A DNA stretch of 45,383 nucleotides from positions 1-45,383 of the forward strand of contig JAGBVI010000002.1 in NCBI GenBank assembly GCA_017630395.1, in the 5' to 3' direction. Position numbers and translations under genes: made by a program. The DNA is from Paludibacteraceae bacterium. Lineage in GTDB: Bacteria > Bacteroidota > Bacteroidia > Bacteroidales > Paludibacteraceae. Shown piece after piece: positions 1 through 45,383 of the stretch. The notes below the pieces were generated by a model. The model saw only the letters and a list, made by a program, of their open reading frames with translations, was not told the DNA's origin and searched no databases. Numbering within the stretch: the first letter of the stretch is position 1; every line of letters begins with the position of its first letter.

Positions 1-136
1 GAATTTATAGAACTCACCTTAAACCTATTTTTATTCTCCTTTTTTGATAATAGTCCACTATTTTCTGCAAAAGAAGACTAAAAATAGATTTAAAAATCTC
101 TCTCAAATATGCTCGAAATAAAATTTAAACAACTTC
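1..136. repeat. Family B right end followed by family A remnant (window edge)
   Basis: Bases 1-20 match the family B right terminus (GAATTTATAGAACTCACCTT). They are followed by the right two thirds of a family A element: the GATAATAGTCCACTATT core at about 45-61 and the right terminus AAATTTAAACAACTTC ending at 136. The element is cut by the window edge and lacks the A left terminus, so this is a mosaic or truncated copy. Confidence 0.75.
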
Positions 137-513
137 TAAAAAGATAAAAAAAGCGACCCTTGTATCACTACAAAAATCGCTACTGAAATAATCTATTTAT
201 ATGAGAAAGTAGGTTATCATTTTAATACCATTGTGGTCTTGTTTCGATAATAAAACAGAATGACTCAAAAAAATGTTCATGACAACGAATAATTTTTTCT
301 TATTAGACACTTTTTATTTGCAGACTTACAGTTATAAGATGCACATCATATCGACGAATTTAGAAACATCTCATTGGACATAATTTCTCTTCATTCAAAA
401 AAAATAAAAAAAATAAATCACCCTATCCTACTTTTTCTTCTTTCCTTTGTTACTCTATGTAACGAAACAATTGTCAAAAAAATATTTATGTTCAACTTAT
501 AAACTAATAATGT
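137..513. other. Intergenic region upstream of sugar symporter
   Basis: No credible gene is visible. A small hairpin at about 151-181 (AGCGA/TCGCT outer stem, TTGTA/TACAA inner stem) could be a weak terminator for a gene to the left of the window. I see no clear TAnnTTTG promoter box for the downstream symporter. The rest is AT-rich and unstructured. Confidence 0.4.
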
Positions 514-1917
514 ATGTATAACAAAAATTTAGTGTGGATAATTGCCGCCATTGCCGCAACCGGCGGTTTGCTTTTCGGATTTGATACCGGTGTAATATCA
601 GGAGCAATTCCCTTTCTCAGAAACGACTTTCAATTAACTGATAGTCAAATAGAAAACATTACAGCATTCGGTTTAATTGGAGCTGTAATCGGAGCCTTAG
701 TTTGTGGTCGTCTTACAGATATTTTAGGAAGACGAAGAGTAATTTTAGGCTCAGCATTTGTCTTTGTAACGGGGGCATTATGGAGTGGAATTGCTCCTAA
801 CGTGACTCAACTTTTAATATCTCGCCTATACTTAGGTTTAGCTATTGGAGTTTCATCATTTGCAACACCTTTATACATTGCAGAAATTTCTCCTACAAAA
901 ATCAGAGGAACCTTAGTATCAATGTTCCAACTATTAATTACTGTAGGTATCTTAGCTGCCTACATTAGCGATAGTTTATTGGCTGATAATAGTAACCCTG
1001 AAAGTTGGAGACCCATGTTCTATGTAGGTGTTATCCCCGCTATCATTTTGTACATTGGAATGTATTTTCTTCCGGAAACTCCGCGATGGTTAATGAGCAA
1101 GGGGCGTGAAGCTGAAGCCTTAAAAGTACTTCGAAAGACAGAAGACCCTAAACTGGTTGAAAAATCCATTGATAATATGCGAAAAGAGATTCAACAAGAC
1201 AAATCTCAAATGCCTTGGACAGAGATATTTAAACCTTGGATGAGGAATGCTCTAATCATTGCTGTAGGAATTATGTTTTTTCAACAATTTGTAGGTATAA
1301 ACACTGTTATCTACTATAGTCCCGACATATTTTTACGAGCAGGATTCAATGGCAACCAAGCAGCTATTTGGGCATCAGTATCAGTTGGTGTAGTGAACGT
1401 CTTATTCACGATTCTTTCTCTTTTCCTTATTGATAAAATAGGAAGACGAAAGCTATTTTTTATCGGAACAGCCGGTATTTTTGCATCCTTAGTGCTTATT
1501 GGAGCATGCTTTGCGCTTAGTGATGCATTAGGTGAATTTACAAAAATAGTGTTAGTAGCATCCATGTTGATCTATATTGCATTTTTTGCTATAAGCCTTG
1601 GTCCTTTAGCTTGGTTGATAATATCCGAAATATTCCCATTAAAAGTACGTGGATTAGGCTCTTCAATCGGGTCTCTTGCTAACTGGGGATTCAATACACT
1701 GGTTGCATGGACATTCTTTAAAATGATTGGTGGATTCAACTACTTGTTGGGAGGGGAAAACATAGCCATCGCCTCCACATTTTGGGTATTTGCAGCAATT
1801 TCTTTAATCGCGCTTCTTTGGGGATATTTCTACATTCCTGAAACCAAAGGTGTTTCTCTAGAAAAAATCGAAGAGCATTGGAGAAAAAAAGGAAGTCCAA
1901 GAAGTTTGTCTAACTAA
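514..1917 (+). CDS. Sugar porter family MFS transporter (sugar:H+ symporter, XylE/AraE-like)
   Basis: A 467-residue inner-membrane protein of the sugar porter branch of the major facilitator superfamily, which couples hexose or pentose uptake to protons. Diagnostic motifs are all present: GGLLFGFDTGVISGA in TM1 (residues 17-31), the loop 2-3 signature GRLTDILGRRR (65-75), PETPRWL before the central loop (187-193), QQFVGINTVIYYSP in TM7 (257-270), a second DKIGRRK and the C-terminal PETKGVSLEKIE. About 12 hydrophobic segments and a normal family length suggest it is intact. An ATG 4 bases upstream (510) is followed at once by a stop, so 514 is the start. It stands alone, with repeats on both sides and no catabolic genes adjacent, so the sugar cannot be deduced. 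Confidence 0.9.
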   Translation: MYNKNLVWIIAAIAATGGLLFGFDTGVISGAIPFLRNDFQLTDSQIENITAFGLIGAVIGALVCGRLTDILGRRRVILGSAFVFVTGALWSGIAPNVTQLLISRLYLGLAIGVSSFATPLYIAEISPTKIRGTLVSMFQLLITVGILAAYISDSLLADNSNPESWRPMFYVGVIPAIILYIGMYFLPETPRWLMSKGREAEALKVLRKTEDPKLVEKSIDNMRKEIQQDKSQMPWTEIFKPWMRNALIIAVGIMFFQQFVGINTVIYYSPDIFLRAGFNGNQAAIWASVSVGVVNVLFTILSLFLIDKIGRRKLFFIGTAGIFASLVLIGACFALSDALGEFTKIVLVASMLIYIAFFAISLGPLAWLIISEIFPLKVRGLGSSIGSLANWGFNTLVAWTFFKMIGGFNYLLGGENIAIASTFWVFAAISLIALLWGYFYIPETKGVSLEKIEEHWRKKGSPRSLSN

Positions 1918-1939
1918 CCATTTTATGAGGGTTCTATAA

Positions 1940-2131
1940 GAAGCTGTTTAAATTTTATTATAAAATTGATTTTGAGCTTCGCTCTCTTTTTTTCGGCATC
2001 TTTGAAGCGCTTTTTAAGCTATTTTGACTATTCTTTTTTTGATAATAGTCCACTATTAACTTCAAAAGAATAATAAAAATAATCTTAAAAATCACTCTCA
2101 AATATGCTCGAAATAAAATTTAAACAACTTC
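1940..2131. repeat. Family A MITE-like element with TAA duplication
   Basis: A 192-bp element with terminal inverted repeats GAAGCTGTTTAAATTTTATT and, at the other end, AATAAAATTTAAACAACTTC. It is flanked on both sides by TAA (1937-1939 and 2132-2134). Removing the element and one TAA restores an intact family B left terminus. There is no coding capacity. The interior is itself a long imperfect palindrome centred near GATAATAGTCCACTATTA. Confidence 0.8.
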
Positions 2132-2156
2132 TAAATTTATTTTGTAGGATTTTTGA

Positions 2157-2254
2157 AGGTAACTTCTATAAATTAGGTCGAGATGTTTTTGCAAAGCATC
2201 CGAAACAAAAATTATGACACAAATAATAAAAATCGTAATTTATAGAAGTTACCT
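2157..2254. repeat. Family C short inverted-repeat element
   Basis: About 98 bp with termini AGGTAACTTCTATAAATTA and TAATTTATAGAAGTTACCT, a perfect 19-bp inverted repeat. It sits inside the family B element, flanked by GA (or GAA) on both sides, suggesting a 2-3 bp target duplication. Its termini resemble those of family B (AGGTGAGTTCTATAAATTCA), so the two may share a transposase. Confidence 0.65.
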
Positions 2255-2334
2255 GAATTATTTCGAGTAAATTGCAGAGTAAAAAAAAAGAGAAGAGAAG
2301 TGCAAACACTGTAATCAACTGAGAAACAATAATA

Positions 2335-2509
2335 AAAACGTTTAAATTTTATTTTATTTCATTTTGAGTTTCACTCTTCTTCGCTACATCTTTTAGATGC
2401 TTTTAATCTATTTTTATCATTATTTTTTTGATAATAATCCACTATTAACAGCAAAATAATAATCTTAAAAATCCCTATCAAATATGCACGAAATAAAATT
2501 AAAACAGCG
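2335..2509. repeat. Degenerate family A element nested in family B
   Basis: A recognisable A copy: GTTTAAATTTTATT near the left end, the GATAATAATCCACTATTA core, and CACGAAATAAAATTAAAACAGC at the right end. The outer terminal bases have decayed, so the borders are approximate. The flanking sequence rejoins as the family B interior (AACAATATTGCCGGAATAAATC). Confidence 0.6.
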
Positions 2510-2610
2510 CATATATTGCCGGAATAAATCAAAAAACACCGAAAGGGTTACCAACAGACGGTTAATCCCTTAAAATTTATAAAAGTGAACTTATAAAACT
2601 CTCCTTATTT

Positions 2611-2680
2611 AGGTCGGAATGGTTTTGAAAGTTATTTTGGAGTACATATAACCAAATACTAAACAAAAACATCTCGACCT
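2611..2680. repeat. Small inverted repeat related to the interior of element C
   Basis: Ends AGGTCGGAATGGTTTT and AAAACATCTCGACCT form an imperfect inverted repeat. The right half, read in reverse complement (AGGTCGAGATGTTTTTG), matches the interior of the C element at about 2176-2192. It is non-coding and probably another decayed short mobile repeat. Confidence 0.45.
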
Positions 2681-2739
2681 AAGACTACTTAAAACCACCT
2701 AAAACAATAGAAAAATTTAGTCTCTAACACCATTAAAAT

Positions 2740-2942
2740 CATAGCCAATATACCTTGAATTAAATTTTAAGGCGGAGGGCATATTTCGACTAGATTACTA
2801 ACGAAAGAATGGAGCTGTGTAAGCACTATGACCATCTAACAAACAGCATATTATCAAAATAATACAATCAGCACCGAAAAGTTTATATTCAACGATTTAT
2901 CCCTTTAAAATTTATAACGAAAAACTTATAGAACTCACCTTA
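2740..2942. repeat. Degenerate family B element
   Basis: The interior shows the B landmarks in order: TTTCGACTAGATTACTAACGAAAG, GTGTAAGCACTATGACC, ACAAACAGCA, ACCGAAAAGTTTAT and CGATTTATCCC. The right terminus ACTTATAGAACTCACCTTA is well preserved. The left terminus has decayed, so its border is approximate. Confidence 0.55.
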
Positions 2943-3046
2943 ATAAAATTTTAACAACTAAATTTTCAAAAAAAAATACTAACTATTGACTTTAAAAAGA
3001 AAAAGATTTATAACTTTGTCGAAAAGAAGAAAAATAGTCTTTTTTA

Positions 3047-3235
3047 GAAGTTGTTTAAATTTTATTTCGAGCCTATTTAAGAGCAATTTTAAAATCTATT
3101 TTTAGTCTTCTTTTGCAGAAGATAGTGGACTATTACCAAAAAAGAAGAATAAAAATAGAAAGAATCTCAAAGATGCCGAAAATAAGAGAGTGGAACTCTA
3201 AAATATTTTTTAATAATAAAATTTAAAACAACTTC
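3047..3235. repeat. Family A MITE-like element with TTA duplication
   Basis: A 189-bp copy with termini GAAGTTGTTTAAATTTTATT and ATAAAATTTAAAACAACTTC, flanked by TTA at 3044-3046 and 3236-3238. Its two halves can pair over most of their length (for example TAAAATCTATTTTTAGTCTTC with GAAGAATAAAAATAGAAAG). It ends only about 25 bp before the candidate ilv promoter. Confidence 0.8.
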
Positions 3236-3260
3236 TTATAATCGTATTAGTGATATGGTT

Positions 3261-3268
3261 TCTCTTTG
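3261..3268 (+). promoter_or_regulatory. Possible -7 box of the ilv operon
   Basis: TCTCTTTG differs from the Bacteroidota -7 consensus TAnnTTTG at one of the fixed positions. It lies 45 bp upstream of the leader ORF, a sensible distance for a leader transcript. No clear -33 TTG is seen, so this is a weak call based mainly on position. Confidence 0.35.
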
Positions 3269-3312
3269 GAAAGGAGATAATCAAAAAACTTAACGAATTA
3301 ATAACATTTAAA

Positions 3313-3369
3313 ATGAAAAACTTTATCTCAAATATCCTTCTCGTAATTTTGGTGGTCGTGACAGACTAA
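3313..3369 (+). CDS. ilvL: ilv operon leader peptide
   Basis: An 18-codon ORF encoding MKNFISNILLVILVVVTD. Eleven of its 18 residues are Ile, Leu or Val, with an unbroken run ILLVILVVV (residues 8-16). These are the end products of the operon that follows, as in proteobacterial ilv leader peptides. It ends 38 bases before a strong terminator hairpin (3408-3438) and 89 bases before ilvD. The product itself presumably has no function; what matters is ribosome stalling at its Ile/Leu/Val codons. The start ATG follows an A-rich stretch, the usual weak ribosome-binding context of this phylum. Confidence 0.8.
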   Translation: MKNFISNILLVILVVVTD

Positions 3370-3377
3370 CAAAGAGC

Positions 3378-3441
3378 GAGAAAGTTTTGTATTGAAAGGA
3401 CAATGTAAACTCTTTCTCCGAAAAAAGGGGGAAGGGTTTTT
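3378..3441 (+). terminator. ilv attenuator: terminator with competing antiterminator strand
   Basis: The terminator stem is AACTCTTTCTCC (3408-3419) paired with GGGGGAAGGGTT (3427-3438): 12 continuous pairs including three G-U, a 7-nt loop and a U-rich tail. Upstream, GAGAAAG (3378-3384) is perfectly complementary to CTTTCTC inside the 5' arm and can therefore form an antiterminator. That strand starts 9 nt after the leader stop codon. A ribosome at the stop would mask it and allow termination, while a ribosome stalled on the Ile/Leu/Val codons would leave it free. This is the classical attenuation geometry. Confidence 0.78.
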
Positions 3442-3458
3442 ATTTTAAAGGATATAAT

Positions 3459-5288
3459 ATGAAAAATGAATTAAGAAGTGCATTCAGCACACAAGGCAGA
3501 CGCATGGCGGGGGCTCGTGCATTGTGGAGAGCAAATGGGATGAAAGAAGAACAAATTGGCAAACCAATCATTGCCATAGTTAATTCATTCACTCAATTTG
3601 TACCCGGACATGTTCACTTACATAAAATAGGGCAATTAGTAAAAAAAGAAATTGAGGCACTTGGGTGTTTTGCAGCAGAGTTTAACACGATTGCTATCGA
3701 TGATGGTATTGCAATGGGACATGATGGAATGTTGTACTCGCTACCATCCAGAGATTTAATTGCTGATAGTGTAGAATACATGGTGAATGCACATAAAGCG
3801 GATGCAATGGTGTGTATAAGCAACTGTGACAAAATTACTCCGGGTATGTTAATGGCGACAATGCGCTTAAACATTCCTACTATCTTCGTATCCGGAGGAC
3901 CGATGGAAGCCGGCGAAAAAGGAGACGAGCATCTTGACTTGATTGATGCCATGATTCAAGCTGCAGACAGCAACGTTAGCGATAAAGAGGTAGAAATTAT
4001 AGAACGCTGTGCTTGTCCAACTTGTGGTTCTTGTTCTGGTATGTTTACAGCCAACTCTATGAACTGTCTAAATGAAGCCATCGGCTTGGCTCTTGCTGGG
4101 AACGGAACTATTGTTGCGACTCACAAAAACAGAGAAAACCTGTTTAAAAAAGCGGCTAAACTAATTGTAGAGAACACTTATAAATACTATAGAGACGGAG
4201 ATGAGAGTGTGCTTCCTCTATCCATTGCAACAAGAGCAGCATTCCTCAATGCCATGACATTAGATATTGCCATGGGAGGGTCAACCAATACCGTACTTCA
4301 TCTTTTAGCCATAGCAAATGAGGCAGGCGTAAATTTCACAATGGATGATATTGACTCCCTTTCAAGAAAAACACCTTGTTTATGTAAGGTTGCTCCAAAT
4401 ACAAAAAAATATCATATTCAAGATGTAAACAGAGCCGGTGGAATTATTTCCATCCTGTCCGAATTAAGTAAAGGGGGACTCCTTGATACTAGTGTCAAAC
4501 GCGTGGATGGATTTTCACTTAAGGAAGCTATCGAGCATTACGACATAACCAAAGAGAACTGTAGTGAAGAGGCTAAGAAAATATACTTAAGCGCACCAGC
4601 AAGAACAAGGAGTATCGAATTAGGCGGACAAGAAATGTATTATAAAACATTGGATACAGACCGCTCTGCAGGATGTATTCGAGCAATTGAATACGCCTAT
4701 ACGAAAGATGGAGGTTTGGGAGTTTTGAAAGGAAACATTGCTCAAGATGGATGCGTTATCAAAACTGCCGGAGTAGATGAAAGTATATGGAAATTTAGCG
4801 GTCCGGCCAAAGTGTATCATTCTCAAGACGATGCATGCGAGGGCATATTAGGCGGAGAAGTTGTATCCGGAGATGTGGTGGTAATCATACACGAAGGACC
4901 GAAAGGAGGTCCGGGAATGCAAGAGATGCTCTACCCTACCTCTTATATCAAATCAAAACACTTAGGTAAAGAGTGTGCTTTGATTACAGATGGACGATTT
5001 TCCGGAGGAACATCCGGACTCTCTATCGGTCACATTTCTCCGGAAGCAGCATCAGGAGGTAATATAGGCTTAATTAGAAATGGAGATATCATCGAAATTG
5101 ATATTCCCAACCGAAGCATCAATGTAAAATTGTCTGACCAAGAGTTAGCCAATAGGAGGAAAGAAGAAGAGTGTAAAGGAATTAATGCTTGGAAACCCAA
5201 CAGAAATCGACAAGTATCTAAATCATTGCGAGCATACGCCTGCATGGTTTCATCAGCAGATAAAGGAGGAATACGTATAATTGAATAA
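3459..5288 (+). CDS. ilvD: Dihydroxy-acid dehydratase
   Basis: A cytosolic Fe-S enzyme that dehydrates 2,3-dihydroxy-isovalerate and 2,3-dihydroxy-3-methylvalerate to the 2-keto acids in valine, isoleucine and leucine synthesis. At 609 residues it matches the E. coli IlvD type closely from end to end. The cluster cysteines appear in SNCDK (C123) and [11 protein letters not shown] (C186, C189, C192). Other family signatures are [44 protein letters not shown] and [12 protein letters not shown]. The start is preceded by AAAGGA at good spacing. First gene of the ilv operon, just behind the attenuator; its end lies 7 bases before the chosen ilvB ATG. Confidence 0.96.
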
Positions 5289-5295
5289 AAGCGGT

Positions 5296-6996
5296 ATGGC
5301 AGAAAAAAAAATGAAAGGTTCTTATATTTTGATGGAAGCTCTAAAACAAGAAGGAGTAGATACTATATTTGGTTATCCCGGAGGAAATATCATTCCTGTT
5401 TTTGATGCCTTATATGACTATCAAGATGATTTCAACTATATACTAATGCGTCATGAACAAGCTGTCACTCACGCAGCAGAGGGATATGCAAGAGCTTCAG
5501 GGAAACCGGGAGTATGCATTGTAACATCCGGACCCGGAGCTACCAATACAATTACAGGCATTGGCGATGCCATGATGGATAGTACCCCTATGATTGTGAT
5601 AACAGGTCAAGCCAACGCAGCAAGCTTAGGTACAGATGCATTTCAAGAGATTGACCTTGTAGGTATAACTCAACCCATCACAAAATGGTCATACCAAATT
5701 AGACGTGCCGAAGATATTGCCTACGCAGTTGCTCGCGCATTTCATATTGCAACTACAGGAAGACCTGGACCGGTTGTATTAGATTTCGCAAAAAATGCCC
5801 AAAATGAATTATTTGAATTTCAACCGCAAAAAATATCAATTGCCAGAGGATATATACCTTATCCGGATCTTAATGAAAAACAAGTTGATGAGGTTGCGAA
5901 CCTAATAAATGAATCTAAAAAGCCGCTAGTTTTGGTTGGACAAGGAGTCATTTTAAGCAATGCAGAAAAAGAGTTACTGACTTTCTTGGAAAAAGCAGAT
6001 ATTCCTGCCGCTTCAACACTATTGGGATTATCTGCCATGCCATCCGACTTCCGACTTAACAAAGGATTTATCGGGATGCACGGAAATATCGCACCAAATA
6101 AAAAGACAAACGAATGTGATCTTTTAATTGGCATAGGTATGAGATTTGCCGATCGGGTAACTGGGAACGTTAAGACCTATGCCAAACAAGCAAAGATTGT
6201 CCATATAGACATAGATATATCCGAAATAGGAAAAAACATAAAAACAGATGCTAAAATTTTAGGAGATGCAAAAGAGGTATTGATTGCACTTACTAAAAAG
6301 ATTAAAGAAAACAATCATAGCGAGTGGATCGACTCTTTTAAAGCATTTGAAGAGGAAGAATACAATAAAGTTATAAAAAAATCTTTATATCCGTCCGTCG
6401 ATGCCCTTACAATGGGAGAAGTTGTTCGAAAAGTATCCGATGCAACTCATAAAGATGCAATATTGGTTACAGATGTTGGACAAAATCAAATGGAATCAGC
6501 AAGATATTTTCAATACACAAAAAGTCGAAGTATCGTCACTTCAGGAGGATTAGGAACAATGGGATTTGGACTACCTGCAGCCATTGGAGCTAAAATTGGT
6601 GTTCCGAATAGGACTGTTTGTATATTTGCCGGAGATGGAGGTTTCCAAATGAGTATTCAAGAATTGGGAACCATTATGCAAAGCAATATTGGGGTCAAAA
6701 TGATACTATTAAACAATAACTATTTGGGAATGGTACGTCAATGGCAAGAACTATTTTACCAAAAACGTTACTCCTCTACTCCAATGATAAACCCAGATTT
6801 CAATGCTATCGCATCAGCCTACAAAATTGCAAATAGAAAAGTAACAAAGAGAGATGAACTTGACGAGGCAATAAATGATATGCTTAGCAATGATGAAGCA
6901 TTTTTATTAGTAGTTGAAGTAGAAGAGAATGGTTTGGTATATCCAATGACTCCAGCAGGAGAAACAATTACCAATATACTTACCCCGGAAGATTAG
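5296..6996 (+). CDS. ilvB: Acetolactate synthase, large (catalytic) subunit
   Basis: A thiamine-diphosphate enzyme that condenses two pyruvates, or pyruvate and 2-ketobutyrate, in the first common step of branched-chain amino acid synthesis. At 566 residues it shows the three TPP-enzyme domains. The catalytic glutamate is E54 in MRHEQAVTHAAEGYARA. The ThDP/Mg motif GDGGFQMSIQELGT...NNNYLGM lies near residue 440, and the C-terminal region carries MVRQWQELFY. The ATG at 5296 is preferred over an in-frame TTG at 5281, which overlaps ilvD. It is followed by ilvN after 3 bases, so catalytic and regulatory subunits are coupled. Confidence 0.95.
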   Translation: MAEKKMKGSYILMEALKQEGVDTIFGYPGGNIIPVFDALYDYQDDFNYILMRHEQAVTHAAEGYARASGKPGVCIVTSGPGATNTITGIGDAMMDSTPMIVITGQANAASLGTDAFQEIDLVGITQPITKWSYQIRRAEDIAYAVARAFHIATTGRPGPVVLDFAKNAQNELFEFQPQKISIARGYIPYPDLNEKQVDEVANLINESKKPLVLVGQGVILSNAEKELLTFLEKADIPAASTLLGLSAMPSDFRLNKGFIGMHGNIAPNKKTNECDLLIGIGMRFADRVTGNVKTYAKQAKIVHIDIDISEIGKNIKTDAKILGDAKEVLIALTKKIKENNHSEWIDSFKAFEEEEYNKVIKKSLYPSVDALTMGEVVRKVSDATHKDAILVTDVGQNQMESARYFQYTKSRSIVTSGGLGTMGFGLPAAIGAKIGVPNRTVCIFAGDGGFQMSIQELGTIMQSNIGVKMILLNNNYLGMVRQWQELFYQKRYSSTPMINPDFNAIASAYKIANRKVTKRDELDEAINDMLSNDEAFLLVVEVEENGLVYPMTPAGETITNILTPED

Positions 6997-6999
6997 ATT

Positions 7000-7560
7000 A
7001 TGGAAAAAAAATTATATACAATCATCATATTCTCCGAAAATCATGTCGGATTATTAAATCAAATCAGTATTATCTTCACAAGAAGAGGGTTAAATATTGA
7101 AACACTCTCCGTTTCCCCCTCTGCTTTAGAAGGGATACACAAGTTTACCATTACAACCTATACAGATGAAAATACCATCGAAAAGGTTGTAAAACAAATC
7201 GACAAAAGAGTTGACATCATCAAATCATTCTACAACACAGATGAAGAGTTGGTATATCAAGAAATTGCATTGTATAAAATATCAACCGACGACTTTATTG
7301 CGTTGGAATCTAGCGAAGAACTAATTAGAAAATACAATATCCGAATTCTTGAAATGACTAAAAATTGTGTTGTTTTAGAAAAAACAGGACATTATAATGA
7401 GACTCAAGGATTATTTGATGAATTAAGTCAAAAAATGAAAGTTTTACAATTTATTCGTTCCGGAAGAATTGCAATTACAAAATCAAAAATCGAACGTCTT
7501 TCTGACATATTAGAAAAATATGAAGAAAGATGGAAAAAAACAGTTAATCATGGAGAATAA
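7000..7560 (+). CDS. ilvN: Acetolactate synthase, small (regulatory) subunit
   Basis: Regulatory partner of IlvB that confers valine feedback inhibition. The N-terminal ACT domain is clear (YTIIIFSENHVGLLNQIS, then the I-F-T-R-R-G-L-N-I-E-T-L segment at residues 27-38), followed by a C-terminal ALS_ss domain with GHYNETQGLFDEL and FIRSGRIAITK. At 186 residues it is within the usual 160-190 range. It starts 3 bases after ilvB and overlaps the following thioesterase gene by 11 bases. Confidence 0.93.
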   Translation: MEKKLYTIIIFSENHVGLLNQISIIFTRRGLNIETLSVSPSALEGIHKFTITTYTDENTIEKVVKQIDKRVDIIKSFYNTDEELVYQEIALYKISTDDFIALESSEELIRKYNIRILEMTKNCVVLEKTGHYNETQGLFDELSQKMKVLQFIRSGRIAITKSKIERLSDILEKYEERWKKTVNHGE

Positions 7561-8308
7561 AGTAGGAGAATATCATTTTACGATAAGACCCTTTGAGGTG
7601 GATTTTAGGAATAAACTCACCCTCCCTTTATTAATAAATTACCTCCTAAACGTTGCCGGTTATCATGCTGATGCAAGAGGATTTGGGATGGAGAAAATTA
7701 ACAAAGACAATCGCTCTTGGGTGCTATCCCGCATAGCTATTGAATTATATAAATATCCTGTCAACAACGATGAGATTATGATTCAAACATGGGTTGAGAA
7801 TGTGATGAAAATGTTCACACTCAGAAATTTTGCTATTGTAGGGAAAAATAATGAGATATACGGATATGCCAAAACAGTATGGGCAATGATAGACACAGTA
7901 ACTCGCAAACCGGTTTCCTTGACAGATGAAAAAATAAATTCTTTTATCTGCGATAAAGAGTGTCCTATCGAACGATCTGTTAAATTTGCAGCCCCCCAAT
8001 CAGAGAGTTTCCTTTGCGAAAATTTTAAAGTTAAATATAGCGACATTGACATTAATAAACACCTAAATAGTTCTAAATACGTCGAATACATTGTAGATGC
8101 ATTTTCACTACAAGAATTCAACGACAAGGATATATCAAGACTTGAAACAGAATTTGTGGAAGAATGTCTGTTTGGAGAAGAAATCAGTATTTTTAAAACT
8201 GAAATTTCAAAGCAAGAGTACTTGATTGACTTGAAAAACAACGAAGGTAAAACAGTCTGCAAAAGTAAAGTAAGATTTAATTCAACTGCAGCAAAACAAG
8301 ATTCTTAA
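7550..8308 (+). CDS. Acyl-ACP thioesterase (FatA/FatB-like)
   Basis: A 252-residue protein of the acyl-ACP thioesterase family, with two tandem hot-dog folds. It is expected to release fatty acids from acyl carrier protein in the cytosol. Visible signatures are the N-terminal strand EYHFTIRPFEVDF, NRSWVLSRIAIELYKYP, WAMIDTVTRKPVSL and the second-domain motif KVKYSDIDINKHLNSSKYVEYIVDAF, whose N-x-H-x-N-S-S-K is typical. The ATG at 7550 overlaps ilvN by 11 bases; an earlier ATG at 7520 would give a much longer overlap. A thioesterase inside the ilv operon is a known Bacteroidales arrangement. A link to branched acyl chains is plausible but inferred only. Confidence 0.88.
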   Translation: MENKVGEYHFTIRPFEVDFRNKLTLPLLINYLLNVAGYHADARGFGMEKINKDNRSWVLSRIAIELYKYPVNNDEIMIQTWVENVMKMFTLRNFAIVGKNNEIYGYAKTVWAMIDTVTRKPVSLTDEKINSFICDKECPIERSVKFAAPQSESFLCENFKVKYSDIDINKHLNSSKYVEYIVDAFSLQEFNDKDISRLETEFVEECLFGEEISIFKTEISKQEYLIDLKNNEGKTVCKSKVRFNSTAAKQDS

Positions 8309-8316
8309 TCCGGCTG

Positions 8317-8355
8317 TATACGCAATGAATTTAAGAATGCGTTTAGGATACATCT
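8317..8355 (+). terminator. Possible imperfect hairpin after the ilv operon
   Basis: TGTAT-ACGCA (8317 onward) can pair with TGCGT...ATACA (ending near 8355), with an internal bulge and no U-tract. It is a weak candidate for the 3' end of the ilv transcript, just before a new promoter at 8375. Confidence 0.3.
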
Positions 8356-8374
8356 GAAATCACTAAAAAATTCT

Positions 8375-8382
8375 TATCTTTG
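8375..8382 (+). promoter_or_regulatory. -7 promoter box for the mla-mutL operon
   Basis: TATCTTTG matches the Bacteroidota sigma -7 consensus TAnnTTTG exactly. It is placed 66 bp before mlaE and 7 bp before a 20-codon upstream ORF. No good -33 TTG is visible at the expected distance. Confidence 0.6.
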
Positions 8383-8388
8383 CTACTA

Positions 8389-8451
8389 ATGAAAATCGCA
8401 GAAGGAATAATAAAGACTTCTACAAAAAAAAGAAATAAAAATTTACTATGA
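8389..8451 (+). CDS. Possible 20-residue upstream ORF coupled to mlaE
   Basis: A short ORF encoding MKIAEGIIKTSTKKRNKNLL. It begins 7 bp after the -7 box, so the mRNA would be nearly leaderless, and it ends with TGA overlapping the mlaE ATG (ATGA at 8448-8451). The overlap suggests translational coupling. The peptide is lysine-rich and I recognise no homologue. It may be only a translated spacer. Confidence 0.35.
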   Translation: MKIAEGIIKTSTKKRNKNLL

Positions 8452-9188
8452 ATGCAATAGAAAAAGTTGGCGAGTATGCAAGCCTAATGTACAGAACAAT
8501 TACTAAGCCGGACAGATGGAGCATCTTCTGGAAACAATATGTCAATGAAGTAAAGAAACAAGGCATTGATTCTTTATGGATTGTAGTAATTATTTCTACT
8601 TTCATTGGAGCAGTAATTACCATTCAAATGGTTCTGAATACAGAGAATCCCCTTTTACCTACCTACTCAACCGGATTGGCAACTCGCGACACCTTATTGT
8701 TGGAGTTCTCCTCATCAATCATGTGCCTGATTTTGGCAGGAAAAGTTGGCTCCAATATCGCTTCAGAAATTGGGACAATGCGAATTACGGAACAAATTGA
8801 CGCCCTTGATATTATGGGGGTGAACTCCGCCAATTATTTAATTTTACCTAAAATTACAGCCTTCATGACTATCATTCCTTGTCTTGTATTGGTAAGTATG
8901 TTTGTTGGAATAATCGGAGGGTATTGCGTAGGTATATTCACAGACATCATTACCGTTCATGATTACGAAGTTGGAATTCAATATGCATTTATTCCTTTTT
9001 ACGTAACCTACTCAGTAATAAAAGGAATTGTGTTTGCATTCATAATATCGTCCGTATCGTCCTACTATGGATACACCGTCAAAGGAGGAGCATTGGAAGT
9101 AGGAAAATCCAGTACAGATGCTGTCGTAAATAGCAGCGTATTAATTTTATTGTTTAACGTGATGCTCACAAAACTACTACTAACATGA
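8448..9188 (+). CDS. mlaE: ABC transporter permease, MlaE family
   Basis: Inner-membrane permease of an Mla-type ABC transporter, a family that moves phospholipids between inner and outer membranes. It is 246 residues with about five hydrophobic segments and the MlaE hallmark region LEFSSSIMCLILAGKVGSNIASEIGTMRITEQIDALDIMGVN (the EIGTM..EQIDAL segment contacts the ATPase). The C-terminal SSYYGYTVKGGALEVGKSSTDAVV is also typical. The stop overlaps the mlaF start by 4 bases. The periplasmic MCE partner MlaD is not encoded next to it, so it must be elsewhere. Confidence 0.9.
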   Translation: MNAIEKVGEYASLMYRTITKPDRWSIFWKQYVNEVKKQGIDSLWIVVIISTFIGAVITIQMVLNTENPLLPTYSTGLATRDTLLLEFSSSIMCLILAGKVGSNIASEIGTMRITEQIDALDIMGVNSANYLILPKITAFMTIIPCLVLVSMFVGIIGGYCVGIFTDIITVHDYEVGIQYAFIPFYVTYSVIKGIVFAFIISSVSSYYGYTVKGGALEVGKSSTDAVVNSSVLILLFNVMLTKLLLT

Positions 9189-9949
9189 TTGAAGTTCAAA
9201 ACGCCATAAAAACATTCGATGGAAATCAAGTTCTTAAGAATGTATCTGCAATTTTTGAGGCAGGAAAAACCAACTTAATTATAGGACAGAGTGGTTCCGG
9301 AAAAACAGTTCTCATGAAAAGTATTGTGGGAATTCACAGAATCGACTCCGGTCATATCTTGTACGATGGTAGAGACATCACAATAATGAAACGGAAACAA
9401 CTTAACCAATTAAGACGTGAAATTGGCATGCTTTTCCAAGGTTCCGCCCTTTTTGATTCTATGACAGTACTTGAAAATGTAAGATTCCCCTTGGATATGT
9501 TTTCAGACGAAACAGAGGATGAAAAAGATAGACGTGCAAGATTTTGCTTAGAGAGAGTTGAACTTTCTCATGCAGTGGATTTGTATCCGTCCGAAATCAG
9601 TGGTGGTATGCAAAAAAGAGCTGCCATTGCTCGTGCAATCGTTCTCAATCCCAAGTACCTATTCTGTGATGAGCCAAACTCTGGATTAGATCCCAAAACA
9701 TCGCTACTTATCGACAAACTAATTCAAGATATTACCCACGAATTTAATATTACCACAATTATCAATACTCATGATATGAACTCGGTAATGGAAATTGGAG
9801 AAAATATCATCTTTATCAACAAAGGAGAAAAAGCTTGGCAAGGTAACTCAAATGAGATATACGACACAGGTTGCCAACCTTTGGAAGATTTTATATTTGC
9901 TTCAGAATTATTCAAAAAAATAAAACATGTTCACTCATCAAATAAATAA
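9185..9949 (+). CDS. mlaF: ABC transporter ATP-binding protein, MlaF family
   Basis: Cytoplasmic ATPase that drives the MlaE permease. It is 254 residues with all nucleotide-binding motifs: Walker A GQSGSGKTVLMKS, Q-loop LFQGSALFDSM, ABC signature SGGMQKRAAIARA, Walker B YLFCDEPNSGLDP and the switch histidine in INTHDMNSVMEIG. The QGSALFDSMTVLENVRFPL segment is characteristic of MlaF rather than other ABC ATPases. It overlaps mlaE by 4 bases and is followed after 5 bases by a small membrane-protein gene. Confidence 0.93.
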   Translation: MIEVQNAIKTFDGNQVLKNVSAIFEAGKTNLIIGQSGSGKTVLMKSIVGIHRIDSGHILYDGRDITIMKRKQLNQLRREIGMLFQGSALFDSMTVLENVRFPLDMFSDETEDEKDRRARFCLERVELSHAVDLYPSEISGGMQKRAAIARAIVLNPKYLFCDEPNSGLDPKTSLLIDKLIQDITHEFNITTIINTHDMNSVMEIGENIIFINKGEKAWQGNSNEIYDTGCQPLEDFIFASELFKKIKHVHSSNK

Positions 9950-9954
9950 TATCT

Positions 9955-10227
9955 ATGGCGATTTTCAATTTTTTCAAAACACCTAAAATTAGACAATATA
10001 ACGTCAGTTACCGTTATTATGACCCTAAAAAAGAGGAACGAGAAGAACGCTTAAAAAGGGTTCAACAACAAATAGCTGATGAAAAGAATGGAGGGTCCGG
10101 ACTTATTAGAAAAGGAATGTTCCATGAGCAGAGTAAAATTAAACGGAGTTCAGAAAAATCGCGAATTATACAAATGGCAATTATTGCAGTTGCAATTTTT
10201 GCGATAATATCATTTATACGTTCTTAA
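9955..10227 (+). CDS. Small tail-anchored protein conserved in Bacteroidota
   Basis: A 90-residue protein of unknown function. The N-terminal part carries IRQYNVSYRYYDPKKEEREERLKR, a segment I recognise from short Bacteroidota proteins encoded near mutL and sometimes mislabelled as riboflavin synthase. A basic, charged middle is followed by one hydrophobic segment at the very C-terminus (about residues 71-88), suggesting a single-pass membrane anchor with the rest in the cytoplasm. It sits 5 bases after mlaF and 32 bases before mutL. Confidence 0.7.
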   Translation: MAIFNFFKTPKIRQYNVSYRYYDPKKEEREERLKRVQQQIADEKNGGSGLIRKGMFHEQSKIKRSSEKSRIIQMAIIAVAIFAIISFIRS

Positions 10228-10259
10228 AAGCATTTGCCAACGATAAAATCTACTAAAAT

Positions 10260-12152
10260 ATGAGTGACATAATTCATTTATTACCAGATACAGTTGCCAA
10301 TCAAATTGCAGCCGGAGAGGTTATTCAACGTCCGGCTTCGGTTATTAAAGAACTGGTTGAAAATGCCATTGATGCAGGAGCAACAGATATTCAAATAATT
10401 ATAAAAGAAGCTGGAAGGACTCTGATTCAAGTAATTGACAATGGGAAAGGTATGAGTGAAACAGATGCAAGACTCTGTTTTGAACGGCATGCGACCTCCA
10501 AAATACAATCGGCAGACGACCTATTTTCGTTACGAACAATGGGATTTAGAGGAGAGGCCTTGGCTTCTATCGGTGCAATTGCCCAGGTAGAACTAAAAAC
10601 TAAACGAGCAGAGGACGAAATAGGTACTCTTATCGAGATGGCAGGAGGAAAAATTGAGAATCAAGAATCCATTTTATGTCCTAATGGTACTAACTTTTCC
10701 ATAAAAAACATATTTTATAATGTTCCCGCCAGAAGACGATTCTTAAAATCAAACACTACTGAATTTACGCATATCGAGAAAGAGTTTTTCCGAATTGTTT
10801 TGGTAAATCCGGAAGTATCGTTTGAATTAATTCATAACAATGAAGTTTGTTACAAATTAAAAGCTTGCAACTTAAAAGAACGCATAGTAAATCTATTTGG
10901 CAAAGGTATTAATACACAACTGCTTAGCATCAATGCAGATTCTTCCATTGTACAAATTTACGGTTATGTAGGTCGACCGGAAACTGCAAAAAAGCAAAAC
11001 AACAAACAATATTTTTTCGTCAATGGAAGATATATGCGCCATCCCTATTTTCATAAAGCAGTTATGCAAGCTTTTGATAGGATGGTGCAACCCAATACCA
11101 CTCCGGATTATTTCATTTATTTTAATATCGATCCAGGAAGTATTGACGTAAATATCCATCCAACAAAAACTGAAATAAAGTTTGAAAACGAACAAGCAAT
11201 TTGGCCCATTATAATGGCTTGCATAAAAGAAGCCTTAGGCAAATTTAATATAACTCAGGCAATTGATTTTGATGCTCCGGAATCTATTAATTTCCCTTAC
11301 ACTTCCAATTCTAATGAAACTTTTGAAGCTCCAATAATAAAAACAGACCCTAATTATAACCCATTTGCAGGAGAACAAAAAAGCTACAAAAGAAATGATT
11401 CTCGCGGAAATTGGGAACAACTATATAACGGATTTGAGAAACAGAGCGGAAGCTCTCCATTTGAAAATAGCGAATCGTTCTTCTCTGCAACTACAAGAAA
11501 CCATGATTTCGATTTCCCGGAAGATACAGAACAACTTCTTGAAGAAAATGACGAAGTTCAGTTGGAATTAAACATGGAAGTTGAAGAGAGTAAGGCCGTT
11601 TATTTTCAATATAAATTCAAGTATATTTTCACGACCACCAAATCCGGATTAACTTGTATTGATCAGCATCGTGCCCATGAGAGAATCTTGTATGACCAGT
11701 ACATACAGAGTATTTGCAACCAAAATGGAGTTTCTCAAAAATTATTATTTCCGGAGATATTAGAACTATTAGAATCTGAAACTCTGATTCTGAATGATCT
11801 ATTAGAAGAGTTAAGCTATTTAGGTTTTGAAATAGAACCTTTTGGAAAAAATACATTTTCTATCAATGGCATTCCATCTGATTTAAAATCATCCTCAATT
11901 AAAGACTATTTACTTGGAATAATCGGCGATGCTAAAATAGAAAGCAAAGATTTAAAGTTGGAATTTAAGAAAAAAATGGCTCTGTCTTTAGCAAAAACAA
12001 CCGCCATAACAGCAGGAAAAAAATTAGATCAAAATGAAATGATGGACTTGGTATGTAAACTATTTTCAAGCTCTAACCCTGCTTTTACAGAAGAGAACAA
12101 GAAAATCATTTCAATTTTTGAAAATGACGAAATAGAAAAACGATTTAAATAA
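10260..12152 (+). CDS. mutL: DNA mismatch repair protein MutL
   Basis: ATP-driven coordinator of mismatch repair between MutS and strand removal. At 630 residues it has the GHKL ATPase N-terminus: VENAIDAGA (E34/N35), DNGKGM (60-65), RHATSKI and GFRGEALASI (95-104). An acidic low-complexity linker spans about residues 340-440, followed by a C-terminal dimerisation domain. In that domain DQHRAHERILYD (from D468) is a variant of the MutL endonuclease motif DQHAxxExxxxE with the last Glu replaced by Asp. No CPHGRP-like zinc motif is seen near FSSSNPAFTEENKK. Its stop overlaps the next gene by one base (TAATG). Confidence 0.95.
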   Translation: MSDIIHLLPDTVANQIAAGEVIQRPASVIKELVENAIDAGATDIQIIIKEAGRTLIQVIDNGKGMSETDARLCFERHATSKIQSADDLFSLRTMGFRGEALASIGAIAQVELKTKRAEDEIGTLIEMAGGKIENQESILCPNGTNFSIKNIFYNVPARRRFLKSNTTEFTHIEKEFFRIVLVNPEVSFELIHNNEVCYKLKACNLKERIVNLFGKGINTQLLSINADSSIVQIYGYVGRPETAKKQNNKQYFFVNGRYMRHPYFHKAVMQAFDRMVQPNTTPDYFIYFNIDPGSIDVNIHPTKTEIKFENEQAIWPIIMACIKEALGKFNITQAIDFDAPESINFPYTSNSNETFEAPIIKTDPNYNPFAGEQKSYKRNDSRGNWEQLYNGFEKQSGSSPFENSESFFSATTRNHDFDFPEDTEQLLEENDEVQLELNMEVEESKAVYFQYKFKYIFTTTKSGLTCIDQHRAHERILYDQYIQSICNQNGVSQKLLFPEILELLESETLILNDLLEELSYLGFEIEPFGKNTFSINGIPSDLKSSSIKDYLLGIIGDAKIESKDLKLEFKKKMALSLAKTTAITAGKKLDQNEMMDLVCKLFSSSNPAFTEENKKIISIFENDEIEKRFK

Positions 12153-12589
12153 TGGCAAAAACAGTAAAAGAGGAAGTCAGAATAGATAAATGGTTATGGG
12201 CGGTCAGACTTTTTAAGACAAGAAGTTTAGCCGCAGATGCATGTAAAAAAGGGAAAATATTAATAGGAGGTAATAGTATTAAAGCATCTCGGTACATTAA
12301 GAAAGGAGACATTATACAAATTAAACGTTCCCCCATCACCTACTCATTTAAAGTGCTTGATTTGACAGAAAATAGAATGGGGGCAAAATTGGTTCCTGAG
12401 TTTATGGAAAATGTCACAACACCCGACCAATTAGAATTGTTGGAAATGTCCAAATACACAACCTTCGGACGACGAGACAGAGGAACAGGAAGACCAACAA
12501 AAAAAGAGAGACGAGATATTGAACAGTTTATGGATCCATTAGATGATTACGAAGATTTGTTTATCTTTACAGACGATGATGACGAATAA
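12152..12589 (+). CDS. hslR: S4-domain RNA-binding protein (Hsp15/HslR-like)
   Basis: A 145-residue protein with an N-terminal S4 RNA-binding domain: RIDKWLWAVRLFKTRSLAADACKKGKILIGGNSIKASRYIKKGDII. This is diagnostic of the Hsp15 family, which binds free 50S subunits carrying nascent chains and helps recycle stalled ribosomes. The C-terminus is basic, then strongly acidic (DPLDDYEDLFIFTDDDDE). The first base of its ATG is the last base of the mutL stop, so translation is coupled. The family assignment is secure; the Hsp15 role is inferred from homology. Confidence 0.85.
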   Translation: MAKTVKEEVRIDKWLWAVRLFKTRSLAADACKKGKILIGGNSIKASRYIKKGDIIQIKRSPITYSFKVLDLTENRMGAKLVPEFMENVTTPDQLELLEMSKYTTFGRRDRGTGRPTKKERRDIEQFMDPLDDYEDLFIFTDDDDE

Positions 12590-12603
12590 AAAAATTAGCG
12601 ATC

Positions 12604-13128
12604 ATGAAGAAAATACTATTTATAATTTTAATTTTAGGTTTTACCCCGATTACCATTTTTGCTCAAAAATTAACTCTAACAGAGATTGAAAACGAGAATG
12701 GAGAGTTAACACAATGCTATAAAGATGAAAATGGAGAAGTTCTATACACCGTATTTTACATAGGGTCTATTGCAGATAACTATTCCGGAGGATTAAGGCG
12801 AATAGAAAAAGAGAAAAAGATTGGATTTATTGATAAAAAGGGGAACATAAAAATAACTCCACAATTTGCAAAAGCAGAAAAATTCTGCAAAAAAAAGTGT
12901 GCAGTCAAGAATATAGAGAAAGCATTAGACAAGTCTGCAACAGATGGTAGCGCCGAAATTACTTGGGAAGGTGGATTATGGGGTATAATAAATAAAAAGG
13001 GAGAATTGGTAAAACCCTTTTCCTACGAAAGAAGATGGAATAAAAAAAATGGCTGCTACGAATATTACAATAATAAAGAAAAGTTTTTATTCACTAACAA
13101 AGGGAAAATTAAGGTAATTCCATTTTGA
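12604..13128 (+). CDS. Secreted WG-repeat protein
   Basis: A 174-residue protein with a Sec signal peptide (MKKILFIILILGFTPITIFA, cleavage before QKLTL). Degenerate WG-type repeats follow, seen as GFIDKKGNIKITPQFAKAEKF and WGIINKKGELVKPFSYE, plus a last partial unit FLFTNKGKIKVIPF. WG repeats form beta-rich modules in exported Bacteroidota proteins of mostly unknown function. It lies 14 bases after hslR and probably belongs to the same transcript. No catalytic motif is visible. Confidence 0.7.
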   Translation: MKKILFIILILGFTPITIFAQKLTLTEIENENGELTQCYKDENGEVLYTVFYIGSIADNYSGGLRRIEKEKKIGFIDKKGNIKITPQFAKAEKFCKKKCAVKNIEKALDKSATDGSAEITWEGGLWGIINKKGELVKPFSYERRWNKKNGCYEYYNNKEKFLFTNKGKIKVIPF

Positions 13129-13173
13129 TGAACTATTCACAACGTTACAAGTAAAATCAAATTGTTACACACC

Positions 13174-13716
13174 ATGATTATTGCAAAACAAAAGAAAGAA
13201 GAGAATATTGTAGAGTACCTTCTCTACATGTGGCAAATTGAAGATATTTTAAGGGCTTATAAACTAGATATCGAAAAAGTAGATGAAGTAATAGTATCTC
13301 AATACCAACAGGATGAGAAGACGAAAAAAGAGATTCGTGAATGGTACGACAACCTAATTCAGATGATGAAACTAGAACATCTTGAAGAATCCGGACATCT
13401 ACAAATCAATATAAATTTAGTGAATGATTTAAACGACTTGCATATAGAATTACTTCAAAATCCACAAGAAATACAATATAACGCCCTATTCTTCAAAACA
13501 CTCCCTTTTTTAGTTGAGTTTAGGAGCAAATTAAAAGCAGGAGAAGAAACTAATGATATTCAGTTGTCACTGCATTCGCTTTATGCAATTTTGCTACTCA
13601 AATTACAGAAAAAGGAAATCAGCAAAGATACAGAAGTAGCAGTAAAACAAATTAGTTCATTTTTAGCAGTATTATCTCAGAAATATAAACATTGGTTAGA
13701 GGAGGAACCACAATAA
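13174..13716 (+). CDS. DUF4924 family protein
   Basis: A 180-residue predicted cytosolic, mainly helical protein. The N-terminal MIIAKQKKEENIVEYLLYMWQIEDILRAY matches DUF4924, a Bacteroidota family without known function. The ATG at 13174 is chosen over an upstream TTG (13162) because the family starts exactly there. The last 21 bases overlap the 3' end of the convergent hemolysin III gene. Confidence 0.8.
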   Translation: MIIAKQKKEENIVEYLLYMWQIEDILRAYKLDIEKVDEVIVSQYQQDEKTKKEIREWYDNLIQMMKLEHLEESGHLQININLVNDLNDLHIELLQNPQEIQYNALFFKTLPFLVEFRSKLKAGEETNDIQLSLHSLYAILLLKLQKKEISKDTEVAVKQISSFLAVLSQKYKHWLEEEPQ

Positions 13717-14328
13717 TAGATAGTGAAATAAACTTCCGGCATAAACAAATAGATGCCATATAGAGTGAAAGTAAGTATACTTATCATCCTTCCAAAAGAA
13801 GTAGGTACCAAGAGTATAAGATAAACCTTCACCTAACAACAGCCATAAACAAGTAGCAGAAAATGCATCAAAGATTTGTTTCGCCAAAAAAACAGCAATC
13901 CATCCCATGCCCAAATATAATCCTAAGGAAAATTTGGGATATTTACCTAAAAAGAAAATTTTATATATAACACCTAATAAGACTAAACTCCAAAGAATCA
14001 AGAAGAAGACTTTTCCGGTAGTTCCACCAATTACCCAAAGCAAAATAGGAGTATAACATCCAGCAATTGAAACATATATAGAAATATGATCTGCATACCT
14101 TAAAATTCGCTTTACTTTAGGTTGAGAAACAACATGATAGAGTGTAGAAGAAAAGAAAATTAGCAGTTGTGATATTATATAGACAATCAAACTAAAATTC
14201 AATATATAATTGTTATAAACACCCCCTTTCTCAAATAATAAATAAGAAGCAATACAATAAAATAAAAATCCTATTCCGTGGGTAATGTAATTGGCAATTT
14301 CCGCCTTTTTTATATTAATATTAGTCAT
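13696..14328 (-). CDS. Hemolysin III / PAQR family membrane protein (YqfA-like)
   Basis: A 210-residue polytopic membrane protein with about seven hydrophobic segments. The conserved residues of the PAQR/HlyIII family are present: N-terminal EIANYITHGIGF, LYHVV after TM3, ADHISIYVSIAGCYTP, and the C-terminal metal-site segment HSIWHLFVYAGSLFHY with two conserved histidines. Members range from adiponectin receptors to bacterial HlyIII; the bacterial role is unclear and haemolysis is not established. It overlaps the convergent DUF4924 gene by 21 bases and follows the next gene by 4 bases, so the two form a small operon. Confidence 0.85.
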   Translation of the reverse strand: MTNINIKKAEIANYITHGIGFLFYCIASYLLFEKGGVYNNYILNFSLIVYIISQLLIFFSSTLYHVVSQPKVKRILRYADHISIYVSIAGCYTPILLWVIGGTTGKVFFLILWSLVLLGVIYKIFFLGKYPKFSLGLYLGMGWIAVFLAKQIFDAFSATCLWLLLGEGLSYTLGTYFFWKDDKYTYFHSIWHLFVYAGSLFHYLLLWFLL

Positions 14329-14332
14329 AATA

Positions 14333-15010
14333 TCAATAGAAATTAATCTCAGTCAACACCTCTTCATAAGCAATTTTGTAATAATGAGCTTTTCTGTCTT
14401 TCATGAGTTCCAAGAAAGCTAAAACCTCATTAGAATGAGTCCGCGACAACAATTTCAAGAATCTAATAACAGATGTTGCCAATTTATAATCATCGGAACA
14501 CAAACATTGTGCAGCAACCACTAACAAGCAATTTCGATTTTGAAAATCAAAAAGAGCTAATTGAATCTGACGCGTAGCAAGAAGAAAAATTAAAATAAGA
14601 TGAAACGGTTCTTTTGCAGCAGAGACAGACTTAATCAAGTTGTTTGCCCAAGGTAATTTTACCAATAAATTACGAGAAAACTGCTCGGCCAACTCAATTG
14701 TCGAACACGAAGGTAACCATTGAAAAAATAGATCTTCAGTAAATTTATCCTCAGGATACAACAACGTAGCAAGAATTTTTAATTCCCTACAATTGGTATT
14801 CCAAAAACAATTAGCTACAAGAGAATCTTTCGGGAAACGTTTTGATAATTCTACGATTCTAGGCAAAGAAACACCATAATTCAAGCGATAATCTAATGAT
14901 GACATATTTTCAGAAACAACCCCATTCATGGATAACATTAACAAATGCTTCGCCTTCTTCAGGTTAGTTTCAACCTTTTCATCATACAAAAAAAAATGGT
15001 TATTATTCAT
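14333..15010 (-). CDS. DNA alkylation repair-like (ALK/HEAT-repeat) protein
   Basis: A 225-residue all-helical protein. The segment LLMLSMNGVVSENMSSLDYRLNYGVSLPRIVELSKRFPKDSLVANCFWNTNCRELKILATLL resembles the ALK-repeat fold of AlkD-type DNA glycosylases, which excise alkylated bases. The resemblance lies mainly in helix pattern and the REL-KILATLL segment. I cannot confirm the AlkD catalytic Trp/Asp pair, so glycosylase activity is uncertain and it may be a non-catalytic Bacteroidota paralogue. First gene of a two-gene minus-strand operon; a family A remnant lies just upstream. Confidence 0.6.
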   Translation of the reverse strand: MNNNHFFLYDEKVETNLKKAKHLLMLSMNGVVSENMSSLDYRLNYGVSLPRIVELSKRFPKDSLVANCFWNTNCRELKILATLLYPEDKFTEDLFFQWLPSCSTIELAEQFSRNLLVKLPWANNLIKSVSAAKEPFHLILIFLLATRQIQLALFDFQNRNCLLVVAAQCLCSDDYKLATSVIRFLKLLSRTHSNEVLAFLELMKDRKAHYYKIAYEEVLTEINFY

Positions 15011-15019
15011 TTCTTATTA

Positions 15020-15065
15020 GAAGTTGTTTAAAATTTATTTCGAGCCCTTTTGAGAGCGATTTTAA
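15020..15065. repeat. Family A left-end remnant cut by a family B element
   Basis: Begins GAAGTTGTTTAAAATTTATTTCGAGC, preceded by TTA (15017-15019), then breaks off after GAGAGCGATTTTAA where a B element starts. No matching right half of A is found after the B element, so the right half was lost. Confidence 0.6.
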
Positions 15066-15258
15066 GGAGGGTTCTAAAATTCATTTCGTGGATTTTTGAA
15101 TTAATTTCTAGTAAATTACTGAGCAAAAGAAGTTAACAGTGTGAGCACTGTGACTGACAAACAGCAAATTGACGAAATAAATCAAAAAGTACCTATAAGT
15201 TCACTCTCTTGATTTATATTTTCTTAATTATAGACAGTGAATTTATAGAACTCACCTT
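15066..15258. repeat. Family B element, near complete
   Basis: About 193 bp from GGAGGGTTCTAAAATTCATTT to GTGAATTTATAGAACTCACCTT. It has the full set of B landmarks, including the short internal palindrome CAGTGTGAGCACTGTGACTG and CGAAATAAATCAAAAAGTACC. It is one of the better uninterrupted copies and useful as a reference for the nested ones. Confidence 0.75.
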
Positions 15259-15382
15259 CTATATATTATCATAAATCAAAACTCTATTTGAAATACAAAG
15301 GTAAAATAAAAATAGAAGTTTAGCAATTCATCTTGGACGATTTCTTTTTGAAGAAAAAAAATAATAATTTTTTCTCAAAAAG

Positions 15383-15413
15383 TTGCAATTCTAATAAAAT
15401 AGCATTATCTTTG
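15383..15413 (+). promoter_or_regulatory. Promoter of tRNA-His
   Basis: TTG at 15383-15385 and TATCTTTG at 15406-15413 with a 20-bp spacer fit the Bacteroidota housekeeping promoter (TTG-19/20-TAnnTTTG) exactly. It lies 14 bp upstream of the tRNA. Confidence 0.85.
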
Positions 15414-15426
15414 CAACGAATTTGAT

Positions 15427-15501
15427 GGTGGGAGTAGCTCAGTTGGTTAGAGTATCAGATTGTGGTCCTGAGGGTCGTGGGTTCGATCCCCATCTTCCAC
15501 C
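15427..15501 (+). tRNA. tRNA-His (GTG)
   Basis: A full cloverleaf. The acceptor stem GTGGGAG pairs with CTTCCAC (one G-U). The histidine-specific G-1 (15427) faces discriminator C73 (15501). The D arm is GCTC/GAGT, the anticodon loop TTGTGGT carries anticodon GTG, and the T arm is GTGGG-TTCGATC-CCCAT. The full CCA is not encoded (the gene reads C then CAA), so it must be added. The last anticodon-stem pair (A31-C39) is a mismatch where a U is usual. Confidence 0.95.
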
Positions 15502-15509
15502 CAAAATTT

Positions 15510-15545
15510 AAGAGGGGCTGAATAAGTTTTATTCAAGCCCCTTTT
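15510..15545 (+). terminator. Terminator of tRNA-His
   Basis: AGAGGGGCTGAATAA pairs with TTATTCAAGCCCCTT around a short loop, followed by a T-rich run. A strong intrinsic terminator immediately after the tRNA. Confidence 0.85.
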
Positions 15546-15568
15546 CTATTTTTAACAATCTAAATTTA

Positions 15569-15744
15569 GAAGTTGTTTAAATTTATTTCGAGCATATTTA
15601 AAAGAGATTTTTAAGATTGTTTTAATTATTCTTTTGTGGAAAAAAGTAGCCTATGCTCAAAAAAGAATAATTAAAATAGATTTAAAAGATCTCAAAGATG
15701 CCAAAAATAAGAGTGTGAGACTCTAAATAAATTTAAACAGCTTC
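15569..15744. repeat. Family A MITE-like element with TTA duplication
   Basis: A 176-bp copy with termini GAAGTTGTTTAAATTTATTT and AAATAAATTTAAACAGCTTC, flanked by TTA at 15566-15568 and 15745-15747. It fills most of the gap between the tRNA-His terminator and the next gene, ending 32 bp before that gene's start. Confidence 0.8.
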
Positions 15745-15776
15745 TTAAATCAAAATACTAATTTTTACTAATATAC

Positions 15777-17027
15777 ATGAAAAATCAAAGAAATTCATGG
15801 AGTTGGATTCCAACATTATACTTCACCGAAGGATTGCCCTACGTCATTGTAATGACTGTCTCTGTTATCATGTACAAAGATTTAGGAATTAATAATACAG
15901 ATATTGCCTTTTTTACCAGTTGGCTCTACTTACCTTGGGTTATAAAACCTTTTTGGAGTCCGATTGTGGATCTATTTAAAACAAAAAGGTGGTGGATTAT
16001 CGTCATGCAATTATTAATTGGATGCGGATTGGCCGGAGTTGCCTACCTAATCCCGACTACCCATTTTTTTCAATCCTCACTTGCCATTCTTTGGCTTATG
16101 GCATTTAGTTCTGCCACTCACGATATTGCTGCGGATGGATTTTATATGATTGCACAAACCGAAAAAGAACAATCATTATTTGTCGGAATTCGCAATATAT
16201 TCTACCGAATTGCAATGGTTGTTGGTCAAGGCGGACTGGTTACCTGTGCAGGATACTTAACACACCACTACTCCACTCAAAAGGCTTGGCTGATTGTTTT
16301 CCTCATTTCCGGAGCTATCATTATCACTCTAGCTCTCTACCATTGGTACATTCTGCCCAATCCGGAAGAAGGTCAAAAAAGATCATTTGAAAAAATAGGA
16401 AATCTATTTTCAACATTTTTTAAAAAGAAAGAAATTGGAATTATATTGGCCTTCATCCTTCTATATCGCTTTGGAGAAGCTCAATTAGTAAAAATAGCCT
16501 CCCCTTTTTTAATGGATAGCAAAGCGTTTGGTGGTTTAGGGCTAAAAGTCGAAGATGTAGGGACTGTATATGGTACTATCGGTGTTATTTCTCTCTTAAT
16601 CGGAGGGGTACTTGGAGGATGGGCAATTTCTAACGGAGGATTAAAAAAATGGCTTTGGCCTATGCTGATCTCAATGAATCTTCCTAATATCGTCTATGTT
16701 ATCATGGCTATATATCAACCCCAGGATATATTTGTCATCTCCTCTTTTGTTGCTATCGAACAATTGGGATATGGATTTGGATTTACGGCATTTACCCTAT
16801 ATTTAATCTATGTATCTCAGGGAGAATTTAAGACATCTCATTATGCTATTTGCACCGGACTTATGGCTTTAGGCATGATGATCCCTGGAATGTTTGCCGG
16901 CTATATACAAGAAAAATTTGGCTACTTAAATTTCTTCATCTGGGTATGTATATGCACAATCCCCGCATTTATTATTGCAAAATTTATTAAGATTGATAGT
17001 TCTTTTGGCAAAAAGCAAAACGAATAA
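15777..17027 (+). CDS. AmpG-like MFS permease
   Basis: A 416-residue inner-membrane transporter with about 12 hydrophobic segments. The N-terminus SWIPTLYFTEGLPYVIVMTVSVIMYKDLGI and the following LYLPWVIKPFWSPIVDLFKTKRWWI are typical of the AmpG/acetyl-CoA-transporter-like branch of the MFS. AmpG imports anhydro-muropeptides for cell-wall recycling. SSATHDIAADGFY in TM4 is also conserved in this branch. Bacteroidota genomes often hold several such paralogues, so muropeptide as substrate is inferred. It is monocistronic, with a family A element just upstream that must supply or border its promoter. Confidence 0.75.
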   Translation: MKNQRNSWSWIPTLYFTEGLPYVIVMTVSVIMYKDLGINNTDIAFFTSWLYLPWVIKPFWSPIVDLFKTKRWWIIVMQLLIGCGLAGVAYLIPTTHFFQSSLAILWLMAFSSATHDIAADGFYMIAQTEKEQSLFVGIRNIFYRIAMVVGQGGLVTCAGYLTHHYSTQKAWLIVFLISGAIIITLALYHWYILPNPEEGQKRSFEKIGNLFSTFFKKKEIGIILAFILLYRFGEAQLVKIASPFLMDSKAFGGLGLKVEDVGTVYGTIGVISLLIGGVLGGWAISNGGLKKWLWPMLISMNLPNIVYVIMAIYQPQDIFVISSFVAIEQLGYGFGFTAFTLYLIYVSQGEFKTSHYAICTGLMALGMMIPGMFAGYIQEKFGYLNFFIWVCICTIPAFIIAKFIKIDSSFGKKQNE

Positions 17028-17049
17028 AATAGATGGGATAAAAATAAAT

Positions 17050-17084
17050 GTGCTATGACTACCTAAACAAAAGTAGCATAGCAC
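17050..17084 (+). terminator. Hairpin terminator after the AmpG-like gene
   Basis: GTGCTATGACTAC (17050-17062) pairs with GTAGCATAGCAC (17073-17084) with one bulged base and a 10-nt loop, followed by an A/T-rich stretch. It probably ends the permease transcript and may act in both directions. Confidence 0.6.
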
Positions 17085-17095
17085 ATTATTTATTA

Positions 17096-17236
17096 AGGTG
17101 AGTTCTATAGATTCACTGTTTTATATTAAAAAGACATAAATCGAGTGGGAATAAACTTTTCGACACTTTTTGATTTAATTCGGCAACTTAGAAGCAGCCT
17201 TAAAAATTCCTCGAAATGAATTTATAGAACCCACCT
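17096..17236. repeat. Family B element, shortened
   Basis: 141 bp, inverted relative to the copy at 15066-15258. It starts AGGTGAGTTCTATAGATTCA and ends AATTCCTCGAAATGAATTTATAGAACCCACCT. The central part (GCAATTTGC to AACCTACTCG in full copies) is mostly deleted. It lies between the convergent AmpG-like gene and pdxA. Confidence 0.75.
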
Positions 17237-17247
17237 CAAGAAAAATT

Positions 17248-18315
17248 CTATTCTACCTGCCCACTTATCTCTACATCTTGCTTCTTCAACCTATTTTTAA
17301 TCAATTCTGCATAATTCTTTCTGCATTTATAAATATCGCAAGCCAAATAAAGAGCATTACGAAAAGACTCTTCAGACGCACTTCCAATGCCCACTTTATC
17401 ATAAGCAGTACCATGAGCCGGAGAGGTTCTTATAATTGGCAAATTAGCAGTATAGTTAACACCACTCTCCATTGCAATACATTTAAATGGGGTCAGTCCT
17501 TGATCATGATACATTGCCAGAACAGCATCAAAACTTTTGAAACTACCTGCACCAAAAAATCCATCAGCCGGATAGGGTCCAAAACATGTTATCCCCATTT
17601 CATTGGCCTTTTTGATTGCCGGAATTATGATTTCCTCCTCTTCTGTACCTAAAACACCATTATCACCAGCATGAGGATTCAAACCTAAAACGGCAATACG
17701 AGGACGGATCACTCCAAAATCTTCAATCAACGTTTTATTCAAATCGACCAATTTGGCAATTAATTTTTCTTGAGTGATATGAAATGCAATTTGTTTAACT
17801 GGCACATGTCCTGTGGCAACAGCAACTTTCAACACATCACTAACCATCAACATTAATCCCTTCTCCCCCTTTGCAAACTTATCTTGAAGATATTCTGTAT
17901 GTCCTGGGAAATGAAACTTTTCAGACTGAATATTCTTTTTGTTTATAGGAGCTGTAACCAACACATCAATCAAACCATCTCTCAAATCAGAAGTAGCACG
18001 CTCCAACGCCAAAAAAGCCGCTTTACCAGCCTCACCAGTCGATTTTGCCAACTCAACCTTAACTTCATCATCACCACAATTAATAATATTAGGACGTTTC
18101 GGATTAGCTTCTGAAACATGATTAATTGCATTTAAATTGAAATGTTCCATATTTAAAGCTTTTCTATGGAATGCAGCAGCTTTAGATGAACCATAAACAA
18201 TAGGAATACAAAATTCACATATACGAGCATCTATTAATGTCTTTAAGATAACCTCATATCCGATTCCATTTATATCACCTTGTGTGATACCTACTTTTAT
18301 TTTATAATCTTCCAT
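17248..18315 (-). CDS. pdxA: 4-hydroxythreonine-4-phosphate dehydrogenase
   Basis: An NAD-dependent cytosolic enzyme of the DXP-dependent pyridoxal phosphate pathway, acting before PdxJ. It is 355 residues with the family signatures: N-terminal GITQGDINGIGYEVILKTL, TAPINKKNI, the metal-ligand histidines in FPGHTEYL and MYHDQGLTPFKCI, GLNPHAGDNG and TSPAHGTAYDKVG. It has the normal length. Third gene of a minus-strand group rlmN-DUF4837-pdxA whose order is common in Bacteroidales, 38 bases after the DUF4837 gene. Confidence 0.95.
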   Translation of the reverse strand: MEDYKIKVGITQGDINGIGYEVILKTLIDARICEFCIPIVYGSSKAAAFHRKALNMEHFNLNAINHVSEANPKRPNIINCGDDEVKVELAKSTGEAGKAAFLALERATSDLRDGLIDVLVTAPINKKNIQSEKFHFPGHTEYLQDKFAKGEKGLMLMVSDVLKVAVATGHVPVKQIAFHITQEKLIAKLVDLNKTLIEDFGVIRPRIAVLGLNPHAGDNGVLGTEEEEIIIPAIKKANEMGITCFGPYPADGFFGAGSFKSFDAVLAMYHDQGLTPFKCIAMESGVNYTANLPIIRTSPAHGTAYDKVGIGSASEESFRNALYLACDIYKCRKNYAELIKNRLKKQDVEISGQVE

Positions 18316-18353
18316 ACTAAATCATATTTTTGACAAAAATAATATTTTTTTCG

Positions 18354-19349
18354 TCAATTTATCTCTACAGAACGAAGAATAGACTCTATTTGACGCATTT
18401 TATTTCGCTTTTTATGTTGTGGTGCATATACAAAAGCTTCCGCAGTAACAATCTCTTGTCTTACTTCATCATAATAAGAACGACTCACAAACGGTCCACC
18501 CATGATATCACCTTCAACACGCCACAAACCTCTTAGCTCTGCACAATATTTACCTTCAAACATAAACTCTCTATACAATGGCTTAAAAAACTGAACTTCC
18601 GTCGTCATATAAGACCCTTCGCTTGGTCCCGGTACATTCACTTTTAACACAGAATCTCTTATCATCAAAAGATGCTCTTGTTTAAAATCATCCGGACACT
18701 TATATGGGGTTCGGTAAACAATCAAATCCAATCTACTATCCAAACTGCCATTAGATATCCAAACAAATTTTTCTCCCACTTTATATTTATTCATAAAATC
18801 TGGAAGCGACAAATTAACATTCAATTCTTTCCTTATCAGCTCTCTCCCCTCATTGTTGGCATAACGTCTAAAAAAATCTAATGAACGAGCGCACTCTGCG
18901 TCAACAAGAAAATCAACAATTTCTGTTGCCTTGTCTGTAACAACTTTTATCATTTCGCTTTGATTTGGGGCAGTTATCTGAACAATAGCTTGAGGCTTTG
19001 CCCATCTATTTCTCGCATAAGAAACCTTCCCTTGCGTGTACATTTTATCATCTATACTAAACAATAAAATATTACGTGCCGGTCTCAGAATAGATGAAAA
19101 CTCCCTTGATGGAATAAACGAAATATTAAATTGAGGTTCCGACTGCGGAAGTCCGGGAACATCCTCATCCAAAACATCAAATAAAACTTGTCCTGCAGAA
19201 TCCTTCCACACCCTTGCATCACCTACCACTAAGAGGTCATATGCTGCTCCTGTAATCGTAGGCAAAAGAACAGAATCACCTCCTCCGCTACATGACAACG
19301 TAATAACCGATGTCAAGAGTGCGCTAATAAAAATTTTACAATTTTTCAT
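18354..19349 (-). CDS. DUF4837 family lipoprotein
   Basis: A 331-residue protein with a lipoprotein signal peptide (MKNCKIFISALLTSVITLSC, lipobox LSCSG), so probably anchored to a membrane on the periplasmic side. The mature sequence (GAAYDLLVVGDARVWKDSAGQ, the PQFNISFI segment, ARNILLFSIDDK) matches DUF4837, a Bacteroidota family without known function that sits between rlmN and pdxA. An in-frame ATG at 19391 would bury the signal peptide, so 19349 is preferred. It overlaps the 3' end of rlmN by 14 bases. Confidence 0.82.
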   Translation of the reverse strand: MKNCKIFISALLTSVITLSCSGGGDSVLLPTITGAAYDLLVVGDARVWKDSAGQVLFDVLDEDVPGLPQSEPQFNISFIPSREFSSILRPARNILLFSIDDKMYTQGKVSYARNRWAKPQAIVQITAPNQSEMIKVVTDKATEIVDFLVDAECARSLDFFRRYANNEGRELIRKELNVNLSLPDFMNKYKVGEKFVWISNGSLDSRLDLIVYRTPYKCPDDFKQEHLLMIRDSVLKVNVPGPSEGSYMTTEVQFFKPLYREFMFEGKYCAELRGLWRVEGDIMGGPFVSRSYYDEVRQEIVTAEAFVYAPQHKKRNKMRQIESILRSVEIN

Positions 19350-20370
19350 AACTATTTTTTTTCTTAGTTGACAATAGTCCACACGCTGCATAAATATCTT
19401 CTCCTCTGGACTTTCTTATCGTAGTTGTTATTCCTCGCTTATTTAATTCGTCCCTAAACCATTCTATTTGCTTTATCTCAGTACCCATCAATCCTGATTC
19501 AGGGACTGAGTGGTATCGAATAAGATTGATACGACATTCCAAACCTTCTAACAATTTAGCTAAGGCTTGAATATGCCTGATTTGATCATTTTCTCCTTTA
19601 AACATTGTATATTCAAAAGAGATTCTGCGTTGTCCCGAGAAATCATATTTTTTCAACTCTTCTACAACAGATTCTATTGAATATGCTTTCTGAATAGGCA
19701 TGATATTAAGTCGCTCACTCGGAATTGGATTATGTAAACTAATCGCAAGATGACATTTACTTTCGGCTAAATATCGCTTCAATCCAGGTAACAATCCAAC
19801 ACTAGAAACCGTTATTCTTTTCGGACTCCATGCCAAACCATAATCAGAAGTTAGAATTGACAAAGAGGATAAAACTGAATCTAAATTATCAAAAGGCTCA
19901 CCCATCCCCATATAGACAACATTGGTCAATTGTTCACTTTCTGGGATAGAAAATATTTGATTTAAGATTTCTGAAGCCGTCAGATGGGCAGCAAAACCCT
20001 GTTTCCCGGTTGCACAAAACAAACAATTCATTTTACATCCAACCTGTGTAGAAACACAGAGAGTAGCTCTTTCTGCTTCGGGTATGAAAACAGATTCAAT
20101 ATAATGATTGTTCACTTGAAACAAATATTTTTTTGTTCCATCAATCGATTGGCAACATTCAATTGGAGAGCTTAATCCTACCTCAAAATGTTCGGCAATT
20201 TTCTGTCTGTTTACCACAGATATATTGGTCATTTCATCAACACTATGCACCCTTTTCTTATAGATCCAATCTGCTATTTGTTTAGCAGTATAAGAGGGCA
20301 AAGAAAGTTCAGAAACAACATGTTTCAACTCTTCTAAAGTTAATCCAACCAATGATTTTTTTTTCTCCAT
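19336..20370 (-). CDS. rlmN: 23S rRNA (adenine2503-C2)/tRNA methyltransferase, radical SAM
   Basis: A radical-SAM enzyme that methylates C2 of A2503 in 23S rRNA and A37 in some tRNAs. At 344 residues it has the N-terminal RlmN helical domain (LTLEELKHVVSELSLPSYTAKQIADWIY), the 4Fe-4S triad in CKMNCLFCATGKQGF, VYMGMGEPFDN, and the C-terminal acceptor cysteine in GEDIYAACGLL. Starts at 20370 or 20379 are both possible. The open frame runs to 20460, but that extra part lies inside a repeat element and is not expected to be translated. First gene of rlmN-DUF4837-pdxA. Confidence 0.94.
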   Translation of the reverse strand: MEKKKSLVGLTLEELKHVVSELSLPSYTAKQIADWIYKKRVHSVDEMTNISVVNRQKIAEHFEVGLSSPIECCQSIDGTKKYLFQVNNHYIESVFIPEAERATLCVSTQVGCKMNCLFCATGKQGFAAHLTASEILNQIFSIPESEQLTNVVYMGMGEPFDNLDSVLSSLSILTSDYGLAWSPKRITVSSVGLLPGLKRYLAESKCHLAISLHNPIPSERLNIMPIQKAYSIESVVEELKKYDFSGQRRISFEYTMFKGENDQIRHIQALAKLLEGLECRINLIRYHSVPESGLMGTEIKQIEWFRDELNKRGITTTIRKSRGEDIYAACGLLSTKKKNSYEKL

Positions 20371-20390
20371 AAATTTCATCAGATTACTAA

Positions 20391-20562
20391 GAAGCTGTTT
20401 AAATTTTATTATTAAATTGTTTTTGAATGACACTTTGGGATTCGTTCTGCATCTTACCAATTGTCATTCGGTCATTCTACTCGCTCAGTTTACTTCTTTC
20501 GCTCAGCAATCCACTCAAAATAGATTCAAAAAATCCACAAAATGAATTTCTAAAACCAACCT
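20391..20562. repeat. Chimeric element: family A left half joined to family B right half
   Basis: Begins with a typical A left end (GAAGCTGTTTAAATTTTATT, preceded by TAA at 20388-20390) but ends with the B landmarks TTTCGCTCAGCAATCCACTC, AAAATAGATTCAAAAAATCC and AATGAATTTCTAAAACCAACCT. The A right terminus is absent. It spans most of the gap between rlmN and the PPIase terminator. Confidence 0.6.
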
Positions 20563-20663
20563 AAAAATATTTTATAGCAATACTCAAGATTAATTATTTC
20601 CCAAAAATCCGCCGATAAAAAAGAGACAAATCATCTTTTCAAAATTTATGAAAAGAAACTTTG

Positions 20664-20694
20664 AAAAAAAGCGCAAAGAGAAGTCTCTTTGCGC
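20664..20694 (-). terminator. Terminator of the PPIase gene
   Basis: On the minus strand GCGCAAAGAGA pairs with TCTCTTTGCGC, 11 perfect pairs (20684-20694 with 20671-20681), followed by a run of seven Ts. A strong intrinsic terminator 26 bases after the PPIase stop codon. Confidence 0.88.
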
Positions 20695-20719
20695 CAATAT
20701 ACTTAAAGAATATAACTGA

Positions 20720-22816
20720 TTAATAGAAAACAGAACGATTATCTTCTATCTCAGACATATCCATCAAAGATTGAATCAAAGAAACACTCAATACTTGCAT
20801 AATATCTTTTTGTTCTTTCTGTAGAACTTGGTCAGAAGTATTAGCAGCTTCTTTGCTTCCCAAAACTTTCAATACATAAACAGCTGTTTCACCCTTAATT
20901 GGTTCTGAAACTTGATTAGCAGACATAGAAAGAACCTTTGACAATACAGCAGGTTCAAGTCCCAATCCAGGAATAGAACCACCTGCATAAGTTACACCAA
21001 CAACAGTATCAACTTTCTCTGCAGTTGCTAAATCCGTTATTGAAGACATATCAGCAATCAATTGTTCAGCCTTCTTATCTTTTATCACTTCAGCCTCAAT
21101 TTGACTTGCAATATTGGCTGAAGAAAGAGGTACATACTCAGAATCATTAATTTCAGACAAAATACCAACTAACAACTGATTACCTAACTCAAAGGGTTTG
21201 TCAGTTATGTCTCCCAACTCATGCTCAAATGCCCAACGAACAACAGTACGACCATTAGGAAGAACATATAGATTGTATTGATTCTCTGTCAATGGTCCCA
21301 ACGGACGAACTTGCAAACTCTTCTCTTTAGCATTTTGGATAAATCCATCAACACCAGGTTTACAAGAAGTGATAAATTGATTTGCCTTATCATATACATC
21401 ACGATAGGTATCAGTACTAGGTAAAATTTCTTTTGCAACAGCAGCAAATTTCACCTTCTTAACAGGAGCTGTCTTATCCAAAACCTTAACCAATAAAATA
21501 CCTTGGTTACTTTCAATCTTAGCCACATCTCCAACTTTACCATTGAATGCGATGCTATCAAATTCATAAGAACCAGCTTGTCCCTCTTTCAACCAACCTA
21601 AATCACCTCCGGCATCCTTAAACATTTGATCAAACGAGTGAGCTTTTACCAACGCAGAAAAGTCTGCTCCTGATTTTGCAACAGCCAACAAACTATCTGC
21701 TGTAGCATTAGCCTCTTCATAAGTTTTTCCACCAACAACCAAACGAGCAACACGAACAGAATCTGAACGCATAATTGGTTCTGAGACCAATTTAGCAGTT
21801 TTGTAAATAGTACCATCTAAGAATGGCTCCATAACAGAATCCACAGACGCAGAAAATACAAAATCTTGCAATGAGAAATCCACATCATTCTTAGAAACAA
21901 AGTAAGTAGGATAAGCAATATCAGATTCAGCCACTGCATAGTTAATCAAATCGTCTCCGCTTAACGATTTCATATCTTCTTTACAGATACGAGCATTCTC
22001 TTGAGCATCGGCATAATCAGCTTCAGAAGGAGTAACAGAAAACACAACAACCTGCATAGTTCTGTTTGGCTTAGCCTTGAAAGACTCCTTCAATTCATTA
22101 TACTTCGCATTTTTCTCTACATCTGTTGCAGTATATAACGAATCAGCCAATGACCAATATGGTTTCTTAGTGTAAGCAAAATCAACTGATTTTGAAGACA
22201 AAGAAGCCAAATAATCCAACTCAGCCTGTGGCGAGGTCAAAGCCTTTACCAATAAATTTTGATACTTTTCTATCAAAATTTGTTTTTGAATTCTTCCCTC
22301 CCAAAACAACCAATAATCTTTAAGTTGTTTCATTGATTCATCATTTTCTCCATCTTCAGAATTTTCGATACTAGACAATACATTATTAAGAATGGATGGA
22401 TCAAACTGATTTTTCTCATTATAAAAAATAGGAATTTGCTTCATCATAGGATGAACATTTTCTCCCAAGGTTGCGTCTGCTAACTCTGCAGGAGTAACGA
22501 CCAATCCTAACTTCTCAGTCTCAGAATTCAAAATCGCACTTTCAACATAATCGTTCCAAACCATTTCTCGGACATCTCCATCCTCTGGTTGATTTTGACC
22601 TTGAACCTTGAACACATTAGTCATCACCTCTACATCATCTTGAAATTTCAGGTAAGACAAATCAGTTCCTTCTACCTCTCCAATTTTCTCTCTTTGCTGA
22701 CCGAAGAATGTGCTTGAACTATTCAAAAAATCTCCGATAACAAAACATAAAAGCGCAAAGAAAATCGTAAAAATAAGCAATTTTGAATTGCTTCTAATTT
22801 TTTCTAAAGTTGCCAT
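20720..22816 (-). CDS. Periplasmic peptidyl-prolyl isomerase, PpiD/SurA-like
   Basis: A 698-residue folding factor anchored in the inner membrane by one N-terminal hydrophobic segment (SKLLIFTIFFALLCFVIGDFL, residues 12-32), with the rest in the periplasm. The layout is PpiD-like: a SurA_N-type chaperone region, a parvulin (PpiC) domain at about residues 345-450 (visible as ADFSALVKAHSFDQ, GGDLGWLKEGQ, FDSIAFNGKVGDVAKIESNQGILLVKV), then a second degenerate rotamase-like region. It probably assists outer-membrane protein folding. It has its own strong terminator. Confidence 0.88.
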   Translation of the reverse strand: MATLEKIRSNSKLLIFTIFFALLCFVIGDFLNSSSTFFGQQREKIGEVEGTDLSYLKFQDDVEVMTNVFKVQGQNQPEDGDVREMVWNDYVESAILNSETEKLGLVVTPAELADATLGENVHPMMKQIPIFYNEKNQFDPSILNNVLSSIENSEDGENDESMKQLKDYWLFWEGRIQKQILIEKYQNLLVKALTSPQAELDYLASLSSKSVDFAYTKKPYWSLADSLYTATDVEKNAKYNELKESFKAKPNRTMQVVVFSVTPSEADYADAQENARICKEDMKSLSGDDLINYAVAESDIAYPTYFVSKNDVDFSLQDFVFSASVDSVMEPFLDGTIYKTAKLVSEPIMRSDSVRVARLVVGGKTYEEANATADSLLAVAKSGADFSALVKAHSFDQMFKDAGGDLGWLKEGQAGSYEFDSIAFNGKVGDVAKIESNQGILLVKVLDKTAPVKKVKFAAVAKEILPSTDTYRDVYDKANQFITSCKPGVDGFIQNAKEKSLQVRPLGPLTENQYNLYVLPNGRTVVRWAFEHELGDITDKPFELGNQLLVGILSEINDSEYVPLSSANIASQIEAEVIKDKKAEQLIADMSSITDLATAEKVDTVVGVTYAGGSIPGLGLEPAVLSKVLSMSANQVSEPIKGETAVYVLKVLGSKEAANTSDQVLQKEQKDIMQVLSVSLIQSLMDMSEIEDNRSVFY

Positions 22817-23147
22817 TTACATTTATTAATTTAATATTTTTTTTATTCTTGCTTTTGAGCGCACGAATTTACGAAAATATATTGAAAGAAAAAATGCTTT
22901 ATCAAATTTTTAATGTATCTCTGCAGTTTTAACCAGAGATTCTATACTAATAAACGAATTCGCTTATTCTATTATAACCTACCAAACTCGCCAAGACTCG
23001 CAGACAACACGACAAAACAAGTTAAGGTAAGTTCTATAAATTCATACTATTTTCCTAGAACATATCTTCAAATCTGATTTATATAGAACTCCTAAAAACT
23101 ATTAGAGTCCAAAGCTAGACTTCATACCAAGCAAAAAAAATGAGAGA
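22817..23147. other. Intergenic gap between PPIase and lptC
   Basis: About 330 bases without a credible gene. It holds a short B-like element (23025-23092). In Bacteroides-type genomes a CBS-domain (CorC/hemolysin-like) membrane protein is commonly encoded between lptC and the PPIase. No remnant of it can be read here. Confidence 0.4.
23025..23092. repeat. Short B-like inverted-repeat element
   Basis: 68 bp with AAGGTAAGTTCTATAAATTCA at one end and TTTATATAGAACTCCT at the other. The B termini are present but the interior is almost wholly absent, giving a solo terminal-repeat pair. Confidence 0.6.
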
Positions 23148-23705
23148 CTATTCTTTAATTGGAAAAATCCCCTCCGGTTTTTTAATTACATACTTAGTAA
23201 ACGTTTGATTAGATTCAAACCCTGTTCCTGTTATAATTTTATCAGCTTGTGTGATTTTTATCTTTTCGCTAGAAAAAATTAATTCCTCTTTTTCGCTCCA
23301 AAACATTTGATTTGTTTCAAAGTGTTCCCCTTGCAAATTCATTGCATGAACACTATCTCTGAGATCCCACAATTTTTTATTTGTATAATAAATCGCATAC
23401 TTACTCTTCACCTCTGCATCAACATTCAATGTTGAATCAAAACGCTCCAAATGAATCCCTTTAGGAAAATCCCAATAGGGCTCTTCCGTCTTATCAAAAA
23501 CCAACCATTCCTTAGCATTTACACGATACCGAGTTATTCCTGAATCGGAAACAAGAGTGGCAACATCCAATGCATGCAATCTTGGCGAAATAGAGCGTCC
23601 AACCCCCTCTACCACCTCATGCTTCTCAGAACATGAAAAAAGAAATATAGCAACCATCGATAAGATGGTCGCTACACTTCTTCTATATTTTACTATTAAA
23701 TCCAC
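23148..23705 (-). CDS. lptC: LPS export ABC transporter periplasmic protein LptC
   Basis: A 185-residue lipoprotein-like protein: N-terminal hydrophobic stretch with lipobox LFSCSEKHE. The body fits the LptC beta-jellyroll fold: LVSDSGITRYRVNAKEWLVFDKTEEPYWDFPKGIHLERFDS, NKKLWDLRDSVHAMNLQGEHFETNQMFWSEKEELIFSSEKIKITQADKIITGTGFESNQTFTKYVIKKPEG. LptC bridges the LptBFG ABC transporter and the periplasmic LptA bridge that carries lipopolysaccharide to the outer membrane. It lies 12 bases after the TPR gene in a coaX-OMP-TPR-lptC run. Confidence 0.82.
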   Translation of the reverse strand: MDLIVKYRRSVATILSMVAIFLFSCSEKHEVVEGVGRSISPRLHALDVATLVSDSGITRYRVNAKEWLVFDKTEEPYWDFPKGIHLERFDSTLNVDAEVKSKYAIYYTNKKLWDLRDSVHAMNLQGEHFETNQMFWSEKEELIFSSEKIKITQADKIITGTGFESNQTFTKYVIKKPEGIFPIKE

Positions 23706-23717
23706 TACAACTTAAAA

Positions 23718-25073
23718 TTATTTTGCTCTTACAGTAGTTTTTTCATTAATCCAACCAGGAACTGTATATGAGTCACCATTTTTAATATTTCTCATAAACA
23801 ACTCTGATGCAGGTGGGAAATACTCTTTATAAGTAGCAATCATCTTATTAACGGTTGACGTACATGCAGGATTAACAGCTTTAGCTCTCTCCAATTTATC
23901 AACTGCAGCCCAGAATGCGGTCATTTGAATAATTGCATCACTACTAATTGCCGAATTATTTTCTGCATATAACACAGCTATCAAGATGTAAGAATCAGAA
24001 CTTTTTGGGTTGTAATTAATTGCAGCTTGTGCAGCAGCACGAGACTGTGAATAATTACGCATTTCATGATAGATTACAGCCAAATTTTGTTGAGATTTAG
24101 CCTTTTCAATATTATCAGTCTCCAAAGAAACAGCCTCTTTAAAGTAACTAATTGCCTTGCTATAATCTTTCTTTGAGTAAGCTTGTGCTGCCAAACCTCT
24201 TGCTGATGAAGCTGACGGCTCAATAGCATGCTTATAAGCTGAAGCCTTAAAATAAACAGCAGACTTATCACAATTAGCAATCGAATACAACTTCAACACC
24301 ATATTCAAGAAATCTTTATCACTTTTCTTTTCTTCAACTTGACTTGCATACACACCATCCAACGTATTGCAATCCGCAGCTCCGGACTTCGCAAACATAG
24401 CATCAACAGAAGCTTTAATATTCGCAAAAACAGAATCCTTTGCTACTCCGGATGCAGCACGTTCAGCCAACAATGGAGTAATCTTCATATAATCATCAAT
24501 ATAAGTACTTCTAAATGTATTAGCATTCTTCTTGAAAGAAGCATCAGAAAGCAAGAAATATTGTTGAAAAACAGATGCTTCACAAGCAGACCCTTGAGCT
24601 TCGATTACATCAGACAACCATTTGTATGCCTGACTCTTCATTGGGTCTCTACTTTCAGGAACATATTCTACATAATCAATAGCTTTTCTACCCATTATGT
24701 AGTTCTTCCCTTGTTTTCTATCATTTCCAAAATATTTTATACGGTCATCATATACCTTCATCATTTTATCAAACAACTTCTCTTTTTGAGCAGGATCTTT
24801 TGATGTTTTGATTTGATAACCTAAAATCCTCGGACCATATATATAGATATTTTTTGAAGATTGAGGACAATCTGCATACGCCTTCTCCCAAAAAGTTGCT
24901 GCACTTTTGTAATCGCCTTGCTTAGCATATTGAGTGAATAAACTTAGATTCTGAACACATTGCACACTATCCTCTCCATGACCATACTTAGAACCATCTT
25001 GAATTCCTTTCTGAGCCATTGACAATGCAGAAACAGACATTGCCAAACCTAAGAAAAAAACTTTAGTTTTCAT
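23718..25073 (-). CDS. Secreted TPR-repeat protein
   Basis: A 451-residue protein with a signal peptide (MKTKVFFLGLAMSVSALSMAQ). TPR-type helical repeats are clearest at YKHAIEPSASSARGLAAQAYSKKDYSKAISYFKEAVSLE (about residues 275-315) and the following NLAVIYHEMRNYSQSRAAAQAAINYNP; an N-terminal repeat is also visible (YAKQGDYKSAATFWEKAYADCP). It probably serves as a periplasmic or outer-membrane-associated scaffold. The linkage to lptC and an outer-membrane barrel suggests an envelope role, but the partner is unknown. Confidence 0.75.
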   Translation of the reverse strand: MKTKVFFLGLAMSVSALSMAQKGIQDGSKYGHGEDSVQCVQNLSLFTQYAKQGDYKSAATFWEKAYADCPQSSKNIYIYGPRILGYQIKTSKDPAQKEKLFDKMMKVYDDRIKYFGNDRKQGKNYIMGRKAIDYVEYVPESRDPMKSQAYKWLSDVIEAQGSACEASVFQQYFLLSDASFKKNANTFRSTYIDDYMKITPLLAERAASGVAKDSVFANIKASVDAMFAKSGAADCNTLDGVYASQVEEKKSDKDFLNMVLKLYSIANCDKSAVYFKASAYKHAIEPSASSARGLAAQAYSKKDYSKAISYFKEAVSLETDNIEKAKSQQNLAVIYHEMRNYSQSRAAAQAAINYNPKSSDSYILIAVLYAENNSAISSDAIIQMTAFWAAVDKLERAKAVNPACTSTVNKMIATYKEYFPPASELFMRNIKNGDSYTVPGWINEKTTVRAK

Positions 25074-25094
25074 TTCATTTCAATTTTATAGTTA

Positions 25095-26339
25095 CTAATT
25101 CAATTTCCTTTTCATAAACCAACTCTCATTAATCGTAGCATTTAAGATAAACTTAAAATACTGTTCTCTGAGTAAGTCCCCTTCAACTTTACCGTTTAGT
25201 CCATACTCAAATGTAAAATTCATTATAGTAGGATTTAAGCCTTTCTTCAATGGAAATCCCCATCCCGTACTCAACACCAAAGATCTCAACTGTTCTCCAT
25301 TAACCGTGTAATACGACTTAGACAAATTGGCTCCAAAACGATAATAAACTCTTTCAAAATATGCTCTACCATTAGGATTCGGTAAATATTCAAACCCTAG
25401 AATAAATTTATTTCTATCCAAGAATTCCTTCTCCCCAAAAAACTCAACATCCGACCAAAACTCATTTTTATAATCAAATCCAATGGTAAGCTTATTTAAA
25501 TAATTAAAAACAAATCCCGTGCCAAAACTCATTGGAAAATCAAAAGAATTGTTAAAATTTTGCGCAACAGTATCTGTTGTGATAATAGTTTGTTCCGCAT
25601 CTGCATTAACACTTGACTTCAATTGATAAGTTCCTCCCAGCGTCAGAGACATCTCTTTTTTTAACGGAATAGTAAATTGAACTCCAAAATTTCCGGATAA
25701 ATCTGTTACTGAAATCGTTCGCTGCATAATAGTAGGAACATACACTTCTTCAAAAGAGGCAGAACTTGAATACTCGATAGAGCCAAAATAATATTGTAAA
25801 TTAGCACCCAATGAAAACCAAGAGAAAGGTCTGAATCCCAAACCAAAGTAAAGTTGAGTTATTCCACCCTCTCCTGTGTAAGTGTAATCCGTTTTCAAAC
25901 TTCCGGCAGTAATCGAAGAAGGTGCAGTTTCTGTCATAGAATAATTATATCCTACAATAGAGTAAGGCATCAAACCTAAACTTAATGCAACCCATTTTTT
26001 TATTGGAAATTGCATTGCCAAATATTCTAAATTACCATCTAAAGCAGTTTGACTTTTTTCGCCATCTGAAAAATTGGAGACTTGAAAACTCACTCCCGCC
26101 TCCATTCTAAACGTTAATGAATCTATTGACGTATAAGATGCAGGATTGGCAGGATTTATGAAATTATTGGAACGCAATCCCATCGACAAGCCACCCATAG
26201 CTTTCACTTGTCCGAAACCGGCATCATTCACTAAGCCATATCCATAGCGTGTATAAGGCGAACTCGTGTTATTTTGCGCAAATAGAGGTTGCACAATAAA
26301 ACTCAATACACAAATTATTACAAAATATATCTTCTTCAT
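25095..26339 (-). CDS. Outer-membrane beta-barrel protein (FadL/OmpP1-like)
   Basis: A 414-residue protein with a signal peptide (MKKIYFVIICVLSFIVQPLFA). The N-terminal SSPYTRYGYGLVNDAGFGQVKAMGGLSMGLRSNNFINPANPASYTSIDSLTF resembles the plug region of Bacteroidota OmpP1/FadL-like barrels, and alternating amphipathic strands run to the C-terminus. It overlaps the 3' end of coaX by 4 bases. The substrate is unknown; it may be a channel for hydrophobic compounds or a structural protein. Confidence 0.7.
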   Translation of the reverse strand: MKKIYFVIICVLSFIVQPLFAQNNTSSPYTRYGYGLVNDAGFGQVKAMGGLSMGLRSNNFINPANPASYTSIDSLTFRMEAGVSFQVSNFSDGEKSQTALDGNLEYLAMQFPIKKWVALSLGLMPYSIVGYNYSMTETAPSSITAGSLKTDYTYTGEGGITQLYFGLGFRPFSWFSLGANLQYYFGSIEYSSSASFEEVYVPTIMQRTISVTDLSGNFGVQFTIPLKKEMSLTLGGTYQLKSSVNADAEQTIITTDTVAQNFNNSFDFPMSFGTGFVFNYLNKLTIGFDYKNEFWSDVEFFGEKEFLDRNKFILGFEYLPNPNGRAYFERVYYRFGANLSKSYYTVNGEQLRSLVLSTGWGFPLKKGLNPTIMNFTFEYGLNGKVEGDLLREQYFKFILNATINESWFMKRKLN

Positions 26340-27055
26340 TTGAATGTTAAAATTCTATTCAATCCGATTAACACTAAATCAGGAACTGCAAAGTTGCAAT
26401 TTTTTATTCTTTTTTCAAAGTATTTTGTGTTTCCTCCTGTTAAAAACACTAAAAGTTTTGGATAAACACGACCTAAATTGGATATAAAACCATCTATTTC
26501 ACCTACCAACCCATTCACTACTCCGGAAAGAATAGCCTCTTCCGTTGTTGTCCCTATCAAAGGAGTTTCTTCTTGCAAATTAACCAATGGCAACCTCTTG
26601 GTAAAGTGATTTAAAGCTTTACGTCGCATGTCCAAACCTAATGAAATATTCCCTCCAACATACTGATTATTAGCATTAACAACATCATACGTTATAGCTG
26701 TTCCTGCATCAATCACCAATATATTTTGGTCTGGCGCTAAAAAATTAGCTCCAATACAAGCTGCTAATCGATCTTTTCCTAACGTCTCTGGAGTTTTATA
26801 ACGATTATCCAAGGGTAAAAGATCAGTCGTTGACCATGTTTTCACGACAGAAACATACTTTTTCAAAGTTTTCAATAAAACCACTTCATCAACAGCAACC
26901 GATGAACAGAGTGCTTGTTTAATTGGAAATTTCTCCATCAACATCTTCACTTTCTCGTCGGTCAATGCTTCCCATCGCTCAGAAAATAGCAATTCATCAG
27001 AATTAAAAACTCCAACTTTTACAGACGAATTACCTTGATCCAAAATTAAATTCAT
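26336..27055 (-). CDS. coaX: Type III pantothenate kinase
   Basis: Phosphorylates pantothenate in the first step of coenzyme A synthesis; the CoaX form is acetyl-CoA-insensitive. At 239 residues it has the ASKHA signatures: N-terminal phosphate loop ILDQGNSSVKVGVF, TLGKDRLAACIGA, catalytic-aspartate motif IDAGTAITYDVV, and GGNISLGLDMRRKAL. The first gene of a four-gene minus-strand run; coaE for the last CoA step also lies in this window (41567). The start codon is only about 17 bases from a B element, so the promoter must lie within the repeat or upstream of it. Confidence 0.92.
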   Translation of the reverse strand: MNLILDQGNSSVKVGVFNSDELLFSERWEALTDEKVKMLMEKFPIKQALCSSVAVDEVVLLKTLKKYVSVVKTWSTTDLLPLDNRYKTPETLGKDRLAACIGANFLAPDQNILVIDAGTAITYDVVNANNQYVGGNISLGLDMRRKALNHFTKRLPLVNLQEETPLIGTTTEEAILSGVVNGLVGEIDGFISNLGRVYPKLLVFLTGGNTKYFEKRIKNCNFAVPDLVLIGLNRILTFK

Positions 27056-27071
27056 TTCTATCTTTTATGGT

Positions 27072-27461
27072 AGGTTTTATAAATTCTTTTCTAGAAATTT
27101 TTGAATTTATTTCGAGTAGATTGCAGAGTGAAAGAGAGGAGCAGTGCAAGCACTCTGACATACAATTAAGTAGCATTTTCCTGAAATAAATCAAAAAGAA
27201 CCGAAAAGTTTATCAACCCACGATTTATACCTTTTTAATTTGAGCTGTGAATTTAGAAGCAGTTTAAATCTTATTATTAATTTGTTTTGAGTTTAACTCT
27301 TCCTTTTTCAGCCTCATCAGGGCGCTTTTAGCCTATTTTTACTACTCTTTTTTTTGATAATTGCATACTATTAACGGAAAAAGAATAATAAAAAAATCTT
27401 AAAACACGCACTCAAATATGCACGAAATAAAATTTAAACAACATCTTATAAAACTCACCTT
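27072..27461. repeat. Family B element with a nested family A element
   Basis: Runs from AGGTTTTATAAATTC through TTTCGAGTAGATTGCAGAGTGAAAG, GTGCAAGCACTCTGACA, AAATAAATCAAAAAGAACCG and CGATTTATACC, to GTGAATTTA at 27255. It is then interrupted by an A element and resumes as TATAAAACTCACC, ending at 27461. Removing A and one TTA restores the B right terminus exactly. It fills the divergent gap between coaX and the his operon. Confidence 0.8.
27256..27445. repeat. Family A MITE-like element with TTA duplication, inside family B
   Basis: A 190-bp copy with termini GAAGCAGTTTAAATCTTATT and AATAAAATTTAAACAACATC, flanked by TTA at 27253-27255 and 27446-27448. The target site is the TATAAATT stretch of the B terminal inverted repeat. 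That is the same site, read on the other strand, used by the A element at 1940-2131. Confidence 0.82.
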
Positions 27462-27543
27462 AATAAAATCCTCATTTAAGAAACGCAAATTTAGTCATTT
27501 TGATATTATTCTACCAATATTTTTTTATTTAGTATATTTTTTA

Positions 27544-27551
27544 TACATTTG
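27544..27551 (+). promoter_or_regulatory. -7 promoter box of the his operon
   Basis: TACATTTG fits the TAnnTTTG consensus. It lies 23 bp upstream of the his leader ORF and 83 bp after the nested repeat block. No clear -33 TTG is seen. Confidence 0.6.
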
Positions 27552-27574
27552 CACCGTGATAATAAACAATAAAA

Positions 27575-27619
27575 ATGGTACAATTTTTCCATCATATTCA
27601 TCATTATTTTCAACGATAA
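27575..27619 (+). CDS. hisL: his operon leader peptide
   Basis: A 14-codon ORF encoding MVQFFHHIHHYFQR, with four histidines in five consecutive codons (CAT CAT ATT CAT CAT). It sits between a promoter box and a terminator directly before hisG. Such His-codon runs are the hallmark of his leader peptides, whose translation senses charged tRNA-His. The tRNA-His gene is also in this window (15427). Confidence 0.85.
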   Translation: MVQFFHHIHHYFQR

Positions 27620-27624
27620 TAATC

Positions 27625-27677
27625 GGTGAGTTTTTGGAGTGTCCTTTTCTCAGCTTGCCGAATTGGTGAGCTTTTTT
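27625..27677 (+). terminator. his attenuator: terminator with competing antiterminator strand
   Basis: The terminator is GCTTGCC (27653-27659) paired with GGTGAGC (27665-27671), 7 pairs with two G-U, loop GAATT, followed by six Ts. A nearly identical copy of the 3' arm, GGTGAGT, lies at 27625-27631 and can pair with the same GCTTGCC to form an antiterminator. It begins 6 nt after the leader stop codon, so a ribosome at the stop would cover it (termination) while one stalled on the His codons would not (read-through into hisG). Confidence 0.8.
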
Positions 27678-27707
27678 ACTTTATAGAAAACAATAAAAAA
27701 GAAATAT

Positions 27708-28559
27708 ATGTTACGTATCGCAGTTCAGGCAAAAGGCCGTTTGTATGAAGAGACAATGACTATGTTGGAAGAATCCAGCATCAAAATTAAGTCAGGCAAA
27801 AGAACCCTATTGGTTCCAGCATCTAATTTTCCGGTAGAAATTTTATACCTACGAGACGATGATATTCCGCAAGCAGTTGCAAGTGGAATTGCAGATGTTG
27901 GAATCGTTGGAGAAAATGAATACGTAGAAAAAAATGAAAATGCAGATTTAATTAAACGCTTAGATTTTTCTAAATGCAGAGTTTCTTTGGCTATCCCTAA
28001 AGCAGAAGAATACACTGGCCCGGAATGGTTTAATGGAAAAAAAATTGCAACCTCTTATCCGGTAATATTGCAAAAGTTTTTAGACGAAAAGGGTATTAAA
28101 GCCGAAATACATGTCATAACCGGTTCTGTAGAAATTGCACCCGGAATTGGCTTGGCGGATTGCATTTTTGACATTGTTAGTTCCGGAAGTACTCTGGTAA
28201 GCAACAACCTTAAAGAGGTTGAAGTTGTGCTAAATTCTGAGGCTATATTGATTGGCAATCCTAATTTATCGACTGAGAAAAGAGAAATTTTGAGTGAACT
28301 TTTGTTCCGTTTCGATTCTTACAAAAATGCAGAAGGAAAAAAATACATCATTCTAAATATTCCAAATGAGAAAATTGATGCAGTTTGTCAATTACTTCCC
28401 GGTATGAAAGCACCAACTGTTACTCCACTCAAAAAAGAGGGTTGGTCTTCTCTACATTCGGTTATTGAAGAAAAACAATTCTGGGACATTATTAATCAAT
28501 TAAAAACTTTAGGTGCAGAAGGTATTTTGGTTGTCCCTATCGAAAAAATGATTCTTTAG
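27708..28559 (+). CDS. hisG: ATP phosphoribosyltransferase, long form
   Basis: First enzyme of histidine synthesis; joins ATP and PRPP. At 283 residues it is the long hexameric form with a C-terminal ACT-like regulatory domain that binds histidine (APTVTPLKKEGWSSLHSVIEE...LGAEGILVVPIEKMIL). The PRPP-binding segment GSVEIAPGIGLADCIFDIVSSGSTLVSNNL and ASGIADVGIVGENEY are present. The start follows the attenuator by about 30 bases. The 45-base gap to hisD carries a short family A right-end remnant (CAAACAACTTC). Confidence 0.95.
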   Translation: MLRIAVQAKGRLYEETMTMLEESSIKIKSGKRTLLVPASNFPVEILYLRDDDIPQAVASGIADVGIVGENEYVEKNENADLIKRLDFSKCRVSLAIPKAEEYTGPEWFNGKKIATSYPVILQKFLDEKGIKAEIHVITGSVEIAPGIGLADCIFDIVSSGSTLVSNNLKEVEVVLNSEAILIGNPNLSTEKREILSELLFRFDSYKNAEGKKYIILNIPNEKIDAVCQLLPGMKAPTVTPLKKEGWSSLHSVIEEKQFWDIINQLKTLGAEGILVVPIEKMIL

Positions 28560-28604
28560 TATTTTTTCAATAGGTAATTTGTAATTCAAACAACTTCTAA
28601 AGGT

Positions 28605-29882
28605 ATGAAAGTAGTTAGGTATCCGAAACACAACGAATGGCAGGATTTATTAAAGCGTCCTGTTTTTGACAATGCCTCTTTATTTGACACCGTCAACACA
28701 GTGTTGAAGGATGTTAAATTGAAAGGTGATATTGCCGTAAAGGAATATGGTTTAAAATTTGATAAAGTGGCCATTGAAACTTTATCAGTTTCTGAGCAAG
28801 AATTAGAATGGGCAGAAAAGTGCGTATCAAACGAACTTAAAGAGGCTATCTTAATAGCTAAAGAGAACATTGCAAAATTCCATGCTGCACAAAATACTCA
28901 ATTACCTAAAATCGAAACATCTAAGGGAGTAACATGTTGGCAAAAGGCCAAAGCCATTGATAAAGTTGGATTATATATACCAGGCGGGACAGCACCACTT
29001 TTTTCAACTGTACTTATGCTCTCTGTTCCGGCTCAAATTGCTGGTTGCAAAGAGATAGTACTATGTTCACCACCCAATAAAGAGGGAAAAATTCATCCTG
29101 CAGTTCTATATGCTGCTAAAATTGCCGGAGTTAGTAAAATTTTCAAAATTGGAGGTGTTCAAGCTATTGCAGCCATGGCATACGGCACAGAAAGTGTTCC
29201 CAAAGTTTATAAAATTTTCGGTCCCGGGAATCAGTATGTTACTGCTGCTAAACAACTGGTTAGCTTAAAGGATGTTGCAATTGACATGCCCGCAGGGCCT
29301 TCGGAAGTGGAAGTTTTGGCTGACTCTTCAGCTAACCCTAAATTTGTTGCTGCAGACCTATTATCTCAAGCTGAACATGGTACTGACAGTCAAGCCATAT
29401 TGATTACCACCGACGAAAAATTAGCAGACGAAGTGGTTGTTGAAGTTGAAAAACAATTAGCAGAACTACCAAGAAAAGAGATTGCCACTCAGTCTATCGA
29501 ACATAGCAAAATAATCCTAGTAAGGAATATCGAAGAGGCAATTGCCATTACTAATGAATATGCTCCGGAACACCTCATTATATCCACTCAAAACTATCTT
29601 GAGATTGGAGAGCAAATAGAGAACGCCGGATCTATTTTCTTAGGAAATTACACTCCCGAGAGTGCCGGTGATTATGCTTCCGGAACTAATCACACCCTAC
29701 CTACCAATGGATATGCAAAAGCTTATAGCGGTGTAAATTTAGATAGTTTTAGAAAGAAAATCACTTACCAGGAGATTAGTAAAGAAGGTATCGAGATAAT
29801 TGGTAACACTATCGAGATAATGGCTGAAAATGAGAGTCTTTTCGCTCATAAAAATGCTGTAACACTCAGACGATTATTATAA
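28605..29882 (+). CDS. hisD: Histidinol dehydrogenase
   Basis: Zn- and NAD-dependent enzyme that oxidises histidinol twice to histidine, the last step of the pathway. At 425 residues it has KVGLYIPGGTAPLFSTVLML, IGGVQAIAAMAYGTE, the NAD-binding GPGNQYVTAAKQLV, DMPAGPSEVEVLAD, LLSQAEHGTDSQAIL and the metal-site HTLPTNGYAKAYSGVNLDSF. The length is normal. Second gene of the operon; a complete family B element follows before hisC. Confidence 0.96.
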   Translation: MKVVRYPKHNEWQDLLKRPVFDNASLFDTVNTVLKDVKLKGDIAVKEYGLKFDKVAIETLSVSEQELEWAEKCVSNELKEAILIAKENIAKFHAAQNTQLPKIETSKGVTCWQKAKAIDKVGLYIPGGTAPLFSTVLMLSVPAQIAGCKEIVLCSPPNKEGKIHPAVLYAAKIAGVSKIFKIGGVQAIAAMAYGTESVPKVYKIFGPGNQYVTAAKQLVSLKDVAIDMPAGPSEVEVLADSSANPKFVAADLLSQAEHGTDSQAILITTDEKLADEVVVEVEKQLAELPRKEIATQSIEHSKIILVRNIEEAIAITNEYAPEHLIISTQNYLEIGEQIENAGSIFLGNYTPESAGDYASGTNHTLPTNGYAKAYSGVNLDSFRKKITYQEISKEGIEIIGNTIEIMAENESLFAHKNAVTLRRLL

Positions 29883-30082
29883 CGGTGAGTTCTATAAATT
29901 CACCATTAAAATTTTAAAAGTGTAAATCGTAGGTTGAAAACTTTTCGGTTCTTTTTGATTTATTTCGGCAATTTGCTAGTTAATAGTTGGTCATAGCTGT
30001 TACAGTTCTCCATTTCTTTCGCTCTGCAACCTACTCGAAATAAATTCAAAAATTCCTCGAAATGAATTTACAGAACCCACCC
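29883..30082. repeat. Complete family B element inside the his operon
   Basis: A 200-bp uninterrupted copy between hisD and hisC. It starts GGTGAGTTCTATAAATTCAC and ends CCTCGAAATGAATTTACAGAACCCACC. Interior landmarks are CGATTTA-type (AATCGTAGGTTGAAAAC), TTTTTGATTTATTTCGGCAA and CTTTCGCTCTGCAACC. It begins at the base after the hisD stop and ends 14 bases before the hisC ATG, so it must be transcribed with the operon unless hisC has its own promoter. Confidence 0.82.
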
Positions 30083-30096
30083 TAAAATTGTTAGAT

Positions 30097-31128
30097 ATGT
30101 TTGATTTAAAAAATATTGTCCGTCCTAATATTTGGAATTTAAAACCTTACTCTTGTGCGAGAGACGAATTCCAAGGAGAAGCATCTGTTTATTTGGATGC
30201 TAACGAAAGTCCATACAACGCTCCATATAATCGATATCCGGATCCTCTGCAGTGGGATTTAAAAAAGGAAATTGAAAAGATAAAAAAAGTGGATGCTAAA
30301 CAGATCTTTTTAGGGAACGGAAGTGATGAAGCAATTGATTTGGTTTATCGCGCATTTTGCGAACCCGGTAGAGACAATGTTGTAGCAATTGAACCGACTT
30401 ACGGAATGTATGGAGTTTGTGCGGACATCAATAATGTAGCTTATAAGAATGTTAAACTTAATGAAGATTTCTCTCTTAACACAGAAAATCTACTAAATGC
30501 TATTGATGATAATACAAAGGTGATTTGGCTATGTTCTCCAAACAATCCTACGGGTAACCTATTGGACGCCTGCGAAATTGAAAAAATTTTAAACTCATTT
30601 CAAGGAATTGTTGTTGTTGACGAAGCTTATATTGACTTTTCTTCAACAGAATCATGGGCTTTACAACTTGACAAATATCCCAATCTTATTGTATTACAAA
30701 CATTCTCAAAAGCTTGGGCTTCTGCCGGTATCCGCTTAGGATTAGCTTTTGCTTCCACTGATATCATTGCCATATTTAACAAAATTAAATATCCATATAA
30801 TATCAATATCCTTACGCAAAAACTTGCATTAGAAACCATCGGCAAAAAAGATCTTATTTCTTCATGGAAAAAGACCACTATCATAGAAAGAGATCGAATG
30901 ATAAAAGAATTGAGCCAACTACCAATTACAACTTTTATACATCCTTCCGATGCCAACTTCTTATTAGTTAAGGTAAATGATGCTAATAAAATCTATCAAG
31001 AGTTAGTAAAAAAAGGAATCATTGTCAGAAACAGAAATTCTGTAACTCTTTGTCAAGGGGGACTACGAATTACAATTGGGACACCGGAAGAAAATGATAT
31101 TCTGCTAACAGAATTGAAAAAACTTTAA
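30097..31128 (+). CDS. hisC: Histidinol-phosphate aminotransferase
   Basis: A PLP-dependent class I/II aminotransferase converting imidazole-acetol phosphate to histidinol phosphate. At 343 residues it shows [60 protein letters not shown], the PLP-lysine motif [15 protein letters not shown] and [11 protein letters not shown]. The ATG at 30097 is preferred to a TTG at 30088 because homologues start [11 protein letters not shown]-like. hisB, which often follows in Bacteroides, is absent here; a strong inverted repeat and a convergent gene follow instead. Confidence 0.95.
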
Positions 31129-31171
31129 GAGCACAAAACTACCTTTAATAGGTAGCGACACAATAAAACTC

Positions 31172-31227
31172 ATGCGTCATAACGTACAAATACCCTCTCG
31201 GTCTATGAATTGTACATTATGACGCAT
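31172..31227. repeat. Long inverted repeat between hisC and the COG0523 gene
   Basis: ATGCGTCATAACGTACAA (31172-31189) and TTGTACATTATGACGCAT (31210-31227) pair with a single mismatch in 18 positions around a 20-nt loop. There is no U-tract on the plus side. It lies between convergent genes, so it may be a bidirectional terminator or mRNA-end stabiliser, but it could also be a protein-binding site or a small mobile repeat. Confidence 0.7.
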
Positions 31228-31277
31228 TTGATATAAAGTCCTCCGTATAATTTTCGCTATTGCTTCTATCGGACTAA

Positions 31278-32507
31278 TCATATTTTGTTTAACGTATCAA
31301 TGATTGCTTGTCGCTCCATATCTTTCCCTATAAATACGATTTTTATCATTTTATCACCATACTCTGCATCCCAATCTCTGCGCAAATCTGCGTTTCGCTC
31401 TAGCAAATGTTCGACTTCTTCTTGGGGAGCCGTGCAAATCCATTGTCCTGCCTCGGTTAGTCGCTTTAAAGAACCTGCTTGATCAAACATATAGGACATA
31501 GGTTCATTCTCTTCAAAATAGAGAATTCCTTTGGATCGAATAACACCCTTAGGCCAATTGGAGTAAACAAACTGCTCAAATTTAGACAAATTAAAAGCTC
31601 TCCTCCTATAATAAACAAACGTTGAAATACCATATTCACCGCTCTCCCCTTCTCCTTGATGATGGTGATGACAATGAGAATGGTCATGATGCTCACAATT
31701 CAGGTGATTTTCGTGATGATCGGGGTGCTCATGATTACATCCACAATGGCAATGCCCCGAGGTATCAGAACACTCTACCTCCTCATCCAAGCTCTTTATC
31801 CACCCTGCAGACATTGCCACTTTTCCCAAATCAAACGCATGTGTATCTAAAATTAAATTCAGGTCGAATTGAGCAAAATCCGCTTCTATCACCTGCGCTT
31901 CAGGTTGCAATTTTTTCAACACAGCTAATAATTCATTTTTAGCCTCTATTGTTACTTCACTGATTTTATTCAATACGATAACATTACAAAATTCGATTTG
32001 TTGGACCAATAAACTAGCAATACACTCCTCATCAACAAGCCCCAATAAATCATTTCCTCCTGAGAATTCTTCCAAAATACGTAAGGCATCTACAACTGTA
32101 ACCACACAATCCAAACGACAAATTTCCGGCAATTGATATTTTTTTGCATAATCAGAAGTAGAAGCTATAGTTTGAGCAATAGGGTAAGGATCACAAACCC
32201 CACTTGCCTCAATAACAATATAATCGAACTGATTACTTTTAGTCAACTCTGCAATTTGTTCTAGCAAATCTGTTTGCAAAGAGCAACAAATACACCCATT
32301 AGATAACGCAACTAAATTATTTTGTTCTTCAGTTACAATTCCACCTTTTTGAATTAAAGAGGCATCAATATTGACTTCACCAATATCATTTACAATAACA
32401 GCAAAACGATACCCTTTACTATTGGATAAAATATTGTTTACCAAAGTGGTTTTCCCACTTCCAAGATACCCGGTCAACAACATTATTGGAACTACCTGTT
32501 TATTCAT
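31278..32507 (-). CDS. COG0523 (CobW/ZNG1-type) GTPase, putative metallochaperone
   Basis: A 409-residue G3E-family GTPase that probably delivers or manages zinc or a related metal. Key features: Walker A GYLGSGKTT (13-21), the metal-binding CxCC motif GCICCSL (C72, C74, C75), EASGVCDPYPI, the guanine-specificity NKIS, and a C-terminal CobW_C domain. Between the domains is a metal-binding loop at residues 252-283 holding 15 His and 5 Cys. No cobalamin genes are nearby, so a zinc-chaperone role fits better than cobalamin synthesis. A TATCTTTG box lies 29 bases upstream. Confidence 0.88.
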   Translation of the reverse strand: MNKQVVPIMLLTGYLGSGKTTLVNNILSNSKGYRFAVIVNDIGEVNIDASLIQKGGIVTEEQNNLVALSNGCICCSLQTDLLEQIAELTKSNQFDYIVIEASGVCDPYPIAQTIASTSDYAKKYQLPEICRLDCVVTVVDALRILEEFSGGNDLLGLVDEECIASLLVQQIEFCNVIVLNKISEVTIEAKNELLAVLKKLQPEAQVIEADFAQFDLNLILDTHAFDLGKVAMSAGWIKSLDEEVECSDTSGHCHCGCNHEHPDHHENHLNCEHHDHSHCHHHHQGEGESGEYGISTFVYYRRRAFNLSKFEQFVYSNWPKGVIRSKGILYFEENEPMSYMFDQAGSLKRLTEAGQWICTAPQEEVEHLLERNADLRRDWDAEYGDKMIKIVFIGKDMERQAIIDTLNKI

Positions 32508-32535
32508 GACTTAAATTTTATTAAATAATGTTCTT

Positions 32536-32543
32536 CAAAGATA
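32536..32543 (-). promoter_or_regulatory. -7 promoter box of the COG0523 GTPase gene
   Basis: Minus-strand TATCTTTG matches TAnnTTTG exactly, 28 bases before the ATG. A TTG 22 bases further upstream on the same strand lies in a family A remnant (the TCAAATATGCTC segment near 32567-32578). The spacing is slightly longer than usual. Confidence 0.55.
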
Positions 32544-33302
32544 GATGAAATAACAATATTTCGGTCAAATATGCTCAAAATAAATTTTAAACAATTTCTT
32601 ATTTTGTCTATAAAAATAGCCATTTCATCTATAAACCATTGCTAACTATTTAGATTGAATTTAACTTTGCTGTAGGATATATACCTATTCAAGGTGAATA
32701 ATATAAATTCTCCTATATAATAAAGAAGGTATAAATTGGTGCTTGATAAACTTTTCGTAACTTTTTAATTTCTTTCGAAGTCTTACTATTTATCGAATAG
32801 TTACACTATTTTCACTGCACATTTAGACAATAAATCACTCGAAATAAATTAAAAAAAAATGAGAAATGAGTTAATCGAACCCACTTTAAGTTGTAAATAA
32901 ATTTTTCATAATAGTGTTTGTTTTCATTTTTTTATTAGAGAGAATTTACTCTCAAGTTAAGTGCTTGGTTGTGAAATTAGGCACTAATTTTTAAAGGCAA
33001 TATCTCTAAATGAGGTAGAAATGATTTTGATTTGCATTTTAGATAGAAAAACTCGCACTACATCATCCTTTCGCTTAGAAAATTACTCGAAGTAAATTCA
33101 AAAATTCCCAAAAAGAATCTTATAGAAGTCACCAACATAAAACTTTTCATAAGCAAAATAAGCATTGCGAAACTACTATCTTCTTTACCAAGACGAGCAA
33201 AGGAAGTCTCAAGTAAAAAAAGATTACGGTATCATGATTGATTGAATATGAGCAAGATAAGGAAATAAATTCAGCACCTAAAAACAAAACTAAATAAAAC
33301 AC
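32544..33302. other. Intergenic block of decayed repeats
   Basis: No credible gene. From left to right: a family A right-end remnant (AAATTTTAAACAATTTCTTA, about 32580-32602); a family B copy at 32691-32887; then a more decayed B right half at about 33040-33133 (CTTTCGCTTAGAAAATTACTCGAAGTAAATTC to CTTATAGAAGTCACC). The remainder is AT-rich and featureless. Confidence 0.55.
32691..32887. repeat. Family B element, degenerate
   Basis: About 197 bp from AAGGTGAATAATATAAATTC to GAGTTAATCGAACCCACTTT. Interior B landmarks such as AACTTTTCGTAACTTTTTAATTTCTTTCG and CACTCGAAATAAATT are recognisable. Both termini carry several substitutions. Confidence 0.65.
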
Positions 33303-34016
33303 CTAACAATTCAAACGCTCCATTAATAAATCTTTATAATTCTTTCCTATTGACAATTTTTGACCGGCAATAGTCACTAAATTTCCCTCCACCGACTCAA
33401 TATTAGCAAGAGAAACAATATAAGATTTATGAATTCTCATAAAATCGCGAGAAGGTAACTCTTCTTCCAATTTTTTTAACGCATAGTATGCCGTAATTTT
33501 TTTATTATTTTTCAGATGAAAGGTAACATATTCACTTTGGCCTTCAATAAATAAAATATTAACAAAATCAATCCTATACAATTTATAATCAGCCTTTACC
33601 ATAAAATAATCCTTTTCAGTCTTTGTCTCACTCTCCTTACTTCTCAACAATTGAATCCGCTCTTGCACTTTATTAACAGCTTGCACAAAGCGAGGAAATG
33701 AGATAGGCTTTAAAAGATAATCTACAGCATCCAATTCATAACTATCAATAGCGTACTCAGAATGGGCTGTAGTAAAAACTATCAAAGGGGGATTTTTTAA
33801 AGAGCGAATAAACTCCATCCCTGATAAATCCGGCATCTGAATATCTGTAAATATCAGATCGACAGCCTCATTTTGCATAAGTTCTAATGCATGAACAGCA
33901 TTGTCACACACTCCACATAATTTAATATTAGCAATTTTTGAAGCATATTCAGACAACAATTTTCTCGCAGGAAATTCGTCATCTATTATTATCGTTTTAA
34001 TCTCTTCTTGCACCAT
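33303..34016 (-). CDS. LytTR-family response regulator
   Basis: A 237-residue cytosolic regulator. The N-terminal receiver domain has the acidic pair D12/D13, phospho-acceptor D58 in LIFTDIQMPDLSG, T in VFTTAHSEYAIDSYELDAVDYLLKP and the conserved K of YLLKP. The C-terminal LytTR DNA-binding domain (about residues 135-235) shows DFVNILFIEGQSEYVTFHL and FMRIHKSYIVSLANIESVEGN. It lies 6 bases after the sensor kinase gene, so the pair is a unit. The target genes are not evident from the neighbourhood. Confidence 0.92.
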   Translation of the reverse strand: MVQEEIKTIIIDDEFPARKLLSEYASKIANIKLCGVCDNAVHALELMQNEAVDLIFTDIQMPDLSGMEFIRSLKNPPLIVFTTAHSEYAIDSYELDAVDYLLKPISFPRFVQAVNKVQERIQLLRSKESETKTEKDYFMVKADYKLYRIDFVNILFIEGQSEYVTFHLKNNKKITAYYALKKLEEELPSRDFMRIHKSYIVSLANIESVEGNLVTIAGQKLSIGKNYKDLLMERLNC

Positions 34017-34022
34017 AATAAA

Positions 34023-35141
34023 TTATATTAAATTGATTACTAAATCAAGTTGATAGATATTATTCAATTCGTTAACACTCAAAACATATCGATTGGGATA
34101 ACACAACTGCAAACGATGTTTTACATTTTGTAAACCAACCCCATTTGAAAATTCTTTTTTTGCACGAAATTTCTCACAAACAGTATTTTCTATATAAAAA
34201 TGGAGTTGATTTTGAGTCGCATTCAGCGACAAAAAAATAAAGGCATCATCTACCCTCCCCACGCCACTATACTTAAACGAATTTTCCAAAAAAGGTTGAA
34301 GCAACATCGGCGCTATCATGATAGACTCAGACCCGACCTGCTTCTCAAAAGTAATATTTAGAGGATTTTCAAAACTAAAACGATGAAAATCAATATAATT
34401 TTCCAAATAAACAATCTCTTTTTCCAGCGAAATTTCTTTATTTTTAGAACAATTTGTAACATATCTTAGCATCTCTGAAAGAGATAAAATTGCATCGGTA
34501 GCATTTTTATCTTTCATGTACACCAAAGAATAGAGGTTATTCATCGCATTAAACAAAAAATGAGGATTGATTTGGGAGCGAAGAAAATTCAGCTCCATCT
34601 GCATTTTCTCCTGCAACAAAGAGTTTCTGACCTGTTCAGCAGCTAAACTCCTTTGCCTATAAAACGACAAAAAATTCACCAAAGTAACACCCAAAAACAA
34701 GATAAGAATTTTCCATTTAGTTGTTTGAGAATTCCCAAGAAGAGCCTCTATCGATTCTTCTTCAAAAAAAGGCTTTTTCTCTTCGGGCAAAGAGATATCC
34801 AACAATGACACTTCAGATGCAACTCTGCTATTTTCTATAAAATAATAGAGAATGCGCTCTTCCAAAAAAGAAAAAACAAATGTCATTAAAACAATGATAG
34901 CAACAGTAAATAAAACAGTCCAAAAAAAACGTTCTTTACTAAGAAAAAAAGGAATTGTAACCTTTCTATTAAATAGAGAAAGGAGAACCATTCCGATCAG
35001 AAGAACGATTGATAATGAAAAGGATAAGTAAAAATCCAAAGGAAAACTACTGACAGTTAACAAAAGAAAAACTGCCACCCAAATAAGAATCTCAACAACA
35101 GACTCCCTATTCCAAAAGAATTCTACTCGTCTATTTTCCAT
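34023..35141 (-). CDS. LytS/YehU-type sensor histidine kinase
   Basis: A 372-residue membrane sensor kinase. Four hydrophobic segments are visible (about residues 16-32, 37-56, 72-94 and 143-160), with a roughly 45-residue loop between the third and fourth that may be the sensing part. The His_kinase domain carries the typical LRSQINPHFLFNAMNNLYSLV with phospho-acceptor H194, followed by an ATPase region with ENSFKYSGVG and GVGLQNVKHRLQLCYP. Partner of the LytTR regulator downstream. The stimulus is unknown. Confidence 0.9.
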   Translation of the reverse strand: MENRRVEFFWNRESVVEILIWVAVFLLLTVSSFPLDFYLSFSLSIVLLIGMVLLSLFNRKVTIPFFLSKERFFWTVLFTVAIIVLMTFVFSFLEERILYYFIENSRVASEVSLLDISLPEEKKPFFEEESIEALLGNSQTTKWKILILFLGVTLVNFLSFYRQRSLAAEQVRNSLLQEKMQMELNFLRSQINPHFLFNAMNNLYSLVYMKDKNATDAILSLSEMLRYVTNCSKNKEISLEKEIVYLENYIDFHRFSFENPLNITFEKQVGSESIMIAPMLLQPFLENSFKYSGVGRVDDAFIFLSLNATQNQLHFYIENTVCEKFRAKKEFSNGVGLQNVKHRLQLCYPNRYVLSVNELNNIYQLDLVINLI

Positions 35142-35146
35142 ACGTC

Positions 35147-35154
35147 CAAATTTA
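35147..35154 (-). promoter_or_regulatory. -7 promoter box of the LytS/LytR operon
   Basis: Minus-strand TAAATTTG lies only 5 bases before the sensor-kinase ATG. If used, the transcript would start at or near the ATG, giving a leaderless mRNA. No -33 TTG is obvious. Confidence 0.4.
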
Positions 35155-35197
35155 AGAAATTATTCAGAATATGATGGAAAAGTCTCTCAGTTTTTTT

Positions 35198-35354
35198 AGG
35201 AGAACTCTATAAATTTGCCGTTTAAAAAAAATATATCAAGTAACTAACCTTTCAGTACTTTTTGATTTATTTCTGTAACTTACTGTTTGTCAGTCTCGCA
35301 CTGCTCCTTTCTTTCGCTCTGCAATTTCCTCGAAATGAATATATATAACCCACC
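35198..35354. repeat. Family B element
   Basis: 157 bp from AGGAGAACTCTATAAATTTG to CCTCGAAATGAATATATATAACCCACC. Interior landmarks AGTACTTTTTGATTTATTTC, GTAACTTACTGTTTGTCAG and CTTTCTTTCGCTCTGCAATTT are all present. It is orientated like the copy at 29883-30082. Confidence 0.75.
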
Positions 35355-35516
35355 ATTATTAAATTTATGCAGTTGTAATACACATAAAACCTTAAGAAGG
35401 GTAGCATTTTCATCCAAGCAACGGAAATCCTTAATCACAAGAAATAACAAAATCATCTAAAAATTAAACACTTAGAAAACGACAAGAAATATTTTCAAAA
35501 AAAAAGAAGAAAAGAC

Positions 35517-35547
35517 TTGACAAAAAGAAAAAAGTATCTTATCTTTG
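35517..35547 (+). promoter_or_regulatory. Promoter of the orphan RNA gene
   Basis: TTG at 35517-35519 and TATCTTTG at 35540-35547 with a 20-bp spacer fit the Bacteroidota promoter exactly, with the same spacing as the tRNA-His promoter. There is no protein gene within 390 bp downstream. Confidence 0.85.
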
Positions 35548-35552
35548 CATTA

Positions 35553-35718
35553 GAGATTTAGATAAGACATATCTACGAAAGTAGATTAAAGATATTCATT
35601 CTGGTTTTAGTTTGGTTAAAATTTTTTAGGACGAGGGAGTTCTAATCTCCCAAAAAAAGAAACGATGTGAATTGTTGGTCCGATAAAACGGAGGTTCATA
35701 ACCCGCCTCCGTTTTTTT
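35553..35718 (+). ncRNA. Putative non-coding RNA of about 165 nt
   Basis: Bounded by a perfect promoter (-7 box ending at 35547) and an intrinsic terminator: AACGGAGG (35687-35694) pairs with CCTCCGTT (35706-35713), followed by seven Ts. There is no ATG-initiated ORF of useful length inside. Two internal hairpins are evident: ATCTAC-GAAA-GTAGAT (35571-35586) with a GNRA tetraloop, and GGGAG-TTCTAAT-CTCCC (35635-35651). It could be 6S RNA, the Bacteroidales-1 RNA motif or something new; I cannot match it by eye. It is not an SRP RNA, tmRNA or RNase P RNA. Confidence 0.75.
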
Positions 35719-35905
35719 ATGTCTTTACGTCACTATAATCAACTCCATTTCTTAGTGAAAGTCGATATCTATTCGAACTACTGCAAAACTCCCCACCTCA
35801 GCAACGAATCAAAGAAATCAATAAAAAGCGACCTATAAAAAGTTTTTTTTACATGGAAATAAAAAAATAAGAGAGTTGTTTACCTTGGATTTAGAATAAA
35901 AATAG

Positions 35906-35913
35906 TACCTTTG
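35906..35913 (+). promoter_or_regulatory. -7 promoter box of pheS
   Basis: TACCTTTG matches TAnnTTTG exactly and lies 30 bp before the chosen pheS ATG. It shows that the TTG at 35911 is part of the promoter and cannot be the start codon. Confidence 0.75.
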
Positions 35914-35943
35914 CCGGAAGAAATATCAATTCAGAAAAGAGAG

Positions 35944-36963
35944 ATGAAAGAGCGTATAAGAAAAATAGCTGAAGAAATAAAAGACTTACATGCAGAGAGT
36001 TTAGAAGACATTGAAGCTCTACGCATAAAATACTTAAGTAAAAAAGGAGAGGTTTCGATGTTATTCAACGAATTCAGAGAAGTTCCCAACGACTTAAAAA
36101 AAGAGGTGGGACAGATGTTGAATAAATTGAAGAATGAAACACAAGAAGCAATTTCTGAACTGAAAGAAAAATTTGAAGAGTTAAACTTAAGTAATGATAA
36201 GTTAGACTTAACCCGATCAGCAGAACCGATAGAATTAGGAACAAGACACCCGCTATCAATTGTAAAAAATGAGATTGTCGAAATTTTTTCTCGATTAGGA
36301 TTTGTTGTCGCAGAGGGTCCTGAAATTGAGGATGACTGGCATGTATTTTCAGCTCTAAATTTTCCACCGGAACATCCGGCACGAGATATGCAAGATACAT
36401 TTTTCATTGCAAGAAATCCAGACGTTTTATTGCGTACACACACCTCATCAGTACAAACTCGTACAATGACAAGCCAAAAACCTCCTATCAGGGTGCTTTG
36501 TCCTGGTAGAGTTTATCGCAATGAAGCCATCTCATATCGTGCACATTGTTTCTTCCATCAAGTGGAAGGTTTATACATAGATAAAAACGTTTCGTTTGCA
36601 GACTTAAAACAAGCATTACTATACTTTGCAAAAGAGATGTTTGGAGAAGAGACTCAAATACGTTTACGACCATCTTACTTCCCATTTACAGAACCATCTG
36701 CAGAAATGGATATATCATGTAACCTTTGTGGAGGGAAAGGATGCCCATTCTGTAAAGGCACAGGTTGGGTTGAGATTTTAGGGTGCGGAATGGTTGACCC
36801 TAACGTGTTGGAGAGTTGCGGGATAGATAGCAAAGAATACACCGGATACGCATTTGGAATGGGTGTAGAAAGAATAACTAATCTAAAATTTCAAGTAAAA
36901 GATTTAAGGATGTTCTCTGAAAATGACATACGATTCCTTAATCAGTTTAAATCAGCATATTAA
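35944..36963 (+). CDS. pheS: Phenylalanyl-tRNA synthetase alpha subunit
   Basis: Catalytic subunit of the alpha2-beta2 PheRS that charges tRNA-Phe. At 339 residues from the ATG at 35944 it has the normal Bacteroidales length. An N-terminal coiled coil (about 1-90, with EALRIKYLSKKGEV) precedes class II synthetase motifs: HPLSIVKNEIVEIFSRLGF, motif 2 (ICPGRVYRNEAI-like: VLCPGRVYRNEAISYRAH), FHQVEGLYID, RLRPSYFPFTEPSAEMDI and motif 3 YAFGMGVERI. A Cys pair (CNLCGGKGCPFCKGTGW) is typical of this lineage. pheT is not adjacent, as is usual in the phylum. Bactofilin follows after 12 bases. Confidence 0.95.
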   Translation: MKERIRKIAEEIKDLHAESLEDIEALRIKYLSKKGEVSMLFNEFREVPNDLKKEVGQMLNKLKNETQEAISELKEKFEELNLSNDKLDLTRSAEPIELGTRHPLSIVKNEIVEIFSRLGFVVAEGPEIEDDWHVFSALNFPPEHPARDMQDTFFIARNPDVLLRTHTSSVQTRTMTSQKPPIRVLCPGRVYRNEAISYRAHCFFHQVEGLYIDKNVSFADLKQALLYFAKEMFGEETQIRLRPSYFPFTEPSAEMDISCNLCGGKGCPFCKGTGWVEILGCGMVDPNVLESCGIDSKEYTGYAFGMGVERITNLKFQVKDLRMFSENDIRFLNQFKSAY

Positions 36964-36975
36964 AAGGAAAATACC

Positions 36976-37335
36976 ATGGCAAAAGATTCATTAGCAGGTA
37001 GCGAACACAACACTCTGGCATTTGGAACAAAGGTAGTAGGCGACATCCAAGCAGAGAGCGATTTCAGATTGGATGGTTCTGTAGAAGGAACTATTACTTG
37101 CAAAGGGAAAGTTATCATTGGAACAAAAGGTTCATTGGATGGCACATTAACATGCAATAATGCAGATATATTGGGTCGTGTAAACGGTCAATTACACATC
37201 AACGACACCCTTTCTTTAAAATCCTCTGCACGCATTGAAGGCGATATTGATACCAAAATATTATCAATTGAACCACAAGCTATATTCACAGGAACTTGCA
37301 ACATGAGTAAGAGAGAGAGTACAAACAACAATTAA
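36976..37335 (+). CDS. Bactofilin family cytoskeletal protein
   Basis: A 119-residue small polymer-forming protein. The central beta-helix domain is clear: NTLAFGTKVVGDIQAESDFRLDGSVEGTITCKGKVIIGTKGSLDGTLTCNNADILGRVNGQLHINDTLSLKSSARIEGDIDTKILSIEPQAIFTGTC, with short disordered ends. Bactofilins self-assemble without nucleotide into filaments that position cell-wall or envelope machinery. No peptidase partner gene is adjacent. It probably shares the pheS promoter. Confidence 0.9.
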   Translation: MAKDSLAGSEHNTLAFGTKVVGDIQAESDFRLDGSVEGTITCKGKVIIGTKGSLDGTLTCNNADILGRVNGQLHINDTLSLKSSARIEGDIDTKILSIEPQAIFTGTCNMSKRESTNNN

Positions 37336-37355
37336 TTTTACTCGTAAACATACAT

Positions 37356-37439
37356 AAAGTAATTTCTATAAACCACGCAAAGGGAAAGTATAATTATTAT
37401 TAATTTGTATTTTCCAACGTGATTTATAGAAATTACTTT
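37356..37439. repeat. Family C short inverted-repeat element
   Basis: 84 bp with AAAGTAATTTCTATAAACCACG and CGTGATTTATAGAAATTACTTT at the ends, a 22-bp inverted repeat with one mismatch. The interior is AT-rich and non-coding. The termini match the C element at 2157-2254 in pattern (GTAA-TTCTATAAA). It lies between bactofilin and the convergent DUF3276 gene, just before the terminator. Confidence 0.65.
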
Positions 37440-37453
37440 ATAAATGATGATAC

Positions 37454-37488
37454 AAAAAAAAAGAGGTCTTTTCAACCTCTTTTTTTTA
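37454..37488. terminator. Bidirectional terminator between bactofilin and DUF3276
   Basis: AAAAAAAAGAGGT (about 37454-37467) pairs with ACCTCTTTTTTTT (37475-37487) around a 7-nt loop. U-tracts arise on both strands, so it can end both the pheS-bactofilin transcript and the convergent DUF3276 transcript. Confidence 0.85.
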
Positions 37489-37507
37489 TTTTTTCGAGCA
37501 AATCATA

Positions 37508-37852
37508 TCAACCAAAATCAATTTCGAATCGACTGGAAGACGAATCATCTCCTTTCTCCGCACTATCAGTTCCTGACGCACTGTCATTAATAAAACCAAT
37601 AACATCTTGCATACCGGTAAGGAACTTCTCAAAATCTTCCTTGTACAAGAAAATCTTGTGCTTCTCAAATGACACTTGGGAATCATCGCCCATTACCTTT
37701 TTCTTACTTTCTGTAATCGCTAAAAACAACTCATCCTTACGATTACGTTTTACATCTAAATAATAGATGCGCTTGCCGGCTTTAATTGCCTTCGAATAAA
37801 CAATCTCTTGATCCCGTTTATCCGTCTCATACCTCTTTTTCTCTTCGTCCAT
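37508..37852 (-). CDS. DUF3276 family protein (PUR-alpha-like nucleic acid-binding)
   Basis: A 114-residue protein with a single PUR-type repeat unit: EIVYSKAIKAGKRIYYLDVKRNRKDELFLAITESKKKV and DSQVSFEKHKIFLYKEDFEKFLTGMQDVIGFI. DUF3276 proteins are widespread in Bacteroidota and resemble eukaryotic Pur-alpha, which binds purine-rich single-stranded DNA or RNA. The C-terminus is acidic and serine-rich. The start at 37852 (MDEEKKRYE) is chosen because an in-frame ATG at 37978 would add a 42-residue extension not seen in the family. Confidence 0.85.
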   Translation of the reverse strand: MDEEKKRYETDKRDQEIVYSKAIKAGKRIYYLDVKRNRKDELFLAITESKKKVMGDDSQVSFEKHKIFLYKEDFEKFLTGMQDVIGFINDSASGTDSAEKGDDSSSSRFEIDFG

Positions 37853-38013
37853 ACGCTCACACTTTTTAATATTACACTTTTCAATAAAAACGAAATCACC
37901 CAAATTTCTAAAAATATTTTTAATTATCAAAATTTTTTCAAATATTTTTTTTCTACAACCATAAAAAAAACGCAACAACTGCTAGATAACAAAGAAAACA
38001 TTTAAATTATAAA

Positions 38014-38036
38014 CGGAGAATTTATAGAACACTCCT
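38014..38036. repeat. Family B terminal remnant
   Basis: CGGAGAATTTATAGAACACTCCT resembles the B right terminus (GAATTTATAGAACTCACCT) with one small insertion. No interior is left. It lies just upstream of the alkaline phosphatase promoter. Confidence 0.45.
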
Positions 38037-38060
38037 AAAAAAAATATCCTAAAAAAATCG

Positions 38061-38068
38061 TACCTTTG
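38061..38068 (+). promoter_or_regulatory. -7 promoter box of the alkaline phosphatase gene
   Basis: TACCTTTG, an exact TAnnTTTG match, 27 bp before the ATG at 38096. It overlaps the TTG at 38066, ruling that out as a start. Confidence 0.7.
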
Positions 38069-38095
38069 TTACACGTTAACAAAATAAAAAAAGAA

Positions 38096-39175
38096 ATGAA
38101 AAAGAGAGATTTGCTAAAAAGAATAGTTGCACTACCTATTAGTGTAATTTTGTCAATATCCATAGTTTGGGCAGAAGATCCCCAAAATATAATTTTCATG
38201 ATTGGAGATGGAATGGGGTTAAATCACATATATGCAGCAATGACTGCAAATTATGGGAAACTAAACATTGAAAGATGTTCCCATATTGGATTTTCCAAGA
38301 CCTATTCTGCCAACGACTACATAACAGACTCGGCTGCAGGCGGAACGGCATTAGCATGTGGAGTTAAAACTAAAAACGGCATGGTGGGAATGAGTCCGGA
38401 CACAACAAAACTAACCTCTACCCTAACCTATTCAGGAAGAATAGGAAAATCAACAGGAATAGTTGTAACCAGTTCTGTCACACACGCAACACCTGCAGAC
38501 TTTATTGCCAACCAGGATAATAGAAAAAAAGAAGAAGATATAGCACTTGATTACACAAAGGCTCCAATAGATGTTTTCATTGGAGGAGGATTAAAGTTCT
38601 TCAAGGAGCGAAAAGATGGAAAAGATTTAACAAAAGAGTTAGAAAGAAAAGGATTTAGGGTAGCTACTACCATGGAGGAGGTAAAGAGCGTAAAACGAGG
38701 AAAATTGGCAGGATTAGTTGCTCAAGAGGCTTTACCCAAGGCAAATGAAGGAAGGGGCGACATGCTTTCCGAGGCGACACAAAAGGCCATTGAGATATTA
38801 GACAAGAACAAAAAAGGCTTTTTCTTAATGATTGAAGGATCACAAATAGATTGGGGAAGCCATGCAAACGATGCCTCATATACCTTGGCAGAAATGCTCG
38901 ATTTTGACAAAACAATAGGGGTAGTATTAGACTATGCACAAAAACAAGGTAATACATTGGTTATCATCACGGCAGACCACGAAACAGGAGGTTTAACAAT
39001 AAAAGATGGGGACCTGAAAAAAGGAGACGTAGATATACGATTTGAAACCATCAAACACACAGGAACTCTCGTTCCTATCTTTAGTTTCGGACCCAAAGCG
39101 GAAGAGTTTATTGGAATTCAAGAGAATATTGATATACCAAAAAAAATAATAAAGATTTGGAATTTAGAAAAATAA
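38096..39175 (+). CDS. Alkaline phosphatase (PhoA family)
   Basis: A 359-residue exported phosphomonoesterase with a signal peptide (about residues 1-26, ending VWAED). The two-zinc, one-magnesium site can be traced: IGDGMG (D38), nucleophile S79 in DSAAGGTALACG, THATPADFIANQ, MIEGSQIDWGSHAND, ITADHETGGL and HTGTLVPIF with the last zinc histidine. It releases phosphate from organic esters in the periplasm. The ATG at 38096 is chosen because the signal peptide starts there. No pho-box-like regulator is adjacent. Confidence 0.93.
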   Translation: MKKRDLLKRIVALPISVILSISIVWAEDPQNIIFMIGDGMGLNHIYAAMTANYGKLNIERCSHIGFSKTYSANDYITDSAAGGTALACGVKTKNGMVGMSPDTTKLTSTLTYSGRIGKSTGIVVTSSVTHATPADFIANQDNRKKEEDIALDYTKAPIDVFIGGGLKFFKERKDGKDLTKELERKGFRVATTMEEVKSVKRGKLAGLVAQEALPKANEGRGDMLSEATQKAIEILDKNKKGFFLMIEGSQIDWGSHANDASYTLAEMLDFDKTIGVVLDYAQKQGNTLVIITADHETGGLTIKDGDLKKGDVDIRFETIKHTGTLVPIFSFGPKAEEFIGIQENIDIPKKIIKIWNLEK

Positions 39176-39251
39176 ACACTTCATCAACAATAAGAGAAGA
39201 CATTTTTTCAACAAATCCCCCTACAAATCACCCCAATCCGAAAAAAAGGAT

Positions 39252-39259
39252 TACCTTTG
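39252..39259 (+). promoter_or_regulatory. -7 promoter box of the nusB operon
   Basis: TACCTTTG, an exact TAnnTTTG match, 22 bp upstream of the nusB ATG. It starts the nusB-yajC-ybbR-coaE unit. Confidence 0.75.
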
Positions 39260-39281
39260 CAAAAACAAATTAAAAAAAACA

Positions 39282-40229
39282 ATGATAAATCGAGTTCTTT
39301 TAAGAAATAAAGTGATCCAAATTTTGTATTCTTATTACAAGAATAATGCAGAATCGTTGGATTTTGAAGAAGCAAAAGATGAATTAGCAATTAGTATAGA
39401 AAAAACGTATGAGTTGTACCACTACTTATTGCAGACGATTGTAAATGTCACCTCGTATGCAACCAATAAATTGGAACGAAGCAATAAACGTAGTTCTGAT
39501 CTACAACTGATGACCAAGCTTTCCAACAATAAATTTGCTTTGCAATTAGCTCAAAATAAGGATTTACTAAAATTTATTGAAGAGCATGATTTAGATTGGC
39601 CTACCGAAGAGAGCGAGATTACGAAAACTCTGTATAAAGAGATCGCACAAGTTCCTGAGGTAAACACTTACTGCGAAAAAGGAGAAACTACCTACGAAGA
39701 AGATCGCGAAATTTGGAGATTTATCGTAAAAAAAACATTTTCGGGGTGCGAATTGTTAGGAAAAGAGTTGGAAGATTTATGCATCTATTGGAATGATGAC
39801 GCAGAGGTGATTTTGAGCTTCGTTTTAAAAACAATTAGAAAGTTTGAAGAGGAAAAGCAGGATGAGCAAGAATTGATACCTCAATTCAGAGATAAAGAAG
39901 ACGAAGAATTCGCATATACACTATTAAAAAATAGTATCTACAACGAATATGAGTATCGTGAAATGATAAAAAAGCATACTCATAATTGGGATTCAGACCG
40001 AATTGCATTTATGGATACAATTATCATGCAGGCCGCCATTGCGGAAATTTGTTCTTTCCCTTCCATCCCCGTAAATGTGACAATGAATGAGTTTATAGAA
40101 ATAGCCAAAAACTATAGCACACCCAAGAGTGGAACATTCATAAACGGCATCTTAGATACTATTGTAAAAGAATTAAAGGCTGAAAATAAATTAACAAAGG
40201 CTACATACGTAAATTCTTACAAAAAATAA
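39282..40229 (+). CDS. nusB: Transcription antitermination factor NusB (long form)
   Basis: NusB with NusE forms the boxA-binding part of the rRNA antitermination complex. At 315 residues it is about twice the E. coli length, as is normal in Bacteroidota. The N-terminal MINRVLLRNKVIQILYSYYKN is the NusB first helix, a lineage-specific insert follows, and the canonical C-terminal half spans about 200-305 (WDSDRIAFMDTIIMQAAIAEICSFPSIPVNVTMNEFIEIAKNYSTPKSGTFINGILDTI). It starts a conserved unit with yajC, ybbR and coaE. Confidence 0.92.
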   Translation: MINRVLLRNKVIQILYSYYKNNAESLDFEEAKDELAISIEKTYELYHYLLQTIVNVTSYATNKLERSNKRSSDLQLMTKLSNNKFALQLAQNKDLLKFIEEHDLDWPTEESEITKTLYKEIAQVPEVNTYCEKGETTYEEDREIWRFIVKKTFSGCELLGKELEDLCIYWNDDAEVILSFVLKTIRKFEEEKQDEQELIPQFRDKEDEEFAYTLLKNSIYNEYEYREMIKKHTHNWDSDRIAFMDTIIMQAAIAEICSFPSIPVNVTMNEFIEIAKNYSTPKSGTFINGILDTIVKELKAENKLTKATYVNSYKK

Positions 40230-40248
40230 TTATATTAAAATTACAACT

Positions 40249-40569
40249 ATGGTTACATCAATTTTGTTACAAGCACCAGCTCCAGCCGGAAGTGGAATGT
40301 CATCAATCATTATGATGATATTGATATTCGTAATCTTCTTTTTCTTTATGATTCGCCCTCAGCAAAAAAAGCAAAAAGAGATTCAAAAATTCCGTAATTC
40401 TATGTTAGTTGGCGATCAAGTGATTACAGCCGGAGGAATTCATGGTAAGGTGAAAGAAATAAATGACTTATACGTTATTTTGGAAATTGCAAACAACGTA
40501 AATATCAAAGTTGAAAAAACTTCAATTTTTGCAGACTCCACAGCTGTTCAACAAAACACTCGCAACTAA
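40249..40569 (+). CDS. yajC: Preprotein translocase subunit YajC
   Basis: A 106-residue accessory subunit of the SecDF-YajC complex at the inner membrane. One N-terminal transmembrane segment (about residues 17-36) ends in the hallmark MIRPQQKKQKE. The cytoplasmic domain continues with VGDQVITAGGIHGKVKEINDLYVILEIANNVNIKVEKTSI. It lies 19 bases after nusB and 6 bases before the YbbR-domain gene. Confidence 0.95.
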   Translation: MVTSILLQAPAPAGSGMSSIIMMILIFVIFFFFMIRPQQKKQKEIQKFRNSMLVGDQVITAGGIHGKVKEINDLYVILEIANNVNIKVEKTSIFADSTAVQQNTRN

Positions 40570-40575
40570 TCAATC

Positions 40576-41565
40576 ATGTGGAATCGAGAAAAAATAGAAG
40601 AAAAATTTAACCGATTAATGGAAGATATCAAAAGGTTCGTTACCAGTAAGGACCTTTTGATATTTCTGTTTTTTCTCTTAATCACCTCTTTTTTATGGTT
40701 ATTGGAGGCTCTTAGAAAAAACTACGAGACAGTCATTCAAATTCCAATTAGCTATGTAAACGTCCCTAATGACTATTTGATCACCAATGAATTGCCACAA
40801 AAAACAAGAGTAACAATTACCGGTAGGGGTACCAGCTTATTAAGTCATCGATACGGGAAACGATTTGATCCGCTGAAAGTTGACGTGGATAAATTCATGA
40901 AAAAGAACAGAGAATTATTCTATACTAAAGAGTTAATTGAACCTCTAAAAAAACAGATAAAAGATGGTATTCAGATAGAACGTATTTATCCAGACACCAT
41001 AAGAATAAAACTATCTAAACAGGCAGAAAAAAAAGTACCGGTAAAGCTCAATGCTAAAGTAGAATTATTTCAACAATATTGCTTTTGCGATACACTACAA
41101 ATTTCTCCACAGGACGTTATTGCGTACGGACCGACAGAGATCTTGGACTCTTTGGAATTTGCAGAAACAGACTCTGTTATTCTGACCAATGTAAAAGATA
41201 CTCTGAAAACAACAATCCGACTAAAAAACATCCCTAGTGTAACATTTTCAAATAAAGAGATTGATATGACTGTTTGTACAGAGCCTTTTACTGAAAAGGA
41301 TATAATTGCACCAATATCAATTATCAATTTACCCAACAATAGGAATTTGAGAATATTTCCTTCTACTGCAACTATTCATTGTCAAGTTGGAATAAGTTCA
41401 TACGATAGAATAGATGCCTCATCGTTCTCTATCGAAGTCAATTATAATGAGACTGCATTAGATAATGATAGTAAACTTCCTATCCACATAAAGAAGAGTC
41501 CTCAAGAGGCTTTTAACATAAAAATAAAACCATCTTCAACTGACTATATTATAGAAGAAAAGTAA
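40576..41565 (+). CDS. YbbR-like domain protein
   Basis: A 329-residue protein with one N-terminal transmembrane segment (DLLIFLFFLLITSFLWLLEAL, about residues 26-46) and an extracytoplasmic region of tandem YbbR-type beta-domains (ISYVNVPNDYLITNELPQKTRVTITGRG and later repeats such as PVKLNAKVELF). YbbR (CdaR) in Firmicutes modulates the diadenylate cyclase CdaA; the role of the Bacteroidota form is not established. The position between yajC and coaE is conserved in the phylum. Confidence 0.82.
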   Translation: MWNREKIEEKFNRLMEDIKRFVTSKDLLIFLFFLLITSFLWLLEALRKNYETVIQIPISYVNVPNDYLITNELPQKTRVTITGRGTSLLSHRYGKRFDPLKVDVDKFMKKNRELFYTKELIEPLKKQIKDGIQIERIYPDTIRIKLSKQAEKKVPVKLNAKVELFQQYCFCDTLQISPQDVIAYGPTEILDSLEFAETDSVILTNVKDTLKTTIRLKNIPSVTFSNKEIDMTVCTEPFTEKDIIAPISIINLPNNRNLRIFPSTATIHCQVGISSYDRIDASSFSIEVNYNETALDNDSKLPIHIKKSPQEAFNIKIKPSSTDYIIEEK

Positions 41566-41566
41566 T

Positions 41567-42154
41567 ATGATTCGTATTGGAATAACCGGAGGAATGGGTG
41601 CCGGAAAATCTGTCATTTCTGAAATGATGAGATGCTTAGGGATACCTGTCTATGATGCCGACTTTGCCTCAAAAAAAATTCTAAATAGCAATACAAAGGT
41701 CAAAACTCAACTAATTGAATTATTAGGCGAAGAGATTTTTTCCAATGGTCAACTCAACCGTCCATTGATGGCTGAGCGAATTTTTAAAAATAACGAACTT
41801 TTATTAAAAACCAATGCAATTATACACCCCGCCGTATTTGATGATTTTATTGCATGGTCTGAAGCTCAAAACAAAGAAGTTGTAGCTTGTGAGACAGCTA
41901 TTTTATTTGAATCTGACATGGTTTCATATTTTGATTCTATTTTAATGGTTTCTGCCCCTCTTGAAATTAGAATAGAACGGTGTATAAAAAGAAATAAATT
42001 TACCCGAGAACAAGTTCTGGAACGAATTGCAAAGCAGATGGACGAATCAAAAAAAATAGAGCTCTCCGATTTTGTCATTGTCAATGACAACCGGAAAGCT
42101 CTATATCCTCAATTAAAAAATTTTCTTAAGAAAATTTATAAGGCAAAGCAATAG
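41567..42154 (+). CDS. coaE: Dephospho-CoA kinase
   Basis: Phosphorylates the 3'-OH of dephospho-CoA in the last step of CoA synthesis. At 195 residues it has the P-loop GITGGMGAGKSVISEM at the N-terminus, PVYDADFASKKIL with the catalytic Asp, HPAVFDDF and AILFESDM, and the lid-like RIERCIKRNKFTREQVLERI. It follows ybbR by 1 base. coaX, the first CoA-pathway kinase, is also in the window but in a separate operon. Confidence 0.94.
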   Translation: MIRIGITGGMGAGKSVISEMMRCLGIPVYDADFASKKILNSNTKVKTQLIELLGEEIFSNGQLNRPLMAERIFKNNELLLKTNAIIHPAVFDDFIAWSEAQNKEVVACETAILFESDMVSYFDSILMVSAPLEIRIERCIKRNKFTREQVLERIAKQMDESKKIELSDFVIVNDNRKALYPQLKNFLKKIYKAKQ

Positions 42155-42170
42155 TTAAAGTTGTAGGATG

Positions 42171-42186
42171 AACCTTACGGAAGGTT
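42171..42186. terminator. Possible hairpin between coaE and lon
   Basis: AACCTTACGGAAGGTT is a perfect 6-bp stem with a 4-nt loop between the convergent coaE and lon genes. No U-tract follows, so its role as a terminator is uncertain. Confidence 0.4.
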
Positions 42187-42203
42187 ATAAGCATCACCAC
42201 AAA

Positions 42204-44627
42204 TTATTTCAACAACGCTATATCTAAAACCTCACTAATGGTTTCCACGTAGTGGAAAGTAAGTCCCTTTAAATAGATCTCTTTAATATCCTTTATATCC
42301 TTTTCATTCTCTTTACAAAGGATTATTTGCTTAATTCCGGCTCTTTTTGCAGCAAGGATTTTTTCTCTTATACCGCCAACCGGCAACACTTTTCCTCTAA
42401 GCGTAATCTCCCCTGTCATGGCCAAATTTTTACGCACTTTGCGCTTTGTAAGAGCTGAAGCCAAAGAAGTGACCATGGTGATACCTGCAGAGGGACCATC
42501 TTTAGGAATAGCACCTTCCGGCACATGAATATGAACGCTCATCTCTTCGAATAAATTTTCTTCTATGCCAAATTCCGATGCATGAGCTCTTAAATACTCC
42601 ATAGCCAAAACAGCCGACTCCTTCATTACATCTCCTAAATTACCTGTTAAAGTTAATTTTGGAGCTTTGCTTTTACTTAAACTAGACTCAACAAAAAGAA
42701 TTTCGCCACCAACTGCTGTCCATGCTAATCCGGTGACTACACCTGTATAGTCGTTTCCTTCGTATTCGTCTTTCGAATATTTTTCAAGACCTAAATAATC
42801 CACCAAATCAGATGGAGTAATTTCTGGATTATACTCCTCACCCATCGCCACTTTGCAAGCAATCTTTCGCATAATCTTGGTTAATTGCTTATTCAATTCT
42901 CTGACACCGGATTCGCGAGTATAAGAATCAATAATTTTAACAATCGTATTTTTAGGCAAAATCAATTGTTCTGCCGTCAAACCATGATTCTTTAGTTCCT
43001 TTGGCAATAGATGTTTTCTTGCGATTTCAACCTTTTCTTCAACAATATAACCACTAACATCTATTAATTCCATACGATCTAATAGAGGTTGAGAAATTGC
43101 CCCTACATTATTGGCTGTAGCAATAAACATAATTTTAGATAGATCAAAGTCAACATCTAAAAAGTTATCATGAAAAGCCACATTTTGTTCCGGGTCTAAA
43201 ACCTCTAACAGCGCAGACTCCGGATCGCCTTTGATATCTCTGGATATCTTATCTATCTCATCCAAAATAAAGACAGGGTTAGCAGATTCTGCTTTTTGTA
43301 AACTTTGGATAATACGTCCGGGCATTGCTCCTATATATGTTCTTCTATGCCCCCTAATTTCGGCTTCATCATGCAATCCTCCCAAAGAAATTCTGACATA
43401 CTTGCGTCCTAACGCCTCTGCAACAGATTTCCCCAATGATGTTTTACCAACACCCGGAGGACCATAAAGGCAGATAATAGGAGACTTCATGTCATTCTTT
43501 AATTTTAAGACCGCTAAATGCTCGATGATTCTCTCTTTCACTTTTTCAAGTCCGAAATGGTCTCTATCCAAAATTTTTTGAGCACTCTTCAAGTTATGAT
43601 TATCCTTGGTATAAATACCCCAAGGCAAATTCAACATAGTCTCTAAATAATTAAGTTGGACAGAAAAATCAGGAGATTGCGAAGGGGTTCTCTCTAAGCG
43701 TTTCATCTCTTTTTCAAAAACCGACTTAATCTCTTTGCTCCACTTCTTTTTCGAGGCTTTTTCCTTAAGATTGATGAATAAACCGGAATCAGAATCTCCT
43801 CCGGATAGTTCATCTTGAATAGCTTTTATCTGTTGCTGTAAGTAGTATTCTCTTTGTTGTTGTTCTATTCCTTCTTGTGTTTTAGATTGAATGGCCATTT
43901 TGATTTCCACCAATTGCAACTCTTTACTCAACATTGACATCAAAGAAAATCCACGTTCCTTTATATTCTCAGTCTCTAACAACGACTGCTTATCCTCTAA
44001 TTTCAGACCTAAATTGGCTGAAATAAAATTGATAAGTGAGGTTGAATTCTCGATGTTTTTTACAGCAAACGTTGCTTCCGGAGGCATTGAATTGGATCCC
44101 TTAATAATTCTTATTGCGGTATCTTTTATGGCCTCTAATAAAGCGTTAAACTCTACTGTCTCATCTTCTGTTGGCTTTATATCTTCTAAGGGAGATACAG
44201 TTCCTCTATTGAATGGTTTGGAAAGCGTCATGCTATCCAAAAGTATTCTCTTTTTACCTTGAAGAATGGCTGACGTAGAACCATCCGGCAATTCCAACAC
44301 TTTAATAACTTGTGCTATGGTTCCTACTGAATACAAATCTTCTCTTGAAGGATCTTCTACTGAAGCTCTTTTTTGCGTAAAAACACCAACTAAAGTGCCT
44401 TTTTTGTAGGCTGAACGAATAGCCATTAAAGACTTTTTTCTGCCTAAAGAAACAGGTAAAACTACCTCTGGGAATAATACAACATTACGCAAAGCCAAAA
44501 TGGGAATATCCTTGTTCTCGTCCGGAAGAAATTCAAAATTATCCTCTCCATCTGATATCATAGGGATAAATTCTGCTTCTCCATCATCACCCGATTCTAC
44601 AAATAATTTTTCAATTTTCTTTATCAT
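42204..44627 (-). CDS. lon: ATP-dependent protease Lon
   Basis: A cytosolic AAA+ serine protease of 807 residues that degrades misfolded and regulatory proteins. It has the N-terminal substrate-binding LON domain ([21 protein letters not shown]), a coiled-coil middle, the AAA+ module with Walker [14 protein letters not shown] (about residue 388) and Walker [12 protein letters not shown], and the C-terminal protease domain. The catalytic dyad is the Ser in [11 protein letters not shown] (about 711) and the Lys in [15 protein letters not shown] (about 754). Upstream on the minus strand AAAGG gives a modest ribosome-binding site. No TAnnTTTG box is clear within 60 bases; a small palindrome TGACAAAATGTCG lies about 25-40 bases upstream. 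Confidence 0.96.
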
Positions 44628-44928
44628 GACATATTTACCTTTGTATGCGACATTTTGTCAGTAATATAGATTCTAATACCTAATAAAAGAAACCTAACAA
44701 TCTATATACCTATCTATAAATCAACATTTTAATTTTAAAATCATATTTCTTTCTCTATATATAGAACAATAGTCATGCCAAACTACAATAGCGAATCTTC
44801 TTTAAGAAGCTTTATCTGTAGCTTGTTAAGAAGCTATTTCTATTTTAGTCCTATAGGTCAAAACTATTTTCTGGTAAGTAGTATTGATTGAGCCGGTTGA
44901 AAAGCCTTGAAGATACTTTTGCACAATG

Positions 44929-45021
44929 AGCCGAGTTGTAAATCGGGCAAAGTTTCAAGAAAGCAACTTCAACTTCACTATACAAAAAAAGGAGCATGCC
45001 AATCAATAACATGCTCCTTTT
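44929..45021 (+). ncRNA. Possible small RNA of about 90 nt
   Basis: Downstream of a -7-like TACTTTTG (44915-44922) and ending at a strong intrinsic terminator. It has an internal hairpin CCGA...TCGG (about 44932-44948). There is no -33 TTG at the right distance, and the terminator can equally serve the minus-strand gene to the right, so the case is weak. Confidence 0.3.
44990..45021. terminator. Bidirectional terminator before the T9SS-protein gene
   Basis: AAAAGGAGCATG pairs perfectly with CATGCTCCTTTT (12 pairs, 11-nt loop) with A/T runs outside on both sides. On the minus strand it lies 34 bases after the stop of the gliding-motility-type gene and probably ends its transcript. Confidence 0.85.
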
Positions 45022-45055
45022 TATTTTAGGTAAGTTTTATAAACTCATTAATTGC

Positions 45056-45383
45056 TTATTGTCTCAACAATGTGAAGTGACCGGAATATTGCATATCTAT
45101 TTCTTCTATGTCAATCACATACCAATAGTCGGTAGAAGGCATTGGAACTCCATTGTATGTTCCGTCCCAACCATCTATATCTCCTCCTTTGAATTGAATC
45201 AATTCCTTACCAAATCTGTCATAAATGATAACTAATGCATCGGGATAAACTTCTGCCAAAGAACCTACAACCCATTTATCGTTTACACCGTCTCCGTTTG
45301 GTGAAAAGAATTCAGGTACATTGATTGCCGGAGGATCCAATATAAATTTGTAAGAAGCCTGACAACCATTGATGTCTTTGACA
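45056..45383 (-). CDS. Secreted protein with T9SS type B C-terminal sorting domain (5' part outside window)
   Basis: Only the last 108 codons are in the window; the frame stays open to the edge. The sequence VKDINGCQASYKFILDPP is the end of an extracellular repeat. It is followed by the gliding-motility-associated C-terminal (CHU_C) domain: INVPEFFSPNGDGVNDKWVVG, YPDALVIIYDRFGKELIQFKGG, GWDGTYNGVPMPSTDYWYVIDIEE, GHFTLLRQ. This domain directs proteins through the type IX secretion system to the cell surface or medium, so the organism should encode T9SS. The apparent start at 45340 is an internal TTG, not a true start. Confidence 0.88.
   Translation of the reverse strand, partial: VKDINGCQASYKFILDPPAINVPEFFSPNGDGVNDKWVVGSLAEVYPDALVIIYDRFGKELIQFKGGDIDGWDGTYNGVPMPSTDYWYVIDIEEIDMQYSGHFTLLRQ

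What the first reader, a model, noticed from the sequence alone, without database searches (positions are those of the whole stretch)
3261..3458. Complete ilv-operon attenuator with a leader peptide MKNFISNILLVILVVVTD
An 18-codon ORF with an unbroken I/L/V run precedes a 12-bp terminator stem and ilvD. GAGAAAG (3378-3384), 9 nt after the leader stop, is perfectly complementary to CTTTCTC in the terminator's 5' arm. The layout matches the his leader in the same window (short ORF, antiterminator strand a few nt after the stop, terminator, then first gene about 20-30 nt later). This suggests that leader-peptide attenuation is a general design for amino acid operons in this organism.
Basis: partly seen in the sequence, partly recalled or inferred. 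Interest (0 to 1): 0.75.

Follow-up and report, generated by a model that had tools for sequence, protein, structure and literature searches.

The report
Leader-peptide attenuator of the ilv operon
Ahead of the genes for making isoleucine, leucine and valine lies what looks like a classical ribosome-read switch that stops transcription when these amino acids are plentiful; it is conserved in many relatives and of an already known type.

Summary
Window 3313-3369 encodes MKNFISNILLVILVVVTD, followed by an intrinsic terminator (3407-3439) 19 nt before ilvD.

An Ile/Leu/Val leader of at least 8 in 10 codons precedes ilvD in 70 of 156 distinct upstreams, against 0.2 in shuffles. Both competing folds beat shuffles in most relatives tested.

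In the same genome leuA, pheA and hisG have the same layout. thrA and 13 further genes checked do not, so 'general design' holds for four operons. Leader composition follows operon products: leu leaders hold Ile and Leu but almost no Val (4 of 515 residues; ilv leaders 370 of 1715); pheA leaders hold Phe and Tyr. Leaders lack Shine-Dalgarno sites.

Classical attenuation is textbook, and a flavobacterium paper reports clues for it before amino acid operons (PMC9723704). New member of a known kind; no experiment was run.

The parts
3261..3268 (+). Possible promoter -7 element, TCTCTTTG, one mismatch to the Bacteroidetes consensus TAnnTTTG (weak)
   Evidence: Sequence by eye; consensus from PMC7366714; an exact match is present upstream of 74 of 80 ilv leaders but not here
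3313..3369 (+). Leader ORF MKNFISNILLVILVVVTD with stop
   Evidence: 0 of 5000 shuffles reach its I/L/V density
3334..3360 (+). Control codons 8-16, all Ile, Leu or Val
3338..3344 (+). Strand 1, pairs with 3376-3382 (protector hairpin)
   Evidence: Minimum-energy and centroid fold
3376..3394 (+). Strand 2: pairs with strand 1 (3376-3382) or with strand 3 (3378-3384 and 3386-3394)
3401..3418 (+). Strand 3, antiterminator partner of strand 2; its 3' part is the 5' arm of the terminator
3407..3439 (+). Intrinsic terminator hairpin (strands 3 and 4), U-rich tail follows
3459..5288 (+). ilvD, first gene of the controlled operon
5281..7560 (+). Acetolactate synthase large (5281-6996) and small (7000-7560) subunit genes, ilvB and ilvN
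   Evidence: NCBIfam TIGR00118 and TIGR00119 over cut-off

Best explanation
A ribosome-mediated transcription attenuator with four RNA strands. A ribosome follows RNA polymerase through the leader ORF. If charged Ile, Leu or Val tRNA is short, the ribosome stalls in the control codons and covers strand 1; strand 2 then pairs with strand 3, the terminator does not form in time, and ilvD-ilvB-ilvN is transcribed. If charged tRNAs are plentiful, the ribosome reaches the stop codon and partly covers strand 2, or leaves and lets strands 1 and 2 pair; strand 3 is then free to pair with strand 4 and transcription ends. Shown here: the sequence parts, the predicted folds with and without a masked ribosome, and their conservation. 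Inferred: that the leader is translated, the stall, termination, and the amino acid response.
For: Leader with 9 I/L/V in 10 codons, 0 of 5000 shuffles; such leaders (8 or more) in 70 of 156 distinct ilvD upstreams against 0.2 expected; terminators after 66 of 81 leaders against 8 of 405 shuffles; strand 2:3 pairing in the best 5% of shuffles in 50 of 66 and leader-plus-spacer folding in 40 of 66. With a masked ribosome at codon 12 or 16 the antiterminator forms (-12.0 kcal/mol) before the 3' arm is made; at the stop it falls to -4.2. The nearest relative's two leader changes are Leu to Ile and a synonymous Val. leuA, pheA and hisG of the same genome have the same layout with the fitting residues, and pheA and leuA leaders are conserved in relatives.
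Against: No expression data. With the whole terminator present, the masked folds still favour the terminator (-20.6), so antitermination must rest on the order of folding. Pairing of 2:3 in the best 5% was 36 of 66 when the loop was left out. 15 of 81 leaders have no terminator by my rule. L097 and L103 (same genus) and the eight upstreams of genus g20 (L110-L117) lack the leader. The window's own promoter match is imperfect. Relatives are not independent, so shuffle counts overstate the certainty.
Confidence: 0.93

Rival explanations
1. A tRNA-, metabolite- or protein-sensing attenuator (T-box, riboswitch or protein-bound leader) in which the short ORF is incidental.
For: L024 and L144 keep a terminator-like hairpin upstream of ilvD without an I/L/V leader, so other sensors may exist in relatives.
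Against: No Rfam family at gathering score in the window's leader; at E up to 1 only a chance match to MALAT1. The ORF's I/L/V density is conserved with diverging sequence, which an incidental ORF would not show.
Confidence: 0.03
2. The leader peptide serves translation (ribosome reinitiation or an 'antenna' for ilvD) and the hairpin is a weak or partial terminator of another transcript.
For: Short leader genes near structural genes peak at set distances in Bacteroidetes, and reinitiation has been proposed (PMC4833913, passages).
Against: The leader stop lies 89 nt from ilvD, while that peak is at 11-14 bp; a U-tailed hairpin lies between; both alternative folds would be unexplained.
Confidence: 0.03
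3. Chance: an AT-rich stretch that happens to encode I/L/V codons before an ordinary terminator.
For: I/L/V codons are frequent in AT-rich DNA.
Against: 0 of 5000 shuffles for the window; 70 of 156 against 0.2 in relatives; other residue groups of three amino acids give 0 to 4 of 156 against 81 for ILV.
Confidence: 0.01

Closest known systems
Enterobacterial ilv, leu, his and phe leader-peptide attenuators (recalled textbook systems)
   Same: Short leader ORF rich in the operon's own amino acids, protector, antiterminator and terminator hairpins, then the first gene.
   Different: Other phylum; leaders without Shine-Dalgarno sites (2 of 80 have an SD-like 4-mer); no mutational or starvation data here.
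Leader-peptide attenuation clues in Flavobacterium psychrophilum (PMC9723704, section read)
   Same: Same class; structured leaders upstream of amino acid biosynthesis operons; elements before pheA and hisG conserved in the family.
   Different: Other order; the section read gives no ilv or leu case and no strand-level model.
Bacteroid-trp motif, Rfam RF01692 (table entry in PMC2864571)
   Same: A Bacteroidetes motif listed as probably cis-regulatory; its name suggests trp operons, and a trp-leader nature is recalled, not read.
   Different: No Rfam match in the window's leader.
Corynebacterium ilvBNC attenuator (PMC11857589 and PMC10272879, search listings with the start of the abstracts)
   Same: Branched-chain amino acid operon with an upstream ORF or leader peptide and alternative hairpins outside Proteobacteria.
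   Different: Actinobacteria; other first gene; tested by mutation there.

Membership tests
Ribosome-mediated transcription attenuator | Short leader ORF rich in codons for the operon's end product | tested here: met
   composition differs by operon as products do
Ribosome-mediated transcription attenuator | Intrinsic terminator between the leader ORF and the first gene | tested here: met
   66 of 81 ilv leaders in relatives
Ribosome-mediated transcription attenuator | Mutually exclusive antiterminator and protector structures | tested here: met
   Predicted in the window; better than shuffles in 50 of 66 (2:3) and 40 of 66 (leader plus spacer); in silico only
Ribosome-mediated transcription attenuator | Transcription starts upstream of the leader ORF | tested here: inconclusive
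   TAnnTTTG in 74 of 80 relatives' upstreams, only a near match in the window; no start site mapped
Ribosome-mediated transcription attenuator | The leader is translated and the ribosome stalls at control codons under starvation | not testable with these tools
   Needs ribosome profiling or mutants; the A-rich start context fits this phylum
Ribosome-mediated transcription attenuator | Termination relieved by lack of the cognate amino acid | not testable with these tools
   Needs expression or in vitro data
T-box or another Rfam leader family, Bacteroid-trp included | Match to the family's covariance model | tested here: not met
   gathering; E up to 1

The most novel reading that the evidence does not exclude
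Bacteroidales run a shared attenuation regulon (ilv, leu, phe, his) read by ribosomes that do not use Shine-Dalgarno sites. Each leader spells out the end products of its operon, so leaders can predict pathway wiring: leu leaders carry Ile and Leu but not Val because the operon also holds a citramalate-synthase-like gene, and pheA leaders carry both Phe and Tyr. Codon choice (GTC, CTA and ATT enriched over flanking genes) tunes sensitivity. This would imply close coupling of transcription and translation in this phylum.
Probability: 0.5. Interest if true: 0.6.

Novelty: new member of a known kind. Interest (0 to 1): 0.45.

Why it matters
It gives a concrete, testable case of classical attenuation in Bacteroidales, whose ribosomes are reported not to recognise Shine-Dalgarno sites (PMC9976891), and so a handle on whether transcription and translation are coupled there. 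Because leader composition follows the operon's products, such leaders can help assign pathways, for example isoleucine made through citramalate in the leu operon.

Tried and rejected
Rfam: no match beyond a tRNA in the window at gathering score; the MALAT1 match to the leader (E 0.088) is chance. Sigma-70 promoter scan: 13 found against 11.8 expected, uninformative. A paper search with five terms found nothing. The leu strand 2:3 test without the terminator loop was negative, 1 of 19; after looking at twelve leu leaders I repeated it with the loop for all three genes, so that version is after the fact. A trp operon could not be tested: the only chorismate-binding gene found sits in a men-like cluster. 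Class and phylum samples were scored for leaders only and without shuffles: 8 of 31 class and 3 of 20 further phylum upstreams reach 7 in 10; so I claim Bacteroidales, not the whole phylum. L184 (a pyrH-like hit) was left out because its start could not be set.

Considered and rejected: that the hairpin only ends an upstream transcript, which leaves the leader ORF and the alternative folds unexplained.

Full report
WHAT IS THERE. The leader ORF, the complementary heptamers and the terminator are at the stated coordinates. The 3300-3445 stretch folds far better than its shuffles (z -4.2, 0 of 200). When the RNA up to a ribosome stalled at codon 12 or 16 is masked and the terminator's 3' arm is not yet made, the predicted structure is an antiterminator of two helices, GAGAAAG:CTTTCTC (7 bp) and TTTGTATTG:CAATGTAAA (9 bp), -12.0 kcal/mol. 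With the ribosome at the stop codon this falls to -4.2. A stall at codon 5 leaves the protector hairpin in place (the mask reaches 14 nt past the codon, an E. coli-like footprint, recalled). Once the whole terminator is present the masked folds favour it, so antitermination would depend on the order of folding.

RELATIVES. IlvD relatives came from 80 named loci (the best 80 of 595 confirmed) and from family genomes, where 94 of 150 have a match. Upstreams of 84 of these besides the own genome were held. Dropped before counting: two with no N-terminal hit, one too short, six duplicates; 156 distinct upstreams remain, the window included. Near-identical upstreams may remain. A leader with at least 7 I/L/V in 10 codons is present in 81 (2.55 expected from shuffles), at least 8 in 70 (0.2 expected). 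The 81 leaders comprise 79 distinct peptides. Terminators follow in 66 of 81, against 8 of 405 shuffles. Strand 2:3 pairing, with the 5' arm plus loop, is in the best 5% of shuffles in 50 of 66, and the leader-plus-spacer fold in 40 of 66; a first version without the loop gave 36 of 66. In the nearest relative, L093, the leader differs at two bases, giving Leu to Ile and a synonymous Val. Exceptions: L097 and L103 of the same genus and all eight upstreams of genus g20 (L110-L117) lack such a leader, and L024 and L144 keep a terminator-like hairpin without it.

OTHER OPERONS OF THE SAME GENOME. leuA has MIQNNIIINIISLLIILRMQSR and a terminator; pheA has MRNFNYTFFFFFYFYFKSRSGIVLS and a terminator; hisG has MVQFFHHIHHYFQR and a shorter terminator. 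Masked folding gives an antiterminator for leu (-12.7 against -0.4 at the stop) and phe (-16.0 against 0.0). For his it is weaker: -7.4 against -1.1 with the 3' arm cut off, and a clear antiterminator only in one full-length fold. thrA has no such leader. Directly upstream of 13 further genes I saw no cognate-residue leader followed by a terminator: two cysK-like, one TrpB-like, one threonine-synthase-like, two aspartokinase-like, proB-like, argB-like, four tRNA synthetases and pheS. One of them, a leuS-like gene, has a leucine-rich ORF ending 2 nt before it, which leaves no room for a terminator. These gene names are my reading of the sequences, and only about 240-540 nt upstream were examined. 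trpE was not found.

PHE AND LEU IN RELATIVES. Matches were found in 68 of 101 (PheA) and 56 of 81 (LeuA) family genomes; the best 30 loci of each, own included, were used. F/Y leaders of at least 8 in 10 stand before pheA in 28 of 30 (shuffled mean 0.0), with terminators in 27 of 28 (2 of 140 shuffled) and strand 2:3 in the best 5% in 22 of 27 without and 20 of 27 with the loop. I/L/V leaders of at least 7 stand before leuA in 25 of 29 (1.7 shuffled; L331 was dropped for want of upstream sequence), with terminators in 19 of 25 (10 of 125 shuffled) and strand 2:3 in 1 of 19 without and 17 of 19 with the loop. The leader-plus-spacer fold is in the best 5% in 18 of 27 and 15 of 19. Leu leaders hold I 106, L 133, V 4 of 515 residues; ilv leaders I 246, L 269, V 370 of 1715 (Fisher p 1.5e-40, though residues of related leaders are not independent); phe leaders F 171, Y 120 of 532. 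The own leu operon also carries a gene whose best NCBIfam match is citramalate synthase CimA, 656 bits, under that model's cut-off of 950. By known biochemistry this would add isoleucine to the operon's products and would explain Ile codons without Val (inference).

EXPRESSION SIGNALS. TAnnTTTG, the Bacteroidetes -7 element (PMC7366714, passage), lies within 90 nt upstream of the leader start in 74 of 80 ilv leaders against 4.7 in mononucleotide shuffles, in 62 of the 74 at 17-36 nt; the window has only a near match by eye. It is also there for 27 of 28 phe and 25 of 25 leu leaders. Start contexts are A-rich at -3, -6 and -11 to -13, as reported for this phylum, and 2 of 80 have an SD-like 4-mer. 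Leader codons are skewed: GTC 0.45 of Val codons against 0.15 in flanking ORFs, CTA 0.21 of Leu against 0.05, ATT 0.71 of Ile against 0.39, in the 50 of 81 loci with enough sequence (similar against ilvD). This may be tuning of sensitivity or a demand of the RNA fold; I cannot tell which.

WHAT IS KNOWN. Classical attenuation is textbook knowledge. [quoted passage not shown] PMC9723704 (2021, one section read) reports strong clues upstream of amino acid operons in a flavobacterium and conserved elements before pheA and hisG. PMC7366714 (passages) notes short ORFs reminiscent of leader peptides in B. thetaiotaomicron. PMC2864571 lists a Bacteroid-trp motif (passages). PMC8632094 (passages) lists ilvD and ilvB motifs only in Veillonella and Leptospira. 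Surveys by Lyubetsky and colleagues of 2007 and 2010, cited in PMC4833913, could not be read here and may list Bacteroidetes cases. My nine searches showed no paper on the Bacteroidales ilv leader itself, within that library and the rows listed.

VERDICT. A real, conserved attenuator, ordinary in kind, in a group where the kind is thinly described in what I could search. The steps from sequence to function remain inferred.

Noticed in passing
L060, L062, L072 (Labilibaculum, Marinifilaceae, Marinifilum), upstream of ilvD: Two I/L/V-rich leader ORFs in tandem, each followed by its own terminator-like hairpin: a possible double attenuator.
   Followed up: partly
L024 and L144, upstream of ilvD: Terminator-like hairpin before ilvD without an I/L/V leader; a similar structured stretch in both, no Rfam match: perhaps another kind of sensor.
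   Followed up: partly
window 35550-35720: Possible small RNA between divergent genes, upstream of pheS: TATCTTTG-like promoter, ends in a strong hairpin with a T run; fold z -2.4 (5 of 200 shuffles as good), no Rfam match.
   Followed up: partly
own genome C87 (L179) and C68 (L091): A TrpB-like gene although no trpE was found; the only chorismate-binding gene found is in a men-like cluster.
   Followed up: no
own genome C96 (L088): The leu operon holds a second gene of the isopropylmalate/citramalate synthase family, best match CimA, and its leader is Ile-rich.
   Followed up: partly
own genome C46 (L189): Leucine-rich ORF ending 2 nt before a leuS-like gene.
   Followed up: no
ilv leaders of several family genera, for example L118, L124, L138: Shared C-terminal motif LLVxNQR, with the stop TGA often lying inside strand 2; 39 of 81 leaders end in TGAG or TGAA.
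   Followed up: no
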